This document shows positions 1 to 64,000 of a stretch of 64,000 nucleotides of DNA, piece by piece. The position numbers were made by a program, and so were the translations under genes. Under the pieces are notes generated by a model. It saw only the letters and a list, made by a program, of their open reading frames with translations. It made no database searches and had not been told where the DNA came from. Position 1 is the stretch's first letter. Every line of letters starts with the position of its first letter. Origin of the DNA: an uncultured Alphaproteobacteria bacterium (GTDB lineage: Bacteria; Pseudomonadota; Alphaproteobacteria; Methylaequorales; Methylaequoraceae); assembly GCA_902579395.1 (NCBI GenBank), contig CACHGK010000002.1, forward strand, positions 83,378 through 147,377, in the 5' to 3' direction.

Positions 1-68
1 TAAAAACTAAAAACATGAGACCAGATTTATACGAAGATTATGTAAAAAAAAATAAGGAGGGGAAATGA
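1..68 (+). CDS. trmD: tRNA (guanine-N1)-methyltransferase TrmD, 3' end only
   Basis: Only the last 21 or so codons are in the window. They are read in the frame that ends with TGA at 66-68. The visible residues include [17 protein letters not shown], which matches the Arg-Pro-Asp-Leu motif near the C-terminus of TrmD, the enzyme that methylates G37 of tRNA. The stop overlaps the rplS start as ATGA, the usual trmD-rplS coupling in proteobacteria. The identification rests on this short motif and on position, so it is good but not certain. Confidence 0.72.
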
Positions 69-577
69 ATACACTTGAAAAATTTGAAAAAGATCAACTT
101 AAGGAACTACACTCAGATAAGAAACTTCCAAAATTTAGTTCTGGAGATACAGTCAAAGTTCACTTAAAGGTTAAAGAAGGTGAGAAAGAAAGAATACAAA
201 TCTTTGAAGGTGTTTGCATTGCCAAAAAAAATGCTGGTATTAACTCATCCTTTACTGTTAGAAAAATTTCATACGGCGAAGGAATAGAAAGAGTTCTTCC
301 TCTTTTTTCTCCTCAAATAAATAAAATTGAAGTCGTGAAATCAGGTGCTGTAAGAAGATCAAAACTTTATTATCTTAGAGAAAGGAGTGGAAAATCAGCA
401 AGAATTGCAGAAAAAACACAAACCAACCAACCCAACGATCTGAAAAAATCGGAAAGCATCGATTTAAAAGAAAATAAAAAAACAACATCTATCTCTGAAA
501 ATAAAACTGAGAGTGATTTAGTTAAAACTAAAACTAAAGAAGAAAAAGTCGAAGACATTGTTGAAGAAAAAAAATAA
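65..577 (+). CDS. rplS: 50S ribosomal protein L19 with long charged C-terminal tail
   Basis: This protein is part of the large ribosomal subunit at the interface with the 30S subunit. Residues 1 to about 115 are the full L19 fold, with the motifs [16 protein letters not shown] and the basic stretch [20 protein letters not shown]19 is normally 115-130 residues. Here the protein has 170 because of a Lys/Glu/Ser/Thr-rich, probably disordered tail of about 50 residues. The start ATG overlaps the trmD stop and has a strong GGAGGGG ribosome binding site just upstream at 56-62. It is followed by leuC after 37 bases. Confidence 0.97.
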
Positions 578-614
578 TACTTTTTAGATTTTTGATAGGT
601 TATATATTTAAAAT

Positions 615-2009
615 ATGAAACCTCAAACTTTATTTGATAAAATTTGGAATACTCATTTAGTCGAAAAGCAAGAAGACGGTACTTGTTTGATTTATATCGA
701 CAGACACCTTGTTCATGAGGTAACTAGCCCACAGGCATTTGAAGGTCTAAGAAATAATGGAAGAAAAGTAAGAAAACCAGAATATACCTTTGCTGTTGCA
801 GATCATAATGTCCCAACCAGTGACAGATCAAATGGGATAGAAAATTTAGAAAGCAGAATTCAGGTTGAGACATTAGAAAAAAATTGTGAAGAATTTAAAG
901 TAAATATTTTTCCACTTCTTGATAAAAGACAAGGTATTGTTCATATTGTAGGTCCAGAACAAGGAATTACACAACCAGGGATGACAATAGTCTGTGGAGA
1001 CAGTCATACAGCTACTCACGGAGCTTTTGGAGCTCTAGCGTTTGGAATTGGAACAAGTGAAGTTGAACATGTTCTTGCTACACAAACACTTATTCAAAGC
1101 CCAGCCAAAAATATGAGGATAAGTATTGATGGTAAAGTAAACCAAGGAGTTACTTCCAAAGATATAATATTAGAAATTATTGGAAAAATTGGAACTGCTG
1201 GTGGGACAGGGTATGTAATAGAATACTCAGGAGAGGCTATTACAAAGCTATCTATGGAAGGAAGGATGACTATATGTAATATGAGTATTGAGGGAGGAGC
1301 AAGAGCTGGTCTTATAGCTCCTGACGAAAAAACATTCGAATATGTTAAGGGAAGACCGTTCGCGCCCAAAGGAAAAGATTGGGAAAAAGCCATTGATTAT
1401 TGGAAAACATTACCGTCTGATATAGATGCAAAATATGATAAAGAAGTGGTTATAAAAGCCAGCTCTATTATGCCTCAAGTGACTTGGGGAACTAGCCCTC
1501 AGGACGTCGCTCCAATCGATGGATATATTCCTGATCCTGAAGAAATTGAAGACATAAATAGGAAAAATGCTATGATTAGATCCCTTGAATATATGGGATT
1601 AAAACCTCGACAAAAGATTAAGGATATAAAAATAGACAGAGTTTTTATTGGTTCTTGCACTAATGGAAGAATTGAAGATCTCAGAGAGGTTGCAAAAGTT
1701 GTAAAAGGGAAAAAAGTTTCAGTCAATTCTATGATAGTACCCGGATCAGGCTTGGTTAAACTTCAAGCAGAAAAAGAGGGTTTGGATAAAATATTGATTA
1801 GCGCTGGTTTTGATTGGAGAGAGCCAGGATGTTCTATGTGTCTTGCCATGAATCCTGATCAACTTAAACCTAAAGAAAGGTGTGCATCAACTTCGAATAG
1901 GAATTTTGAAGGCAGACAAGGAAGAGAAGGTAGAACTCACTTAGTGAGTCCAGCTGTAGCAGCAGCAACTGCAATTAAAGGAAAACTGAGTTTAGTAGAA
2001 GATATTTAA
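615..2009 (+). CDS. leuC: 3-isopropylmalate dehydratase large subunit
   Basis: LeuC and LeuD together isomerise 2-isopropylmalate to 3-isopropylmalate in cytoplasmic leucine synthesis. The protein is full length (464 residues, family about 465-470). The 4Fe-4S ligands are visible as the Cys in [13 protein letters not shown] and the CxxC in [11 protein letters not shown]. Other aconitase-family motifs are [19 protein letters not shown] and VDNH-like VADHNVPT. The stop codon is directly followed by the leuD ATG, so the two subunits are translationally coupled. Confidence 0.98.
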
Positions 2010-2615
2010 ATGGAAAGATTTCAGAAAATTAGAGGAATTGCAGCACCTTTGCCTATGATTAACATAGACACTGATATGATCATCCCAAAACAATTTTTAA
2101 AAACAATTAAAAGATCGGGGTTGGGTAAAAATTTATTTTACGAATTGCGCTATGATGTTAATGGGAATGTCAAAAATGATTTTATTCTAAACTGGGATTT
2201 TTACAAGAAATCTATTATTCTAATAACTGGTGAAAATTTTGGTTGTGGAAGTAGTAGAGAACATGCCCCTTGGTCACTACTAGATTTTGGTTTTAGGTGC
2301 ATTATAGCACCAAGTTTTGCAGATATTTTTTTTAATAACTGTTTTAAAAATGGTATACTTCCTGTAAAATTAAAGAGTTTTGAAGTGGAGCATCTTCAAA
2401 AAGATGCAGAAGAAAAAAGACTAATTGAAGTTGATCTGGAGAATCAATTAATATCCAGTGATGGAGGAAAAAAGTTCAGATTCGAGGTTGATAAATTTAG
2501 AAAAAAATGCCTTCTCGAAGGCCTAGACGACATAGCGCTGACTTTAAAAAAATCTAAAATAATAGACGAATATGAATCAAAGGTCAGTAAAACAAAATCA
2601 TGGTCAACCTTATAA
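2010..2615 (+). CDS. leuD: 3-isopropylmalate dehydratase small subunit
   Basis: This is the swivelling small subunit of isopropylmalate isomerase. The 201 residues are the usual length. Family motifs are NIDTDMIIPKQFLKTI near the N-terminus, FGCGSSREHAPWSLLDFGF in the middle, and FNNCFKNGILP. The start ATG follows the leuC stop with no gap. leuB lies 29 bases downstream, so the three leucine genes form one transcription unit. Confidence 0.98.
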   Translation: MERFQKIRGIAAPLPMINIDTDMIIPKQFLKTIKRSGLGKNLFYELRYDVNGNVKNDFILNWDFYKKSIILITGENFGCGSSREHAPWSLLDFGFRCIIAPSFADIFFNNCFKNGILPVKLKSFEVEHLQKDAEEKRLIEVDLENQLISSDGGKKFRFEVDKFRKKCLLEGLDDIALTLKKSKIIDEYESKVSKTKSWSTL

Positions 2616-2644
2616 TTTCTAAATAATATACCCTTAGATTAAGT

Positions 2645-3742
2645 ATGGAAAAAACTTATAACATCGCTTTATTGCCTGGGGACGGAATTGGTAAAGAAAT
2701 TTCTATTCAAGCAAAAAGAATTATTAATTTTTTATCAAAAAAGAATCAATTACACGTCAATTTAAGTGATGAGTTAGTAGGTGGTGCATCTATAGACGAA
2801 TTTGGCACCCCACTATCTGAAGAAACATTAAATAGAATTAAGAAATCAGATGCTATAATTTTAGGTGCTGTTGGTGGACCAAAGTGGGAAAAACTAGATT
2901 TTAAAATAAGACCAGAAAGAGGTCTTCTAAGAATAAGAAAAGAGCTTGATTTATTTGCTAATTTTAGACCAGCTCTTGTTTTCGATCCTTTAATAGATTC
3001 TTCAAGTTTAAAACCTGAAATAATAAAAGGTTTAGATATATTAATTATAAGAGAATTAACAGGTGGAATATATTTTGGTGAACCAAGAGGAATAGAAAAA
3101 ATAGATGGAAAAAATTTTAAAGGTTTTAATACTCTATCATATACAAGTAAAGAAATTGAGAGAATAGCTGAGGTAGCCTTCAAAACCGCTATGATAAGAT
3201 CAAAAAAATTATGTTCTGTTGATAAAGCAAACGTACTAGAATCTACCGAACTTTGGAGAAACGTAATTATTGATGTTTCAAAAAGATATCCGGATGTTGA
3301 GCTAACTCATATGTATGTAGACAATGCTGCAATGCAATTAGTGAGAAATCCTAAGCAATTTGATGTTATTGTTACAACTAATATGTTTGGGGATATTCTC
3401 TCAGATTGTGCATCAATGTTAACAGGCTCATTAGGAATGCTTCCTTCCGCTTCAATTGGGGTTATGGCTAATGGAGAAAAAAAAGCAATGTATGAGCCAG
3501 TTCATGGATCTGCTCCTGATATTGCTGGAATGGGCATTGCAAATCCATTAGCAATGATTTTGAGTGTTGGTATGATGTTCAAATATTCATTTGAAAACGA
3601 ACTGCTTTCAAACAAAATCATAAAAGCTGTGAAATCAGTTCTTGAAAAAGGCTTCAGAACCAGAGATATTTTAACTAGTGGAAATAAAGAGATTTCAACA
3701 AGTGAAATGGGGGACAAAATTTTAGAGGAATTAGAAAAATGA
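2645..3742 (+). CDS. leuB: 3-isopropylmalate dehydrogenase
   Basis: LeuB oxidises and decarboxylates 3-isopropylmalate with NAD+ to give 2-oxoisocaproate. At 365 residues it is full length. It opens with [11 protein letters not shown]. The substrate-binding region [16 protein letters not shown] distinguishes IPMDH from isocitrate dehydrogenase. The metal and substrate region includes [20 protein letters not shown] and [18 protein letters not shown]. It overlaps asd by four bases (ATGA), which indicates coupling. Confidence 0.98.
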
Positions 3743-4746
3743 AAAAATATAACGTGGCTGTTGTTGGGGCAACTGGAAATGTTGGCAGAGAAATTCTAAA
3801 TATAGTTGATGAAAGAAAATTTCCAGTTAAAAAATTATTTGCTGTTGCCTCTTCAAAGTCTGAAGGTACTAAGATTTCTTATGGAAATGATAAAGAAATT
3901 GAAGTGCAATCACTAGATAAATTTAAATTTGAAGGTATTGATTTTGTTTTATCATCACCAGGTTCAAAAATTTCAGCAAAATTTGTTCCAAATGCAATTA
4001 AGGAAGGTGCAATTGTAATAGACAATACCTCTCATTTTCGAATGAAAAAAGATGTTCCACTAATAGTCCCAGAGGTAAATCCTGAAGAAATCAAAAATAT
4101 AAAAAAAAAAATTATTTCAAATCCAAATTGTTCAACTATCCAGATGGTTGTTGCATTAAAACCAATAAATGATTTATTTAAAATCAAAAAAATTATTGTT
4201 TCTACATATCAATCGACTTCAGGAGCAGGTAAATCAGCAATGGATGAACTTTTTCACCAAACCTTAGATGTTTATAAAAATAAAAATTTAATCCCAAAAA
4301 AATTTACAAAAAAAATTGCTTTTAACTTGATCCCACACATCGATGACTTCATGCCTGATGGAAATACCAAAGAAGAAAATAAAATGATTCAAGAAACTCA
4401 AAAGATATTTAATTCAAAAATAAAAATATTTTCAACATGTGTGAGAGTTCCAGTTTTTGTTGGTCACGGCGAGGCAATTTTTGTTGAAACAGAAAAAATA
4501 ATAGATTTAGAAAAACTCACTGATAAAATTAAAAATACAAAGGGACTGTCTTTAGTAGACAAGAGAATAGACGGTGGTTACGTAACACCAGATGAATCAG
4601 CAGGAGAAGACGATGTATTTATCAGTAGGACAAGATTAGGTTTTGATAAAAAATCTATAGGACTTTGGGTAGTGGCAGATAATCTTAGAAAAGGGGCAGC
4701 ACTTAATACCGTTCAAATTGCCGAATTAATTATAAAAAAAAAGTAA
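3739..4746 (+). CDS. asd: Aspartate-semialdehyde dehydrogenase
   Basis: Asd reduces aspartyl phosphate to aspartate semialdehyde, the branch point to lysine, diaminopimelate, threonine and methionine. The N-terminus [15 protein letters not shown] is the NADP-binding loop. The catalytic Cys lies in [11 protein letters not shown] and the active-site His in [12 protein letters not shown]. The 335 residues match the family. Its start overlaps the leuB stop. The leuB-asd order is common in Alphaproteobacteria, and lysA and metX in this window use its product. Confidence 0.97.
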
Positions 4747-4747
4747 A

Positions 4748-5791
4748 ATGAAAAATTTTAAAAGTAGATATTTTGAAGACTATAATATTGATGAGGAAAT
4801 ATCCCATAGTGTTCCCAGAACAATCACTCAGGGAGATGTTGCTATATATCTCGCAACAACCGGTAGTAGATTTCCTTTAAATTATTCTGAAAAATTTGCA
4901 TTAGATCTAGGATTTAAGAATTCTCCCATAGATGATATACTTTTATTTCATTTGGTTTTTGGAAGAACAGTTCCTGATCTTTCATTAAATGCAATTGCTA
5001 ACCTAGGTTACGCAGGTGTAACTTTTCATGAGAATTGCTTTATTGGCGATACTATCACCGCAAGTTCAAAAGTAATTGGATTAAAAGAAAATTCTAATGG
5101 AAAGACTGGAACTGTTTACGTAAAATCTATTGGAAGAAATCAAAAAGGAGATATTATTTTAACTTACTATAGATGGTTAATGATGCGAAAAAAAAAAGAA
5201 GGTATGATTAGTTCTTTTAAAAACTTTATACCTGAGCTCCCAAGTAGAGTCGAAAAATCTGATTTTATCCTTCCAAAGAAAATTAACTTTGAAAATTGGT
5301 CATCGGTGATTTCTGGTAGCACATCGTATTTCGATGATTATAATGAAGGTGAAGAAATCCATCATTTAGACGGACAAACTATTGAAGAGGCCGAGCACCA
5401 AATTGCAACTAGATTATATCAAAATAATGCTAGAGTGCATTTTAACCAACATATCGAAAAAGATGGTAGGTTTGGGAAAAGAATTATCTACGGAGGTTAT
5501 ATAATATCATTAGCAAGAGCTATCAGTTGTAATGGTTTTGCTAATACTTTTAAAATTGCTGCGATTCATTCAGGAAAACACTCATCACCTACCTTTTCGG
5601 GTGATACCATTTACGCTTGGTCAAAAATACTAAAAAAAGAAGAGATTAGTAATTCAATTGGTTCACTAATGGTTAGAACCTTGGCATCAAAAAATAATTC
5701 TGAAATGAGTTTTCCTGAAGAAAAAACTCTTCCAGAAAATATTGTATTAGATCTAGAATATTCTGTATTAATTCCTACTGGAAAAAAATGA
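4748..5791 (+). CDS. mch: Mesaconyl-CoA hydratase (double MaoC/hot-dog protein)
   Basis: The protein probably hydrates mesaconyl-C1-CoA to beta-methylmalyl-CoA in the ethylmalonyl-CoA pathway. The 347 residues contain two hot-dog (MaoC-like) halves, about 1-155 and 170-347. The N-terminal half strongly resembles my memory of the Rhodobacter Mch family, with the motifs FHLVFGRTVPDLSLNAIANL and VIGLKENSNGKTGTVYV. It starts one base after asd and overlaps sdhC by four bases. The position ahead of succinate dehydrogenase suits a pathway that ends in succinyl-CoA. A generic MaoC dehydratase is the less likely alternative. Confidence 0.9.
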   Translation: MKNFKSRYFEDYNIDEEISHSVPRTITQGDVAIYLATTGSRFPLNYSEKFALDLGFKNSPIDDILLFHLVFGRTVPDLSLNAIANLGYAGVTFHENCFIGDTITASSKVIGLKENSNGKTGTVYVKSIGRNQKGDIILTYYRWLMMRKKKEGMISSFKNFIPELPSRVEKSDFILPKKINFENWSSVISGSTSYFDDYNEGEEIHHLDGQTIEEAEHQIATRLYQNNARVHFNQHIEKDGRFGKRIIYGGYIISLARAISCNGFANTFKIAAIHSGKHSSPTFSGDTIYAWSKILKKEEISNSIGSLMVRTLASKNNSEMSFPEEKTLPENIVLDLEYSVLIPTGKK

Positions 5792-6174
5792 AAAAACAAG
5801 ATCTCCCACTCTCACCGCATCTTCAAATTTACAAGCCGCAAATAACCTCAATTTTATCAATTTCTCACAGAATAACAGGTTTTTCCTTAAATCTTTCAAT
5901 TGTAATTATGGTTTACGGACTTTTTTCGTTGTCACTGGGGGAAAAATATTTTAATTTCTTTTTAGTTTTTGTTAATTCGATACCCATTAAAGTTATTTTA
6001 TTTTTAACAATTTTGGGATTTCTATATCATTTACTCAACGGAATCAGGCACATTTTGTGGGACTTCGGATTCTTTTTAGAGAATAAGTCATCAGCTGCAT
6101 TAGGATACATTATAATTATATCCTCAATTTCGTTGAGTGTTGTTTCATCTATTTTACTTGGTTTGTTCTTATGA
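5788..6174 (+). CDS. sdhC: Succinate dehydrogenase cytochrome b556 subunit
   Basis: SdhC is a membrane anchor of complex II, carrying haem b and part of the quinone site. The N-terminal signature RPLSPH appears here as DLPLSPHLQIYKPQITSILS, followed by the SdhC motif SISHRITG. Three transmembrane segments are visible in the 128 residues. The haem-ligand His is likely in LLNGIRHILWDFG. It overlaps mch upstream (ATGA) and sdhD downstream (ATGA), so the genes are tightly coupled. Confidence 0.96.
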   Translation: MKKQDLPLSPHLQIYKPQITSILSISHRITGFSLNLSIVIMVYGLFSLSLGEKYFNFFLVFVNSIPIKVILFLTILGFLYHLLNGIRHILWDFGFFLENKSSAALGYIIIISSISLSVVSSILLGLFL

Positions 6175-6506
6175 AATTCAATTATACAACTAAATGGATC
6201 TTTCAAAAAATTTCTGCAGTTATTTTTTTGTTAGCGTTGATTTATAGCATATACTCAATTCATGATTTGGATTTATATGATTACAATTCGATTTCATTGT
6301 GGTTTAAGAGTCATTTAAACGCAATTTCAATTTTGATTCTTTTCATCTCAATTTTTTTTCATTCTAATATTGGAATTAGTTCCATAATAGACGATTATTT
6401 TCATAATGAATTTTTAAGAAAAAAAATTTTAATTTTTAAAAACTTTTTCTTTGTCATTCTTTTTTTTATAACAATATTTAGTGTAGTGAATTTAGCTATA
6501 AAATGA
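6171..6506 (+). CDS. sdhD: Succinate dehydrogenase membrane anchor subunit
   Basis: This is the second membrane anchor of complex II. The sequence is poorly conserved, but length (111 residues), three hydrophobic segments and position between sdhC and sdhA define it. The candidate haem ligand is the His in [17 protein letters not shown], a pattern typical of SdhD. Four-base overlaps with sdhC and sdhA are visible. Confidence 0.93.
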
Positions 6507-8284
6507 GTAAATTTGAGAAAATAGAATTTGATGTCGTTGTTGTAGGTGCTGGCGGATCAGGATTAAGAGCTGTAATGGGATGCGCCTCAGCAGGTCTAAA
6601 AACAGCATGTGTTTCCAAAGTTTTTCCTACAAGAAGCCACACAGTAGCTGCTCAAGGAGGAATAAGTGCAGCTTTGGGTAATATGGGAGAAGACGATTGG
6701 AAATGGCACATGTATGATACAGTTAAGGGTTCAGATTGGTTGGGAGATCAAGACGCAATTGCTTTCATGTGCAAAGAGGCACCAGATGCTGTGATTGAGC
6801 TGGAACATTTTGGTGTCCCATTTTCAAGAACCGAAAAAGGGAAGATATATCAAAGACCATTTGGTGGAATGACCACACATTTTGGAGAAGGTATTGCTCA
6901 AAGAACATGCGCAGCTGCTGATAGAACTGGTCATGCAATGCTTCATACCTTGTATCAACAATCTCTTTCCAATGAGGCTAAGTTTTTCATTGAATATTTT
7001 GCAATAGATTTAGTTATGAACGAGAAAAATGAATGTTGCGGTGTTCTTACATTTAGTCTTCATGATGGAAAGTTTTACTTTTTCTCGGCTAAAATGGTAA
7101 TATTGGCTACCGGTGGTTACGGTAGAGCTTATTTTTCCTGTACTTCGGCACATACATGTACAGGTGATGGTGGAGGAATGATTGTTAGAGCCGGTCTTCC
7201 ACTGCAAGATATGGAGTTCACTCAGTTTCATCCTACTGGTATATATGGTGTGGGAGTTTTGATAACTGAGGGAGCAAGAGGTGAAGGAGGATATTTGACT
7301 AATTCAGAGGGTGAAAGATTCATGGAAAGATATGCTCCAAATGCTAAAGACCTTGCTAGCAGAGATGTTGTTTCAAGGTCCATGACAACTGAAATAATGG
7401 AAGGTAGAGGTTGCGGTCCAAGAAAAGATCACATCCACTTAAATCTTCATCATCTAGATACAAAAGTTCTTCAAGAAAAACTTCCAGGAATCACAGAGTC
7501 TGCAAAAATTTTTGCAGGTGTTGATGTTAAGAAAAACCCAATCCCAGTTCAACCTACAGTACACTATAATATGGGAGGTATACCAACAAATATTCATGGA
7601 GAGGTCCTTAATTTAGACTCTAAAGGTAGAGATAAAGTTGTTACTGGCCTTATGTCAATTGGTGAAGCCGCCTGTGTATCAGTTCATGGCGCCAATAGAT
7701 TAGGATCTAACTCTCTCCTAGATTTAGTCGTTTTCGGTAAGTCTGCAGCAAAAAGATGTTCTCAAATCCTTGACACTAAAAAGGCAAATCCCAAAATATC
7801 TAATAATTTTATTGATAAACTGATTCTTAATTTTCATAAAATAAAAGGCTCAAATGGTGATAAAAGTGTTTCCAGCATAAGGTTGGAAATGCAACACACT
7901 ATGCAAAATTTTTGTCCAGTATATAGGTCTGAGGAAAAAATGATTGAGGGTAAAAAGAAGCTTTTATCCCTAATGGACGATTTCAATAACATTAAAATAC
8001 ACGACAAAAGTTTAATTTGGAATACTGAAGTCATAGAAGCTTTAGAGTTGAAAAATCTTCTGTCACAGTGCATAGTGAGCATTGAAAGTGCATTGAATAG
8101 AAAAGAAAGTAGAGGGGCGCATTCTAGAATAGATTATTCAGAAAGGAATGATCAGAAATGGTTGAAACACTCTATGATCTGGGTTGATGAAAAAGGTTTA
8201 ACAAAAACAAAATATAGAGATGTAAATCTCAAAACTAATACAAAAGAAATAAAAACCATTGAACCAAAAGCAAGAGTTTACTAA
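6503..8284 (+). CDS. sdhA: Succinate dehydrogenase flavoprotein subunit
   Basis: SdhA oxidises succinate to fumarate with covalently bound FAD at the cytoplasmic face of the membrane. The 593 residues are full length. The FAD-binding N-terminus is [17 protein letters not shown]. The FAD-linked His lies in [17 protein letters not shown]. Substrate-site motifs include [20 protein letters not shown] and [19 protein letters not shown]. It overlaps sdhD and is followed by sdhB after nine bases. Confidence 0.99.
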
Positions 8285-8293
8285 TTTATACCT

Positions 8294-9052
8294 ATGGTAC
8301 AGTTAACACTTCCAAAACATTCACAGATCTCAAAAGGCAAAACATTTGGAGAAGATGGTGATAATAAAATTGCATTCAACGTTTACAGATGGAATAGAGA
8401 GTCGAAAGAGAACCCTAGAATTGATAAATTCTTCATCGATAAGTCAAAGCTCGGTCCAATGGTGCTAGATGCATTAATGTTTATAAAAAATCAAATTGAT
8501 CCTTCATTAACATTCAGAAGGTCCTGCAGAGAGGGAATTTGTGGATCTTGCTCAATGAATGTTAACGGAACTAATACGCTTGCCTGCTTAAAACCAATTA
8601 TTGGGAAAGAAATAAATATATACCCTCTGCCACATATGAGGGTGCTTAAAGATCTTATTCCAGACTTATCAGACTTTTATGAGCAATATAAGTCAATTAA
8701 ACCCTGGATTAAGAACGGATCAAAACCCAAAAAAGAAAATATTCAATCACCTGAAGATCGAAAAAAGTTGGATGGACTCTACGAATGCGTTCTGTGTGCA
8801 TGTTGTTCTACGTCTTGTCCTAGTTATTGGTGGAATGGAGATAAGTTCTTAGGACCAGCAATACTTTTACAGGCTTATAGATTTATTGTTGACAGCAGAG
8901 ATAAAAATAAAAAAGAAAGATTAGAGCAGTTAAAAGATAAGTTTAAGCTCTACAGATGTCATACTATAATGAATTGCACAAAAACATGTCCGAAGAATCT
9001 AAATCCTGCAAAAGCTATATCTGAAATTAAGAAGTTACAAGTTTCCTCATAA
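8294..9052 (+). CDS. sdhB: Succinate dehydrogenase iron-sulfur subunit
   Basis: SdhB passes electrons from FAD to ubiquinone through three Fe-S clusters. All ligand sets are visible: the 2Fe-2S ligands in [15 protein letters not shown], the 4Fe-4S ligands in [16 protein letters not shown], and the 3Fe-4S ligands in [17 protein letters not shown]. The 252 residues match the family. It is the last sdh gene, and zapE follows after two bases. Confidence 0.99.
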
Positions 9053-9054
9053 TT

Positions 9055-10077
9055 TTGAAAAATCTAAAATTTAAAACACTCTCCTACATTAAAAATTATA
9101 ATCATGTAACTCCCAACACTTTTCAAGTTAATGCAGCAACTGAAATAGAGGAAACATTAATTAACAACCAAAAATTAAATATTTTTAAAAACTCAAAATT
9201 CAATAAAAAAGGGATCTACATTCATGGATCAGTTGGTGTCGGTAAATCAGTCTTACTTTGTGCTTTAAATAAAGTATTTCCAAACTCTAAATTAATACAC
9301 TTTAATGATTTAATATTTAAACTTCAGTCAAAAAATAGATCTTCCTCTCACCACATTGAAATCTTAAAAAAAAAAAAATTACTTTTAATTGACGAATTTT
9401 TTATAAATAATCTTACAATTTATATTCTTTTTAAGAATTTTTTAGAATATTTCGAAAATTTAAAAGTAACTATTATTATGAGTGGTAACAATAAATTATC
9501 AAAAATTTATAATGATCCAGTTAACCCTAAATTATGTAAAGAAATTAATGATAAATTGAGAAGTTTTTTTTCTATTATTCAAATAAAATCTAAGGTTGAT
9601 TATAGAGAAAAATATAAGATTAATCAGGATTTTTTTTTTATTAGACAACGCAAGAATAACCCTCAAAGCAAACTTATTAAAAATCTCTGCTCTGCATCAA
9701 AACCTGCTGAACAATTTTTTCATAGAGAAGGAAATAGCTTCAAATTAGAAAAAATTTACGGGAATATAATTGATCTTAATTTTAAGGATTTCTTTTCCAA
9801 AAACTTTGCATTTCAAGACTATGAAATCATTGCAAAAAATATAAGAATTTTTGTTATTAGAGATATTGTTAAAATGAATGAAAATTCGAAAAACTTATTA
9901 TCAAGGTTTATTTCTTTTATAGATGTATTATATGAGAATAAAAATATACTTTCTATTTCAACAAATGTAGAATTAATTGAATTGTATTCTGGAAAAACAA
10001 ATGCTAATGAATTTAAGAGAACAATATCTAGACTAAAAGAAATGGGTTCGAGTGATTACATTAATAAATATCTTTAG
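9055..10077 (+). CDS. zapE: ZapE/AFG1-like ATPase
   Basis: This AFG1-family P-loop ATPase acts in cell division or membrane-protein quality control in bacteria. Walker A is visible as IHGSVGVGKSVLL near residue 60, and Walker B as LLLIDEFFINN where the family usually has DEFHV. The 340 residues are slightly short for the family. The start is a TTG two bases after the sdhB stop, and I see no earlier ATG. A zapE gene between the sdh and mdh-sucCD blocks is normal in Alphaproteobacteria and supports the call. Confidence 0.88.
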   Translation: MKNLKFKTLSYIKNYNHVTPNTFQVNAATEIEETLINNQKLNIFKNSKFNKKGIYIHGSVGVGKSVLLCALNKVFPNSKLIHFNDLIFKLQSKNRSSSHHIEILKKKKLLLIDEFFINNLTIYILFKNFLEYFENLKVTIIMSGNNKLSKIYNDPVNPKLCKEINDKLRSFFSIIQIKSKVDYREKYKINQDFFFIRQRKNNPQSKLIKNLCSASKPAEQFFHREGNSFKLEKIYGNIIDLNFKDFFSKNFAFQDYEIIAKNIRIFVIRDIVKMNENSKNLLSRFISFIDVLYENKNILSISTNVELIELYSGKTNANEFKRTISRLKEMGSSDYINKYL

Positions 10078-10094
10078 AAATTAAAAAAGAATCA

Positions 10095-11039
10095 ATGAAA
10101 TCCTTACATCAAAATTTTAAAAATATTGAAGAAGAGATAATTTTTTTGAAGAAAAAAAGGAAAGCGATTATCTTATCTCACTTCTATCAAGATGAAGATA
10201 TTCAAGATATAGCTGACTTTATTGGTGACTCACTTGATCTATCAAAGAAAGCGCAAAACACTAACGCTGATGTAATTGTTTTCTGTGGTGTTAGGTTTAT
10301 GGCTGAAGTTGCAAAGATACTTAGTCCAAATAAAAAAGTTATTATACCTGACATAAGAGCTGGATGTTCACTAGAGGAATCGTGCAAAGTCGAGGATTTC
10401 AAAAAATTTAAGTTTGAAAACCCTCATCATATTGTACTATCCTATATAAATTGTTCTGCTGAAATAAAGGCAGAGTCTGATATAATTGTTACTTCTTCAA
10501 ATGCAGCCAAAATTATAAATAGTCTTCCAAAGGACCAAAAGATTATTTTTGCTCCAGATAAACATTTGGGAGGTTATTTAAATAGAATAACAGGAAGAAA
10601 AATGAAGTTATGGAATGGTACATGCATTGTACATGAGACATTTTCAGAAAGAGAACTTGTTAAAAAAAAAGTTAGACTTGCAAACAGTAAAATAATTGCT
10701 CATCCTGAATGTCCAGAAAATATTTTGAAGCATGCCGATTTTATAGGTTCCACATCAGCTCTTTTAAAGTTCATTTCTTCGGACAATTCAAAACAGTTTA
10801 TTGTCGCAACAGAACCTCACATCATTCATCAGATGAAAAAAAACGAGCCATCGAAAGAATTTATTATTGCTCCTGGTAATGATGGAGATTGTTCATGTTC
10901 AAATTGTCCTTACATGGAACTCAATACACTTGAAAAACTAAGAAATTGCCTTTTAAACCTTTCCCCAGAAATTTCGATTAATAACGAACTGATTTTAAAA
11001 GCCAAGAAACCCTTAAATTTCATGTTAAAATTAAGCTAA
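10095..11039 (+). CDS. nadA: Quinolinate synthase A
   Basis: NadA condenses iminoaspartate with dihydroxyacetone phosphate to quinolinate, using a 4Fe-4S cluster. The three cluster Cys are in VFCGVRFMAEVAKI, AHPECPENIL and the C-terminal GDCSCSNCPYM. Another family motif is ILSHFYQDEDIQDIADFIGD. The 314 residues are typical. nadC follows after nine bases. nadB is not in the window. Confidence 0.97.
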   Translation: MKSLHQNFKNIEEEIIFLKKKRKAIILSHFYQDEDIQDIADFIGDSLDLSKKAQNTNADVIVFCGVRFMAEVAKILSPNKKVIIPDIRAGCSLEESCKVEDFKKFKFENPHHIVLSYINCSAEIKAESDIIVTSSNAAKIINSLPKDQKIIFAPDKHLGGYLNRITGRKMKLWNGTCIVHETFSERELVKKKVRLANSKIIAHPECPENILKHADFIGSTSALLKFISSDNSKQFIVATEPHIIHQMKKNEPSKEFIIAPGNDGDCSCSNCPYMELNTLEKLRNCLLNLSPEISINNELILKAKKPLNFMLKLS

Positions 11040-11048
11040 AAAAAATTA

Positions 11049-11897
11049 GTGAATAAAAAGAACTTAATTAATTTATCCTATAAAAAACTAATCGAAGATC
11101 TTAAAGACGATCTTGATGGAGATAATTTGAAAAACGATGTTACTTCAAATATTTTATTAAAAAATTCTGAAACGATAGAATGTATCATTTCTAATAGAGA
11201 ATTTATGGTTATTTGTGGTGTCGAATTTATTACAAATTTCATTAAAAAAAAATTTCCTACAATAAGAACTAAATTTTTCTTCCAAGATGGTGAACCAATT
11301 AACATTAATTCCAAATTGTTCACTTTACGGGGAAATGCAAAAATCATTTTAGGGGTTGAAAGAACAATTCTTAATTTTTTACAACACCTATCGAGTATAT
11401 CAACAACAACTTTCCAATTTGTGTCAAAATTAAAGCATTCAAACACTAAATTACTGAACACTAGAAAAACAACAACAGGATTGAGAAAGCTTGAAAAATA
11501 TGCTTCCGTTATTGGAGGAGCAGTAAACCACAGAATGGGATTATACGATGACATTCTTGTAAAAGATAATCACATTAAAATCTTAGGTGGCATTCAAGAA
11601 ACATTAAAATTTATCAATAATAATAAAATTACTAAATATAAAATAGAATGTGAGAGTTTTAGAGAAGTTTTATTCTCTATATCAAAAGGGGCACATTATA
11701 TCCTTTTAGATAATATGAAGATTTCAGAGATAAAAAAATGTCTTATTTTAAAAACAAAAAATATTATATTTGAAATAACTGGTGGAATAACATTAGACAA
11801 TATCTCAAAATATTCACAGCTTGGGGCCGATTATATCTCGACAAGTAAAATTACAAATTCTCCTAATTCTGTAGATATTGGTTTAGACATAATATAG
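11049..11897 (+). CDS. nadC: Nicotinate-nucleotide pyrophosphorylase (quinolinate phosphoribosyltransferase)
   Basis: NadC converts quinolinate and PRPP to nicotinate mononucleotide, CO2 and pyrophosphate. Signature motifs are LLNTRKTTTGLRKLEKYA with the substrate-binding Arg and Lys, GGAVNHRMGLYDDILVKDNH, and the C-terminal FEITGGITLDNI. The start is GTG, nine bases after nadA. The 282 residues are the normal length. Confidence 0.97.
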   Translation: MNKKNLINLSYKKLIEDLKDDLDGDNLKNDVTSNILLKNSETIECIISNREFMVICGVEFITNFIKKKFPTIRTKFFFQDGEPININSKLFTLRGNAKIILGVERTILNFLQHLSSISTTTFQFVSKLKHSNTKLLNTRKTTTGLRKLEKYASVIGGAVNHRMGLYDDILVKDNHIKILGGIQETLKFINNNKITKYKIECESFREVLFSISKGAHYILLDNMKISEIKKCLILKTKNIIFEITGGITLDNISKYSQLGADYISTSKITNSPNSVDIGLDII

Positions 11898-11923
11898 AAT
11901 TGAAAAGTTCAAGAGGAAGAGAT

Positions 11924-12871
11924 TTGAAAAAAATAAGTTTGATCGGAGCAGGTAATATTGGAACTATACTTGCTTATAATCTATCTAGAAAACACCTAGG
12001 AAATATCCTTATGGTTGACATAATTGAAGGGCTAGCCGAAGGAAAATGTCTCGATTTAGCACAAAGTTTTCCAGTGGAAAACATCAATACAACAGTTGAA
12101 GGTTCCTCTGATATATCGAAAATTGAAGGGAGTTCTGTTGTAATTATAACCGCAGGAATAGCGAGAAAACCAGGAATGAGTAGAGACGATTTAATCGAAA
12201 CAAATCTGTCGATAATGAAAAATATAGGTAATGCAATAAAAAAATACGCATCTTCAGCTTTTGTAATTTGTGTTACAAATCCTCTTGACGCCATGGTTTG
12301 GTCTCTGAAACAAATAAGTGGATTGAAATCTAATATGATCACAGGAATGGCTGGTATTCTGGATTCAGCTCGTTTTAGATTTTTCCTTTCACAAAAACTA
12401 AATATCTCTGTAGAAAATATTCAAACATTAGTTCTTGGAGGACATGGTGACACGATGGTGCCATTATTAGATTATACCTCAGTTAGCGGAATTCCGATTA
12501 AAAATCTTATTGATATGAAAAAAATAGAAAAAAAAGATATTGATCAAATTGTTAGTAGGACCAGAAATGGAGGAGGTGAAATTGTTGCTTTAATGAAAAA
12601 TAGTTCTGCTTTTTTCTCGCCTGCTTGTAGTGCTATAGAAATGCTAGAATCTTATTTATTAGATCAGAAAAAAATCTTACCATGCTCCGCATGTTTGAAT
12701 GGTGAATATGGCGTTAAAGATTTATTTGTTGGTGTGCCAGTTATAATAGGTAAGAACGGCGTAGAAGAAATTATTGAACTTAAATTATCGAGCGAATCTC
12801 AAAAACAATTTACAAAATCAGTCCAATCCGTGTCAGATTTAGTCAAAAAATGTAAAAAATTACTAGTCTAA
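11924..12871 (+). CDS. mdh: Malate dehydrogenase
   Basis: Mdh interconverts malate and oxaloacetate with NAD. The lactate/malate dehydrogenase NAD fold starts with KKISLIGAGNIGTILAYNL. Active-site motifs are GIARKPGMSRDDL with the substrate Arg residues, and GGHGDTMVPL with the catalytic His. I chose the TTG at 11924 because an AGAGGAAGA ribosome binding site lies just upstream and the protein then begins at the usual place (315 residues). An in-frame TTG at 11900 would add eight residues and is possible. Neighbouring sucCD complete a TCA-cycle block. Confidence 0.96.
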   Translation: MKKISLIGAGNIGTILAYNLSRKHLGNILMVDIIEGLAEGKCLDLAQSFPVENINTTVEGSSDISKIEGSSVVIITAGIARKPGMSRDDLIETNLSIMKNIGNAIKKYASSAFVICVTNPLDAMVWSLKQISGLKSNMITGMAGILDSARFRFFLSQKLNISVENIQTLVLGGHGDTMVPLLDYTSVSGIPIKNLIDMKKIEKKDIDQIVSRTRNGGGEIVALMKNSSAFFSPACSAIEMLESYLLDQKKILPCSACLNGEYGVKDLFVGVPVIIGKNGVEEIIELKLSSESQKQFTKSVQSVSDLVKKCKKLLV

Positions 12872-12897
12872 TAAAAAAAATTCATATATATTTTCGC

Positions 12898-12943
12898 TTT
12901 CAGACTTTTAACTTATCTTTGTAGTTTAAAATCAAGTCTGAAA
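12898..12943. promoter_or_regulatory. Inverted repeat in the mdh-sucC intergenic region
   Basis: TTTCAGACTT at 12898-12907 is perfectly complementary to AAGTCTGAAA at 12934-12943, separated by 26 bases. It lies 20-65 bases upstream of the sucC start, between two TCA-cycle genes. It could be an operator or part of an RNA leader structure. It is not a typical intrinsic terminator, because the loop is long and no T-tract follows directly. The function is unknown. Confidence 0.4.
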
Positions 12944-12962
12944 ATAATTTTTGAGGATTTAA

Positions 12963-14132
12963 ATGGATATTCATGAATACCAAGCCAAACAACTATTAGG
13001 CAAATATGGAGTAAATATCCCACCGGGTGAAGTCGTTTATCAGACGCACGAAGCAGAAAATATAGTAACATGGTTGAATGAGGATAAGATTGTAGTAAAA
13101 GCTCAAGTCCATGCAGGTGGTCGAGGAAAATCAGGTGGGGTGAAAGTTTGCTCTAATGATGAAGAAGTAATTCAAACTGTTGATAAAATGATAGGCATGA
13201 AGATTATAACACCCCAAACTTCGGAGGATGGTAAAGTAGTGAGAAGAGTCTACTTGGAAAAAGGGTATCAAATCAAAAATGAACTTTATCTATGTATTAC
13301 AATTGATAGAGAAACTGGTGGTAATACAATAATCTACTCAAAAAAGGGTGGAGTAAACATCGAAGAAGTCTCTGAAAAAACCCCAGATGAAATCTATAAC
13401 ATGAAGATAGCACCAGGCTCTGATTTGTTGACTCATCATGCTAGAACAATTGTTTATAATTTAGGATTAACTGGTTCTGTTGCAAAGCAAGCTCAAAAAA
13501 ATATTCTTGCTATTTATAAGGCATTTGTTTCACTTGACGCAGCAATGATTGAGATTAACCCTTTTGCAATAACAAATGAAAATGAGGTGGTTATTTTAGA
13601 TTGTAAAGCATCTTTTGATGACAATGCTTTATATAGACAAAGAAGCGTGGCTGAGATGAAAGACGAAAATGAATACGATCCATTAGAATTAGAGGCAGCT
13701 AGACATGACCTTAATTATGTTAAGCTGGATGGTAATATAGGACTTATGGTTAATGGTGCTGGTTTGTCAATGGCCACTATGGACATTATAAAATATTATG
13801 GAGGAGAAGCAGCTAACTTTATGGATGTTGCAGGCGCAGCAACTCCTGAAAGGGTGGCTGCAGCTTTTAAATTGATATATAAAGATCCAGATGTTCAAGG
13901 AATTCTTATTAATATTTTTGGAGGTATGATGAGATGTAATGATATAGCTACTGGTCTTGTAAATGCATCGAAAGAGGTAGGTTTAGATAAACCGTTAGTT
14001 GTTAGATTGGAAGGAACAAATGTAGATATGGGTAAGGACATTTTAAAAAACTCAGGTTTTCCTATAAAACCTGTTGATACAATGGAACAAGCAGCAAAAG
14101 ACGTCGTTCAAATGGTAAAGGAAAAAAAATAG
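12963..14132 (+). CDS. sucC: Succinyl-CoA synthetase (ADP-forming) beta subunit
   Basis: SucC with SucD makes ATP or GTP while converting succinyl-CoA to succinate. The 389 residues start with [17 protein letters not shown], the standard ATP-grasp opening of the family. Further motifs are [32 protein letters not shown] and [22 protein letters not shown]-type binding site precedes the ATG. The TAG stop shares a base with the GTG start of sucD. Confidence 0.99.
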
Positions 14133-15007
14133 TGGCTGTATTACTTACAAGAGATTCAAAAATTATCTGTCAGGGATTTACAGGAGCTCAAGGCACCTTC
14201 CACTCCGAGCGCGCTATAGCATACAACACAAATATTGTAGGAGGTGTCACACCAGAAAAAGGTGGATCTAAGCATCTAAATGTCCCAGTTTTTAATACCG
14301 TTGCTGAAGCAAAAAAATCAACAGGTTGTAATGCAAGTGGTGTTTTTGTACCTCCCCCTTTTGCAGCTGATGCAATTTTAGAATCAGTTGAAGCAGAACT
14401 TGATCTTGTTGTATGTATAACAGATGGGATTCCAACTAGTGACATGCAAAGAGTAAGAAGAGAAATGAAAGGTTGTAAAACAAGGTTAGTCGGACCAAAC
14501 TGTCCAGGTGTTTTAACTCCAGGTGTCGGAAAAATTGGAATTATACCTGGTCACATTTGTAAACCAGGCAGAATAGGTGTTGTATCAAGATCTGGGACTT
14601 TGTCATACGAATCTGCAGTTCAAACTGCCGAACTTGGACAATCAACTATTATTGGAATAGGTGGTGATCCAGTTAATGGCACTAATTTTGTTGACGCTCT
14701 CGAATTATTCTTAAATGATTCTGACACTGATGGAATAGTATTAATTGGAGAAATAGGTGGTACTGCTGAAATAGATGGTGCAAACTTTATTAAGTCTTGG
14801 AAAGGTAAATTTAAAAAACCAGTAGCTGCATTTGTTGCTGGTGCAGCAGCTCCAAAGGGAAGAAAGTTAGGTCATGCAGGGGCAATTGTTAATAGTGGGG
14901 ATGAAACAGCTGATGCTAAAAAAGACGCTCTTAAATCAGCTGGTGTAAATGTAGCAGACACCATAACAAGAATTGGCGACGCGATGAGAGAAGCAATGAA
15001 AATTTAA
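14132..15007 (+). CDS. sucD: Succinyl-CoA synthetase alpha subunit
   Basis: SucD carries the phosphorylated active-site His and the CoA-binding Rossmann domain. Visible motifs are [20 protein letters not shown] at the N-terminus, [11 protein letters not shown], and the phospho-His in [13 protein letters not shown] near residue 249. It is 291 residues and starts with GTG overlapping the sucC stop. In many Alphaproteobacteria sucA follows, but here a small ACT-domain gene does. Confidence 0.99.
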
Positions 15008-15008
15008 A

Positions 15009-15533
15009 ATGGGTACAAACGCTATCATATCATATTTAGGTGAAAATAAACCTAATCTTATTTCTCAAATAACCTCCTTCCTTACTGATATGGATGGTCA
15101 GTTTTCTGGAGTCACATTCGCCACATTAGGAAGAGTCTGTGAATTAACGATGGTTTATCAAAAATCAGACAAACTGGAAATTGATGAAATCAAAAATGGA
15201 CTGGAAAAGCTAGAATCTGCCAAAAACGGAGAATTTCAAATTAAACTTCTGGAATCTTACACTGATGTTGGGCCTACATCAAAAATCTCTCATAGAATTG
15301 TTCTTTCTGGTGAAGACCAAAAAGGTCTTTTAAATAAAATCATCAAAACGCTCAATGATAATAATGCTCTAATAATTCGAATGAATACTGAAAAAATTGC
15401 ATTTCCTGATAAAACTCAATACATATGTAGATTCGCAATTTCAATAAGAGAAGAAAATGCTCCAGAGTGCTTATCACAAATGGTAAAAGTTGCAGGTGAA
15501 ATGAAACTTACATTCAGGTATGAAACATCGTGA
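15009..15533 (+). CDS. ACT-domain regulatory protein, GcvR-like
   Basis: The protein has two ACT-type domains, about residues 3-80 and 92-172, and no catalytic domain. This matches the glycine-cleavage regulator GcvR family, although the regulated target here cannot be inferred. The first domain contains GENKPNLISQITSFLTDMDG and the second GEDQKGLLNKIIKTLNDNN, both typical ligand-binding ACT helices. It starts one base after sucD and is convergent with xerC, with a single base between the stops. Confidence 0.75.
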   Translation: MGTNAIISYLGENKPNLISQITSFLTDMDGQFSGVTFATLGRVCELTMVYQKSDKLEIDEIKNGLEKLESAKNGEFQIKLLESYTDVGPTSKISHRIVLSGEDQKGLLNKIIKTLNDNNALIIRMNTEKIAFPDKTQYICRFAISIREENAPECLSQMVKVAGEMKLTFRYETS

Positions 15534-15534
15534 T

Positions 15535-16443
15535 TTATTCTGATCTGGGATGATTTTTTTCCAAAATCTTCTTCAAGTGATCATTACTCACTGCAGTGTA
15601 CTTCTGAGTTGTTGACAAAGATGAGTGACCAAGTAATTCTTGAATTGACCTTAAGTCTACAAAATTTTGAAGAAGAAGAGTTGCAAAACTATGTCTCAAA
15701 GAATGAGGTGTAGTATTATTTGGTAAAATTATTCTTTTTCTGATTTGTCTTATTAACCTTTGAATAATTTCTGACTTAAGTCTACCACCTCTTTTACCTA
15801 GATAAATATAATCATTTTCGGAAAAATCAAATGGACATTCCTCTGTCATCTGGTTTATAAATATTTTTAATTCATGAGCTATTGGTATTAAACGAATTTT
15901 TTTTCCTTTTCCTAAAACCCTTAAATCAACTGCGTCTATATCTTTTAGCTTTAGACTTAAAACTTCACTAATTCTGAGCCCATATCCCCACATTAAGATT
16001 ATGAGAGATAAATTTCTCATCCTAATCCATTTTATTTTTTCATTTTTAACCTCATCAATTATTTTGAATATTTGATTCTCAGACAATGGTCTCGGTAAAG
16101 TTTCTATGAATTTTGGACCCTTTATCAATAACAATTTTGAGCTTTTAATTATTTTTTTTTGAATTAAGTAAGTCACAAAACTTTTTAATGAAGATAGAGC
16201 ACGAGCATTAGATCTATGGCCTTTTCCTTTTTTTATTCTTTCAAAGAACCACGCAGATACGTCGTCCTCTTGTAATTGAGAAATCATAAGTGTTGTTACA
16301 TTGGAATTTCTGTAACTCTGTAAGAATTTTAGGAAAGATAAAAGATCTGACTCGTAAGAAATAATTGTATTGAAAGAGAGTCTTTTTTCATTTTTTATCC
16401 ATGATTTCCATCCAGCGAGAATAGTTGATAAATTATTTATCAT
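15535..16443 (-). CDS. xerC: Tyrosine recombinase XerC
   Basis: XerC resolves chromosome dimers at dif together with XerD. It has an N-terminal core-binding domain (about 1-100) and a C-terminal catalytic domain. The catalytic set is visible: Arg in GYGLRISEVLSL, Lys in GKGKKIRLIPI, His and Arg in HSLRHSFATLLL, His in LLGHSSLSTTQ, and Tyr in QKYTAV. It overlaps the DUF484 gene by 11 bases, the usual partner of xerC rather than xerD. It is not associated with the tRNA-Leu islands. Confidence 0.93.
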   Translation of the reverse strand: MINNLSTILAGWKSWIKNEKRLSFNTIISYESDLLSFLKFLQSYRNSNVTTLMISQLQEDDVSAWFFERIKKGKGHRSNARALSSLKSFVTYLIQKKIIKSSKLLLIKGPKFIETLPRPLSENQIFKIIDEVKNEKIKWIRMRNLSLIILMWGYGLRISEVLSLKLKDIDAVDLRVLGKGKKIRLIPIAHELKIFINQMTEECPFDFSENDYIYLGKRGGRLKSEIIQRLIRQIRKRIILPNNTTPHSLRHSFATLLLQNFVDLRSIQELLGHSSLSTTQKYTAVSNDHLKKILEKNHPRSE

Positions 16444-17095
16444 TTGAAAGTTTTATTAATTGTTCTTGCAATACATTGGAAAGAAATAAGATCAAATCAT
16501 AGGCTTTGTTATCAATAAAATGCTTATCACTACTTCCAAAAACTAAAAGTGATTTTGAACCAAGAATTTTTTTACTTAAAGAAAAAATCGCATTAGAGTA
16601 AATTTTTTTATCTAAATTATTAAAAATTCCACTTTTGTGCTCTACCGCATCTACTATCAATTGTGACTCTTCGAAATATATTTTCTCAATATCCTCTGAA
16701 TTTTTATGAATAAAATGAAAACTTTTAGAAAATCTATCTTCACTTGTAACAATATTTATAATTTCAAGATTAAAAACTTTTGGTAAAATATCTATAATGT
16801 GTTTTGTGAGCTCTTGGAATTTAGATATCCTTAAAATATTAATTACTGTTTTATGAATTTTATTTTGAGTTAAAAAATTATAGTGAGCATTATCAATAAT
16901 ATTTTTCTGCTTATTTTTAAGATTTTCAATTATCCAGTCCTTAAATTGTATTACGTTCGTACTATCCTTATCAAAGACTCTAGTATAAGAGGGGAAAAGA
17001 ATTTCATCTAACAGACTTGAATTTTCAATAAAAAATTTAGGATTATTTTTTAAAAATTCAATTACATGTTCATCTTTAATTTTTTTTTTAATCAT
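16433..17095 (-). CDS. DUF484 family protein
   Basis: DUF484 proteins have a GAF-like fold of unknown role and commonly sit next to xerC. Residues 1-25 contain the family opening EHVIEFLKNNPKFFIENSSL, matching the common pattern of a short helix followed by NPDFF. The rest (to 220) is a GAF-like region. It is translationally coupled to xerC through an 11-base overlap and divergent from priA. I can give no biochemical function. Confidence 0.82.
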   Translation of the reverse strand: MIKKKIKDEHVIEFLKNNPKFFIENSSLLDEILFPSYTRVFDKDSTNVIQFKDWIIENLKNKQKNIIDNAHYNFLTQNKIHKTVINILRISKFQELTKHIIDILPKVFNLEIINIVTSEDRFSKSFHFIHKNSEDIEKIYFEESQLIVDAVEHKSGIFNNLDKKIYSNAIFSLSKKILGSKSLLVFGSSDKHFIDNKAYDLILFLSNVLQEQLIKLSNDK

Positions 17096-17164
17096 TCACT
17101 ATAATAATATTTTATTAAAGAGATTAAACAATATTTTCATTAAATAATTTGTTATTATCCTAAA

Positions 17165-19126
17165 ATGATATACGAGATTTTATTACCACTCCCCCTCAAT
17201 AAAACATTTTCATACCAACACCCCTTTCCTTTCAAATCATCCGATAAATTACTAATAGGTTCTTTGGTAGAAGTTGAGTTCAACAAAAAAATTCTTGTTG
17301 GTCTAGTTTCTAATATCATAGATTCTGAAAGTTCGAATAGACCTCTCAAAAAAATTAAAAAAATTTGTAACCCTTTTTTTAATAAAGAAATAATTGAAAG
17401 TATTAATTTCATATCTCATTACACTTGTAATAAAAAATCATTAATATTAAAATTATTCCTTTCTGGTTTTTCTAATAGAACTGATTTTTTAAAAATAAAA
17501 AGTTTAAAAAAAAATAAAAAACTTTCTCTGAATACCGATCAAAAGTCAGCTGTAAAATATTTACTAGAAACAAATTTTAAAAAGTTCACAGTGGTACTTC
17601 TTGAAGGCGTAACAGGATCTGGAAAAACAAGAGTTTATATGAACAAAGCGGAAGAAGTTATTGAGGCTGGTTTTCAATGTTTAATTCTAGTGCCCGAAAT
17701 AATTTTAACTACTCAATGGGTAAAAGAAATTGAAGAAGATTATGGACTTGATGCATTAGTTTACCACTCTTCGATTAAAAAAAAAGAAAGAGAGAAAATC
17801 TGGTTTAATGTTAATCAAAATAAAATAAAATTGATCATAGGCACAAGATCAGCACTTTTTCTTCCATTTTCAAAACTCGGTCTAATTGTTGTGGATGAAG
17901 AGCATGACAACTCATACAAACAAGAGGAACAAACAATTATAAATGCAAGAGATTTTTCAATTTTAAGGGCCAGAAACTCAAATTGTATGATTATTTTGAG
18001 CTCTGCAACACCATCAATAGAATCCAGCTACAATGTAAAAATTAAAAAATTCAAACACCTACAATTATCAGAAAGAGTAAATAATCTCTCTCTTCCAAAA
18101 ATTAATATTATAGATATGAGAAACCAAAAAGATTTAATTTCTAGAGATATAATGGAAATAGTAAGTAAGAATATAAAAAATGGCTATCAAACATTAATAT
18201 ATATAAATAAAAGAGGTTACGCACCATTTGTGATTTGTAAAAATTGTGGTTACACTAAAAACTGTGAGAAATGCAATACATCTCTTGTTCTTCACGATTT
18301 AAAAAATAAAAAGGGATATTTACTTTGTCATCATTGTAATTACAGAGAAGATTTCCTTAATATATGCGAAACATGCGGTTCTGAGGATAAATTTTCATTC
18401 TCCGGAGTGGGAGTTGAAAAAATTCATGAATTAATCTCTAACGAATTTCCACAATCAGAATCATGTATTTTATCTAGTGACACAATCAAAAATCACGAAA
18501 AATTTAAAGATTTGATAACTAAAATCATATCAAATAAAATTAATATTATAATTGGAACTCAACTTATCACCAAAGGTCACAATTTCCCGTTTCTAAAAAC
18601 AGTGATAATTTTAAATATTGATAACCTTCTTAATGACATAAATTTTCGTTCATATGAAAAAACATTTCAACAAATAATACAAGTTTCAGGCAGAGCTGGA
18701 AGAAAGAAACTACAAGGAGAGGTTTTTATTCAAACTTTTCAACCAAATCATCAAGTTATAAAACTATGTAAATCTCAAAACATCAAAAATTTCACTAAAT
18801 GGGAAATAGAATCAAGAAAAAAAAATCTACAACCTCCATTCAAGAGTTACATTTCACTAATTTTGATTTCGAAACTCGAAAAAGAGTTGATATCGTTTTC
18901 CAACATTATTTCAGAAAAAATTAAAAAAACATTTAATGAATTAACTGTTTATGGTCCTGCACCAGCTCTGTTGTATAAAAAAAATCTTGATTTTAGATAT
19001 AGAATATTATTAAAACTTGAAAAATCTTCTAAGATTCAAAATAATATTAAGACTTTTCTAATAAATTTACAAACGCCGAGTAAAGTAAGATTATACATTG
19101 ATGTAGATCCAATAAACTTTATATAA
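17165..19126 (+). CDS. priA: Primosomal protein N' (replication restart helicase)
   Basis: PriA reloads the replicative helicase at stalled forks. The 653 residues are shorter than the usual 730, mainly in the N-terminal DNA-binding region. Walker A is EGVTGSGKTRVYM and Walker B is VVDEEHDNSYKQ (DEEH). Helicase motif III is SSATPSIES. The paired zinc knuckles are CKNCGYTKNCEKCNTS and CHHCNYREDFLNICETCGS. The C-terminal half has the motifs GTQLITKGHNFP and QVSGRAGR. It precedes the ATP synthase operon, as in other Alphaproteobacteria. Confidence 0.97.
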   Translation: MIYEILLPLPLNKTFSYQHPFPFKSSDKLLIGSLVEVEFNKKILVGLVSNIIDSESSNRPLKKIKKICNPFFNKEIIESINFISHYTCNKKSLILKLFLSGFSNRTDFLKIKSLKKNKKLSLNTDQKSAVKYLLETNFKKFTVVLLEGVTGSGKTRVYMNKAEEVIEAGFQCLILVPEIILTTQWVKEIEEDYGLDALVYHSSIKKKEREKIWFNVNQNKIKLIIGTRSALFLPFSKLGLIVVDEEHDNSYKQEEQTIINARDFSILRARNSNCMIILSSATPSIESSYNVKIKKFKHLQLSERVNNLSLPKINIIDMRNQKDLISRDIMEIVSKNIKNGYQTLIYINKRGYAPFVICKNCGYTKNCEKCNTSLVLHDLKNKKGYLLCHHCNYREDFLNICETCGSEDKFSFSGVGVEKIHELISNEFPQSESCILSSDTIKNHEKFKDLITKIISNKINIIIGTQLITKGHNFPFLKTVIILNIDNLLNDINFRSYEKTFQQIIQVSGRAGRKKLQGEVFIQTFQPNHQVIKLCKSQNIKNFTKWEIESRKKNLQPPFKSYISLILISKLEKELISFSNIISEKIKKTFNELTVYGPAPALLYKKNLDFRYRILLKLEKSSKIQNNIKTFLINLQTPSKVRLYIDVDPINFI

Positions 19127-19193
19127 TAAATTTTCAAATATTGATAAGAACATTTTCTTATGCTAATAACAAAGTTAAATTGTAGAGATAGAC

Positions 19194-19736
19194 TTGACTA
19201 AGACATCACAAAATATTAATGAGATATGTACCAGATATGCTAAAGCTCTGATTCTATCTTCGCAAGAAAAGAATCAATTAAAAAGTGTTATGGCCGATTT
19301 CAATAACTTCAGAAATACAGTTAATAAATCTGAAGATCTTTTGAGGTTTATAGAGAACCCACTCATAAATTCTCAAAAAAAATCGAAAGTCATAAGTATC
19401 ATCATTAAATCTCTATCCTACACAGAAACTTTTCAGGGTTTTATTAAAATTCTCACTAGGCACGGAAAAATTTCTCTTTTTGAAAAAGTTTTTTTTAAAT
19501 TTAATAATATTATTGACCAAGATGAGGGTATTACTGAAATCTTCATTACTACAGCAAACCCATTAGAAACCAAAACTGAACAAAAAATCAAAAAGAAACT
19601 TTCTGAATCTCTAGACTTAAAGATTAAACTCACAAAAATTGTTGATACTGAAATTATTGGAGGCGTAATAATAAAAATAAAATCCATAATGATAGACAAT
19701 TCATTAAAATCAAAACTAATAGATTTCAAAATTTAA
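19194..19736 (+). CDS. atpH: F1F0 ATP synthase delta subunit
   Basis: The delta subunit links the F1 catalytic head to the peripheral stalk. The 180 residues have the family opening ICTRYAKALILSSQEKN. The C-terminal motif TEIIGGVIIKIKSIMIDNSL corresponds to the conserved IIGG..I.IGD..ID.S pattern. The start is TTG, with a weak GAGAT site upstream. atpA follows after 15 bases. The order H-A-G-D-C without the F0 genes is the normal alphaproteobacterial split. Confidence 0.95.
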   Translation: MTKTSQNINEICTRYAKALILSSQEKNQLKSVMADFNNFRNTVNKSEDLLRFIENPLINSQKKSKVISIIIKSLSYTETFQGFIKILTRHGKISLFEKVFFKFNNIIDQDEGITEIFITTANPLETKTEQKIKKKLSESLDLKIKLTKIVDTEIIGGVIIKIKSIMIDNSLKSKLIDFKI

Positions 19737-19751
19737 AGAAAGGTAAATTTA

Positions 19752-21288
19752 ATGACAATTGATGCATCTGAAATATCAGAAATACTTAAATCCGAAATAA
19801 AAGATCTAGGGGATAACCCAAAAGTTTCCGAAGTTGGAACTGTTCTAACAGTAGGCGATGGTATAGCAAGAGTGTACGGACTAGACAATGTTCAAGCTGG
19901 TGAAATGGTAGAATTTCCTGGGAAAGTAAAAGGGATGGCCCTTAATTTGGAAGACGACAACGTAGGTGTGGTTATTTTTGGAAGTGATAAATCTATCAAA
20001 GAGGGAGATGTGGTTAAAAGAACAGAATCTATAGTTGAAGTCCCAACAGGCAAATCGCTACTTGGAAGGGTTGTTGACGGGCTGGGCAATCCAATTGATG
20101 GAAAAGGACCACTGAAAAATATAAATTTTAGAAGAGCTGAATTAAAAGCACCTGGAATCATTCCCAGAAAATCAGTTCATGAACCGATGCAAACTGGTAT
20201 TAAGGCAATAGACAGTCTTATACCAATAGGTCGTGGTCAAAGGGAATTGATCATTGGAGACAGACAAACTGGTAAAACATCAGTAATTGTGGACACCATA
20301 ATCAATCAAAAAGAAGTAAATGAGTCGGATGATGAATCAAAAAAACTTTATTGTATATATGTATCAATTGGTCAAAAAAGATCTACTGTAGCTCAGATTG
20401 TTAAGACACTTGAAGACAATAACGCCATGAAGTACTCTATTGTAGTTGCTGCAACAGCCTCCGATCCGGCGCCACTTCAATTCTTGGCTCCTTACACTGG
20501 ATGTGCCATGGGAGAATATTTTAGAGATAACGGAATGCATGCGGTTATTTTTTACGATGATTTATCAAAGCAAGCTGTAGCATACAGACAAATGTCTTTA
20601 TTACTTAGAAGACCTCCTGGAAGAGAAGCATTTCCTGGTGATGTCTTTTATATTCACTCAAGATTACTTGAAAGGGCAGCTAAAATGGGAGAGGAAAATG
20701 GTTTGGGTTCTCTAACATCTCTACCAGTGATTGAGACCCAAGCGGGTGATGTCTCAGCATATATACCCACTAATGTTATCTCGATAACTGATGGTCAAAT
20801 TTTCTTAGAAACTGAATTATTTTTTAAAGGCATCAGACCTGCTGTTAATGTAGGTCTTTCTGTAAGTAGAGTTGGGTCTGCGGCTCAAATAAAAGCTATG
20901 AAACAAGTATCTGGTTCTATCAAACTTGATCTTGCTCAATTTAGAGAAATGGAGTCATTTTCTCAATTTGCATCAGACCTTGATCAATCAACCAGAAATC
21001 TTCTTGAAAGAGGAAGGAGGTTAACAGAAATTTTAAAACAACCTCAATACTCCCCCCTTAAAGTAGAAGAACAAGTTGTAGTTATTTTTTCTGGAGTAAA
21101 AGGTTTTTTAGATAATATTGAAATCTCAGATATCACAAAGTTTGAGTCGTATCTTCTCAAAAAAGTAAGAACTGATGGAAAAATTATTCTTGAAGAAATA
21201 AAGAAAAAGCAGGCAATAAGTGATGACTTGGAAAAAAAACTTAATATATTTTTAGAAAAAACAGCTAAAAATTTCCTAGAGGAAAATA

Positions 21289-21302
<14 letters not shown>
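19752..21302 (+). CDS. atpA: F1F0 ATP synthase alpha subunit
   Basis: The alpha subunit forms the non-catalytic nucleotide sites of F1. The 516 residues have the P-loop [10 protein letters not shown] near residue 170 and the ATP synthase alpha/beta signature in the region [21 protein letters not shown] ribosome binding site, AAAGGTAAA, precedes the ATG. It overlaps atpG by 14 bases. Confidence 0.99.
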
Positions 21303-23603
<2,301 letters not shown>

Positions 23604-23609
23604 ATTGCA

Positions 23610-23942
23610 ATGACTTTGAATTTAGAAATAATTTCACCACAAAATATTTTTTACAGCCAGGAAGTCGAGTTAGTTATTCTTCCAGGCATTGAGGGTGATT
23701 TTGGTGTTTTAAAAAACCACATGCCCTTATTAACTTATTTAAGACTTGGGATAATATATGTATATAAACAAAAAAAACTTATGAATTCTTTTTTAGTTAA
23801 TGGTGGTATAGTTGAAGTCTTAGATAATAAATGCACATTATTGACCGAAGATATTTTAGAGTCAAAAGATTTTAAAGTTCAATCTGATAGCAATATAGAA
23901 AAACTTAAATTAAAGTTGACGAAAAATTTACACTACAAATGA
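23610..23942 (+). CDS. atpC: F1F0 ATP synthase epsilon subunit, short C-terminus
   Basis: Epsilon sits at the foot of gamma. Residues 1 to about 85 are the complete beta-sandwich domain, with the motif LPGIEGDFGVLKNHMPLL. Only about 25 residues follow, so the two-helix C-terminal domain found in 130-140 residue homologues is mostly missing. In Alphaproteobacteria the inhibitory role has been assigned to the zeta subunit, so loss of the epsilon hairpin is plausible. The 3' end overlaps the convergent rppH gene by 10 bases. Confidence 0.94.
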   Translation: MTLNLEIISPQNIFYSQEVELVILPGIEGDFGVLKNHMPLLTYLRLGIIYVYKQKKLMNSFLVNGGIVEVLDNKCTLLTEDILESKDFKVQSDSNIEKLKLKLTKNLHYK

Positions 23943-24415
23943 TCAACAAACTTTTTAAACTCATTTATAACTGAGGTATAAAGTTTTTTTTTAAATGGAA
24001 CAACCAACTCAATTGATTCAAATGGATTTATCCATTTCCACTCACAAAATTCAGGTTTACCAAAACCTTTAATATTTATCTGATTGTCATTACCTTCAAA
24101 TCGGCAGGCAAACCATATTTGTTTTTGTCCTACGTACTTACCTTTCCAAATAACACTTATTAACTCTTTTGGAAGTTTATATTTTAGCCACTTTTTAGTT
24201 TTACCAATTATTTTATAATCAGTTTTTAGCCCGGTCTCCTCCATCAGTTCTCTTTTCATTGCTTTTTCGGGTGTTTCTTTATGATCAATTCCTCCTTGGG
24301 GCATTTGCCAGTAATCATTTTTATAATCTAATCTTTTTCCTACCCAGAGTTTATTTTCACTATTGATGAGAAAAATACCTACTCCTCTTCGATAATTCAC
24401 AACATTCATTATCAT
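23933..24415 (-). CDS. rppH: RNA pyrophosphohydrolase (Nudix)
   Basis: RppH removes pyrophosphate from mRNA 5' ends and starts decay. The Nudix box is complete from the Gly-Gly of MPQGGIDHKETPEKAMKREL to EETGL. The family-specific start YRRGVGIFLINSENKLWVGK is present. The 160 residues are typical. It is the last gene of the long rplU-to-rppH run and lies next to ctpA, as in other Alphaproteobacteria. The start could also be the Met two codons further in. Confidence 0.95.
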   Translation of the reverse strand: MIMNVVNYRRGVGIFLINSENKLWVGKRLDYKNDYWQMPQGGIDHKETPEKAMKRELMEETGLKTDYKIIGKTKKWLKYKLPKELISVIWKGKYVGQKQIWFACRFEGNDNQINIKGFGKPEFCEWKWINPFESIELVVPFKKKLYTSVINEFKKFVDHL

Positions 24416-24424
24416 AAATTATAT

Positions 24425-25678
24425 TTAATTTATTGGTTTTTTTACTAAATTTAGAGCCAAAATTAGATCAAAAGCTCTAGTCAGTTGATAATCATCTACA
24501 TCGTCTTCTGCATTTTGAGATTCAGTTTGATTTTTATCACCTGTATCACTTTTTGATTGTTCATTATCAATTGCACCTCTTAAATCAGATTCTTTTCTGG
24601 TCGACCTTTCTTCAACTTTCTTTAACTCAACTTGTTCAACTAAAATATCAGGATCAATACCAGTTTTTTGGATTGATTTTCCTGATGGAGTATAATATTT
24701 TGCTGTTGTTAGCTTTAAAGCAACATCTTCACCAGAGGGAATTATTGTTTGAACAGATCCTTTACCAAAAGATTTGGTTCCCATTATAATAGCCCTTTTA
24801 TGATCTTGTAATGCACCAGCAACAATCTCAGATGCTGAAGCACTGCCTTGGTTAATTAAAACAACCAAGGGCAAACCATTTATCAGATCACTCTTAACTG
24901 CATTGTATCTACTTCCTTGTTTTCCATTCCTTCCTCTTGTTGATACAATTTCTCCTCTCTCAAGGAAGATATCTGTTACATTAACAGCCTGATCTAGAAG
25001 CCCTCCCGGATTATTTCTTAAATCAAGAACATACCCGATTAAATTCTTATTTTTAAAACTTTTGATGGAATTTATTATTTCTCTGTCAACTTTTTGGTTA
25101 AATGACGATACCCTAATATAGCCTATGTTGTTTTCAACATTTGCCTTTACAGCCTTTAATTGAATTATGGCTCTGGTAATTGTAATTTGTAAATTTTCAT
25201 TTTCGTTTCTGTTTACAGTGAGTTTTATTTTCGACCCAACTTTCCCCCTCATTATGGATACAGCTTCTGATAATGTCATTCCTAGAACAGGTTCATCGTC
25301 AAGATGAGTAATCAAATCTCCCGCCTTAATACCTGCTTTTGCGGCTGGAGTATCATCTATTGGTGAGATAACTTTAACAAAACCGTTTTCAAGAGTGACT
25401 TCTATTCCTAACCCACCAAATTCTCCTTTAGTTTGAACTTTAAGTTCATTTAATTCATCATAGTTCAAATAAGTTGAATGTGGATCAAGTGAACTTAACA
25501 TTCCTTCGATAGCTGATTCTATAAGTTCTTTAGATGTAACGTCTTCCACATAATTATTTTTAATTTTTTCAAAAGCCTCTCCAAATAAGTTTAAATATTT
25601 ATAAACATCTCTGTCCTCTTCAGCTGAAGAGAGAAATGGAAAATAGCAAAAGAACAATAAAGTAAATAATTTTTTCAT
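24425..25678 (-). CDS. ctpA: C-terminal processing protease (S41 family)
   Basis: CtpA is a periplasmic serine protease that trims or degrades envelope proteins. A signal peptide (about residues 1-19) is visible. A PDZ domain follows (about 85-165, PAAKAGIKAGDLITHLDDEP), then the S41 catalytic domain with the Ser in NQGSASASEIVAGAL and the Lys in GTKSFGKGSVQTI. The C-terminal 60 residues are acidic and low in complexity. It is 417 residues. It is preceded by the EnvC-like gene, a conserved pair. Confidence 0.95.
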   Translation of the reverse strand: MKKLFTLLFFCYFPFLSSAEEDRDVYKYLNLFGEAFEKIKNNYVEDVTSKELIESAIEGMLSSLDPHSTYLNYDELNELKVQTKGEFGGLGIEVTLENGFVKVISPIDDTPAAKAGIKAGDLITHLDDEPVLGMTLSEAVSIMRGKVGSKIKLTVNRNENENLQITITRAIIQLKAVKANVENNIGYIRVSSFNQKVDREIINSIKSFKNKNLIGYVLDLRNNPGGLLDQAVNVTDIFLERGEIVSTRGRNGKQGSRYNAVKSDLINGLPLVVLINQGSASASEIVAGALQDHKRAIIMGTKSFGKGSVQTIIPSGEDVALKLTTAKYYTPSGKSIQKTGIDPDILVEQVELKKVEERSTRKESDLRGAIDNEQSKSDTGDKNQTESQNAEDDVDDYQLTRAFDLILALNLVKKPIN

Positions 25679-25710
25679 AATATATATATAGTGTTGATTA
25701 TGCAGTTTTT

Positions 25711-26721
25711 TTATAATATCTCAACTTTTGATTTTGGATCAACAATTTTTCCATTTTCTCTTAACTCAAAATAAAGCTGACTTTTGATATTAGATGAAAT
25801 TTTTGCGATAGGCTCTCCAACTAGAACCTCATTTCCAGTAGAAATAAGTAAGTTTCTCATTCCTATTAATACAGACGTAAAACCTTTATCATTTTTTATC
25901 ATTACTAAATTACCAAAACTCTTAAATTTATTTGCATAAACAACAGTTCCATTCATTGGAGACATAACAAATGAATCCTCTTTCACTACAAAAACCATTC
26001 CGTTTTTAAGTTTGTGTTGATCTTTTCCCTCCCCAAAATCAGATAGTACCTGTCCCATTACTGGCATCCTAATTTTTAATCTAATTTTTGAAATAATTTT
26101 TCTTTTTGTTTGAGTCGCGTTGACAAGATCGTTCAAATTTTTTGCTTTTTTTCTTAATTTATTTGCTTCAATCTTTAACTTTTTATTAGGTTTTACTTTC
26201 TTTTGGAGCTTGGCCACCTCAATAATTTTTTTCTCTAGCTTATTTAGTTTCTGGTTGAGAGCCCTTTTTTTTCTTTTATAATTTTCCAATTCCTTGGCAA
26301 GATCTTTGTCGATAGATTTTAAGCTTTCAAGATTCAAAAAATATTCATTGATGCCAGTTTTTACTTTTTTTAAAAAAAACTCCCTTAAAATCTGCTTAGT
26401 AATCAGGTCATCTGATGAATTATTAAAACTTTTTGAAATCCTAGTGAATTGATTAGTATAAAATTTGTCTTGTAGGAAAAAAATTATTCTTCTTCCTAAT
26501 AAGTCTTTGTCTTTGATTTGTCTGTTAAATATTATTTTTTTTTGGGTATTCTTGTCTATATCTATCTTAATTTTTTCTAATTCTTTATTATTTTTTAGTA
26601 TTTCGTTATGAATCTGAACAGTTTGTTTCTTTAAACCATTCAATTTAAGTTTTATTTTAGGTTCTTCTGGAGAGGATTCTTTGTAAAAAAAAATGCAAAT
26701 TAAGAAAAAAAATATTTTCAT
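25711..26721 (-). CDS. EnvC-like LytM-domain protein, degenerate active site
   Basis: The 336-residue protein has a signal sequence, a Lys/Glu-rich coiled coil (about 25-220) and a C-terminal LytM/M23 domain (about 225-336). The zinc ligands of active M23 peptidases are missing: the usual His-containing strand is LYFELRENG here, and the HxxxD segment is replaced around QHKLKNGMVF. EnvC proteins are likewise inactive and activate cell-wall amidases under FtsEX control. The gene overlaps gpmI by four bases. An EnvC role fits, but direct evidence is structural only. Confidence 0.85.
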   Translation of the reverse strand: MKIFFFLICIFFYKESSPEEPKIKLKLNGLKKQTVQIHNEILKNNKELEKIKIDIDKNTQKKIIFNRQIKDKDLLGRRIIFFLQDKFYTNQFTRISKSFNNSSDDLITKQILREFFLKKVKTGINEYFLNLESLKSIDKDLAKELENYKRKKRALNQKLNKLEKKIIEVAKLQKKVKPNKKLKIEANKLRKKAKNLNDLVNATQTKRKIISKIRLKIRMPVMGQVLSDFGEGKDQHKLKNGMVFVVKEDSFVMSPMNGTVVYANKFKSFGNLVMIKNDKGFTSVLIGMRNLLISTGNEVLVGEPIAKISSNIKSQLYFELRENGKIVDPKSKVEIL

Positions 26722-28223
26722 TTTATTAAAGGAATCCCATCCATTTCTGTTGGAATCTTCACATTTAACATTTTCAGGATTGTAGGCGCTATATCTGCCA
26801 AATTTCCCGACTTGACGTTAAAGTTTACATTATCACAGATAATAAAAGGAACTGGATTAATTGAGTGAGTGGTACATGCTAAATTTTTTTTATTATCATA
26901 CATATTATCTGCATTTCCATGATCTGATGTAATAATGAGCGAATATCCATTGTCTTTACAACTCTCATATATTTCACCCAAACATTTATCAACAACTTCA
27001 ACAGCTTTTATTGTTGCTTGAATGTCCCCTGTGTGACCTACCATATCGGGATTAGCAAAATTTGTAACTATCAAGTCATGTTTTTTTTTCTGTAAATTCT
27101 CTAAAACTTTATCTTTAACTTCAAATGCTGACATTTCAGGCTTTCGATCATATGTTTCAACTCTCGGAGAGGGAACTAAAATTCTATCCTCTCCTTCAAA
27201 TTTTTCCTCTACTCCCCCATTAAAAAAATAAGTAACATGAGCATATTTCTCTGTCTCAGCAATACGTAATTGTTTCAGTCCATTTGATGAAATAACTTCC
27301 CCAATAGTATTTTTTATCTCAATACTTTCAAAAATTGGTTTAATTTTTTTTCTTAATCTCTTTGAATATTCAACCATACTAATAGGATTGAAAAATTGAG
27401 GTTTAATTTTTCTATCAAAAAAATTAAAATCTTCGTCAAAAATTGAGGATAAAATTTCTCTCACTCTGTCTGCTCTGTAATTAGTTATAAAAAAACCATC
27501 TCCATCCAATGCTCCTTTATAATTTGCGAAATTAGTTGCTTCGAAAAATTCGTCCGTTACATGTTTATCATAACTTTCCTGGATAGCCATTAAATGGTCT
27601 TCTTTTTTAGGAGCCCCTCCCTCTATTATTGCTTTGTAAGCTTTTTCAATCCTCTCCCATCTATTATCACGATCTAAGGCAAAAAAACGTCCTATTAAGC
27701 TGGTCACTTTTATATTTTGCCTTTTTCCTATTTTTTTTAATAATAATTTTACATTTTCAAATCCACCTAAAGGAGAACTATCTCTTCCATCTAAAATACA
27801 ATGAATAAAAATTTTTGGATTATTCTTATTTAAAATTTCTATCAATTCAAACAAATGATTCTGATGTCCATGAACTCCTCCATCTGAAATTAAACCTATA
27901 ACATGTATTCTTTTGCATTTTTTAATAACTTCATTAATAATTTCTTTATTTCTTATTGTGTTATTTCTAAAAGCTTCTGATATTCGCATAATATCTTGAA
28001 GGATAATTCTTCCTGCACCAATATTTGTATGTCCAACCTCAGAATTCCCAAATTGTCCTTTTGGAAGACCAACACTATTCTCCGAAGCTTTCAATTTAAT
28101 GAATCCAAACTTTTGTGATAATAACTTAAAATTTTTAATTCTTGCCTTAAAGATAGCGTTTTGCGAATGATTTTCTCCTAAGCCCCATCCATCAAGAATA
28201 CATAACAAGATCCTTTTTGACAT
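26718..28223 (-). CDS. gpmI: 2,3-bisphosphoglycerate-independent phosphoglycerate mutase
   Basis: GpmI interconverts 3- and 2-phosphoglycerate using two metal ions. The nucleophilic Ser lies in GQFGNSEVGHTNIGAGRI. Metal ligands are seen in LCILDGWG, FANPDMVGHTGD, TSDHGNADNM and CTTHSINPVPFI. The substrate domain includes SDGGVHGHQNHLFEL and LDGRDSSP. The 501 residues are full length. It lies between rlmH and the EnvC-like gene. Confidence 0.98.
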   Translation of the reverse strand: MSKRILLCILDGWGLGENHSQNAIFKARIKNFKLLSQKFGFIKLKASENSVGLPKGQFGNSEVGHTNIGAGRIILQDIMRISEAFRNNTIRNKEIINEVIKKCKRIHVIGLISDGGVHGHQNHLFELIEILNKNNPKIFIHCILDGRDSSPLGGFENVKLLLKKIGKRQNIKVTSLIGRFFALDRDNRWERIEKAYKAIIEGGAPKKEDHLMAIQESYDKHVTDEFFEATNFANYKGALDGDGFFITNYRADRVREILSSIFDEDFNFFDRKIKPQFFNPISMVEYSKRLRKKIKPIFESIEIKNTIGEVISSNGLKQLRIAETEKYAHVTYFFNGGVEEKFEGEDRILVPSPRVETYDRKPEMSAFEVKDKVLENLQKKKHDLIVTNFANPDMVGHTGDIQATIKAVEVVDKCLGEIYESCKDNGYSLIITSDHGNADNMYDNKKNLACTTHSINPVPFIICDNVNFNVKSGNLADIAPTILKMLNVKIPTEMDGIPLIK

Positions 28224-28231
28224 ATATTTTC

Positions 28232-28678
28232 TTATTTATGATATTGAGAATTTTTTATAATTTCGAAAGCCCTATATATTTGTTCGATTAACATAACTCT
28301 AACCAATAAATGAGGCCATGTCTGATTCCCGAAAGAAATAGTTTGAAATGAATTTTTAAAATAATCATCTAATCCCTCCTCTCCACCAATTATAAAATTT
28401 AATCTTTTGTAGCCATTATCTATCTTGGATTTAAGAGTTTTAGAGAATTGGAAACTGGTCATACTATCTCCAAATTGGTCTAATGTTATAACATAATCAT
28501 CTTTATCAATATGCTTCAATATCTCGTCTTTCTCTAGTTTTTTTTTTTTTTCTTTTGAAAATAATTTTAATTCAATCAAATCTGTATTCACACTTATCCT
28601 TTTTTTATAATAATCAAATATTGATCTATGTGGTTGATTTAATTTAAATTTACCTATTGATAAAATATTAATTTTCAT
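28232..28678 (-). CDS. rlmH: 23S rRNA pseudouridine-1915 N3-methyltransferase
   Basis: RlmH methylates pseudouridine 1915 in helix 69 of 23S rRNA. The SPOUT fold motif is FIIGGEEGLDDYFKN, and the C-terminal motif WPHLLVRVMLIEQIYRAFEI ends in the family tail YHK. The 148 residues match. It lies three bases after rsfS, the common rsfS-rlmH pair. Confidence 0.96.
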   Translation of the reverse strand: MKINILSIGKFKLNQPHRSIFDYYKKRISVNTDLIELKLFSKEKKKKLEKDEILKHIDKDDYVITLDQFGDSMTSFQFSKTLKSKIDNGYKRLNFIIGGEEGLDDYFKNSFQTISFGNQTWPHLLVRVMLIEQIYRAFEIIKNSQYHK

Positions 28679-28681
28679 TCT

Positions 28682-29038
28682 TTAACCAAATCCTACTTTT
28701 TCTTCTTTCAAATCGTTGTTTTTCCAAATCTTTTCCAGTGCATAATGCTCTCTCGTCTCAGGTTTAAAAACGTTAAGTATTACATCTCCAAAATCAACTA
28801 TTAGCCAATCTGTTGACTTTAAACCCTCTGTGGAAATAACATTCTTTTTATTTGATTTGACTACATTATTTACAATTGCGTTTATGTGTCGTGAAGACGT
28901 CCCACTTACAATTATCATATAATCAGCCAGAGCACTTCTATTTTTAACATTGATAACTTCAATATTAAAACCCTTTGATTTTTCAAGATCTTTAACAATT
29001 TTCTTTAAAAGGTTTTTAACCAATGATTTTTTTTTCAT
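28682..29038 (-). CDS. rsfS: Ribosomal silencing factor RsfS
   Basis: RsfS binds L14 and blocks subunit joining when nutrients are low. Family motifs are ALADYMIIVSGTSSRHINAI and STDWLIVDFGDVILNVF. The 118 residues are typical. It overlaps nadD by four bases and precedes rlmH. No catalytic activity is expected. Confidence 0.96.
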   Translation of the reverse strand: MKKKSLVKNLLKKIVKDLEKSKGFNIEVINVKNRSALADYMIIVSGTSSRHINAIVNNVVKSNKKNVISTEGLKSTDWLIVDFGDVILNVFKPETREHYALEKIWKNNDLKEEKVGFG

Positions 29039-29604
29039 CTATTTTTTCTAATTTTTGATGAAGATTTATGATTTTTAAGACCACTAATGAATGACCACAT
29101 TGGAAGAGAAATATTTTTCGTTTTTTCTGATATAAAATTTTTAATTCTTGCTTTCCTAAAAAAATGCAATGCTTTACTTTTTGTAATATTAAAAGAGTAA
29201 GATGGACGATCAAAAATTGCAATCGGAATATTATAAAAAATTTCTTTCCAATGTTTCCATAAATGCAATTTCTCAACATTATCAGCACCCATTAGCCATA
29301 TAAATTTTTTTTTTTTAAATTTTTCTTTAAGATAAAAAATCGTATCAATAGCATATAAATTTTTTTCTTCATCAACCTCTACAACTTTGATTTTTCTTCC
29401 ATCTAAAAAATTCTTTACCAGTTTAACTCTTTTTTTATAATTACTACTTTTAGCTTTAAGTGGATTTTTTTTTGTGACAATCCACCATACTTCAAGAAGG
29501 TCAAGTTTTTTTAAGGCATATTTACTTATAAAAATATGACCATCATGCGGTGGGTCAAAAGTTCCACCAAGAATACCAATATATTTTTTATTAAAAGTAC
29601 TCAA
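29035..29604 (-). CDS. nadD: Nicotinate-mononucleotide adenylyltransferase
   Basis: NadD adenylates nicotinate mononucleotide in NAD synthesis, acting after nadA and nadC seen elsewhere in this window. The nucleotidyltransferase signature is GILGGTFDPPHDGHIFIS. FIWLMGADNVEKLHLW is the substrate loop. The 189 residues are slightly short but complete. It sits one base after proA and overlaps rsfS. Confidence 0.96.
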   Translation of the reverse strand: MSTFNKKYIGILGGTFDPPHDGHIFISKYALKKLDLLEVWWIVTKKNPLKAKSSNYKKRVKLVKNFLDGRKIKVVEVDEEKNLYAIDTIFYLKEKFKKKKFIWLMGADNVEKLHLWKHWKEIFYNIPIAIFDRPSYSFNITKSKALHFFRKARIKNFISEKTKNISLPMWSFISGLKNHKSSSKIRKNR

Positions 29605-29605
29605 A

Positions 29606-30866
29606 CTATGGTCTAACTTGTCCTTTCCCCCTAACTTTATATTTGAAACTGGTTAATTGAGCCACACCAACTGGTCCTCTAGCATGGACTTTTGATGTTG
29701 AGATTCCAATTTCCGCTCCCATTCCAAACTCTCCTCCATCAGCAAACTGTGTTGAGGTATTGTGCATTACAATTCCACTGTCAACATTATTCAGAAAGTA
29801 TTCTGCTACCTCTGAGTCTTCTGAAATTATAGCATCTGTATGACCAGATCCAAATTGATTAACGTGCTTGATAGCCTCTTCTGGTCCTTTTTGAATTGTT
29901 TTAATTGAGACTATTTTATCAAGATATTCAGTAGACCAATCTTCAAGGCTTGCAGGTAAAACAAATGAATCTATTTTTCTTACATGATCGTCACCTCGAA
30001 TTTCACAACCTAATTTTTTTAAAGAGTTTATGACTTTAGGAATATGTGATTCTAAAACTTCTTCATCACATAAAATTGTTTCTGTAGCCCCACAAATACC
30101 AGGTCTTCTCATTTTGGCATTTACAACAACTCTCTCGCAAATATCTGGATCAGATGACTTGTGAATATAAGTGTGACAAATACCATCAAGATGTTTAATT
30201 ACATGCACCCGACTTTCTTCACTTACTCTCTCAATCAAGGATCTCCCACCTCTTGGGATTATAACATCTATAAATTTATCCATTTTTAACATTACACCTA
30301 CTGCCAACCTATCAGTTGTTGGAATATTTTGTAATGCCCCATCAGGCAAGCCAAATTTTTCCATTGATTGTTTTATCAATTTTACTAATTTGTTTGAGGA
30401 TCTAAAACTCTCTTTCCCCCCCCTAAGAATGAGAGTGTTTCCTGATTTAAGACATAAAGCTGCTGCATCCGCAGCAACATTAGGTCTGGATTCGTAAATA
30501 ACTCCAATAACACCCAAAGGTATTGAAACTCTCTCAATTTTTAATCCATTTGGTCTACTCCATCGTCCAAGAACTTTTCCAATGGGATCTTCGAGTTTTG
30601 CAATATCAATTAGTCCTTCACAAATGTTGTCAATTCTACCAGAATCTAGCAGAAGTCTGTCTAACAAGGCTGAGTTTAGACTACTTTTGTGTTCTTCAAT
30701 ATCTTTCGAATTTTCTTCAATTAAGGATTCTTTATTATTTCTTATATTTTCTGCTGCTTGAATTATAACTTGATTCTTTACTTTTGTTGGAAGCAAAGAA
30801 ACATCCAATGAAGAATTTTTTGCTTTGGCTCCAATTTCTAAAACTTCTTTTTCGATCTGATTCTTT

Positions 30867-30874
<8 letters not shown>
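29606..30874 (-). CDS. proA: Glutamate-5-semialdehyde dehydrogenase
   Basis: ProA reduces glutamyl phosphate to glutamate semialdehyde in proline synthesis. The catalytic Cys is in the RRPGICGATETILCD segment. Other motifs are GVIGVIYESRPNVAADAA and IIPRGGRSLIERV. The 422 residues are full length. It overlaps proB by eight bases, so enzyme and kinase are co-translated. Confidence 0.98.
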
Positions 30875-32971
<2,097 letters not shown>

Positions 32972-32980
32972 TTAAATAAA

Positions 32981-33238
32981 TTATTTTTTTAGATCAACAT
33001 TGACAAAGGATTTACTTCCTGATTTTTTCTCAAATGAAACTATACCTTTTTCTAAAGCAAATATAGTGTGGTCCTTTCCAATTGAAACATTCCTACCCGG
33101 ATTAAATTTGGTTCCTCTTTGCCTTATAATAATATTTCCTGGGATTACTGACTCACCTCCGTACTTTTTTACACCAAGACGTCTACCTGCACTATCTCTC
33201 CCATTTCTTGTGCTACCTCCAGCTTTTTTATGAGCCAT
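32981..33238 (-). CDS. rpmA: 50S ribosomal protein L27
   Basis: L27 reaches into the peptidyl transferase centre. The 85 residues start with [20 protein letters not shown], the canonical N-terminus without the cleaved extension of Firmicutes. The motif [20 protein letters not shown] follows. Its start lies inside the end of rplU (11-base overlap). A GGAG site, GGAGATAAAA, precedes the ATG. Confidence 0.98.
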
Positions 33239-33626
33239 TTTTATCTCCTTTAGTTAACGACTTATTCGTTTCAGGTTGATTAGTATTTTTTGGTTCAGAC
33301 TGCGGTTTGCTTAACTTAATCTCTTCAATTTTAATTAAAGTAAGATCTTGTCTGTGACCTATTTTTCTTCTGTAATTATGTCTTCTTTTTTTCTTAAAAA
33401 CTATGATTTTTTTATCTCTAATTTGATCAATAACTTTTGCAGTTATTGAAACACCTTTAACAATCGGAGAACCAATATACGCTTCACCTTTTTCATTTTT
33501 CATAAAAATAATTTCATCAAAGGTAATTAAGTCGTCTTTTTTTTGGTTATTTAATTTTGGCAATTTAAGGAAATCTCCAACTTTGACTTTATATTGTTTT
33601 CCTCTATTTTGAAAAATTACTGTCAT
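33228..33626 (-). CDS. rplU: 50S ribosomal protein L21
   Basis: L21 is a large-subunit protein binding 23S rRNA. The core is residues 1-103, with [17 protein letters not shown] and [21 protein letters not shown] polar tail of about 30 residues extends beyond the usual end. It is the first gene of the long minus-strand run and has a good candidate promoter at 33671-33698. Confidence 0.97.
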
Positions 33627-33670
33627 CTTGCCTACTATTGGTTATAATTTTTTGATTATAATTATTCATT

Positions 33671-33698
33671 TTTATACAATGTGAATTTGAATTTTCAA
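33671..33698 (-). promoter_or_regulatory. Candidate sigma-70 promoter for rplU-rpmA-obgE run
   Basis: On the minus strand TTGAAA (33698-33693) and TATAAA (33676-33671) are separated by 16 bases. The expected transcript would start about 40 bases before the rplU ATG. The intergenic region of 162 bases is one of the largest among the core genes. Such boxes also occur by chance in AT-rich DNA, so the call is moderate. Confidence 0.5.
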
Positions 33699-33788
33699 GA
33701 AATATTTATCAATTTCTTAACTTTAAGTAATTTTTATTATCATATTATTATTTTTTATGTTATCAAAATTTAAAAATCAAAGTTTTAT

Positions 33789-34961
33789 ATGAATGATATA
33801 GTAATTACTTCCGCAAAGAGATCACCCATTGGAAAATTCATGGGAAGCCTATCAGGTTTTTCTGCCGCCGAACTTGGTAGTATGGCCATTAATTCAATCC
33901 TTTCCGATACAGGTGTTTCAAGAGATAAAATTGACCAGGTTATTATGGGACAAGTTTTGACTGGAGGTTCTGGTCAAAATCCTGCAAGACAAGCATCTAT
34001 GTTATCAAACCTTCCTGAAAAGGTAAGTGCTTTAACAATTAATCAAGTTTGCGGTTCAGGTTTAAGATCAATTTCGATTGCAGCCCAATCAATTAAATTT
34101 AATGAAAGCAATATAATCATAGCTGGGGGCCAAGAAAGTATGTCTAATGCCCATCACACAATTAATGTTAGAAACGGACTTAAAATGGGTGACGGAAAGT
34201 TAAAGGACAGCATGATCATAGATGGCTTGTGGTGCGCAATGAATGATTACCACATGGGCACAACAGCTGAAAACATCGCTGAAAAATTTAAAATCACTAA
34301 AAAAGATCAAGATGAGTTTGCAACTCTTTCACAAAATAAAGCTGAGAATGCTCAAAAAAATGGATATTTTAAGAATGAGATATTTCCAGTCACAATAAAA
34401 ACTAAAAAAGAGGAAATCTGTTTTGATCAAGACGAATTTCCAAGACACGGCACCACTTTTGAAAAAATCAATTCACTTAAACCAGTTTTTGATAAAAATG
34501 GATCTGTAACAGCAGGAAATGCCTCAGGTTTAAATGACGGTTCTGCAGCTGTAATGATTATGCATGAAAAAAAAGCAGCAGAGATGAATTTGAAACCAAT
34601 TGCTAAAATAGTTTCATCTTCAACTGTAGGAGTTGATCCTGCTATTATGGGAATAGGCCCTGTGCCGGCGGTAAAAAATGCATTAGAGTCTGCAAATTGG
34701 GTCTTAGAAGATTTAGATTTGATTGAAGCAAACGAAGCATTCGCTGCACAATCACTTGCTGTTTCTAAAGAGTTAAACCTTAATATGGACATAGTAAACG
34801 TTAACGGTGGTGCAATTGCCTTAGGTCATCCTATCGGAGCTTCAGGCGCAAGAATTCTGGTTACATTAATACATGAAATGATAAGACAAGATAAAAAAAA
34901 GGGCGTAGCTACATTATGTATCGGTGGAGGACAAGGTGTGGCAATGTGTATTGAAAGGTAG
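33789..34961 (+). CDS. phaA: Acetyl-CoA acetyltransferase (beta-ketothiolase)
   Basis: PhaA condenses two acetyl-CoA to acetoacetyl-CoA, the entry step to polyhydroxybutyrate and the ethylmalonyl-CoA pathway. The acyl-accepting Cys is in INQVCGSGLRSI near residue 89. The His motif is NGGAIALGHPIGASGAR and the second Cys motif is CIGGGQGVAMCIER. The 390 residues are standard. phaB follows after two bases. No PHA synthase is visible in the window, which favours the assimilation role. Confidence 0.95.
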   Translation: MNDIVITSAKRSPIGKFMGSLSGFSAAELGSMAINSILSDTGVSRDKIDQVIMGQVLTGGSGQNPARQASMLSNLPEKVSALTINQVCGSGLRSISIAAQSIKFNESNIIIAGGQESMSNAHHTINVRNGLKMGDGKLKDSMIIDGLWCAMNDYHMGTTAENIAEKFKITKKDQDEFATLSQNKAENAQKNGYFKNEIFPVTIKTKKEEICFDQDEFPRHGTTFEKINSLKPVFDKNGSVTAGNASGLNDGSAAVMIMHEKKAAEMNLKPIAKIVSSSTVGVDPAIMGIGPVPAVKNALESANWVLEDLDLIEANEAFAAQSLAVSKELNLNMDIVNVNGGAIALGHPIGASGARILVTLIHEMIRQDKKKGVATLCIGGGQGVAMCIER

Positions 34962-34963
34962 TT

Positions 34964-35686
34964 ATGAGTAAAATTGCATTAGTTACTGGAGGAACCAGGG
35001 GTATTGGAGAGTCAATATCAAAAAAACTAAAATCCTCAGGCATTCATGTTATAGCTAACTATGCAAGCAATGACGATTCTGCTAAAAAATTTGCATCAGA
35101 ATCCAATATTGATGTAGTAAAATGGGACGTTAGTAGCTTTGGTGAATGTGAAAAAAATGTTTCCCAGATTTATGAAAAATATAAAAATATCGATATTTTA
35201 GTTAATAACGCAGGTATTACTAGGGATGCACCTCTTCACAAAATGTCTTTGGAAAATTGGGAAAAAGTCGTGAGTGTCAACTTAAATTCAGTTTTTAATA
35301 TGACATCTTTAGTTATTAATAAAATGAGAGAAAATCAATTTGGAAGAATAGTCCACATCTCTTCTATTAATGGTCAAAAAGGCCAATTTGGTCAGACAAA
35401 TTATGCTGCAACAAAATCAGCACTTATTGGATTTTCAAAATCCCTAGCTTTAGAAAGTGCAAGTAAAGGTATCACATCTAATGTTATCTGCCCAGGGTAC
35501 ATCAATACAGAAATGGTGGCAGCAATTCGAGAGGATATTTTAAAATCAATCATAGATACAATCCCTAACAAAAGATTGGGTGAATCAGACGAAATTGCCG
35601 AAATGGTTCAATATCTTATTTCAGAAAAAGCAAGTTACATAAACGGATCAACTATTTCAATAAATGGCGGATTGTGGATGGATTAG
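34964..35686 (+). CDS. phaB: Acetoacetyl-CoA reductase
   Basis: PhaB reduces acetoacetyl-CoA to 3-hydroxybutyryl-CoA with NADPH. It is a short-chain dehydrogenase: ALVTGGTRGIGESI is the cofactor loop, VNNAGITRDAPLHKM is typical of PhaB, and the catalytic Ser, Tyr and Lys lie in HISSINGQKGQFGQTNYAAT and the following KSA. The 240 residues fit. It is paired with phaA and convergent with gloB, overlapping it by four bases. Confidence 0.94.
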   Translation: MSKIALVTGGTRGIGESISKKLKSSGIHVIANYASNDDSAKKFASESNIDVVKWDVSSFGECEKNVSQIYEKYKNIDILVNNAGITRDAPLHKMSLENWEKVVSVNLNSVFNMTSLVINKMRENQFGRIVHISSINGQKGQFGQTNYAATKSALIGFSKSLALESASKGITSNVICPGYINTEMVAAIREDILKSIIDTIPNKRLGESDEIAEMVQYLISEKASYINGSTISINGGLWMD

Positions 35687-36471
35687 AATTCATCCTTCAT
35701 CTTTCGTAATTTCTTAAAATTTTCCTCGTCCGATATATTTTTTATTCCTATTAAATCTAAAAATTTTTTGTCATCAAATTTCATAAATGGATTTAATTCA
35801 ATTTCTTCACTTATTGTAGATGGAATGGTTGGCTCAGACTTTTCTCTTTTTTTTTGTATTTGTTGAATTTTTTTCTTTAATTTTTCATCAGTCGAATTTA
35901 AATGAAATGCAAATTTTGCATTTGACTCAGTATATTCATGGCCACAATATAATTTAGTATTACCAGGCAAAGATCTAAGTTTCAAAATTGATTCTACCAT
36001 TTGCTCACAAGAACCTTCAAATAGTCTTCCACAACCTAAGGAAAATAGTGTATCTCCAGAAAATAATGTCGAATTATCCTCAAAGTGATAACAAATATGA
36101 CCAACAGTGTGCCCTGGCGTTTCTATCACTATTAAATCATTGTTCCCAACACTGAATGTTTCTGAATCTTTAAGCTCAATATCTATACCTGGAATTCTAT
36201 CTCTATCGTGATAATTACCGACAATCTTACATTCATATTTTTTTTTTAGTAAAAGATTACCCCCTACATGATCAATATGATGATGAGTACTTAAAATATA
36301 ATCTAATTTAAGATCATTCTCTTTTAAACATTTGTCTATTTCATCAAAATTACCAGGATCAATGCATGCTGTAATTGCAGAATTTTCATCTGAAATTAAA
36401 TAAGAATAATTATCTGTCAATATTGGTATTTGTATAATTTTAAACAGCTTATTTTCCTTTTTTTGATACAC
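35683..36471 (-). CDS. gloB: Hydroxyacylglutathione hydrolase (glyoxalase II)
   Basis: GloB hydrolyses S-lactoylglutathione in methylglyoxal detoxification. The metallo-beta-lactamase motif is STHHHIDHVGG. Other ligands are in ETPGHTVGHICYH, FSGDTLFSLGCGRLFEG and YCGHEYTESNAKF. The C-terminal glutathione-binding domain is present. It is 262 residues. The start overlaps the metW end by 23 bases. I see no better internal ATG. Confidence 0.96.
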   Translation of the reverse strand: MYQKKENKLFKIIQIPILTDNYSYLISDENSAITACIDPGNFDEIDKCLKENDLKLDYILSTHHHIDHVGGNLLLKKKYECKIVGNYHDRDRIPGIDIELKDSETFSVGNNDLIVIETPGHTVGHICYHFEDNSTLFSGDTLFSLGCGRLFEGSCEQMVESILKLRSLPGNTKLYCGHEYTESNAKFAFHLNSTDEKLKKKIQQIQKKREKSEPTIPSTISEEIELNPFMKFDDKKFLDLIGIKNISDEENFKKLRKMKDEF

Positions 36472-37057
36472 AAAATAAAACTTGGTATGCTATTAAATTT
36501 GATAAAAAATTGTTTTTCATTTCAATTCCTTTTTCATTAAGACAAATTAGTCGAAGGATATTAATATCATTTGTACGACAGAAAATCTTAAAATCTTGAA
36601 TCGAGCACAAATGAATATTTGGTGTATTATACCAGTCGTATGGCAGAATCTTATTCTTTGGCATCAACCCACTAAATAAAAAATCTTTTCTTACCTTCCA
36701 ATATGCAAAATTTGGGAAAGAAATAATTGCTCTTTTGCCAATCCTTATGAGATTTTTAATTACAATATCTGGATAAATCATTGCTTGTATTGTTTGACTA
36801 AGAATTACCGTACTAAAAGCATTATTTGGATAATCTTCTAAATCAAAATTCGCATCACCTTGAATAACTGACAACCCTTTCTTTACACACTGATTCACAC
36901 CTAATTGTTTTATTTCAATTCCTCTACAGTCAGCGCTTTTTTTTTTTGAGAGATAATCCAATAAAACACCATTACCACAACCAACATCTAATATCTTTTC
37001 ATTGTTGTGAATCAACTGAGAAATTACATATAGATCGTTTCTTAAAATGCTTTTCAT
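36449..37057 (-). CDS. metW: Methionine biosynthesis protein MetW
   Basis: MetW is a SAM-methyltransferase-like partner of MetX. The 202 residues show ILDVGCGNGVLLDYLSKKK (motif I) and VILSQTIQAMIYPDIVI, then the family motifs ISFPNFAYWKVRKDFLFSGL and LPYDWYNTPNIHLCSI. It overlaps metX by four bases, the usual metX-metW pair. The catalytic role of MetW is not settled. Confidence 0.95.
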   Translation of the reverse strand: MKSILRNDLYVISQLIHNNEKILDVGCGNGVLLDYLSKKKSADCRGIEIKQLGVNQCVKKGLSVIQGDANFDLEDYPNNAFSTVILSQTIQAMIYPDIVIKNLIRIGKRAIISFPNFAYWKVRKDFLFSGLMPKNKILPYDWYNTPNIHLCSIQDFKIFCRTNDINILRLICLNEKGIEMKNNFLSNLIAYQVLFCVSKKGK

Positions 37058-38175
37058 ATTCTTTGTTGAATTATTTGTCCTTCTATAAATCCTCTCAATG
37101 TAGCATGAAATTCTGGTTCATCTAATAAAAAAGCATCATGTCCCTTATCTGTTTTTACCTCTACAAAACTGACCATGGAGTTTGAGCTATTTAAAGACTT
37201 AATGATTATTTTTGTTTCTGATGTCGGAAATAACCAATCAGATGTAAATGTAAAGAAACAAAACTTCACATTTGTATTTTTAAAAACTTTGGGCAGTCCC
37301 CCTTTTTTAACCGATAAATCAAAATAATCCATTGCTTTTGTAATATATAAATAACTGTTTGCGTCAAATCTTTGCACAAATGAACTACCTTGATGTTTCA
37401 AATAACTCTCTATTTGAAAATCTGTATCAAAATTAAAAGAAAAGAAGTCACTATTTTGTAAATTTCTTCCAAATTTTCTCTGCAAAGCAGTTTCCGATAG
37501 ATATGTTATATGCGCTATCATCCTAGCGACCGACAAACCTCCTTTTGGGTTGGTTTTATTTTTATAGTAGTTACCTTTATTCCAACTTAAGTCAGCCATT
37601 ATGGCTTGCCTACCTATCTCATGAAAAGCAATGTTCTGAGCAGAATGTCTATATGATGTAGCAATCGGAATTGCTGCATTAATCTTTTTGTTAAATTTTG
37701 TTGCCCATTCAAGAACTTGCATGCCTCCCATAGATCCTCCTATTACTGCAAATAGTTTTTTTATTCCTAAACTTGAAACTAATTTTTCCTGAACTCTAAC
37801 CATATCACTAATAGTAATCACCGGAAACATTAATCCATATGGTTTTTGTGTTTTAGGGTTTATTGAAGAAGGACCAGTACTGCCCATGCACCCACCTAAT
37901 ACATTACAACAGATAACAAAGAAAATATTTGTGTCTATCACTTTTCCAGGTCCAATTAGAATATTCCACCATCCTTTTTTATTTGTGATTGGATTGATAC
38001 CTGTACAATATTGGTCCCCAGATAATGCATGACATACTAAAATTGCATTAGATTTATTTTTATTCAATTTTCCGAAAGTTTTATAAGCTATTTCACATAA
38101 ATTTATGTATTTTCCTGAATCAAGCTTAACTGGATCTTTTAATTTAAGCGTCTCATATGCTTTTTTAACTTTCAT
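37054..38175 (-). CDS. metX: Homoserine O-acyltransferase MetX
   Basis: MetX acylates homoserine at the start of methionine synthesis. Whether it uses acetyl-CoA or succinyl-CoA cannot be decided by eye. The alpha/beta-hydrolase nucleophile is the Ser in VIGGSMGGMQVLEW. The Asp lies in FTFTSDWLFPTSET and the His in TDKGHDAFLLDEPEFH. The 373 residues match the family. It is divergent from hisC, with a candidate promoter at 38211-38238. Confidence 0.96.
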   Translation of the reverse strand: MKVKKAYETLKLKDPVKLDSGKYINLCEIAYKTFGKLNKNKSNAILVCHALSGDQYCTGINPITNKKGWWNILIGPGKVIDTNIFFVICCNVLGGCMGSTGPSSINPKTQKPYGLMFPVITISDMVRVQEKLVSSLGIKKLFAVIGGSMGGMQVLEWATKFNKKINAAIPIATSYRHSAQNIAFHEIGRQAIMADLSWNKGNYYKNKTNPKGGLSVARMIAHITYLSETALQRKFGRNLQNSDFFSFNFDTDFQIESYLKHQGSSFVQRFDANSYLYITKAMDYFDLSVKKGGLPKVFKNTNVKFCFFTFTSDWLFPTSETKIIIKSLNSSNSMVSFVEVKTDKGHDAFLLDEPEFHATLRGFIEGQIIQQRI

Positions 38176-38196
38176 TTTACTTTTGTTTAAAATAAT

Positions 38197-38224
38197 TTGA
38201 CTTAAAACGCATCATAACTATGTT
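38197..38224 (+). promoter_or_regulatory. Candidate sigma-70 promoter for hisC-tyrA
   Basis: TTGACT (38197-38202) and TATGTT (38219-38224) are separated by 16 bases on the plus strand. The predicted start is about 35 bases before the hisC ATG. It overlaps the oppositely oriented metX promoter. The -35 is good and the -10 is fair. Confidence 0.42.
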
Positions 38225-38238
38225 GAATAAGTAGTCAA
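38211..38238 (-). promoter_or_regulatory. Candidate sigma-70 promoter for metX-metW-gloB
   Basis: On the minus strand TTGACT (38238-38233) and TATGAT (38216-38211) have a 16-base spacer. The transcript would begin about 30 bases before the metX ATG. The short leader leaves no space for a SAM riboswitch. It faces and overlaps the hisC promoter by 14 bases. Confidence 0.5.
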
Positions 38239-38265
38239 AATAAATTTATTTTGAAAGCAAGTTAT

Positions 38266-39363
38266 ATGGCTAAATTTAACATTGAAGATTTTATTAAACC
38301 TTCAATAAACCAAATTGAAAAGTATTTACCTGGCAAGTCTGCAGATTTTGGAAATAAAGATTTTATAAAATTGTCCTCCAATGAATCACCTTTTACTGCT
38401 CCAAAAAGAGTATTTCAAAAAGCTGCGGATTTATTGATTTCATCAAATTTTTATCCTGACGGAGATTCAATACTTCTGAAGAAATCATTAGCTAAGAAAT
38501 ATAAATTAGAATCAAAAAATATCGTTTGTGGTAATGGATCTGATGATATCTTGTCAATAATAGCACAAACCTTTTCAACTGAGGGCTGTGAAGTTATATG
38601 CAGTGAGTATGGATTTATTTACTATCCGATTATAGCCAAAGCTGCAGGGTGCAGAGTGATCACTGCACAATCAAATAATTTAGGTGTTTCATGCGAAAAT
38701 ATTTTGGAAAAAATTAATAACAAAACTAGAATAATTTTTATTGCAAACCCTAATAACCCTACTGGAACCATTATTTTTAAGGAAGAGCTTATTAAATTTT
38801 TAAAAAAAGTACCTAAAAATATCATTGTTGTTTTGGACGGGGCCTATTCCGAATTCATAACTGACAAAAGGTACACAGATGGTATAGATTTGATTAAAGA
38901 TTTTGAAAATTTAATTGTAACAAGAACTTTTTCAAAGATTTACGCACTTGCCGGACTTAGACTTGGATGGGCTTATGCAAATAAAAAAATAATTGAATTA
39001 CTTGAGAAAGTTAGAGGACCTTTTAATGTGAATCTCATAGCACAAAACATCGGCATGTTAATTCTCAAGGAAAATAATTTCATAAAAAATTCAATAAAAC
39101 ATAACGATAAGTGGAGAAAAATACTCCCTGAGAGATTGAATAATCTTGGTTTAATTTCTTACGAATCTTTTGCTAATTTTGTCTTAGTAAAAATTGACAA
39201 AAAAAAATATTCAAAAAAATATATTCTAAATTCATTACAAAAAAGAAAAATTTTAGTTAGAGATTTAAATAATTATAAATTATTTGATTTCTTTAGAGTA
39301 TCAATAGGTTCTTCTCCTAATTTAAATAAGTTTCTTAAAGAAATAGAATTAATAGTCAGATAA
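38266..39363 (+). CDS. hisC: Histidinol-phosphate/aromatic aminotransferase
   Basis: HisC is a PLP aminotransferase for histidinol phosphate, and its homologues next to tyrA often also act on aromatic precursors. The PLP Lys is in RTFSKIYALAGLRLGWAY. Substrate and PLP contacts include ANPNNPTGTII and LSSNESPF. I chose the ATG at 38266, which gives 365 residues starting MAKFNIEDFIKP. A TTG at 38251 would add five residues. It is followed by tyrA, consistent with a role in phenylalanine and tyrosine synthesis. Confidence 0.95.
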   Translation: MAKFNIEDFIKPSINQIEKYLPGKSADFGNKDFIKLSSNESPFTAPKRVFQKAADLLISSNFYPDGDSILLKKSLAKKYKLESKNIVCGNGSDDILSIIAQTFSTEGCEVICSEYGFIYYPIIAKAAGCRVITAQSNNLGVSCENILEKINNKTRIIFIANPNNPTGTIIFKEELIKFLKKVPKNIIVVLDGAYSEFITDKRYTDGIDLIKDFENLIVTRTFSKIYALAGLRLGWAYANKKIIELLEKVRGPFNVNLIAQNIGMLILKENNFIKNSIKHNDKWRKILPERLNNLGLISYESFANFVLVKIDKKKYSKKYILNSLQKRKILVRDLNNYKLFDFFRVSIGSSPNLNKFLKEIELIVR

Positions 39364-39374
39364 AATAAACTTTG

Positions 39375-40241
39375 ATGTTTAAAGAAATTACTATAATAGG
39401 TCCCGGTCTTATCGGAGCTTCTTTAGCTCTTGCTATAAGATCCAAAAAAATATGTAACAAAATTATTGGAATTGATTCCTCAAAAAAAAATTTAGATGAT
39501 GCTATAAATAGAAATATTATTGATGAGGCGAGAAAGGATATTGATGCAAGGATAAGTTCTAGCTCGATAATCTTTATTTGCACACCGGTTAGTTCAATTG
39601 ACAATATAATAAAAAAAATATCTTATTTCTCAAATAAAAATCAAATTATTACGGATGTTGGATCTGTAAAAAATATCTTTTCAAAAAGAACACTGTCAAA
39701 TAATGGTCTCAGGTATTCTTTAGTTCCAGGCCACCCTATTGCAGGCACTGAGCATTCTGGAGCTAGAAATGCAGAAATAGATTTATTTAAAAATAAATGG
39801 TGCATCTTAACACCCTATAAAAAAAGGAGTAAAAGTGTAAAAATAATTTCAAAAATCTATAAGAAAATAGGAATGAAAGTTTCAGTAATGTCGACTCTAG
39901 AACATGATAAAATAATGTCAATAACATCTCATCTTCCACATCTGATTGCTTTTACCATAGTAGGCACAGCATTTAATCTAAATATTAAAAAAAAAAATGA
40001 ACTTATTAATTTTTCAGCTGGAGGATTTAAAGATTTCACTAGAATAGGTTCCTCAGATCCCAAAATGTGGACCGATATTTTTATTAAAAATAAAAAATAT
40101 TTAATGAAGACACTTGAACTTTTTTTGAAAGATATTGAAGTAATTAAAAGGGACATTAAAAATAACAAAGTTGAGGAAATATTTAACCTTCTAAAAAGAA
40201 CAAAAAAGATAAGAAAGAGTATTTTAGAAAAAGGAATTTAA
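39375..40241 (+). CDS. tyrA: Prephenate/arogenate (cyclohexadienyl) dehydrogenase
   Basis: TyrA oxidatively decarboxylates prephenate or arogenate for tyrosine synthesis. The NAD-binding motif is ITIIGPGLIGASLALAI. Conserved catalytic segments are TDVGSVKNIF and PGHPIAGTEHSGARNA, and HDKIMSITSHLPHL. The start was placed at the ATG (39375) just after an in-frame TTG, giving 288 residues. It lies 11 bases after hisC. Confidence 0.94.
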   Translation: MFKEITIIGPGLIGASLALAIRSKKICNKIIGIDSSKKNLDDAINRNIIDEARKDIDARISSSSIIFICTPVSSIDNIIKKISYFSNKNQIITDVGSVKNIFSKRTLSNNGLRYSLVPGHPIAGTEHSGARNAEIDLFKNKWCILTPYKKRSKSVKIISKIYKKIGMKVSVMSTLEHDKIMSITSHLPHLIAFTIVGTAFNLNIKKKNELINFSAGGFKDFTRIGSSDPKMWTDIFIKNKKYLMKTLELFLKDIEVIKRDIKNNKVEEIFNLLKRTKKIRKSILEKGI

Positions 40242-40248
40242 ATGGTTT

Positions 40249-40935
40249 TTAATAAAATGATTTCTTAAGAATATCTATGATTTTTTCTTTGCTGGATACA
40301 TTTTTAATTAATGGAAAAATTTTTACATTTATTGTACCGCTTTTTTTTGAAAATTTTTTGTTGATCCAGTGATCACCAGAATTCAATTTTATTGGAAGAA
40401 TTGGAATTTTTAAAAATTTATGAATTGCAAAAAAGCCTGGATTAATCTTTCCAGTTTCTCCAGGGGATAATCTTGTACCTTCTGGAAAGATAACAAAAAC
40501 TTTCTTTTGATTCTTAGTTAATCTTCTTGCAGATCTGAGGACTGTCTTTAAAGACTTAAAAGTTTTATTTCTTTCAACGAAAATAAATCCTAATCTATTG
40601 AAATATCCTCTTAAAATCGGTATTTGCTTTAGTTCATCTTTTAAAATATAAACAGACCCAGGAAACAAAGAACCAAAAAAGAATGTTTCCCAAGCCGATT
40701 GATGATTGCTCGCTACAATAAATGACCCTTCTTTGGGGATATTTTCCAAACCTGAAATAAAGTAGTCGATCCCTAAAATAATTTTTGATAGCTTTATTAC
40801 CGATCTCGTCCATAAATTTGACAGATATACTACAAACTTGTAACTAAATAGTTGGACTGGTGAGAATGTTAAAAAGAAACACACCGTTCCAAAATAAAAA
40901 AATATATAAAATATAAAACTTCTAAAAAAGTTCAT
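40249..40935 (-). CDS. plsC: 1-acyl-sn-glycerol-3-phosphate acyltransferase
   Basis: PlsC acylates lysophosphatidic acid at the inner membrane. Motif I is SNHQSAWETFFFG (His-x4-Glu rather than Asp, as in other alphaproteobacterial PlsC). Motif III is IFPEGTRLSPGE. A transmembrane segment occupies about residues 8-28. It is 228 residues. It overlaps the DUF218 gene by 14 bases, as part of the conserved ftsE-ftsX-DUF218-plsC group. Confidence 0.94.
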   Translation of the reverse strand: MNFFRSFIFYIFFYFGTVCFFLTFSPVQLFSYKFVVYLSNLWTRSVIKLSKIILGIDYFISGLENIPKEGSFIVASNHQSAWETFFFGSLFPGSVYILKDELKQIPILRGYFNRLGFIFVERNKTFKSLKTVLRSARRLTKNQKKVFVIFPEGTRLSPGETGKINPGFFAIHKFLKIPILPIKLNSGDHWINKKFSKKSGTINVKIFPLIKNVSSKEKIIDILKKSFY

Positions 40936-41524
40936 TGCGATGAAAAAAAGTATAAATAATTTTGAAATACTCTAGTGTTATAATTCTAGCGTGAAAAATA
41001 AAGTTTTCATTAAATACTATTTTATAATCTGCAGGTATAAGAAATATTTCTTTATCAGTAATTAAATTGTTAAAAATTAAAAAACTCCTTGGCAAGTGGT
41101 AATAAGAACTAACTAAAGTTATTTTTTCAATTTTTTGATTGAGATTTAGCCATTTTGCAACCTCTAGAGCATTTTCATAGGTATTTTTTGAATTTTTGTC
41201 ATATATTATACAACAATTATTGTTTACTAATTGTTTATCTATATCATCTTTAATTTCAAATTCTGATTCTTTAAAAACACCTGAAATAAATAAATAATCA
41301 CCGTAATTTCTTTTAAATAATTCTATTCCTTTCTTTATTCTCCCTTTACCACCAGTTAAAACAATAATTGCTGAATTAGATTTATTTGAAAGTTCATCTG
41401 TGAGATAGATTTTTTTTGGGAATATATTAAATAAAATAATTAGCCACCAAATAAATGCTAATAAGTTTATTAATAAAAAAATAACAATTAATTTCTTAAA
41501 ATTTGTCAAAAAATCTTTTCTCAA
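40922..41524 (-). CDS. DUF218/YdcF-family membrane protein
   Basis: The 200-residue protein has one N-terminal membrane segment (about 10-32) and a DUF218 domain with AIIVLTGGKGRIKKGIELF, a LFISGVFKESE segment and the characteristic NTYENALEVAKWL followed by SSYYHLPRSFLIF. YdcF/ElyC/SanA relatives act in envelope maintenance, and the substrate is unknown. It overlaps ftsX by 29 bases and plsC by 14. Confidence 0.88.
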   Translation of the reverse strand: MRKDFLTNFKKLIVIFLLINLLAFIWWLIILFNIFPKKIYLTDELSNKSNSAIIVLTGGKGRIKKGIELFKRNYGDYLFISGVFKESEFEIKDDIDKQLVNNNCCIIYDKNSKNTYENALEVAKWLNLNQKIEKITLVSSYYHLPRSFLIFNNLITDKEIFLIPADYKIVFNENFIFHARIITLEYFKIIYTFFHRNELF

Positions 41525-42392
41525 AAAAATAAAATAAGTATGACATCAAAAAAAATAACAATAAAACTAAAAATAAAAGAATAAAAGTTACTAAAGTAAT
41601 TAAAGTCTTGATATTGATTTCAAAAAAAAATGATGTATTAAAAAAATCAAAATTAACTCCAAATAATTTTATAAGTAAAATGCTAACGAAATAAACGAAA
41701 ATTATGCTTAAAATTGCACCAGGGATAATCTTCCTAATAACACTTTGCGAAATATTTTTAGACAATTCAAAGCTACTTGCACCCATAATCTGTAACATTT
41801 CTAAAAATTTGAAATTGCTCACCAATGCAGCTTTCACAACATTCATTACTAAAAAAGAAAATAATATCACAATTACTGAAGACATCATGAAAATTATAAG
41901 TTTAATTCTGCTCACTAAGGATGATATTTCAAAAAGTTCGTCTTGATGAGAATATTTTTCTGTAAGTCTATTTTCAGAAAGATTAATTATTTGTGCGTAG
42001 ATATTATCAACATATTCCCTATCACCTGTTTCAATCTGAAAAATAAAAGGTAGCCTCAGTCCTGACATATCAGAAAAATTTGTAAGCCCTAAACTTTCCT
42101 TAATAAGATCGTTTTGAATTATTTTGTATTTAAGTTTATTTTCATTAGATAAAAAATCTTCAATATTCTCTGTAATATTTAAAGGTATTTTTTTTTCGTC
42201 AGAATAATTACTAATAATAAAAGTTGTTTTTTTTGATTCAGACTCCAGCCAAATACTAGAAAAGGTATAAAAATTAAAATATATTGCAATATGAATTGTG
42301 ATCAAACTTATTACAACAAAAGATAAACCATGAAAAAATTTTTCCTCTTCTTTTAGTAAAGTTTTTTTTAATAGTTCTTGTACTTGTATCAT
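41496..42392 (-). CDS. ftsX: Cell division protein FtsX
   Basis: FtsX is the membrane half of the FtsEX complex that controls cell-wall amidases through EnvC. The 298 residues have a first transmembrane segment near residue 25-45 and a periplasmic loop to about 165. Three further segments lie in the C-terminal half, with MNVVKAALVSNFKFLEMLQI matching the family motif before IMGAS. It follows ftsE after nine bases. Divergent sequence is normal for this family. Confidence 0.9.
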   Translation of the reverse strand: MIQVQELLKKTLLKEEEKFFHGLSFVVISLITIHIAIYFNFYTFSSIWLESESKKTTFIISNYSDEKKIPLNITENIEDFLSNENKLKYKIIQNDLIKESLGLTNFSDMSGLRLPFIFQIETGDREYVDNIYAQIINLSENRLTEKYSHQDELFEISSLVSRIKLIIFMMSSVIVILFSFLVMNVVKAALVSNFKFLEMLQIMGASSFELSKNISQSVIRKIIPGAILSIIFVYFVSILLIKLFGVNFDFFNTSFFFEINIKTLITLVTFILLFLVLLLFFLMSYLFYFFEKRFFDKF

Positions 42393-42401
42393 TTTAAATC
42401 T

Positions 42402-43031
42402 CTATAATTCAAAAAGTTTATAATCTTTTTTTATCTCGGGCAAATTATTAGCTGTCATTATAATAGTTGTTCCAATCTTACTTAATGATTCAAACAAAAA
42501 GAATATTTTTTTTTTCGATTCTTGGTCAAGATAAGTTTCAGGCTGATCTGCAACTATAATACTAGGATTATTTATAAGTGCTCTTGCAATAACTACTTTC
42601 TGTTTTTGACTATTAGATAGATTTGTTACTTTTTCATCTTTTATATCATTGAGCTCAAGCCAACCGGAAATTTCAGACATTCTATTAATAAATTCTGATT
42701 CAGAATTTTGAATTTGACTTGCAAGTTCAATGTTTTGGAAAACAGAAAAGAATGGAATTAAATAATCATTCTGAAGTATTATTCCCATTTTTTTTCTAAA
42801 CTCATTTATTTCTTTCTTTGAGTTATTAGAAATTTTTCTTCCTTTTAAATACAAATTTCCTGAAGATGGCAAAACTTTTAGATAAAATAATTTTAGAAGA
42901 AGTGATTTTCCAGTAGCATTTGAACCTTTAATCACCAAAAAATCGCCTTTTCTTATTTTAAGACTAATATTTTGTATCGATTTTTTTTTTGAAATTATTG
43001 AAATTCGGTCTAAGAAAAAAATATTTTCCAT
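42402..43031 (-). CDS. ftsE: FtsE-like ABC ATPase with degenerate catalytic motifs
   Basis: FtsE is the cytoplasmic ATPase partner of FtsX. Walker A is intact (GSNATGKS, residues 36-43) and the Q-loop Gln is Q87. The signature is LSNSQ (138-142) instead of LSGGQ. Walker B reads VADQPE, so the catalytic Glu is Gln at 163. The switch His is Asn at 195 (MTANN). The D-loop is TYLD. The protein may bind ATP but hydrolyse it poorly or not at all. The 209 residues are short, ending soon after the switch. The downstream ftsX and conserved neighbours support the FtsE identity. Confidence 0.88.
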   Translation of the reverse strand: MENIFFLDRISIISKKKSIQNISLKIRKGDFLVIKGSNATGKSLLLKLFYLKVLPSSGNLYLKGRKISNNSKKEINEFRKKMGIILQNDYLIPFFSVFQNIELASQIQNSESEFINRMSEISGWLELNDIKDEKVTNLSNSQKQKVVIARALINNPSIIVADQPETYLDQESKKKIFFLFESLSKIGTTIIMTANNLPEIKKDYKLFEL

Positions 43032-43033
43032 TA

Positions 43034-44263
43034 TTATTTGTTTGAAACTTTAATTTTTTGTTTTTTTATAAATAACTCATTAACCTTTCCTCTTAAATTA
43101 TATTCCGAGGCCATACATGAACTATAAGCACCAGTAGAGCATATTACAATCAGGTCATCCTTTTTAAACTGCTGCGTTCTTATATTTTTTCCAAAAATAT
43201 CTCCAGTTTCGCAAATTGGTCCAACAATGTCGTAATATTTATAAGTGTTATTATCAGTCAAATTAACAGGTAATATATTATGAAAAGCACCATATAGGGC
43301 CGGTCTTATAAGGTTATTCATCCCGGCGTCGATAATTAAGAAATTCTTCTTTTTTCCTCTCTTAACCCTTATTACTCTTGAAAGAATTATCCCAGAAGAT
43401 CCAACTAATGAACGTCCTGGCTCAATAATAATATCAATTCCAAGGTCTGAAAAAAGACCTTCGATTAACCTTGAATACTCATTAAGGTCAATTAGTCTAT
43501 TTTTTTCATTATATCGTATTCCAGCACCACCTCCCAAGTCTGCTAGGGATATTTTAAATCCTGATTTAATTAAAAACTTTATTTGATTTCGAATTTTTTT
43601 AAATGCTCTTTTAAAAGGAGTTAACGATTCTATCTGTGATCCAATGTGAACAGATAATCCAATTAAATTTATATATTTATTATCTTTATATTTTTTGAAA
43701 ACTTCAAGAATCTGATCATCAGGAATTCCAAATTTATCTTCTGATCTTCCTGTTGAAATTTTTTCATGAGTTTTAGCATTGATATCTGGATTAACTCTTA
43801 AACAAATTTTTATTTTTTGTTTTCTTTTTTTACAAATATAATCAATTTCATCAAGTTCCTCGACACTTTCAACATTAATTTGTTTAATTTTCTTTTTAAT
43901 TGCAAGTTCAATTTCATAGGAAGTTTTACCAACACCTGAAAAAACAATTTTGTTAGGATTAACCCCATTAGCTATGGATTTTTCTAATTCTCCGAATGAA
44001 ACCACATCTATACCAGATCCCAATTTTGAAAGAATTTTTATAATTTCCGAATTAAAATTAGCTTTCATTGCATAGCAAATCAAAGGTCTGATTTTTTTAA
44101 AAGAATTTTTTAATAGCTTATAATTTGATTCAATTTCCGAAACTGAATAACAATAAGAAGGTGTTTTATACTTATTAGCTAGTTTATCTAAAGGAGTGTC
44201 TTCAAAAAATAGTTTTCCATTTTTGTAATTAAGGAATTTATTATAATCTTTAGCGTTATTCAT
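43034..44263 (-). CDS. lysA: Diaminopimelate decarboxylase
   Basis: LysA converts meso-diaminopimelate to lysine with PLP. The PLP Lys is in CYAMKANFNSEI. Further motifs are SVHIGSQIESLTPF, DLGGGAGIRY, IIEPGRSLVGSSG and VGPICETGDIFGKN. I place the start at the ATG at 44263, where the protein opens MNNAKDYNKFLNYKNGKLFF as in the family (409 residues). An upstream in-frame extension to 44362 overlaps the LptM-like gene and is not conserved. The start overlaps the LptM stop. Confidence 0.96.
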   Translation of the reverse strand: MNNAKDYNKFLNYKNGKLFFEDTPLDKLANKYKTPSYCYSVSEIESNYKLLKNSFKKIRPLICYAMKANFNSEIIKILSKLGSGIDVVSFGELEKSIANGVNPNKIVFSGVGKTSYEIELAIKKKIKQINVESVEELDEIDYICKKRKQKIKICLRVNPDINAKTHEKISTGRSEDKFGIPDDQILEVFKKYKDNKYINLIGLSVHIGSQIESLTPFKRAFKKIRNQIKFLIKSGFKISLADLGGGAGIRYNEKNRLIDLNEYSRLIEGLFSDLGIDIIIEPGRSLVGSSGIILSRVIRVKRGKKKNFLIIDAGMNNLIRPALYGAFHNILPVNLTDNNTYKYYDIVGPICETGDIFGKNIRTQQFKKDDLIVICSTGAYSSCMASEYNLRGKVNELFIKKQKIKVSNK

Positions 44264-44384
44264 TTTGGGCAGGATATTCTCTAGGGAAATCACTTTCTGG
44301 ATATCTGTCCAGATTAGACTTCTTTCCACATGAATATATGGTAAACAATAATATGATAGCAAATAATTTAAAATAAACTCTCAT
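44256..44384 (-). CDS. lptM: LptM-like small lipoprotein
   Basis: This gene encodes 42 residues between argH and lysA. The N-terminal segment MRVYFKLFAIILLFTIYSC is a lipoprotein signal with Cys 19 as the lipidation site. The short mature part begins CGKKSNLDRYPESDFPREYP. The gene starts five bases after the argH stop and its TAA overlaps the lysA start by eight bases (ATGAATAA). LptM (YifL) is a small lipoprotein found between argH and lysA or near lysA in many proteobacteria and assists LptD maturation. The function here is inferred from position and architecture. Confidence 0.8.
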   Translation of the reverse strand: MRVYFKLFAIILLFTIYSCGKKSNLDRYPESDFPREYPAQNE

Positions 44385-44389
44385 GACAA

Positions 44390-45778
44390 CTATATTTTTT
44401 TCTTAGCTCTTTTTATGGCTTTTTTAATTTGATTAAATTCGGTCCCTCCGTATGATTTTTTCTTGGAAATTGAACTTTCTATTGATAAATAATTAAAAAT
44501 ATCTTCATTAATTTTAGGTTCAATGGACTTTAATTCCATTAAACTTAATTCACTCAATAACTTATTTTTTTTTTCTGCTAATAAAACAATTTTACCGGTT
44601 ATATGATGAGCCTCTCTAAAGGTGATTTTTGTATTTTTAACTATCCAATCTGCTATATCCGTCGCCGTGGTATAGCCTTTATTAGCCAAATCATACATCT
44701 TCTTCTTATTAATCTTTATAGAGGCCAACATTTCATTAACAATGTCCAAAAGAAGATTAATTGTTTCATAAGCATCAAAGACAGGTTCTTTGTCTTCCTG
44801 AAGATCTTTACTGTAACCAGTTGGCAGTCCTTTTTGGATAATTAACAAATTTAATAATGAAGAGTAAATTCTACCACATTTAGATCTAACTAATTCTGCT
44901 GCATCTGGATTTTTCTTTTGCGGCATTATTGACGATCCTGTACACAATTTATCTGGAAATTTTATAAGTTCATAAGCACTGCTTGACCAAATAATAAAAT
45001 CTTCAGAAAGTCTTGAAAAGTGCATGCTCAATATAGACAGCATGCTAAGAAATTCAATTGCAAAATCTCTGTCTGAAACACTATCAAGAGAATTTTCAGT
45101 TGGTTTAATAAAACCTAGATCTTTTGCTAAAAACTCTCTACTTATTTCACAAAAGTTTGTTCCAGCTAAAGCACCAGAACCCAAAGGGCATTCATTTATA
45201 TTTTCTAGTAGTTGTTTTGCTCTTTTTTTATCTCTTTCAAACATTTCAAAAAAGGACATCAAATAATGAGAATAAGAAATTGGTTGCGCGTTTTGTGAAT
45301 GGGTAAATCCAGGCATTATTACGTCAACATTTTTTTCTGAACTTCTAATAATTGTTTTTTGAATTATTTTTAATTTTAAAATAATTTCTTTCAACTTACT
45401 TTTGATCCAAAGTTTAAGATCAGTTGCAACTTGATCATTTCTTGATTTACCTGTGTGAATCTTTCCTGCTAGTCTCCCAATTTTCTTTTTTAAGGCCATC
45501 TCGACATTCATATGAATATCCTCATGGTCATTAGAAAATTTAAAATTTTTATTTTGAACTTCCAACAAAATCTCACTTAATGCATTGCAAATTTTTTTAA
45601 ATTCTTTGTCACTTATTATTTTAGATTTACGAAGGGATTTTGCATATGATTTATTAAGTTGGATATCTTCAAAAACAAGCTGATAGTCAAAGTTAATTGA
45701 ATTGTTAATTTTTTTTAGTAAATCGGAAGATTCCTTTTTAAACCTACCTCCCCAAACTAAATTTGTTGTTTTTTTCAT
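44390..45778 (-). CDS. argH: Argininosuccinate lyase
   Basis: ArgH cleaves argininosuccinate to arginine and fumarate. The superfamily signature is GSSIMPQKKNPDAAELVRSK, with the catalytic Ser in the flexible loop. It also shows GGRFKKESSDL at the N-terminus, HEDIHMNVE and TGKSRNDQVATDL. The 462 residues are complete. It is divergent from tlpA with only 18 bases between the starts. Confidence 0.98.
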   Translation of the reverse strand: MKKTTNLVWGGRFKKESSDLLKKINNSINFDYQLVFEDIQLNKSYAKSLRKSKIISDKEFKKICNALSEILLEVQNKNFKFSNDHEDIHMNVEMALKKKIGRLAGKIHTGKSRNDQVATDLKLWIKSKLKEIILKLKIIQKTIIRSSEKNVDVIMPGFTHSQNAQPISYSHYLMSFFEMFERDKKRAKQLLENINECPLGSGALAGTNFCEISREFLAKDLGFIKPTENSLDSVSDRDFAIEFLSMLSILSMHFSRLSEDFIIWSSSAYELIKFPDKLCTGSSIMPQKKNPDAAELVRSKCGRIYSSLLNLLIIQKGLPTGYSKDLQEDKEPVFDAYETINLLLDIVNEMLASIKINKKKMYDLANKGYTTATDIADWIVKNTKITFREAHHITGKIVLLAEKKNKLLSELSLMELKSIEPKINEDIFNYLSIESSISKKKSYGGTEFNQIKKAIKRAKKKI

Positions 45779-45796
45779 ATATGCTATTATGTATGT

Positions 45797-46303
45797 ATGA
45801 GATTATTCTTTTTCTTAATTATAATTATTTCAAATTTATCTCATTCATATGAGAACAATCAACTATTATTACATAATCAACCAAAAAAAATAGGTTGTAT
45901 AGAGTTTAAAACTCTAGAGGGAAATACAGTAAACTTTTTTCAAAAAAATTCTGACAAAAAATTATATCTTTTAAATTTTTGGGCCACTTGGTGTCCTCCT
46001 TGTATCAAAGAAATCCCTGAATTAATAAAATTGGAACAGAAATATAAAAAAGAAATTGTTGTGGTTTTTATTTCTGTTGATTCAAACCCTTCAAAAGTAA
46101 TACCAAAATTCATAAAAAAGCATAAATTAAATAATCTAAATCTTTTTATTGATAATAAACTTACACTTTCTCAAAAACTTGGTGTAAAGAGAATGCCAAC
46201 CACTCTTTTGATAAATGATAAACTACAAGAAATTTCTAAAATTGAGGGATATATCGACTGGCTTAATGAAGATGTTTTAATAGAGTTAAATGAGCTTTTA
46301 TAA
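45797..46303 (+). CDS. tlpA: TlpA-like thiol:disulfide interchange protein
   Basis: This is a periplasmic thioredoxin-fold reductant, often serving cytochrome c or oxidase assembly. A signal sequence or anchor spans residues 1-18. The active site is NFWATWCPPCIKEIPEL (CPPC), and the cis-Pro is in KRMPTTLLI. It is 168 residues. It is divergent from argH, a common alphaproteobacterial arrangement. Its end overlaps the convergent etfA by six bases. Confidence 0.9.
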   Translation: MRLFFFLIIIISNLSHSYENNQLLLHNQPKKIGCIEFKTLEGNTVNFFQKNSDKKLYLLNFWATWCPPCIKEIPELIKLEQKYKKEIVVVFISVDSNPSKVIPKFIKKHKLNNLNLFIDNKLTLSQKLGVKRMPTTLLINDKLQEISKIEGYIDWLNEDVLIELNELL

Positions 46304-47233
46304 TTTTTCTTCGAGTTGAGGCAACACTTCAAAGAGATCCCCAACTAAACCATAGTCAGAAAAATTAAATATTGGTGCCTCTTCGTCTTTATTAATACAC
46401 GCAATGAATTTTGAATCTTTTATGCCAGCTATATGTTGAATTGCTCCTGAAATTCCTACAGCAATATATAAATCTGGTGCTACAATCTTACCAGTTTGTC
46501 CTACTTGCCAATCATTTGGAACAAATCCAGCATCTACTGCAGCCCTGCTTGCTCCCATTGCTGCACCAAGTTTATCTGCTATTCCTTCTAAGAGTCTAAA
46601 ATTATCGCCATTCTGCATTCCTCTTCCACCTGAAATAACTATTTTAGCACTTGTAAGTTCTGGTCTGTCAGATTTTGATTGATCATATTTTACGAAACTA
46701 ACGTTACCATTTACATCTATATCCAATACCAATTCTTGAGAATCTATTTCAGAATTTTTTCCACAAGGTTCAAAACATGTTGGTCTTACAGTAATTACTT
46801 TGACTTTATCATTAGATCTTACCTTTGCTATTGCATTACCAGCATAAATTGGTCTTTCAAAAGTATCTGAGCTAATAATATTTGTTATATCTGAAATTTG
46901 CTGAACATCTAAGAGCGCAGAAAGTTTTGGGGACATATTTTTACCAAACGTCGTTGAGGGAGACAAGATGTGTGAAAAATCTTTTCCATCTATAAACTTT
47001 GCAATAGCACTAGATAAGTTTTCTGCTATTGGGTTCTCAAACATTTTGTCATCAACAGTATAAATCTTTTTTAGATGATCACATTTCTTCAAATCATTTA
47101 CAGCTGAATTCATATCTTTTCCAAGAATAATAGCCTCTACATTGTCTTCAATTTTCTTGGCAGCACTAATTGTTGATAACGATGATTGTTTAATTGTATT
47201 ATTATCGTGTTCTATCACTACTAAAATTGTCAT
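46298..47233 (-). CDS. etfA: Electron transfer flavoprotein alpha subunit
   Basis: EtfA binds FAD and passes electrons from acyl-CoA dehydrogenases to ETF-quinone oxidoreductase. The FAD motif is visible as [20 protein letters not shown] followed by [20 protein letters not shown]. The 311 residues are complete. It overlaps etfB by four bases. In this cluster the likely partner is the methylsuccinyl-CoA dehydrogenase at 48755-50440. Confidence 0.97.
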
Positions 47234-47985
47234 AATATTTTTGCCTCATTTTTAAGTTTGTTAACTAGCGATTCAACATCTTGAACCTTTATCCCAGGCT
47301 TTCGTTCAGGTGGTTCATTAACTTCAAGTATATCAAGCCTATTTTTAATATCTATACCGAAGGTTTGAATTTCAACCACTTCTATTTTTTTTTGTTTAGC
47401 TTTCATAATATTTGGAAGTGAAGCATAACGTGGCTCATTTAAACGGAGATCAGTTGTTATGACACAAGGGATAGCTATTCTAATTGTCTCAAGACCACCA
47501 TCAACTTCACGGGTTACATCAATTGTATTATCATCATTTTTTTTTACTTCAGAGGCAAATGTTGCCTGAGGATATCCAAGAAGTGTTGCAACAATTTGAC
47601 CTGTTTGATTGCAATCATCATCTATTGCTTGTTTTCCTAGTATTACCATGTCAGGACTTTCTTTTTTGCAGATTGTTTGAATTATTTTTCCAACATTTAA
47701 TGGTTCAATCTGTTCATTGTCTGTCTTTACAAGAATTCCTCTATCACCACCCATGGCCAATCCAGATCTAATAGTTTCTTGGGATTTATCAGTTCCTATT
47801 GATAAAACAATAATTTCATCTATCAATCCCTTTTCTTTCATTCTTACTGCCTCTTCAACTGCGATTTCATCAAAAGGGTTCATCGACATTTTTACGTTTT
47901 CTGTCTCTACACCTGTTTTGTCAGCTTTGACTCTAATCTTGACGTTGTAATCTATTACTCTTTTTACACAAACTAATGCTTTCAT
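47230..47985 (-). CDS. etfB: Electron transfer flavoprotein beta subunit
   Basis: EtfB carries AMP and forms the ETF heterodimer. Motifs are MSMNPFDEIAVEEAVRMKEK, VILGKQAIDDDCNQTGQIVA and the recognition loop near residues 195-205 (LPNIMKAKQKKIEV). The 251 residues are typical. It follows the adenosyltransferase gene after 16 bases. Confidence 0.97.
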   Translation of the reverse strand: MKALVCVKRVIDYNVKIRVKADKTGVETENVKMSMNPFDEIAVEEAVRMKEKGLIDEIIVLSIGTDKSQETIRSGLAMGGDRGILVKTDNEQIEPLNVGKIIQTICKKESPDMVILGKQAIDDDCNQTGQIVATLLGYPQATFASEVKKNDDNTIDVTREVDGGLETIRIAIPCVITTDLRLNEPRYASLPNIMKAKQKKIEVVEIQTFGIDIKNRLDILEVNEPPERKPGIKVQDVESLVNKLKNEAKIL

Positions 47986-48001
47986 TCTTTTAACCTACTT
48001 T

Positions 48002-48550
48002 TCATTCTTTATTTGGGATCCAAAGTATATCACCATCTTTTTTATTCTCAAACCTTGCGGCAACAAAAAGAAAATCTGAAAGTCTATTTGTATACTTGAG
48101 AATATCTGAATTAACTTTTTCTTTTTTATCTAACTCAACTATTGATCTCTCAGCTCTTCTAATTAATGACCTTGCAAGATGAAGGAAAGAAGAGGATTTG
48201 CTTCCACTAGGCAATATAAAAGATTTCAAAGTACTTAAATCTTTGTTAATTTTATCTATTTCTGCTTCGAGAAACTCAATTCTTTTTTTTGATAAAGTTA
48301 CATGTTTTTTAGAATTTTCTGGGAAACATAAATCAGCACCAATATCAAACAGATCGTTTTGTATACTTCTTAAAACTAATGTAATTTCCTTAGATGAAAA
48401 AACCATTGAAACACCAATGCATGAGTTTGCTTCATCGATATCCCCGTAGGCTCTAATCCTTGTATCACTTTTTTTTACTCTAGAACCATCACCTAAACTT
48501 GTTAAACCTTTATCTCCACCACGAGTATAAATTTTATCAAGTTTAACCAA
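48002..48550 (-). CDS. ATP:cob(I)alamin adenosyltransferase, PduO type
   Basis: The enzyme makes adenosylcobalamin, the cofactor of ethylmalonyl-CoA and methylmalonyl-CoA mutases. The PduO-type opening is IYTRGGDKGLTSLGDGSRV. The ATP and substrate motifs are AYGDIDEANSCIG, and HLARSLIRRAERSIVEL near the C-terminus. It is 182 residues. It lies in the same run as etfB and mcd, close to the B12-dependent mutase gene at 51816. Confidence 0.95.
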   Translation of the reverse strand: MVKLDKIYTRGGDKGLTSLGDGSRVKKSDTRIRAYGDIDEANSCIGVSMVFSSKEITLVLRSIQNDLFDIGADLCFPENSKKHVTLSKKRIEFLEAEIDKINKDLSTLKSFILPSGSKSSSFLHLARSLIRRAERSIVELDKKEKVNSDILKYTNRLSDFLFVAARFENKKDGDILWIPNKE

Positions 48551-48559
48551 ATGATTCCC

Positions 48560-48754
48560 TTAAGATTTTAGAATTAAAGCTACTGTTAATATAACTAAAG
48601 TGACGAATTGAATTGCAACTCTATATCGCATAAATAGATTAATTTTATTATTTTCTGAATCTCCAGATTTGGCTGTATGAAAAAGGCCGATAAGTAAAGT
48701 CAGGAATGTCGCAATCAAGCATATGACAATTATGAAATTAAGCAAAAAATCCAT
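48560..48754 (-). CDS. HIG1-domain / twin transmembrane protein
   Basis: The 64-residue protein has two membrane helices (about 5-25 and 45-62) separated by a polar loop with KINLFMRYRVAIQF, which matches the HIG1 pattern of hypoxia-induced proteins. In Alphaproteobacteria this small gene is regularly next to the cobalamin adenosyltransferase and etfBA. It starts directly after the mcd stop. Its role is unknown. Confidence 0.85.
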   Translation of the reverse strand: MDFLLNFIIVICLIATFLTLLIGLFHTAKSGDSENNKINLFMRYRVAIQFVTLVILTVALILKS

Positions 48755-50440
48755 TTATCTTACAAGAAGACCTTTTACAATTATTTGTGCCTGTATCTCT
48801 GCTGCTCCCTCAAAAATATTAAGTATTCTTGAGTCGCATAATACTCTACTTACGGGATATTCTAGTGCGTACCCGTTGCCGCCATGTATTTGCAATGCAC
48901 TGTCTGAGTTACTCCATGCTACTCTGGCTGCTAAGAGTTTAGCCATACCCGCTTCAATATCACATCTTATATCATTATCTTTTTCTCTTGCTGAAAAAAG
49001 TGTTATTTGTCTGGCTACAGTGGTTTCCATGGCCATCCAAGCCAATTTACTAAAGATTCTAGGAAACTTTATTATTTGTTTTCCAAATTGACTTCTGTCT
49101 TTTGAATATTGAAGAGCTAACTCAAGAGCATTTTGAGCAACTCCAACTGCTCTCGCTGCAGTTTGAATTCTTGCTGATTCAAAAGTTTCCATCAATTGTT
49201 TAAATCCATTTCCTTCTTCTTCGCCAAGCAAATCATTTTTAGAGACTTTAATACCGTCTAGAGCTATTTCATATTCTTTCATTCCTCGATAACCAAGGAC
49301 TTCAATCTCTCCACCAGACATTCCCTCCATAGGAAAAGGATTTTCACAATTACCTCTTGGTTTTTCAACCAGAAACATGCTCAGTCCTTTATAACCTTTT
49401 TGGTCTGGATTGGTCCGTGCAAGAACTGTCATCAGATCAGATCTAGCACCGTGAGTTATCCAAGTTTTGTTTCCTGTTATAACATATTCATCACCAGATT
49501 TAACAGCTCTAGTAGATAAACTACCTAAATCAGAGCCTGTATTAGGCTCAGTAAAAACAGCTGTGGTCAAAAGCTCACCACTTGCTATACCAGGTAAATA
49601 TTTTTTTTTCTGCTCTTCTGTTCCACCTAATCTAATTAATTCACCAGCAATTTCTGCTCTTGTTCCAAGCGAACCTGCAGCTAGGAAACCCCTTGACAAT
49701 TCTTCAGTAACAACACACATGGCGACTTTTCCCATACCTAGGCCTCCATAATTCTCTGGTATTGCAATACTGAAAACTCCTAGTTCTGCCATTTTCTTTA
49801 ATGTTTCGTCTGGAATTAGATCATCTTTGAGATGCCATTCATTTGCATGGGGTAAAATTTCTTCCTCAGTGAATTTTTTGAATTGATCTTGAATCATTTC
49901 CAATGTTTCGTCATTAAGACCGAGATTTGCAAACATGTCTTTGTCTAGGGAATCTACTATTACCTTCTTTATTTTATCGGAAAGGCCGATCTCAATCATA
50001 TCATTGATTTCATTGTCTTGTAGAAAGTTGAAATCATTGTCTTTTAAACCCAAATCATGAGGTCTAATTATTTCTGATTGACTCATCATGATTCCGTTAC
50101 TCATTTGAGTTAAGTATTCTGCAAATGCAAATATTGTTATAGAGGCATCAATTTCAGAATCTTTGTTTTCTTGAGTTAGTCTAGAGTACCAATTGTATGT
50201 CTCTCTCAAACCTATTCTATATGTTTCAAACCAAGCGAATCCGTGAGTTTGGAATTGATTGAGCTCTAAAAGTTGGTTATCTATTCTGTCATCTTTTGTT
50301 AACGTTGATTTCAAGAAATCTTTAGTTTTTTTTGAAACGACTTCAAGCTCTTTTAATATTTTAGTAAAGACATCTTTATTTGAGCTAATGTACTGTTTAA
50401 AATTTATAACTTCGGAGTTTATATTTACTGAGCTATCCAT
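48755..50440 (-). CDS. mcd: Methylsuccinyl-CoA dehydrogenase (acyl-CoA dehydrogenase)
   Basis: Mcd oxidises methylsuccinyl-CoA to mesaconyl-CoA in the ethylmalonyl-CoA pathway. The protein has 561 residues, about 170 more than ordinary acyl-CoA dehydrogenases because of the N-terminal extension that marks Mcd. The dehydrogenase part shows TEPNTGSDLGSLSTRAVKSG, GNKTWITHGARSDLMTVLAR and the C-terminal IHGGNGYALEYPVSRVLCD. Neighbouring etfAB, ccr and ecm make this assignment strong compared with a generic acyl-CoA dehydrogenase. Confidence 0.92.
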   Translation of the reverse strand: MDSSVNINSEVINFKQYISSNKDVFTKILKELEVVSKKTKDFLKSTLTKDDRIDNQLLELNQFQTHGFAWFETYRIGLRETYNWYSRLTQENKDSEIDASITIFAFAEYLTQMSNGIMMSQSEIIRPHDLGLKDNDFNFLQDNEINDMIEIGLSDKIKKVIVDSLDKDMFANLGLNDETLEMIQDQFKKFTEEEILPHANEWHLKDDLIPDETLKKMAELGVFSIAIPENYGGLGMGKVAMCVVTEELSRGFLAAGSLGTRAEIAGELIRLGGTEEQKKKYLPGIASGELLTTAVFTEPNTGSDLGSLSTRAVKSGDEYVITGNKTWITHGARSDLMTVLARTNPDQKGYKGLSMFLVEKPRGNCENPFPMEGMSGGEIEVLGYRGMKEYEIALDGIKVSKNDLLGEEEGNGFKQLMETFESARIQTAARAVGVAQNALELALQYSKDRSQFGKQIIKFPRIFSKLAWMAMETTVARQITLFSAREKDNDIRCDIEAGMAKLLAARVAWSNSDSALQIHGGNGYALEYPVSRVLCDSRILNIFEGAAEIQAQIIVKGLLVR

Positions 50441-50483
50441 AACTATTCATATTTAAGGTTAATATATTCTTTTTCAAGTACAT

Positions 50484-51713
50484 TTATAATTCATTTAGGC
50501 TTTTCATTCCAGTCTTTTTTGCTTGAACAAGAGCTGCCATATTACCAGGTAAATGTTTATTATTCATCATCTTTGTATGCGCTGCAGGAATTTTATCCCA
50601 TGGGAAACACTCTGACATCAAAGGATCAATAAGTTTATTTATCATCATGTCATTAGCCTGATTAGCTTGATAGAGGTTTGCAAAATGACTTCCTTGGATT
50701 CTTTTTTGTCTCATCCAAATGTATCTTGCATCCATAGTGAGGTTATATCCTGATGTGCCTGCACATATCACGACCATTCCGCCAGTCTTAACTAGATAGC
50801 ATGAAACAGGAAAGGTCGACTCTCCAGGATGTTCAAATACGATATCAACATCTTTTTTCCCAGTTATATTCCAAATATCTTTTCCAAGAACTCTACATTT
50901 TTTTATAAAGTCTGCATATTCTTCTTGATTTTTAACATCTGGTAGCTTGCCAAAGCATTCGTATTTTTTTCTGTTAAGTACACCTGTTGCACCTAATTTT
51001 TCTACAAAAGGAATCTTATCATCATCAGAAATAATACCGATGGCATTAGCTCCAACTGCTTTACATATTTGAACAGCCATGCTTCCTATACCACCAGAGG
51101 CACCCCAAACTAAAACATTCATCCCCGGCTTAAGTGCATGTGGTGGGTGTCCAAAGAGCATCCTAAAAGCTGTTGCAAGAGTCAGAGTATAACAACCACT
51201 TTCTTCCCAAGACAGATGTGGTGGTTTTTTTAATAGCTGTCTAGATTGAACAGTCGTAAATTGTGCAAAAGATCCATCATTAGTTTCATATCCCCAAATT
51301 CTTTGAGACTTTGAATACATTGGCTCTCCACCATTACATTCCTCGTCATCACCGTCATCCCTATTACAATGAATTATAACTTCATCTCCGACTTTCCATC
51401 TTTTTACATTCTCTCCGACAGCCCATACAATTCCAGAAGCATCTGAACCTCCAATATGATACCCAGTATCTTTTCCAATTACTGAGATAGGTATTCCTTG
51501 AGAAGCCCAAACGTTATTATAGTTTATGCCAACGGCCATAACCATAACCATAACCTCGTCTTTACCAGGTATTTGAACAGGCATTTTTTCAATTTGCATT
51601 GCTTGTTCTGGAACACCAAGCCTTTCTTCTCTAATCACCCAAGCATACATCTCCTCTGGAATGTCGCCCAAACTTGGAATTTCACCAATCTCGTAAATTT
51701 TCTTTGCAGTCAT
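50484..51713 (-). CDS. ccr: Crotonyl-CoA carboxylase/reductase
   Basis: Ccr reductively carboxylates crotonyl-CoA to ethylmalonyl-CoA with NADPH and CO2, the key step of the ethylmalonyl-CoA pathway. It is a zinc-less MDR protein. Motifs include VGINYNNVWASQGIPISV, WGYETNDGSFAQFTTVQ, the nucleotide fold VWGASGGIGSMAVQIC, FEHPGESTFPVSCYLV and GSHFANLYQAN. These contain residues known to bind CO2 in the family (Asn, Glu, His, Phe). The 409 residues are close to the usual 430. It is divergent from ecm. Confidence 0.97.
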   Translation of the reverse strand: MTAKKIYEIGEIPSLGDIPEEMYAWVIREERLGVPEQAMQIEKMPVQIPGKDEVMVMVMAVGINYNNVWASQGIPISVIGKDTGYHIGGSDASGIVWAVGENVKRWKVGDEVIIHCNRDDGDDEECNGGEPMYSKSQRIWGYETNDGSFAQFTTVQSRQLLKKPPHLSWEESGCYTLTLATAFRMLFGHPPHALKPGMNVLVWGASGGIGSMAVQICKAVGANAIGIISDDDKIPFVEKLGATGVLNRKKYECFGKLPDVKNQEEYADFIKKCRVLGKDIWNITGKKDVDIVFEHPGESTFPVSCYLVKTGGMVVICAGTSGYNLTMDARYIWMRQKRIQGSHFANLYQANQANDMMINKLIDPLMSECFPWDKIPAAHTKMMNNKHLPGNMAALVQAKKTGMKSLNEL

Positions 51714-51815
51714 AACTATTCCTATGATATTTTAAGAAAACTTTATACCACTAAAAATAAAAAATACATAAAATTTCTTGTTAGCAATTAAAAATAATAC
51801 TATTTATGATTCAAA

Positions 51816-53798
51816 ATGACTAAAATCAAAGACAAACCATGGATGATTAGAACATACGCTGGTCACTCTTCAGCTTCAGATTCAAACAAACTTTATAGAG
51901 AAAATCTTACCAAAGGGCAAACGGGCTTATCTGTAGCTTTTGATTTACCTACTCAAACTGGTTACGATTCAGACCATATTTTATCCAAAGGAGAGGTTGG
52001 GAAAGTTGGTGTGCCCATAAGTCATATTGGAAATATGCAGACTTTATTTAACAAAATTCCATTAGATAAGATGAATACATCAATGACTATAAATGCGCCT
52101 GCGCCTTGGCTTCTCGCGCTCTATATAGCAACAGCCGAAAAACAAGGTGTAGACAAAAAAAACCTATCTGGAACAACTCAAAATGATATTACAAAAGAAT
52201 ATTTATCCAGAGGAACATATATTTTTCCACCTGAACCTAGTTTGAAGTTGACAACTGACGTTATTAAATATACCACAAGCGAAATTCCAAAATGGAATCC
52301 AATCAATATTTGTTCCTACCATCTTCAAGAGGCTGGAGCTACCCCAGAACAAGAGTTGTCATTTGCCCTAGCAACGGCGATAGGAGTATTAGAATACCTC
52401 TATAATTCTGAAAATATTGAAAAATTACAATTTGAAAAAATTGTTGGCAGAATAAGTTTTTTTGTAAATTCAGGAATGAAATTTATAACAGAAACTGCAA
52501 AAATGGCTTGTTTCACAGAACTTTGGGACCAGATTTGTAAAGATAGATTTAATATATCAAACCCAAAATATAGAAGATTTAGGTATGGAATGCAGGTAAA
52601 TTCTTTGGGATTAACCGAGTTACAACCAGAAAACAACGTTTATAGGATTCTTATACAAATGTTACCAGTTGTTATAGCTAAGAATTCTAGAGCAAGGGCA
52701 GTTCAACTCCCAGCATGGAACGAAGCACTTGGATTACCAAGACCTTGGGACCAACAGTGGAGTTTAAGATTACAACAAATAATGGCCTATGAAACAGATT
52801 TACTTGAATTTTCAGATATTTTTGAAGGTTCAAAAGTTTTGAAGGATCAAATAAGATTATTGAAAAAATCAGCAATATCTGAACTGAAAAAAATTGATAA
52901 AATTGGTGGATTAGTAGAGGCCATTGAAAGTGGTTATTTGAAAAGTAAATTAGTCGAATCCCAAACAAAAAGGCAAAAGAATATTGAAACAGGTGATCAA
53001 AAAGTAGTTGGTGTAAATTGTTTTTCTGAGGGAGAGAACTCCCCCCTTATAAATGAAAAGGACGGTGGCTTTATGAAAGTCGATGACAGAGCAGAAAAAC
53101 AACAAATAAATAATGTAAAAAAATGGAAATCTCAAAGAAACAATAAAAAAACTCAGGAATGTCTTTCAAAATTAAAAAAAGTGGCATCGGCTGGCGAAAA
53201 CATAATGGAAATTTCTGTTGAATGTGCTCATCAAGGGGTTACAACAGGTGAATGGTCAAATGTCATGAGAGAAGTTTTTGGTGAATATAGGGCACCAACT
53301 GGAATTGTGTCATCTCACATTTCAAGTAGCAATTTTGATGAATCGGACATTGAACAAAACCAAAAAGAAATAAATAAAATTTCAATCAAACTAAAGAGAA
53401 GGCCAAAAATGCTAGTAGGTAAACCAGGTTTAGACGGACATTCAAATGGGGCTGAACAAATTGCAGTTAGAGCTAGAGACATTGGCTTAGAGGTTGTTTA
53501 CGATGGAATAAGATCAACACCCGAACAACTGGTTGTTGCAGCTGTTGAAGAAGGCGTTCATATTATTGGTTTATCGATTCTATCAGGTTCTCATGTTCAC
53601 CTAGTTAAAGTTATAATGAACCTTTTAAAAAAAAATAATTATCAAAAAATACCAGTTGTAGTGGGAGGTATAATCCCCCCCAAAGATGAAAAAAAACTTT
53701 TATCCTTTGGAGTTAAAGCAGTATTTACTCCAAAAGATTTTAGAATTGAAGAAATAATGAAACAAATAACAGACATTTTAAAAAAAGCATATGGGTAA
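51816..53798 (+). CDS. ecm: Ethylmalonyl-CoA mutase
   Basis: Ecm converts (2R)-ethylmalonyl-CoA to methylsuccinyl-CoA with adenosylcobalamin. The N-terminal motif RTYAGHSSASDSNKLYREN and QTGLSVAFDLPTQTGYDSDH are typical of Ecm. The C-terminal B12 domain shows the DxHxxG ligand motif in GKPGLDGHSNGAEQIAVRA, then GLSILSGSHVHLV. The 660 residues match Ecm. Methylmalonyl-CoA mutase is less likely, given the divergent neighbour ccr and the mcd gene nearby. Confidence 0.96.
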   Translation: MTKIKDKPWMIRTYAGHSSASDSNKLYRENLTKGQTGLSVAFDLPTQTGYDSDHILSKGEVGKVGVPISHIGNMQTLFNKIPLDKMNTSMTINAPAPWLLALYIATAEKQGVDKKNLSGTTQNDITKEYLSRGTYIFPPEPSLKLTTDVIKYTTSEIPKWNPINICSYHLQEAGATPEQELSFALATAIGVLEYLYNSENIEKLQFEKIVGRISFFVNSGMKFITETAKMACFTELWDQICKDRFNISNPKYRRFRYGMQVNSLGLTELQPENNVYRILIQMLPVVIAKNSRARAVQLPAWNEALGLPRPWDQQWSLRLQQIMAYETDLLEFSDIFEGSKVLKDQIRLLKKSAISELKKIDKIGGLVEAIESGYLKSKLVESQTKRQKNIETGDQKVVGVNCFSEGENSPLINEKDGGFMKVDDRAEKQQINNVKKWKSQRNNKKTQECLSKLKKVASAGENIMEISVECAHQGVTTGEWSNVMREVFGEYRAPTGIVSSHISSSNFDESDIEQNQKEINKISIKLKRRPKMLVGKPGLDGHSNGAEQIAVRARDIGLEVVYDGIRSTPEQLVVAAVEEGVHIIGLSILSGSHVHLVKVIMNLLKKNNYQKIPVVVGGIIPPKDEKKLLSFGVKAVFTPKDFRIEEIMKQITDILKKAYG

Positions 53799-53870
53799 AA
53801 AAAAACTCTAGAATTAGCTATTGAACTCCTAAGGCAACTTAATGCGTTTGATTTATCTAGTTATGTCCCA

Positions 53871-54641
53871 GTGACTTTTAAAAAAAAAAAAATAGGCTGG
53901 ATAAATACCTATAATGAACATGATTTACCATTTTCATTGAGATCAGAATCTAACATTGATATTGAAAAATTAATTAACATAACACATAAAAATGGTTGTG
54001 AAGAAAATCCAGAATTGTGTCCAATATTTAATTATGAATCTTTAAATCCAAAAATTAAATTTAATCACAACCGTATATTCTGTAAATCTAAAATTTTTGA
54101 TATTGAACGAAAACTTTTATCAAAATATGGATTACCAGCCTACGGTGTTCACTGCAATGTTTGGAGCAAAACCGGTAAGTCTATTCTTATTCATTTAGCT
54201 AAGAGATCAAAAAATCTAAAAAAATTTCCTGGAATGTATGACAATTTAATAGCTGGTGGTCAACCAGTAGACATCTCAATTAAGGATAATCTTTATAAAG
54301 AAGCATTTGAAGAAGCTGGACTGGGGTCTAACCAAATGTGTTCGATGGAAAGGAGTAAAACTGTTCACTACATTCATAATGAAAACAAAAAATTGAATTC
54401 ATCAGTTATTTTTATCTATCAATTAGAGAAGACAGAAAAAATGTATTTTAAGAATATGGACGGCGAAGTTGAAGATTTTGTTTCAATTGAAATAGATAAT
54501 TTATATCAAATACTTGAACAAAAAAAATTAAAACCAAATTGCATTATTCCAATTATCGATTTTTTTATTCTAAAAAAAAGTGATTTTATATCTAAAAAAG
54601 CTATGCTTGAAATCACCAAACTTATGAAAGCTTATGACTGA
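53871..54641 (+). CDS. Nudix hydrolase family protein (DUF4743), N-terminus unclear
   Basis: The C-terminal half (about 110-225) is a Nudix domain with YDNLIAGGQPVDISIKDNLY and KEAFEEAGLG, in the variant form seen in DUF4743 proteins. The first canonical start is the GTG at 53871. However, the frame is open back to the ecm stop at 53796-53798, and codons 53820-53870 encode a conserved-looking start, ELLRQLNAFDLSSYVPV. The true start may be the ATT at 53820. It overlaps the following esterase gene by eight bases. The substrate is unknown. Confidence 0.8.
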   Translation: MTFKKKKIGWINTYNEHDLPFSLRSESNIDIEKLINITHKNGCEENPELCPIFNYESLNPKIKFNHNRIFCKSKIFDIERKLLSKYGLPAYGVHCNVWSKTGKSILIHLAKRSKNLKKFPGMYDNLIAGGQPVDISIKDNLYKEAFEEAGLGSNQMCSMERSKTVHYIHNENKKLNSSVIFIYQLEKTEKMYFKNMDGEVEDFVSIEIDNLYQILEQKKLKPNCIIPIIDFFILKKSDFISKKAMLEITKLMKAYD

Positions 54642-55290
54642 TTTTAAAAACATACCCTTAATTAAACCTCAAAATAACTTAGATATAAAAAATGCAATTA
54701 TTTTTTTGCATGGCTACGGAGCCAATGGAAAAGATTTGATAAATATAGGTCATGAATGGAAAGAAAAACATCCACACACGGTATTTATCTCTCCGAATGC
54801 TCCATTTAATTGTGACTGGGGAGGAGATGCTTATCAGTGGTTTGACTTAACATCAATTGCTCCAGAAAAAATTGGTGAAGGACTTGAAAAAGCAGGTCCA
54901 ATTTTAAATAAGTACATTGAAGACGTAAAATTGAAATTTTCTTTAAAAGACGATGAAATCATTTTTTTTGGATTTTCACAGGGTGCAATGATGGGGTTAT
55001 ATCATTTATGTAAAAGAGAAAATAAGTGCGCTGGTCTCCTTGCTTACTCTGGATTATTGTATGAAAATAAAGACTTTGAAGGTCAGATAAAGGCTAGATT
55101 TCCTATTAGAATCTTCCATGGAAGAGATGATGAAGTAATCGACCATCAATACTCTCTTAAATCATATGAAAAACTAAAATCACTTGGATTTGATGTTGAG
55201 CTTAAAATCCAAGACTATCTTGGACATGGGATTAATCATGAAGGTTTAAATTTTGGATTAAACTTTGTTAATAAAATTTTTAACATTTAA
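54634..55290 (+). CDS. Phospholipase/carboxylesterase family hydrolase
   Basis: The alpha/beta-hydrolase of 218 residues resembles the YpfH/carboxylesterase family. The oxyanion region is IIFLHGYGANGKDLINIG. The nucleophile is the Ser in FFGFSQGAMMGLY, the Asp is in IFHGRDDEVIDHQYS, and the His is in YLGHGINHEGL. No signal peptide is visible, so it acts in the cytoplasm. The natural substrate is unknown. It starts inside the Nudix gene end. Confidence 0.9.
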   Translation: MTDFKNIPLIKPQNNLDIKNAIIFLHGYGANGKDLINIGHEWKEKHPHTVFISPNAPFNCDWGGDAYQWFDLTSIAPEKIGEGLEKAGPILNKYIEDVKLKFSLKDDEIIFFGFSQGAMMGLYHLCKRENKCAGLLAYSGLLYENKDFEGQIKARFPIRIFHGRDDEVIDHQYSLKSYEKLKSLGFDVELKIQDYLGHGINHEGLNFGLNFVNKIFNI

Positions 55291-55330
55291 ATTTTTTATA
55301 ATTGCACAATATATATGTTAAGGTGTTTTT

Positions 55331-55891
55331 ATGAGTTTAGCTTCAAATAACTGTCCAGCACTTGTTTTAAATGCTGACTATCAACCTCTAAGTTATTTTC
55401 CTTTGTCCACCTGGTCATGGAAAGATGCTCTTAAAGCGGTATTTTTAGAGAGAGTCAATGTTGTTTCCGAGTATAATCAGGTAGTGAGATCGCCATCAAT
55501 TGAGATAAAGCTTCCCAGTGTAGTTTCTTTAAAAGATTATATCCCTTTACCTGAAAAGGCCGCCTTTACAAGATTTAATGTTTTCTTAAGAGATAAATTT
55601 ATTTGTCAGTATTGTCATAACAGTTTTAAAGTAGAGGAATTGACATTTGATCATGTAACCCCTAAATCCAAAGGCGGAAAAACTTCATGGGAAAATGTAG
55701 TTACTGCTTGCAGAAAGTGTAACACACATAAAGGAAATAAATCACTTAAAAAGATTGGTTTAATTCTTAAAAAAAAACCTCATTCACCCAATAATTTTGA
55801 ACTTAAAGAAATTGGAAGAATGTTTCCCCCTAATTTTCTTCACAAGAGTTGGAATGACTATCTTTACTGGGATTCCGAACTGGAACCTTAA
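55331..55891 (+). CDS. HNH endonuclease family protein
   Basis: The 186-residue protein opens with the family motif PALVLNADYQPLSYFPLSTW and ends with an HNH domain. The zinc Cys pairs are CQYCHNSFKVEELTFDH and CRKCNTHKGN, and the His-Asn-His core is visible as FDHVTPKSKGGKTSWENV. This stand-alone HNH family is widespread in Alphaproteobacteria chromosomes and is not a mobile-element marker by itself. It is convergent with coq7, with one base between the stops. Confidence 0.93.
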   Translation: MSLASNNCPALVLNADYQPLSYFPLSTWSWKDALKAVFLERVNVVSEYNQVVRSPSIEIKLPSVVSLKDYIPLPEKAAFTRFNVFLRDKFICQYCHNSFKVEELTFDHVTPKSKGGKTSWENVVTACRKCNTHKGNKSLKKIGLILKKKPHSPNNFELKEIGRMFPPNFLHKSWNDYLYWDSELEP

Positions 55892-55892
55892 A

Positions 55893-56417
55893 TCAATACT
55901 TTTTCGAAACTTTGATTGCAAATTTCGTTAGTTCTCTTGTAAATCTTTTGAATAATTTTACTCCACTTTGCCTCATGTTTGAATTTTCAGCAAAATGTCT
56001 GTGATCATCTTCATCTGCACGAAATTTTTTAATTTTCTTTAAAAGTTTATTTTCTACACCTTTTTGCTCAAGAAACTTAATTTGTTCCTCATAGTGTTCA
56101 ACTATAACTTCTTCTACAGCTTCTGTGCATGCATGAACATATTTTTCTCCTATTATTGACGTAAACACTCCTAAAAAATAACCTCCATAATGCCAGACTG
56201 GACTAAGCAGAGTTGGTCTAGTTCTTCTATTGATCATTTCCTCATTAAAAAATTCATAATGTTCGTATTCTTCTTTTATAATTCTTTTTAATTCTTTTTT
56301 TAGATCATCTTTTTTGCAAAACTTTATTTGACCTGAATAAATTCTTTGGGCTCCATATTCCCCTGCATGATTTACCCTAATGATCTCATCTATTTTCTTT
56401 TTAATGACTTTTTCCAT
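55893..56417 (-). CDS. coq7: 3-demethoxyubiquinol 3-hydroxylase (Coq7)
   Basis: Coq7 performs a late ring hydroxylation in ubiquinone synthesis with a di-iron site. The helix opening is IIRVNHAGEYGAQRIYSGQI. The iron ligands lie in EEYEHYEFFNEEM, HACTEAVEEVIVEHYEEQ and RADEDDHRHFA. The 174 residues correspond to the short form. The product is used by the sdh complex and ETF oxidoreductase. It overlaps dsbB by 17 bases. Confidence 0.96.
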   Translation of the reverse strand: MEKVIKKKIDEIIRVNHAGEYGAQRIYSGQIKFCKKDDLKKELKRIIKEEYEHYEFFNEEMINRRTRPTLLSPVWHYGGYFLGVFTSIIGEKYVHACTEAVEEVIVEHYEEQIKFLEQKGVENKLLKKIKKFRADEDDHRHFAENSNMRQSGVKLFKRFTRELTKFAIKVSKKY

Positions 56418-56907
56418 AATTCTTTAAAATAAATATGCTTAATATTATAAATCCTATTGAAATGATCAAGTTAAGATTAGCAAGTGATAAACCATAAATA
56501 GAAAATGATATTTCGTCACATTTTGTAATTGGAACCTCCTCAAGGAAATTTCTAAGATCTTCGATATTTTCAAAGTCTGTGTTTGTTGAAGTACAACCAA
56601 TATCATAGCTTATAAGCTTCCTCTCAACTAAACTATGAAACCCTGAAATAAAAATACTAGAGGTTAAAATAATAATAGAAAAATAAACTAACTTTCTTGC
56701 TGGCCCTCTTAAAAACGAAAAAAATGATAACAAAATTAAAAAAAAATAAGGAATGCGTTGGTAAATACATAACTTACATGGCGGATGATTAAAAAAATAT
56801 TCAAGTATATAAGCAGACAACAAAGTAAAAAATGACAAGAGGAATAGTAGTATGAAATAATTATTCATATTTAAACTACTAAAATATATTTTTGTATCTT
56901 TTAACAT
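56401..56907 (-). CDS. dsbB: Disulfide bond formation protein DsbB
   Basis: DsbB re-oxidises DsbA and passes electrons to quinone. Four membrane segments are visible. The first redox pair is in HPPCKLCIYQRIPYFF, and the second periplasmic Cys pair spans GCTSTNTDFENI to ITKCDE. I use the ATG at 56907, which has a GGA at suitable spacing (168 residues). An upstream TTG at 56916 and a downstream ATG at 56868 are possible, and the latter gives the most typical N-terminus. Coupled to coq7. Confidence 0.9.
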   Translation of the reverse strand: MLKDTKIYFSSLNMNNYFILLFLLSFFTLLSAYILEYFFNHPPCKLCIYQRIPYFFLILLSFFSFLRGPARKLVYFSIIILTSSIFISGFHSLVERKLISYDIGCTSTNTDFENIEDLRNFLEEVPITKCDEISFSIYGLSLANLNLIISIGFIILSIFILKNYGKSH

Positions 56908-56972
56908 AAATTCCAAATCATTCTTTTACTATTTTGTTGATTAAATTAAAATTAAAATTGTAAACTCCTGAC

Positions 56973-57692
56973 ATGATAAAAAATTTCAAAGATAGATATA
57001 TTAAAAACTTATTCTTCTATCATATTTACAGATATTTCAAATATAAAATCAACTATTTTAGATCATATGGTGCCACAGGAGAGGACGTTCTAATAAATAA
57101 GATTTTTAAAAACAAAATAGGTCTTTATATAGATATTGGTGCTCTTCACCCTATAAATGGTTCACTAACATACAATTTATACAACAAAGGTTGGCGAGGT
57201 TTCAATTTTGATATTGTTGAAAAAAATATCAAATTATTCAATATTTTTAGAAAAAGAGATAAATCAATAAATATAGCCTTATCTTCAAAATCTGGTTTTA
57301 TCAATTCATATATTTTTGATTCTGGTTCTGGTTTAAATACGTTAGAACAAAAATGGGCTGACAAATGGTCTGGCATTCTAAATAAAAAATACAAAATTCA
57401 CAAAATTAAGAAAACCTCACTGAATCAAGCCATAAAGAAATATAAAATACCAAAAAATATTGAGTTACTAAATATCGATGTTGAAGGTCATGAGATAGAT
57501 GTTTTGAAAGGAATAAATTTTAAATTATTTAGACCAAAAATAATTACGATAGAGATACATGTTGGGAGCACTGAAGAAATTTTTAACACACAAGTTTATA
57601 AAGCTTTAAAGAAAGCAAATTACAAATTAATCTCTCAATATTATCATACTTCTTTTTTTAAAGCTGATGAATTTTTAATTAAAGGTCTTTAA
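56973..57692 (+). CDS. FkbM-family methyltransferase
   Basis: FkbM proteins are SAM-dependent methyltransferases, usually acting on sugars or natural products. In marine Alphaproteobacteria they are frequent in surface-glycan regions. Motifs are LYIDIGALHPINGSLTYNLY with the SAM loop, WRGFNFDIVEKN, and the C-terminal LLNIDVEGHEIDVLKG. The 239 residues are complete. It is divergent from dsbB and ends 42 bases before the tRNA-Leu gene, so it marks the start of the accessory region. Confidence 0.92.
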   Translation: MIKNFKDRYIKNLFFYHIYRYFKYKINYFRSYGATGEDVLINKIFKNKIGLYIDIGALHPINGSLTYNLYNKGWRGFNFDIVEKNIKLFNIFRKRDKSINIALSSKSGFINSYIFDSGSGLNTLEQKWADKWSGILNKKYKIHKIKKTSLNQAIKKYKIPKNIELLNIDVEGHEIDVLKGINFKLFRPKIITIEIHVGSTEEIFNTQVYKALKKANYKLISQYYHTSFFKADEFLIKGL

Positions 57693-57734
57693 AAACAATT
57701 CTAAAACTATAAATTGATCCTATAAAGTTCTAAT

Positions 57735-57821
57735 GCCCCTATGGCGGAATTGGTAGACGCGACGGATTCAAAATCCGTTGAACTTCGGTTCATGTCCGTT
57801 CGAGTCGGACTAGGGGTACCA
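57735..57821 (+). tRNA. tRNA-Leu (anticodon CAA), with encoded CCA
   Basis: The 87-base gene folds into a class II tRNA. The acceptor strands are GCCCCTA and TAGGGGT with A73 and an encoded CCA. The anticodon stem ACGGA/TCCGT encloses the loop TTCAAAA with anticodon CAA, reading UUG codons. The long variable arm GAAC-TTCG-GTTC marks tRNA-Leu. The T arm is GTCCG-TTCGAGT-CGGAC. The 3' part from the anticodon stem onwards is duplicated twice downstream, so this gene is the integration site of two islands. Confidence 0.98.
57762..57821 (+). repeat. att core copy 1, inside tRNA-Leu
   Basis: This is the 3' portion of the tRNA-Leu gene, from the anticodon stem to the CCA end. The same sequence recurs at 59568-59624 (57 of 57 identical over that length) and 62737-62796 (59 of 60). 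Copies of a tRNA 3' end in direct orientation are the classical footprint of tyrosine-recombinase integration. Confidence 0.9.
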
Positions 57822-57894
57822 TCTAAACTCAATGTAGGTAAGGGTTTTAGACTATACATATCGTTTTGAAAACAAACATTGAACCTAACAAAAT

Positions 57895-57918
57895 GTTTGA
57901 TAGTGTTTGATACTAATG
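57895..57918. repeat. Paired GTTTGATA motifs at left end of island 1
   Basis: GTTTGATA at 57895-57902 and GTTTGATACTAATG at 57905-57918 lie about 75-100 bases from the tRNA end. The first also overlaps an inverted repeat, CAAACATT (57873-57880) with AATGTTTG (57892-57899). Identical 14-base motifs recur at the other end of the island. They resemble recombinase arm-type binding sites, but this is inferred. Confidence 0.5.
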
Positions 57919-58055
57919 ACTCGCACAGACTACACAAGAATTTCACAAGGTTTATCAATTTATAAACAAGCGAGAAGTCTCCACTGGTTTGCTCACATGC
58001 CACGTTATTATTTCTTAAATTAAATTATTTGGCATATAATTTGCTGATTTTATAA

Positions 58056-59288
58056 ATGAATCAGTTAAGCCCAGAATCATTTGAAAAATTTAAATGTATT
58101 GGATCAAGCTGCCCACAATCTTGTTGCGTTGGCTGGAAAATACTCATAGATGAAAATACATATGATAAATATAATAACTCTGAAGATAAGAAAATTAAAT
58201 CTGTTGCAAATAAGTATATAAAAAGACTTGAAAATACTAACGACTTTATTGCTGAAATTTCTTTAAAAGATAATTCTTGTCCTTTTTTAGGAGCTGACAA
58301 ATTATGTGAAGTCCAAAAAAAATATGGTCATGATTATTTATCTCCTTCCTGCTCTAACTATCCAAGAAAATCAATAAATTTTGGTACCAAAAAATTAAAA
58401 ACTTTAGATTTATCATGTCCAGAGGCAGCTAGGTTAGTCTTATTTGATAAAAATCCTTTAAATCTTTATGAGGATAGAATCTATAAAACTAAGCTTCCTA
58501 TTAGAATTAATAGTAAAAAGGAATTAGATAATTACAAAATAGTTGGTGAAAAAATTTTTAATCTTTCTTTATCATTATTAAATGATAATAAAGTTTCTAC
58601 TCCTGTTGCATTATGCGTTACTAAGAAATTAATGGAGGAACAAAAGAATTTAGAATATTTTCCTGGTAAACTTGATGATATTTATAACTATTTTTTAAAA
58701 ATTTTCTTAGAGAATAATTTTTTAGATTTTGACACCACTTCCATAAAAATTAATTTTTTTCGAGATCTATATGAATATCGTAATAAACAATTATTTGATA
58801 AAAAAAATACCAAAAAAATTGGGATATCTGAGAAGTTTACAAATGAATGGAATCTTGCGTATGAAAATTTAATTAATAAATTCAATAGCTCTAAAAAAAG
58901 ATTTGAAAATTTAAAAGAAATAGAAAAGCTTTATTACATTGAGTTAAATAAAGAAAAAGTGAATTTTATAAATAATTACCTCATCAATGAATTCCTTGGT
59001 AATTCAAGCATGTTTTATTTCAAAGTTGCTTATATTGAAAAAAGGATAGAAATAATTTTATTAGTTGCTGTAATAGCTAAATTTTTAATTTTGGGAAAGT
59101 TATCAGAAGATAAATATATTTCTCAAGATGAAATCACAAAGGCATTTTATCTTGCTAAAAGAAATATTCGTTTTTTTACTAACTTTAGACCAAATACAGA
59201 ATATAAGTTTAGAGATGAAATAGAGACAATTTTAAAGAAAATAGATAACAATGATCTTTTTAACTCATTGTTGTTCTTATTTATTTGA
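58056..59288 (+). CDS. FliB-family lysine-N-methylase-like protein
   Basis: The 410-residue protein shows the FliB cysteine pattern: Cys 14, 19, 23, 24 followed by W27 in CIGSSCPQSCCVGWKILID. It continues with NSCPFLGADKLCEVQKKYG, LSPSCSNYPRK and LDLSCPEAARLVL. FliB methylates flagellin lysines in enterics and probably uses an Fe-S cluster. No flagellar gene is seen in this window, so the substrate here is unknown. It is the only intact gene of island 1. Confidence 0.85.
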   Translation: MNQLSPESFEKFKCIGSSCPQSCCVGWKILIDENTYDKYNNSEDKKIKSVANKYIKRLENTNDFIAEISLKDNSCPFLGADKLCEVQKKYGHDYLSPSCSNYPRKSINFGTKKLKTLDLSCPEAARLVLFDKNPLNLYEDRIYKTKLPIRINSKKELDNYKIVGEKIFNLSLSLLNDNKVSTPVALCVTKKLMEEQKNLEYFPGKLDDIYNYFLKIFLENNFLDFDTTSIKINFFRDLYEYRNKQLFDKKNTKKIGISEKFTNEWNLAYENLINKFNSSKKRFENLKEIEKLYYIELNKEKVNFINNYLINEFLGNSSMFYFKVAYIEKRIEIILLVAVIAKFLILGKLSEDKYISQDEITKAFYLAKRNIRFFTNFRPNTEYKFRDEIETILKKIDNNDLFNSLLFLFI

Positions 59289-59460
59289 ATGTAATTTTTT
59301 CTTATACGCTTGAGATGCAATTAAACTTAATAATAAGTAATAGCTACCTTGCCACCATCCTAGCCAGAAAGAAAAGTAATTCCTAATCTATAACAACTCA
59401 ATTAACTCTACTTAAAGATACAACCCTACCCCCCCTTGATTTTTAAGGTGATTGATTTAA

Positions 59461-59507
59461 CATTCATAGGGATATTTTTAGAGATTTTGAAAAAAAAAGT
59501 TTGATAC
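59461..59507. repeat. Right-end repeat of island 1
   Basis: A stretch beginning ATTCATAGGGATATTT and ending in AAAGTTTGATA closely matches 62649-62692, the right end of island 2. The two lie 61 and 45 bases before their att copies. The shared flank suggests that both islands belong to one family of elements. Confidence 0.55.
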
Positions 59508-59523
59508 TAATGTTTGATACTAA
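59499..59523. repeat. Paired GTTTGATACTAA motifs at right end of island 1
   Basis: GTTTGATACTAATG (59499-59512) and GTTTGATACTAA (59512-59523) are adjacent direct repeats. The first is identical over 14 bases to 57905-57918 at the left end. Spacing and location near the att copy fit recombinase arm sites. Confidence 0.5.
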
Positions 59524-59567
59524 AATTTATTTGTATTTAAATCAATGACTTACAACCAAACGCAACT

Positions 59568-59624
59568 GATTCAAAATCCGTTGAACTTCGGTTCATGTCC
59601 GTTCGAGTCGGACTAGGGGTACCA
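59568..59624 (+). repeat. att core copy 2 (truncated tRNA-Leu 3' part)
   Basis: The 57 bases are identical to 57765-57821 of the tRNA-Leu gene and include the anticodon loop, variable arm, T arm and CCA. Weaker similarity extends about eight bases further left. No 5' half is present, so it is not a functional tRNA gene. It separates island 1 from island 2. The 359 bases between genes (59289-59647) contain only this copy and the flank motifs. Confidence 0.9.
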
Positions 59625-59647
59625 AAAACGAAAAAATTTATTAAATT

Positions 59648-60616
59648 TTACAAGGTTAATAATTTTTCATAAATTTTTCTACTTCTTCTATATAGCTCTT
59701 TATCGAAGTGAGATATATTTGTAGTATGAGAAATTTTAAAAAAATCATTTTTATAATAATATCTAAGATCTAGTTTTTTAAATATTTTTTTCCACATGAT
59801 TTTAGAATTTAATTTTTCATAATTTATAAAAATAACATGTTTTTTTTCTTCATAATCTTTTAATACTTTACTGTAAAACAAAAACCATTGTTCTAACCAA
59901 TAATTGATTGAATCAAATTTTTTATAACTTTTAGAAAATGACCATGGTTTATGATCTAACCCAAACTCATAATGACCTAGCCAATTCATATATCTTCTTA
60001 CAAATAAATCTTCAGTTTGAATTTTACTAAACTTTTTATGAATCTTTAATAGGGATAAAGAAGTTTGCAGAGGCTCCCTAAAAATAAATAAGAAAGATGC
60101 TTTGGGAAAAATACTATGAATTTTATTAATTCTATTATAATTGTAGTTGTTTTTACTTAGATATCTTTTCTTAGTATTCTTAAGTAAAATTAAACTGATA
60201 TAGCTTTCAAATTCGATAATACTTTGTTCATTAGAAAATGTCTTCCAGAAAACTTCTTCCAAAGCTTCAGGTGAAGAAAAACTGTATTTGATACCATCAT
60301 TATGTTTTCTTTCTAATGAAATTTCTTTTTTTTTTATTTTTGAGGTACAAAATGACCAAATATTTGGACTTAAAACAAATGGCATATCATTGAAAGTTGA
60401 TGAAGCAAATTGAGCACTAGCATAAATATAATTTAAAATAATAGTAGTACCTGATCTTGGCAAACCCGTTATAAAAACATGTCTTCTATCATCACAATAT
60501 TTATTTGATGATCTCAAGAATAATTCTTTTTCTATTTTAAAAGAGTAATACCTCAAGAATTTATTCGAAAGAATAAAACTATGAAGTTTTCTCTCTAAAA
60601 ATTTATAGTTATGCAT
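59648..60616 (-). CDS. PAPS-dependent sulfotransferase family protein
   Basis: The 322 residues contain the 5'-phosphosulfate loop HVFITGLPRSGTTIILNY near residue 45 and the 3'-phosphate motif SFLFIFREPLQTSLSLLKIH near residue 175. This is the sulfotransferase family that sulfates carbohydrates or lipids using PAPS. It overlaps the 117-residue membrane protein gene by eight bases and is the last gene of the island 2 operon. The substrate is unknown, and a cell-surface glycan is a guess from context. Confidence 0.88.
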   Translation of the reverse strand: MHNYKFLERKLHSFILSNKFLRYYSFKIEKELFLRSSNKYCDDRRHVFITGLPRSGTTIILNYIYASAQFASSTFNDMPFVLSPNIWSFCTSKIKKKEISLERKHNDGIKYSFSSPEALEEVFWKTFSNEQSIIEFESYISLILLKNTKKRYLSKNNYNYNRINKIHSIFPKASFLFIFREPLQTSLSLLKIHKKFSKIQTEDLFVRRYMNWLGHYEFGLDHKPWSFSKSYKKFDSINYWLEQWFLFYSKVLKDYEEKKHVIFINYEKLNSKIMWKKIFKKLDLRYYYKNDFFKISHTTNISHFDKELYRRSRKIYEKLLTL

Positions 60617-60962
60617 TTTTAAATATTTTTAATAAGATTATTGATACTATGATTGCTATTATTAAGCCTTTAAAAGAAAAAACAATAATTTCTATTTCTG
60701 GTTTAATAAAAATCATTATTAAATAAATTACCATTAAAATAAAAAGAACCAAAATTTGATATGTTGATTTTTTGAAAAGTTCTGAGCAAAGGCCAATTAT
60801 TAATTTCTCCTTTTTTTTCTCTTCAAAACCTTTATTCAGAATGACCCTTTTTAGTGATAATATTAAATTATAATTATCTTTCAGTGATTCAAAAAAATTT
60901 GATTTTTTTATAATAAATATAATTGTTGTTATAAATATTACATAAATTATGTAATTTAGCAT
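60609..60962 (-). CDS. Hypothetical membrane protein, 117 residues
   Basis: I do not recognise the family. The protein has a hydrophobic N-terminal helix (about 3-19), a basic Lys-rich middle section (about 20-68) and two C-terminal helices (about 70-88 and 92-113). It lies between the sulfotransferase (eight-base overlap) and the 60-residue protein. Co-transcription with the sulfotransferase suggests a membrane helper in the same process. Confidence 0.65.
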   Translation of the reverse strand: MLNYIIYVIFITTIIFIIKKSNFFESLKDNYNLILSLKRVILNKGFEEKKKEKLIIGLCSELFKKSTYQILVLFILMVIYLIMIFIKPEIEIIVFSFKGLIIAIIVSIILLKIFKNA

Positions 60963-60992
60963 TTTACTTATACAGATAAATAAATAAAAAAA

Positions 60993-61175
60993 TCATTTCT
61001 TTTTATTTTTTAAAAATCTTTTAATTGGAAAATATAGGATCGCTATTAATCCTATGAAAAAAGCTAATATTATCCCTGCTATAGAGGCTATTAATCCTCC
61101 TGCCATTCCAGGCCCAATATAAGCATTCGTAAAAAAAGGTATTAAAACATTTAAAAAAAAAATTAATTTGTACAT
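60993..61175 (-). CDS. Small Gly-rich membrane protein, 60 residues
   Basis: The protein has an N-terminal hydrophobic segment that could be a signal (residues 1-18), the motif YIGPGMAGGLIASIAGII, and a membrane helix ending in a basic tail, YFPIKRFLKNKKK. The start overlaps the end of the arylsulfotransferase-like gene by 13 bases. I recall similar YIGPG-type small proteins beside sulfotransferase genes in marine bacteria, but the function is unknown. Confidence 0.7.
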   Translation of the reverse strand: MYKLIFFLNVLIPFFTNAYIGPGMAGGLIASIAGIILAFFIGLIAILYFPIKRFLKNKKK

Positions 61176-62557
61176 GATTTTGATTTTATTAATTTTATTT
61201 GATTTCTCAGTTTATTATTCATTTTTAAAACTCTTGAAAAACCTAATCCATAATTAGTACCATTTTTTGCCTTATTTACATATTCAAGGGTTAATTCTCC
61301 ATTTTTATCAAAAAATAGTAGCCTTCCAGATTGAGTTTCTTCAATAAATAAACTTCCATCATCTAAGATTTCGGATAGACCTGCAACACTTGTTCTAACG
61401 TTATTTTCATTAATACCCTTTGAAAATTTTTTGTTAAACTTTTTAGTTTCAAAATTATAAATTAGAATTTCGATATTTCCAATATCTGGATCGCCTAAAA
61501 AATGTATTCTTGCATTATTAATTCTCTCTCCTTTATAGAAATAAATATTATTATTAAAAATTGAAATTTCTTTATCTGAAATAATGTCAACATCATGTTG
61601 ATTTGAAAATGGACCAGTAATAGAGCTAATGATTTTATTAGTTGAAGGCCTATATAAAATAATCATATTTTGTGATCTTAAACTTAAAAATAAATCTCCT
61701 TTTTTCCAATATTTACCATTCTGCTCAACTGGTTGTATATCGTTTAGATGAATTGGGTCTCCATGAAATACATAATTAGAAAAAACTAGATGCTCTAATT
61801 TATTATCTAGTAAGATTTGTGATACGGATTTTTGATATAATATTTTCCCTTCTTTAGAAACTTTCGTTATTGCATCATCAAAAAAATCACCATACTTATT
61901 TCCTACTTTTTTTTCGTCCAGTGAATAAGGAAATATTCTTGAGGGTACCCAGTAGTTTTCATTAGAATCTACTTCATTAGAATGATGAAAATGATCTATA
62001 TCATTTATCCATTTTAATTTATTACATGCATCAATTTTAATCAATGCCGATCCATTTGCGTGAAAGAGTAAACCACCATCACTCGTAATCAGAGGTGAAT
62101 GTATTTTAAATCTATTTTCATGAAGATCTCTTTCTAAAAGTAAATACTCCTCTCTTTTCTGATCAATCAGACTATTTATATATTTTATATCAGGATTCCA
62201 TCTTTGGATTACTTTTTGATCCTCTAGATTAATAAGTTCAACTACACTTTCACTAATATTACCATCATATCTTGAAAGTAATAAAAAATAATTCTTCTGT
62301 TTAAAAGAACCAACAAAACCATCTTTATCTTTAAATCTTTTACCCACTCCTAGGTCAACTCCAGGATCTTTAGCAACATGTAAAATTTTTTTTATATTCA
62401 TTGGAATCTCAGCAAGAAAAACTGCAAACTTTGAAATAGGACCGAGCTTCACAGTGCCTACTAATTCTTGTCTGACTAAAACACCAAAAAAAATTGCAAA
62501 TAAAATTGAACAAAGTATTGCAAGATATAAAATCCAAATCTCTATTTTTTTAAACAT
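61163..62557 (-). CDS. Arylsulfotransferase (ASST)-like membrane-anchored protein
   Basis: The 464-residue protein has one N-terminal membrane anchor (about 8-30), followed by a beta-propeller-like region facing the periplasm. Features suggesting the ASST family are INDIDHFHHSNEVDSNENYW, HGDPIHLNDIQPVEQNG and NQHDVDIISDKEISIF, with conserved His and Asn at propeller strand ends. ASST enzymes transfer sulfate between phenolic compounds. Whether this one is active is unknown. It is the first gene of the island 2 operon. Confidence 0.75.
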   Translation of the reverse strand: MFKKIEIWILYLAILCSILFAIFFGVLVRQELVGTVKLGPISKFAVFLAEIPMNIKKILHVAKDPGVDLGVGKRFKDKDGFVGSFKQKNYFLLLSRYDGNISESVVELINLEDQKVIQRWNPDIKYINSLIDQKREEYLLLERDLHENRFKIHSPLITSDGGLLFHANGSALIKIDACNKLKWINDIDHFHHSNEVDSNENYWVPSRIFPYSLDEKKVGNKYGDFFDDAITKVSKEGKILYQKSVSQILLDNKLEHLVFSNYVFHGDPIHLNDIQPVEQNGKYWKKGDLFLSLRSQNMIILYRPSTNKIISSITGPFSNQHDVDIISDKEISIFNNNIYFYKGERINNARIHFLGDPDIGNIEILIYNFETKKFNKKFSKGINENNVRTSVAGLSEILDDGSLFIEETQSGRLLFFDKNGELTLEYVNKAKNGTNYGLGFSRVLKMNNKLRNQIKLIKSKSCTN

Positions 62558-62648
62558 TTTGAATTTCCAATAATGTGTCTATTAATAATTTCCTGTTATT
62601 TTAAACTAACTTTAGTCGATAATCTACTAATAGGAATTTGAATTTTAA

Positions 62649-62692
62649 TATTCATGGAGATATTCCTACAGATTTTGAAAAAAAGTTTGATA
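62649..62692. repeat. Right-end repeat of island 2, with GTTTGATA motif
   Basis: This stretch matches 59461-59507 at the right end of island 1, including CAGATTTTGAAAAAAAGTTT and the terminal GTTTGATA (62685-62692). It lies 45 bases before att copy 3. The 340 bases between genes (62558-62897) contain this repeat and the att copy and nothing else I can support. Confidence 0.55.
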
Positions 62693-62736
62693 GAAAAAAC
62701 CTTATGTAATCAAATTAATAACATACATTATACATA

Positions 62737-62796
62737 ACGGATTCAAAATCCGTTGAACTTCGATTCATGTCCGTTCGAGTCGGACTAGGGGTACCA
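62737..62796 (+). repeat. att core copy 3 (truncated tRNA-Leu 3' part)
   Basis: The 60 bases match 57762-57821 of tRNA-Leu with one difference in the variable arm (CTTCGATTC instead of CTTCGGTTC). It again starts at the anticodon stem and ends with CCA. It closes island 2. The single change suggests that this copy is older or came from a different donor than copy 2. Confidence 0.9.
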
Positions 62797-62897
62797 TGAA
62801 ATTAATTGTCTTTTCCTGAATAAATTTTTATGATTAGATTCTGACTTAACCTTATTCCTAAAGATAATTTTTAAAAAGTGTGATAGTAAAGTTTATT

Positions 62898-63662
62898 ATG
62901 ACAAGACATAGAGGAAAATTTAATATAAACAACCCTGAACCTTATGAACTAAGCAGATCAAGAATAGAAAACTTTATAAAATGTCCAGCTTGTTTTTTTA
63001 TGCAGCAGGTTGAAGGTATTGAGTTTCCAAGTATGCCAGGTTTCAACATCAATGAAGCTACGGATATTTTGTTAAAAAAAGATTTTGATTATTATAGAGA
63101 AAAAAAAAAAACTCATCCATTTTTAGAAAACCACGGTTTTTCTCACCTTATACCGTTTCAACATAAACATTTTGAACTGTGGACTCAAAGTATGCATTTT
63201 GGTGCTGAAAACAGAATGCATTATGATCATTTGGAGTCAAATATTAGAGTGGGAGGTGGGCTTGATGATGTATGGTTGAATACAAAAACATCTAAAATCC
63301 ACATAGTTGATTATAAAAGTACATCACAAAAAAAAAATAACGGTCCTATAAATTTAAACGATAAATGGAAAGAAGCTTACAAGAGACAAATGGATCTATA
63401 CGTTTGGGTAATGAAAAGGAAAGGTTTTAATGTTGATGAAATAGGGTTTTTTTTATACTGCGATGGCAACAGATTTACAGATCAAAGCTTTTTAAATAAT
63501 AAAAACGCAATGATGGAATTCAAAATTACTTTAATAGAATACAAAACAAATCTTTCATGGATTGAAGTAACACTGAATAACATTCACAGTTGCTTAAGGT
63601 TGGACAAACGACCTAAACATTCAGAAAATTGTGAATACGGTATTTTTATTAATCAAATTTAA
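62898..63662 (+). CDS. PD-(D/E)XK nuclease-like protein
   Basis: The 254 residues have the RecB/Cas4-like opening LSRSRIENFIKCPACFFMQQ and the nuclease core motif RVGGGLDDVWLN followed by IHIVDYKSTS (Asp...Asp-x-Lys). The Cys of CPACFF and late Cys residues (HSCLRL, SENCEYG) could bind an Fe-S cluster as in Cas4/AddB. There are no CRISPR repeats or cas genes nearby. I use the ATG at 62898. A GTG at 62880 would add six residues. It directly follows the last att copy, so it may be island cargo or the original chromosomal neighbour. Confidence 0.82.
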   Translation: MTRHRGKFNINNPEPYELSRSRIENFIKCPACFFMQQVEGIEFPSMPGFNINEATDILLKKDFDYYREKKKTHPFLENHGFSHLIPFQHKHFELWTQSMHFGAENRMHYDHLESNIRVGGGLDDVWLNTKTSKIHIVDYKSTSQKKNNGPINLNDKWKEAYKRQMDLYVWVMKRKGFNVDEIGFFLYCDGNRFTDQSFLNNKNAMMEFKITLIEYKTNLSWIEVTLNNIHSCLRLDKRPKHSENCEYGIFINQI

Positions 63663-63725
63663 GAAAACTTTGAAACCATTTTAGAAAATTAATGCAGTCA
63701 AAGGTTCTAGACCTAACGTAATTGA

Positions 63726-64000
63726 TCAAGTGAAGTTAATGATCTTCTTTACATAGAAAATTATCCATTTCTTAATAGAGAGTATGCGTTAGTATTTACA
63801 TACTTCCTATTTGAAATCAATAATGTAAAGATTAGTATTATTAAAAATAAACCAGAAATAATAAAAGAAACAGAGAGAGAAAAATACCAGTTAATATTTA
63901 AAAAGTTTACTATAAAGATGTAAGAAAAAATTACAGAAAATATTAATGAAGATATAATTATTGGAATAAAAACTATTAAAGATTCAAAAATTAGTAACTT
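63726..64000 (+). pseudogene. Possible decayed coding stretch at window end
   Basis: From 63726 the frame is open for 65 codons to a TAA at 63921-63923 and then stays open in the same frame to the window end. It includes protein-like text such as ENYPFLNREYALVFTYFLFE and, after the stop, ITENINEDIIIGIKTIKDSK. There is no canonical start codon near the beginning. It may be a broken gene continuing beyond the window or chance openness in AT-rich DNA. The 338 bases after 63662 hold nothing better supported. Confidence 0.22.

Follow-up and report, generated by a model that had tools for sequence, protein, structure and literature searches.

The window analysed here, 64,000 nucleotides of an uncultured alphaproteobacterium, carries an intact tRNA-Leu(CAA) gene on the forward strand (57735-57821; ARAGORN and the Rfam tRNA model), and the identical 87-mer is present in 21 contigs of the family. 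The gene is the attachment target and the left end of a tandem array, in which two displaced copies of its 3' half follow on the same strand: the core (attR) of island 1 at 59560-59624 (97% identity over 65 nt, 57/57 from 59568) and that of island 2 at 62732-62796 (94% over 65 nt, 59/60 from 62737). Both copies run from within the anticodon stem to the terminal CCA, as a preliminary description of this DNA had reported, and their E-values within their own genome (2.6e-25 and 2.1e-24, respectively) are far past chance. The intervals from the tRNA to the first core and from the first core to the second measure 1,738 bp (57822-59559) and 3,107 bp (59625-62731). The anticodon loop of the gene, TTCAAAA (57767-57773, forward strand), recurs at 59570-59576 and 62742-62748. 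In most partial copies an element-specific 5' stem (ACTGA) meets the tRNA-identical part at this loop; we infer that crossover takes place there.

All features of island 1 lie on the forward strand. Tandem arm-type sites of the P' side (GTTTGATAGT / GTTTGATACTAA) are located at 57895-57916, 73 and 83 nt past the CCA, and in the P-side pair at 59499-59523 two exact copies of GTTTGATACTAA lie 13 bp from each other. Within the window the exact 12-mer is found at three places (0.00 expected), all of them at one or other end of island 1. A 35-aa stretch at 57916-58023 (MTRTDYTRISQGLSIYKQARSLHWFAHM...), preceded by two arm-type repeats and present also in genome G013, looks like the surviving 35-codon start of a tyrosine integrase gene that has otherwise been lost, located where related elements begin theirs. 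Integrase relics occupy the attL position in four genomes (G000, G013, G018 and G020); that of G018 is related to the 35-aa relic, and that of G020 is longer and matches the phrog_1 integrase at 3.8e-12. A distant homologue (G090) shows the same arrangement, with a tRNA 3' half followed by tandem repeats and then by an integrase start. The islands had been described as lacking an integrase, which is correct for a complete gene, but this apparent 35-codon start survives. The cargo is a 410-aa homologue of the FliB-type flagellin lysine-N-methylase (58056-59288; NCBIfam NF038110, 189 bits against a cut-off of 85). It is followed by a right-end block (CATTCATAGGGATATTTTTAGAGATTTTGAAAAAA; 59456-59496; D3 repeat, alignment) that is common to about 20 cassettes with different cargo.

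Island 2 carries four genes on the reverse strand, coding for a 322-aa sulfotransferase (59648-60616; Sulfotransfer_3, Pfam 4.3e-13), a 117-aa small membrane-like protein with no family above the cut-off (60609-60962), a 60-aa small protein (60993-61175) and a 464-aa arylsulfotransferase (ASST)-like protein (61163-62557; Pfam 9.9e-37). Both islands thus contain complete cargo genes, as had been proposed. The right end of island 2, on the forward strand, consists of a second copy of the right-end block (62644-62684; D3 repeat, 85% to the first) and a single P-side arm-type site, GTTTGATAGAA, at 62685-62695. Beyond the last core, a weak stray arm-like site without a core (GTGTGATAGTAAAGTTTATTA; 62878-62898, forward strand) may be what erosion has left of the end of an older cassette.

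Core copies at tRNA-Leu(CAA) were found throughout the family. The window belongs to the marine alphaproteobacterial order TMED127 ('Methylaequorales'), a name applied to the same-genus relative AG-892-F10 in PMC12542740; the order comprises here a single family with 12 genera, whereas the HIMB59 order comprises two families (PMC10734472). HIMB59, an initial candidate for the order of the window, was rejected on these two grounds. All 17 single-contig arrays with room for them hold one to six tandem 3'-half copies, without exception on the tRNA strand. Core identity drops with rank away from the tRNA (45 of 51 pairs, permutation p = 1e-4). In six genomes the stretch from the last copy to the genes that follow it was searched for further decayed cores; only in G018 did one exceed the shuffled control. 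Cassettes are mostly 0.6-5 kb in size. Three copies with identical genes at fixed positions in all relatives, the pattern named beforehand as speaking against mobility, was not what we found: relatives vary in copy number, cargo and order. The suggested role as a modular gene-exchange site for surface functions stands only in part. Cassettes are reshuffled between species and genera, but a surface theme is not supported, as their cargo is mixed: it includes sulfo- and methyltransferases, alkaline phosphatase with ornithine-lipid synthesis, MFS transport, glutaminase, DNA methyltransferases, GIY-YIG-type proteins and lipoproteins.

Among 77 regions upstream of cores, 49% reach 8/10 for arm-type tandem repeats, compared with 2.7% of controls, with a spacing that is most often 13 bp; roughly half of the copies are preceded by strong tandem repeats at fixed positions. 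An alignment of fourteen right ends has a mean column identity of 88%, and a model built from these ends, when run on 32 genomes, matches almost only right-end sites of arrays. Arm sites are conserved beside unrelated cargo. Left (P') arm sites, a requirement of many integrases, are missing from most cassettes.

No complete integrase gene was found inside any array in a PF00589 search. The window's own genome (80% complete), in which a search for a tyrosine recombinase beside another copy of the repeat had been suggested, contained only Xer-type recombinases. The 32 family genomes searched, which are 54-96% complete, contained no close homologue of the lost integrase and no fitting helper. Searches of the phage and viral collections INPHARED and IMG/VR with core, arm-dialect and relic-integrase patterns likewise revealed no close homologue and returned nothing useful, and a 361-bp attL stretch gave only short tRNA-looking matches in PLSDB. 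Several resident integrases were rejected as helpers: those of 396 and 457 aa adjoin tRNA-Thr(TGT) sequences and have different arm sites (GGAGCCCC; GGTAACACA), arms of sequence TAGGGGTAA accompany the 415-421-aa type, and a further integrase, behind tRNA-Leu(GAG), seems to have lost its catalytic activity. No transfer genes were seen among the cargo families, no conjugation gene or complete neighbouring element was found, and the cassettes scanned held no named packaging or phage-interference genes of the kind that mark phage satellites; a helper phage was likewise not found.

We prefer, with a probability of roughly 0.7, to read the locus as an array of non-autonomous cassettes that are flanked by att sites and depend for mobilisation on a tyrosine integrase acting in trans, one that has escaped sampling. 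A cassette would consist of cargo plus a right end, the latter combining the conserved block with the tRNA-Leu 3' half as core and, in most cases, tandem arm-type sites. The integrase would join the circular cassette to the tRNA within the anticodon loop, whereupon the incoming core would restore the tRNA and the old 3' half would shift outward to become the far boundary of the cassette. New cassettes would therefore enter at the tRNA side, and older ones would sit further out and decay. The ancestor of island 1 probably had an integrase gene of its own, which stood between its left arm sites and its cargo and has since been deleted except for 35 codons, so that excision and re-integration would now need an integrase supplied in trans. 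The supplier is most likely a phage, a plasmid or a related complete element not resident in the sampled genomes, and would be recognised by a full integrase gene that starts about 95 bp past a tRNA-Leu(CAA) core and is accompanied by arm sites of sequence GTTTGATA or ACATTGATA; a carrier would take cassettes between cells. Against this reading stand the fruitless search for a helper and the lack of left arm sites in most cassettes; nor was an excised circle seen among the assembled sequences. The footprint of tyrosine-recombinase insertion at a tRNA, as first described, is borne out. The proposed dependence on a recombinase encoded elsewhere agrees with the absence of a complete one from the arrays, the retained arm sites and the integrase relic, with mobilisation in trans only inferred because the helper recombinase was not found.

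Evidence for recent movement comes from a 4.25 kb cassette with alkaline phosphatase and ornithine-lipid genes, which is 99.2-99.4% identical from core to core between genera whose chromosomal DNA shares 73% identity. A second cassette shows 98.5-99.0% between hosts, against 73-74% for the chromosomes. On either side of the cassettes, identity breaks down at the cores, and neighbouring cassettes occur in swapped order in G025 and G029. The cassettes contain no recombinase, yet some are nearly unchanged between genera, and they were therefore probably moved by something outside them. These data bear on an account by accretion and decay only, in which complete elements integrated serially long ago, lost their integrases and persist as passive leftovers with no mobilisation in trans. 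The integrase relics in four genomes, the decayed distal cores and the lack of a resident helper all fit this account. But the most recently moved cassettes (99% between genera) have an identical integrase-free layout in every host, and therefore moved after integrase loss or never had an integrase; in addition, arm sites are kept beside unrelated cargo. We thus consider it unlikely.

Still less probable is homologous recombination between the 57-65 bp cores after DNA uptake (transformation, transduction or gene transfer agents), with the tRNA halves serving as short homology arms. The phosphate island of HIMB59, another streamlined order, is thought to spread by homologous recombination (PMC10734472). 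The cores are long enough for RecA exchange, which also predicts identity edges at the cores, but it leaves the arm sites at fixed positions and the integrase relics unexplained. It likewise leaves entry at the tRNA end unexplained, a weak argument because the proximal cores are also the least decayed. A single-cell mis-assembly or a mobile repeat such as a transposable tRNA fragment is very improbable: most relatives are single amplified genomes, and single-cell amplification can make chimaeras, but independently assembled genomes, metagenome bins among them, share cassettes with identical core edges, which already contradicts the artefact. Moreover, the copies all follow a single tRNA on its own strand and enclose differing cargo.

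We put forward tentatively, and with the odds against it, that TMED127 keeps an integron-like, tRNA-based cassette system. Minimal cassettes with a one-sided att (right-end block, arm sites and tRNA core, mostly without a left arm) would be moved entirely in trans by several related integrases borne by visitors, phages or others, each integrase using a different arm dialect (GTGTGATAG, GTTTGATAC, ACATTGATAC, ACATTGACAC, GTGTGAGAG), in traffic frequent enough to pass a phosphate-starvation cassette between genera. The carrier may use the shared right-end block as a signal for recognition or packaging. The array is a concrete and predictable place for gene uptake and swapping in these cells, one cassette per step, and the extent of decay in each core reveals its age order. 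The cassette with phosphatase and ornithine-lipid genes hints that this traffic is linked to phosphorus limitation.

The underlying principle is known from CIMEs, the Dehalococcoides ssrA islands, additive islands and tycheposons; what is new here is an unusually small, order-wide variant. CIMEs (cis-mobilizable elements) derive from ICEs, as in the Streptococcus ICESt1 family, have no recombinase of their own, keep their att sites and accrete in tandem at one site. The cassettes here similarly stand in tandem at one site and lack a recombinase of their own (no PF00589 match in the arrays and, in the window, only the 35-aa relic) as well as transfer genes, and are flanked by att-like sites (cores and arm-type sites) that an integrase would use. 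They differ from CIMEs in that no conjugation or ICE remnants were seen, a cassette often holds one gene, and no complete neighbour was found. The Dehalococcoides ssrA islands also stand in tandem behind one tRNA-like gene, are bounded by copies of its 3' end and vary in number by strain; 15 lack an integration module and were suggested to be cis-mobilizable, while 16 keep a complete module (PMC3146451), which no array here has. Their target is ssrA, with a 20 bp repeat and the serine recombinase DsiB (PMC3146451), in contrast to tRNA-Leu, 57-65 bp and a tyrosine relic here. Additive flexible genomic islands of Alteromonas (PMC5217437) and the Methylophilaceae (fGI-2; PMC10872708) likewise vary through gain and loss of cassettes by site-directed recombination; variable cassettes at the same chromosomal place are present here too, as compared between species rather than strains. 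The portions of these two reports considered here describe no arm sites, integrase relic, copy age order or cross-genus identity edges. Tycheposons of Prochlorococcus are, in the part of PMC10872708 that concerns them, tRNA-bound cargo elements of streamlined ocean bacteria, 4-200 kb in size and with a tyrosine recombinase; the resemblance noted earlier thus holds for their logic and the tRNA border, but not for size or recombinase, as the window cassettes are 1.7 and 3.1 kb and have none. Integron arrays share small cassettes with one recombination site each, entry at one end and age order, whereas here there is no integron integrase (only Xer-type recombinases in the window's own, 80% complete genome), the entry site is a tRNA instead of attI, and the repeat, a tRNA 3' half accompanied by arm sites, evidently has another origin than attC.

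In the window, the intact tRNA-Leu(CAA) gene (57735-57821) is followed by two direct repeats of its 3' portion, at 59560-59624 (57 nt identical from 59568) and 62732-62796 (1 of 60 nt different from 62737), which confirms the repeats of the preliminary description with identities of 57/57 and 59/60. The cargo, whose predicted functions are assigned from homology here as in all cassettes, consists of a homologue of the flagellin lysine methylase FliB between the tRNA and the first copy (island 1), and of a sulfotransferase, an arylsulfotransferase-like protein and two small proteins between the copies (island 2). Beyond the third copy (62732-62796, the tRNA being counted first) lie a PD-(D/E)XK nuclease gene, an ABC permease, its ATPase and a TesA-like esterase, continuing past the window edge.

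The islands had been described as lacking an integrase, which holds for complete genes, but an open frame of 35 codons directly behind the tRNA (57916-58023, MTRTDYTRISQGLSIYKQARSLHWFAHM...) was overlooked, and its sequence resembles the beginning of a tyrosine integrase. On its own this 35-aa relic matches no PHROG family; it is called an integrase because of its place, the arm sites and its likeness to relics behind the tRNA in two relatives (G018 and G020), the latter about 190 residues long and matching a PHROG integrase family at 3.8e-12. The same stretch as in the window lies behind the tRNA of another genome, G013. Tandem repeats (GTTTGATAGT/GTTTGATACTAA) stand just ahead of the relic, 73 and 83 nt past the tRNA end, and the same 12-mer occurs twice, 13 bp apart, ahead of the first partial copy. 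All three occurrences of the 12-mer in the window (expected 0.00) are at an end of island 1, a layout that, read from the sequence, is the arrangement of putative arm-type integrase sites at both ends of an integrated element. The order tRNA 3' half, then tandem repeats, then integrase start recurs with a distant homologue in G090, another alphaproteobacterium.

According to named records and PMC12542740, the window belongs to the same genus as AG-892-F10 (GCA-2691245), within order TMED127 or 'Methylaequorales'. Almost all family genomes searched with the tRNA contained copies. Intact tRNA-Leu(CAA) is present in 21 contigs, 4 of which end less than 2.2 kb downstream of it; each of the remaining 17 has between 1 and 6 copies, always on the tRNA strand. 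The nearest thing to an empty site is in G017, a genome with a more diverged tRNA (85% identity) and no copy within 16 kb behind it. Arrays were compared between species, with one genome per species. Cassette limits were set by a BLAST cut-off, and some of the 'cassettes', 8-12 kb long, probably contain chromosomal backbone as well.

Tandem repeats, mostly 13 bp apart, precede about half of the copies; at 8/10 identity they occur in 49% of 77 upstream regions vs 2.7% of control places, and come in several dialects (GTGTGATAG, GTTTGATAC, ACATTGATAC, ACATTGACAC and GTGTGAGAG). A block ending in AGAGATTTTGAAAAAAA is common to about 20 right ends carrying different cargo, and strong matches to a sequence model built from 14 right ends are nearly confined to these cores (the displaced copies of the tRNA 3' half).

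The farther out a copy ranks in its array, the less identical its 57-nt core is to the tRNA (mean identities 96.8, 95.3, 90.7, 87.7, 79.8 and 68.4%). Of the 51 pairs within arrays, 45 (ties counted as half) have the better copy nearer the tRNA (permutation p = 1e-4). The tRNA end thus seems to be where new cassettes come in, which is what site-specific integration there predicts. Most copies share one deviation from the tRNA in the 5' anticodon stem (ACGCAACTGA vs ACGCGACGGA) and match the tRNA from the loop onward, which would fit a crossover in the anticodon loop; the incoming circle would supply a new tRNA 3' half and displace the old one outward. Some arrays have a near-full-length, decayed tRNA-Leu(CAA) gene at their far end or upstream of them (extracted loci L038, oriented 18147-18225; L048:16064-16148; L050:2826-2899; L054:2369-2446; L039:972-1058). 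Newer copies seem to have taken the place of the functional gene itself, and the simple model does not account for the decayed genes.

Cassettes are conserved from core to core in differing order among species. The clearest example, 4,250 bp long, encodes an alkaline phosphatase, OlsA-like and OlsB-like acyltransferases (best family matches, under curated cut-offs) and a PycTM-like membrane protein. Between genera g1 and g7 it is 99.2% (G004 to G025) and 99.3% (G004 to G029) identical, compared with 73% for a 2.2-kb chromosomal stretch of G004 and G029. Measured in 50-column windows, identity is close to 100% up to the cores and then, on either side, mostly 20-58%. G015 shares a second cassette with G019 and with G021 at 98.5-99.0% identity, compared with 73-74% for the array-flank genes of the same genomes. 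The phosphatase cassette and the adjacent histidine-phosphatase cassette stand in reversed order in G029 and G025. Islands 1 and 2 of the window have no close nucleotide match in relatives. In six genomes (G003, G007, G009, G012, G019 and G030; loci L200-L204 and L062), the alkaline phosphatase/ornithine-lipid cassette, with arm and core, adjoins the phosphate operon and not tRNA-Leu; in G007, pstSCAB-phoU-phoB lies beside it and ppx on the far side. Here a block from an array has settled within the phosphate regulon.

No array contains a complete integrase gene, and a search of the window's own genome for a tyrosine recombinase, as suggested in the preliminary description, returned only two, both Xer-type. 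The remaining integrases in the family either go with different tRNAs or appear catalytically dead. The helper, the integrase acting in trans, was not found with the patterns tried in 32 family genomes, INPHARED or IMG/VR; with genomes 54-96% complete, a negative for any one of them says little, whereas 32 negatives make it unlikely that a helper is fixed in the chromosome. Exchange by homologous recombination at the cores is also possible and would yield the same identity edges, but it leaves the arm sites unexplained. If the most recently moved cassettes travelled by site-specific recombination instead, the enzyme came from outside, since they are without an integrase in every host.

Other tRNA sites of these genomes carry related structures. 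Behind tRNA-His(GTG) of the window's genome, tandem copies of its own 3' half enclose cargo (L175:6747-15006, equal to G000:C2:164747-173006), a pattern also seen in at least nine relatives. By inspection, the Leu arm motifs are not seen in the His right ends, and a different integrase is therefore likely. Several Leu cassettes have a degenerate, reversed tRNA-His(GTG) beside the right end, and some have a tRNA-His 3' half near the left arm (L049:3365-4451; right ends in L037, L059 and L074); here His cassettes are nested within Leu ones. The His array of the window's genome (G000) shares a 168-aa gene with Leu arrays of relatives. Directly behind tRNA-Leu(GAG), an integrase-like gene (415-448 aa) occupies the same place in four species (L144:8176-9420, L145:8551-9816, L146 and L147); by eye it has TGCSYSEI in place of the usual TGxRxxE, so that its predicted protein seems to lack catalytic residues and is perhaps a domesticated integrase. 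Integrase-bearing elements do exist in the order at another tRNA: a 396-aa integrase, with tandem GGAGCCCC repeats ahead of its start and a tRNA-Thr(TGT) 3' half adjoining (L133-L137 and L149), is intact in several relatives and shorter in G001 and G025.

We found no report of such arrays for TMED127 in the open-licence literature, the part searched. Tandem islands at one tRNA-like gene, some without a recombinase, are known from Dehalococcoides, where they were likened to CIMEs (PMC3146451), and the TMED127 arrays resemble them in these respects. Additive flexible islands are described as gaining and losing cassettes (PMC10872708; PMC5217437), those of Methylophilaceae having tRNA-Lys 3' repeats (PMC10872708). 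The general kind of system is therefore already known. Tycheposons are bigger than the TMED127 cassettes and bear a recombinase. What is new in the TMED127 variant is that many cassettes are small, that arrays throughout the order are without a complete integrase, that the arms fall into dialects and that the age order can be read off.
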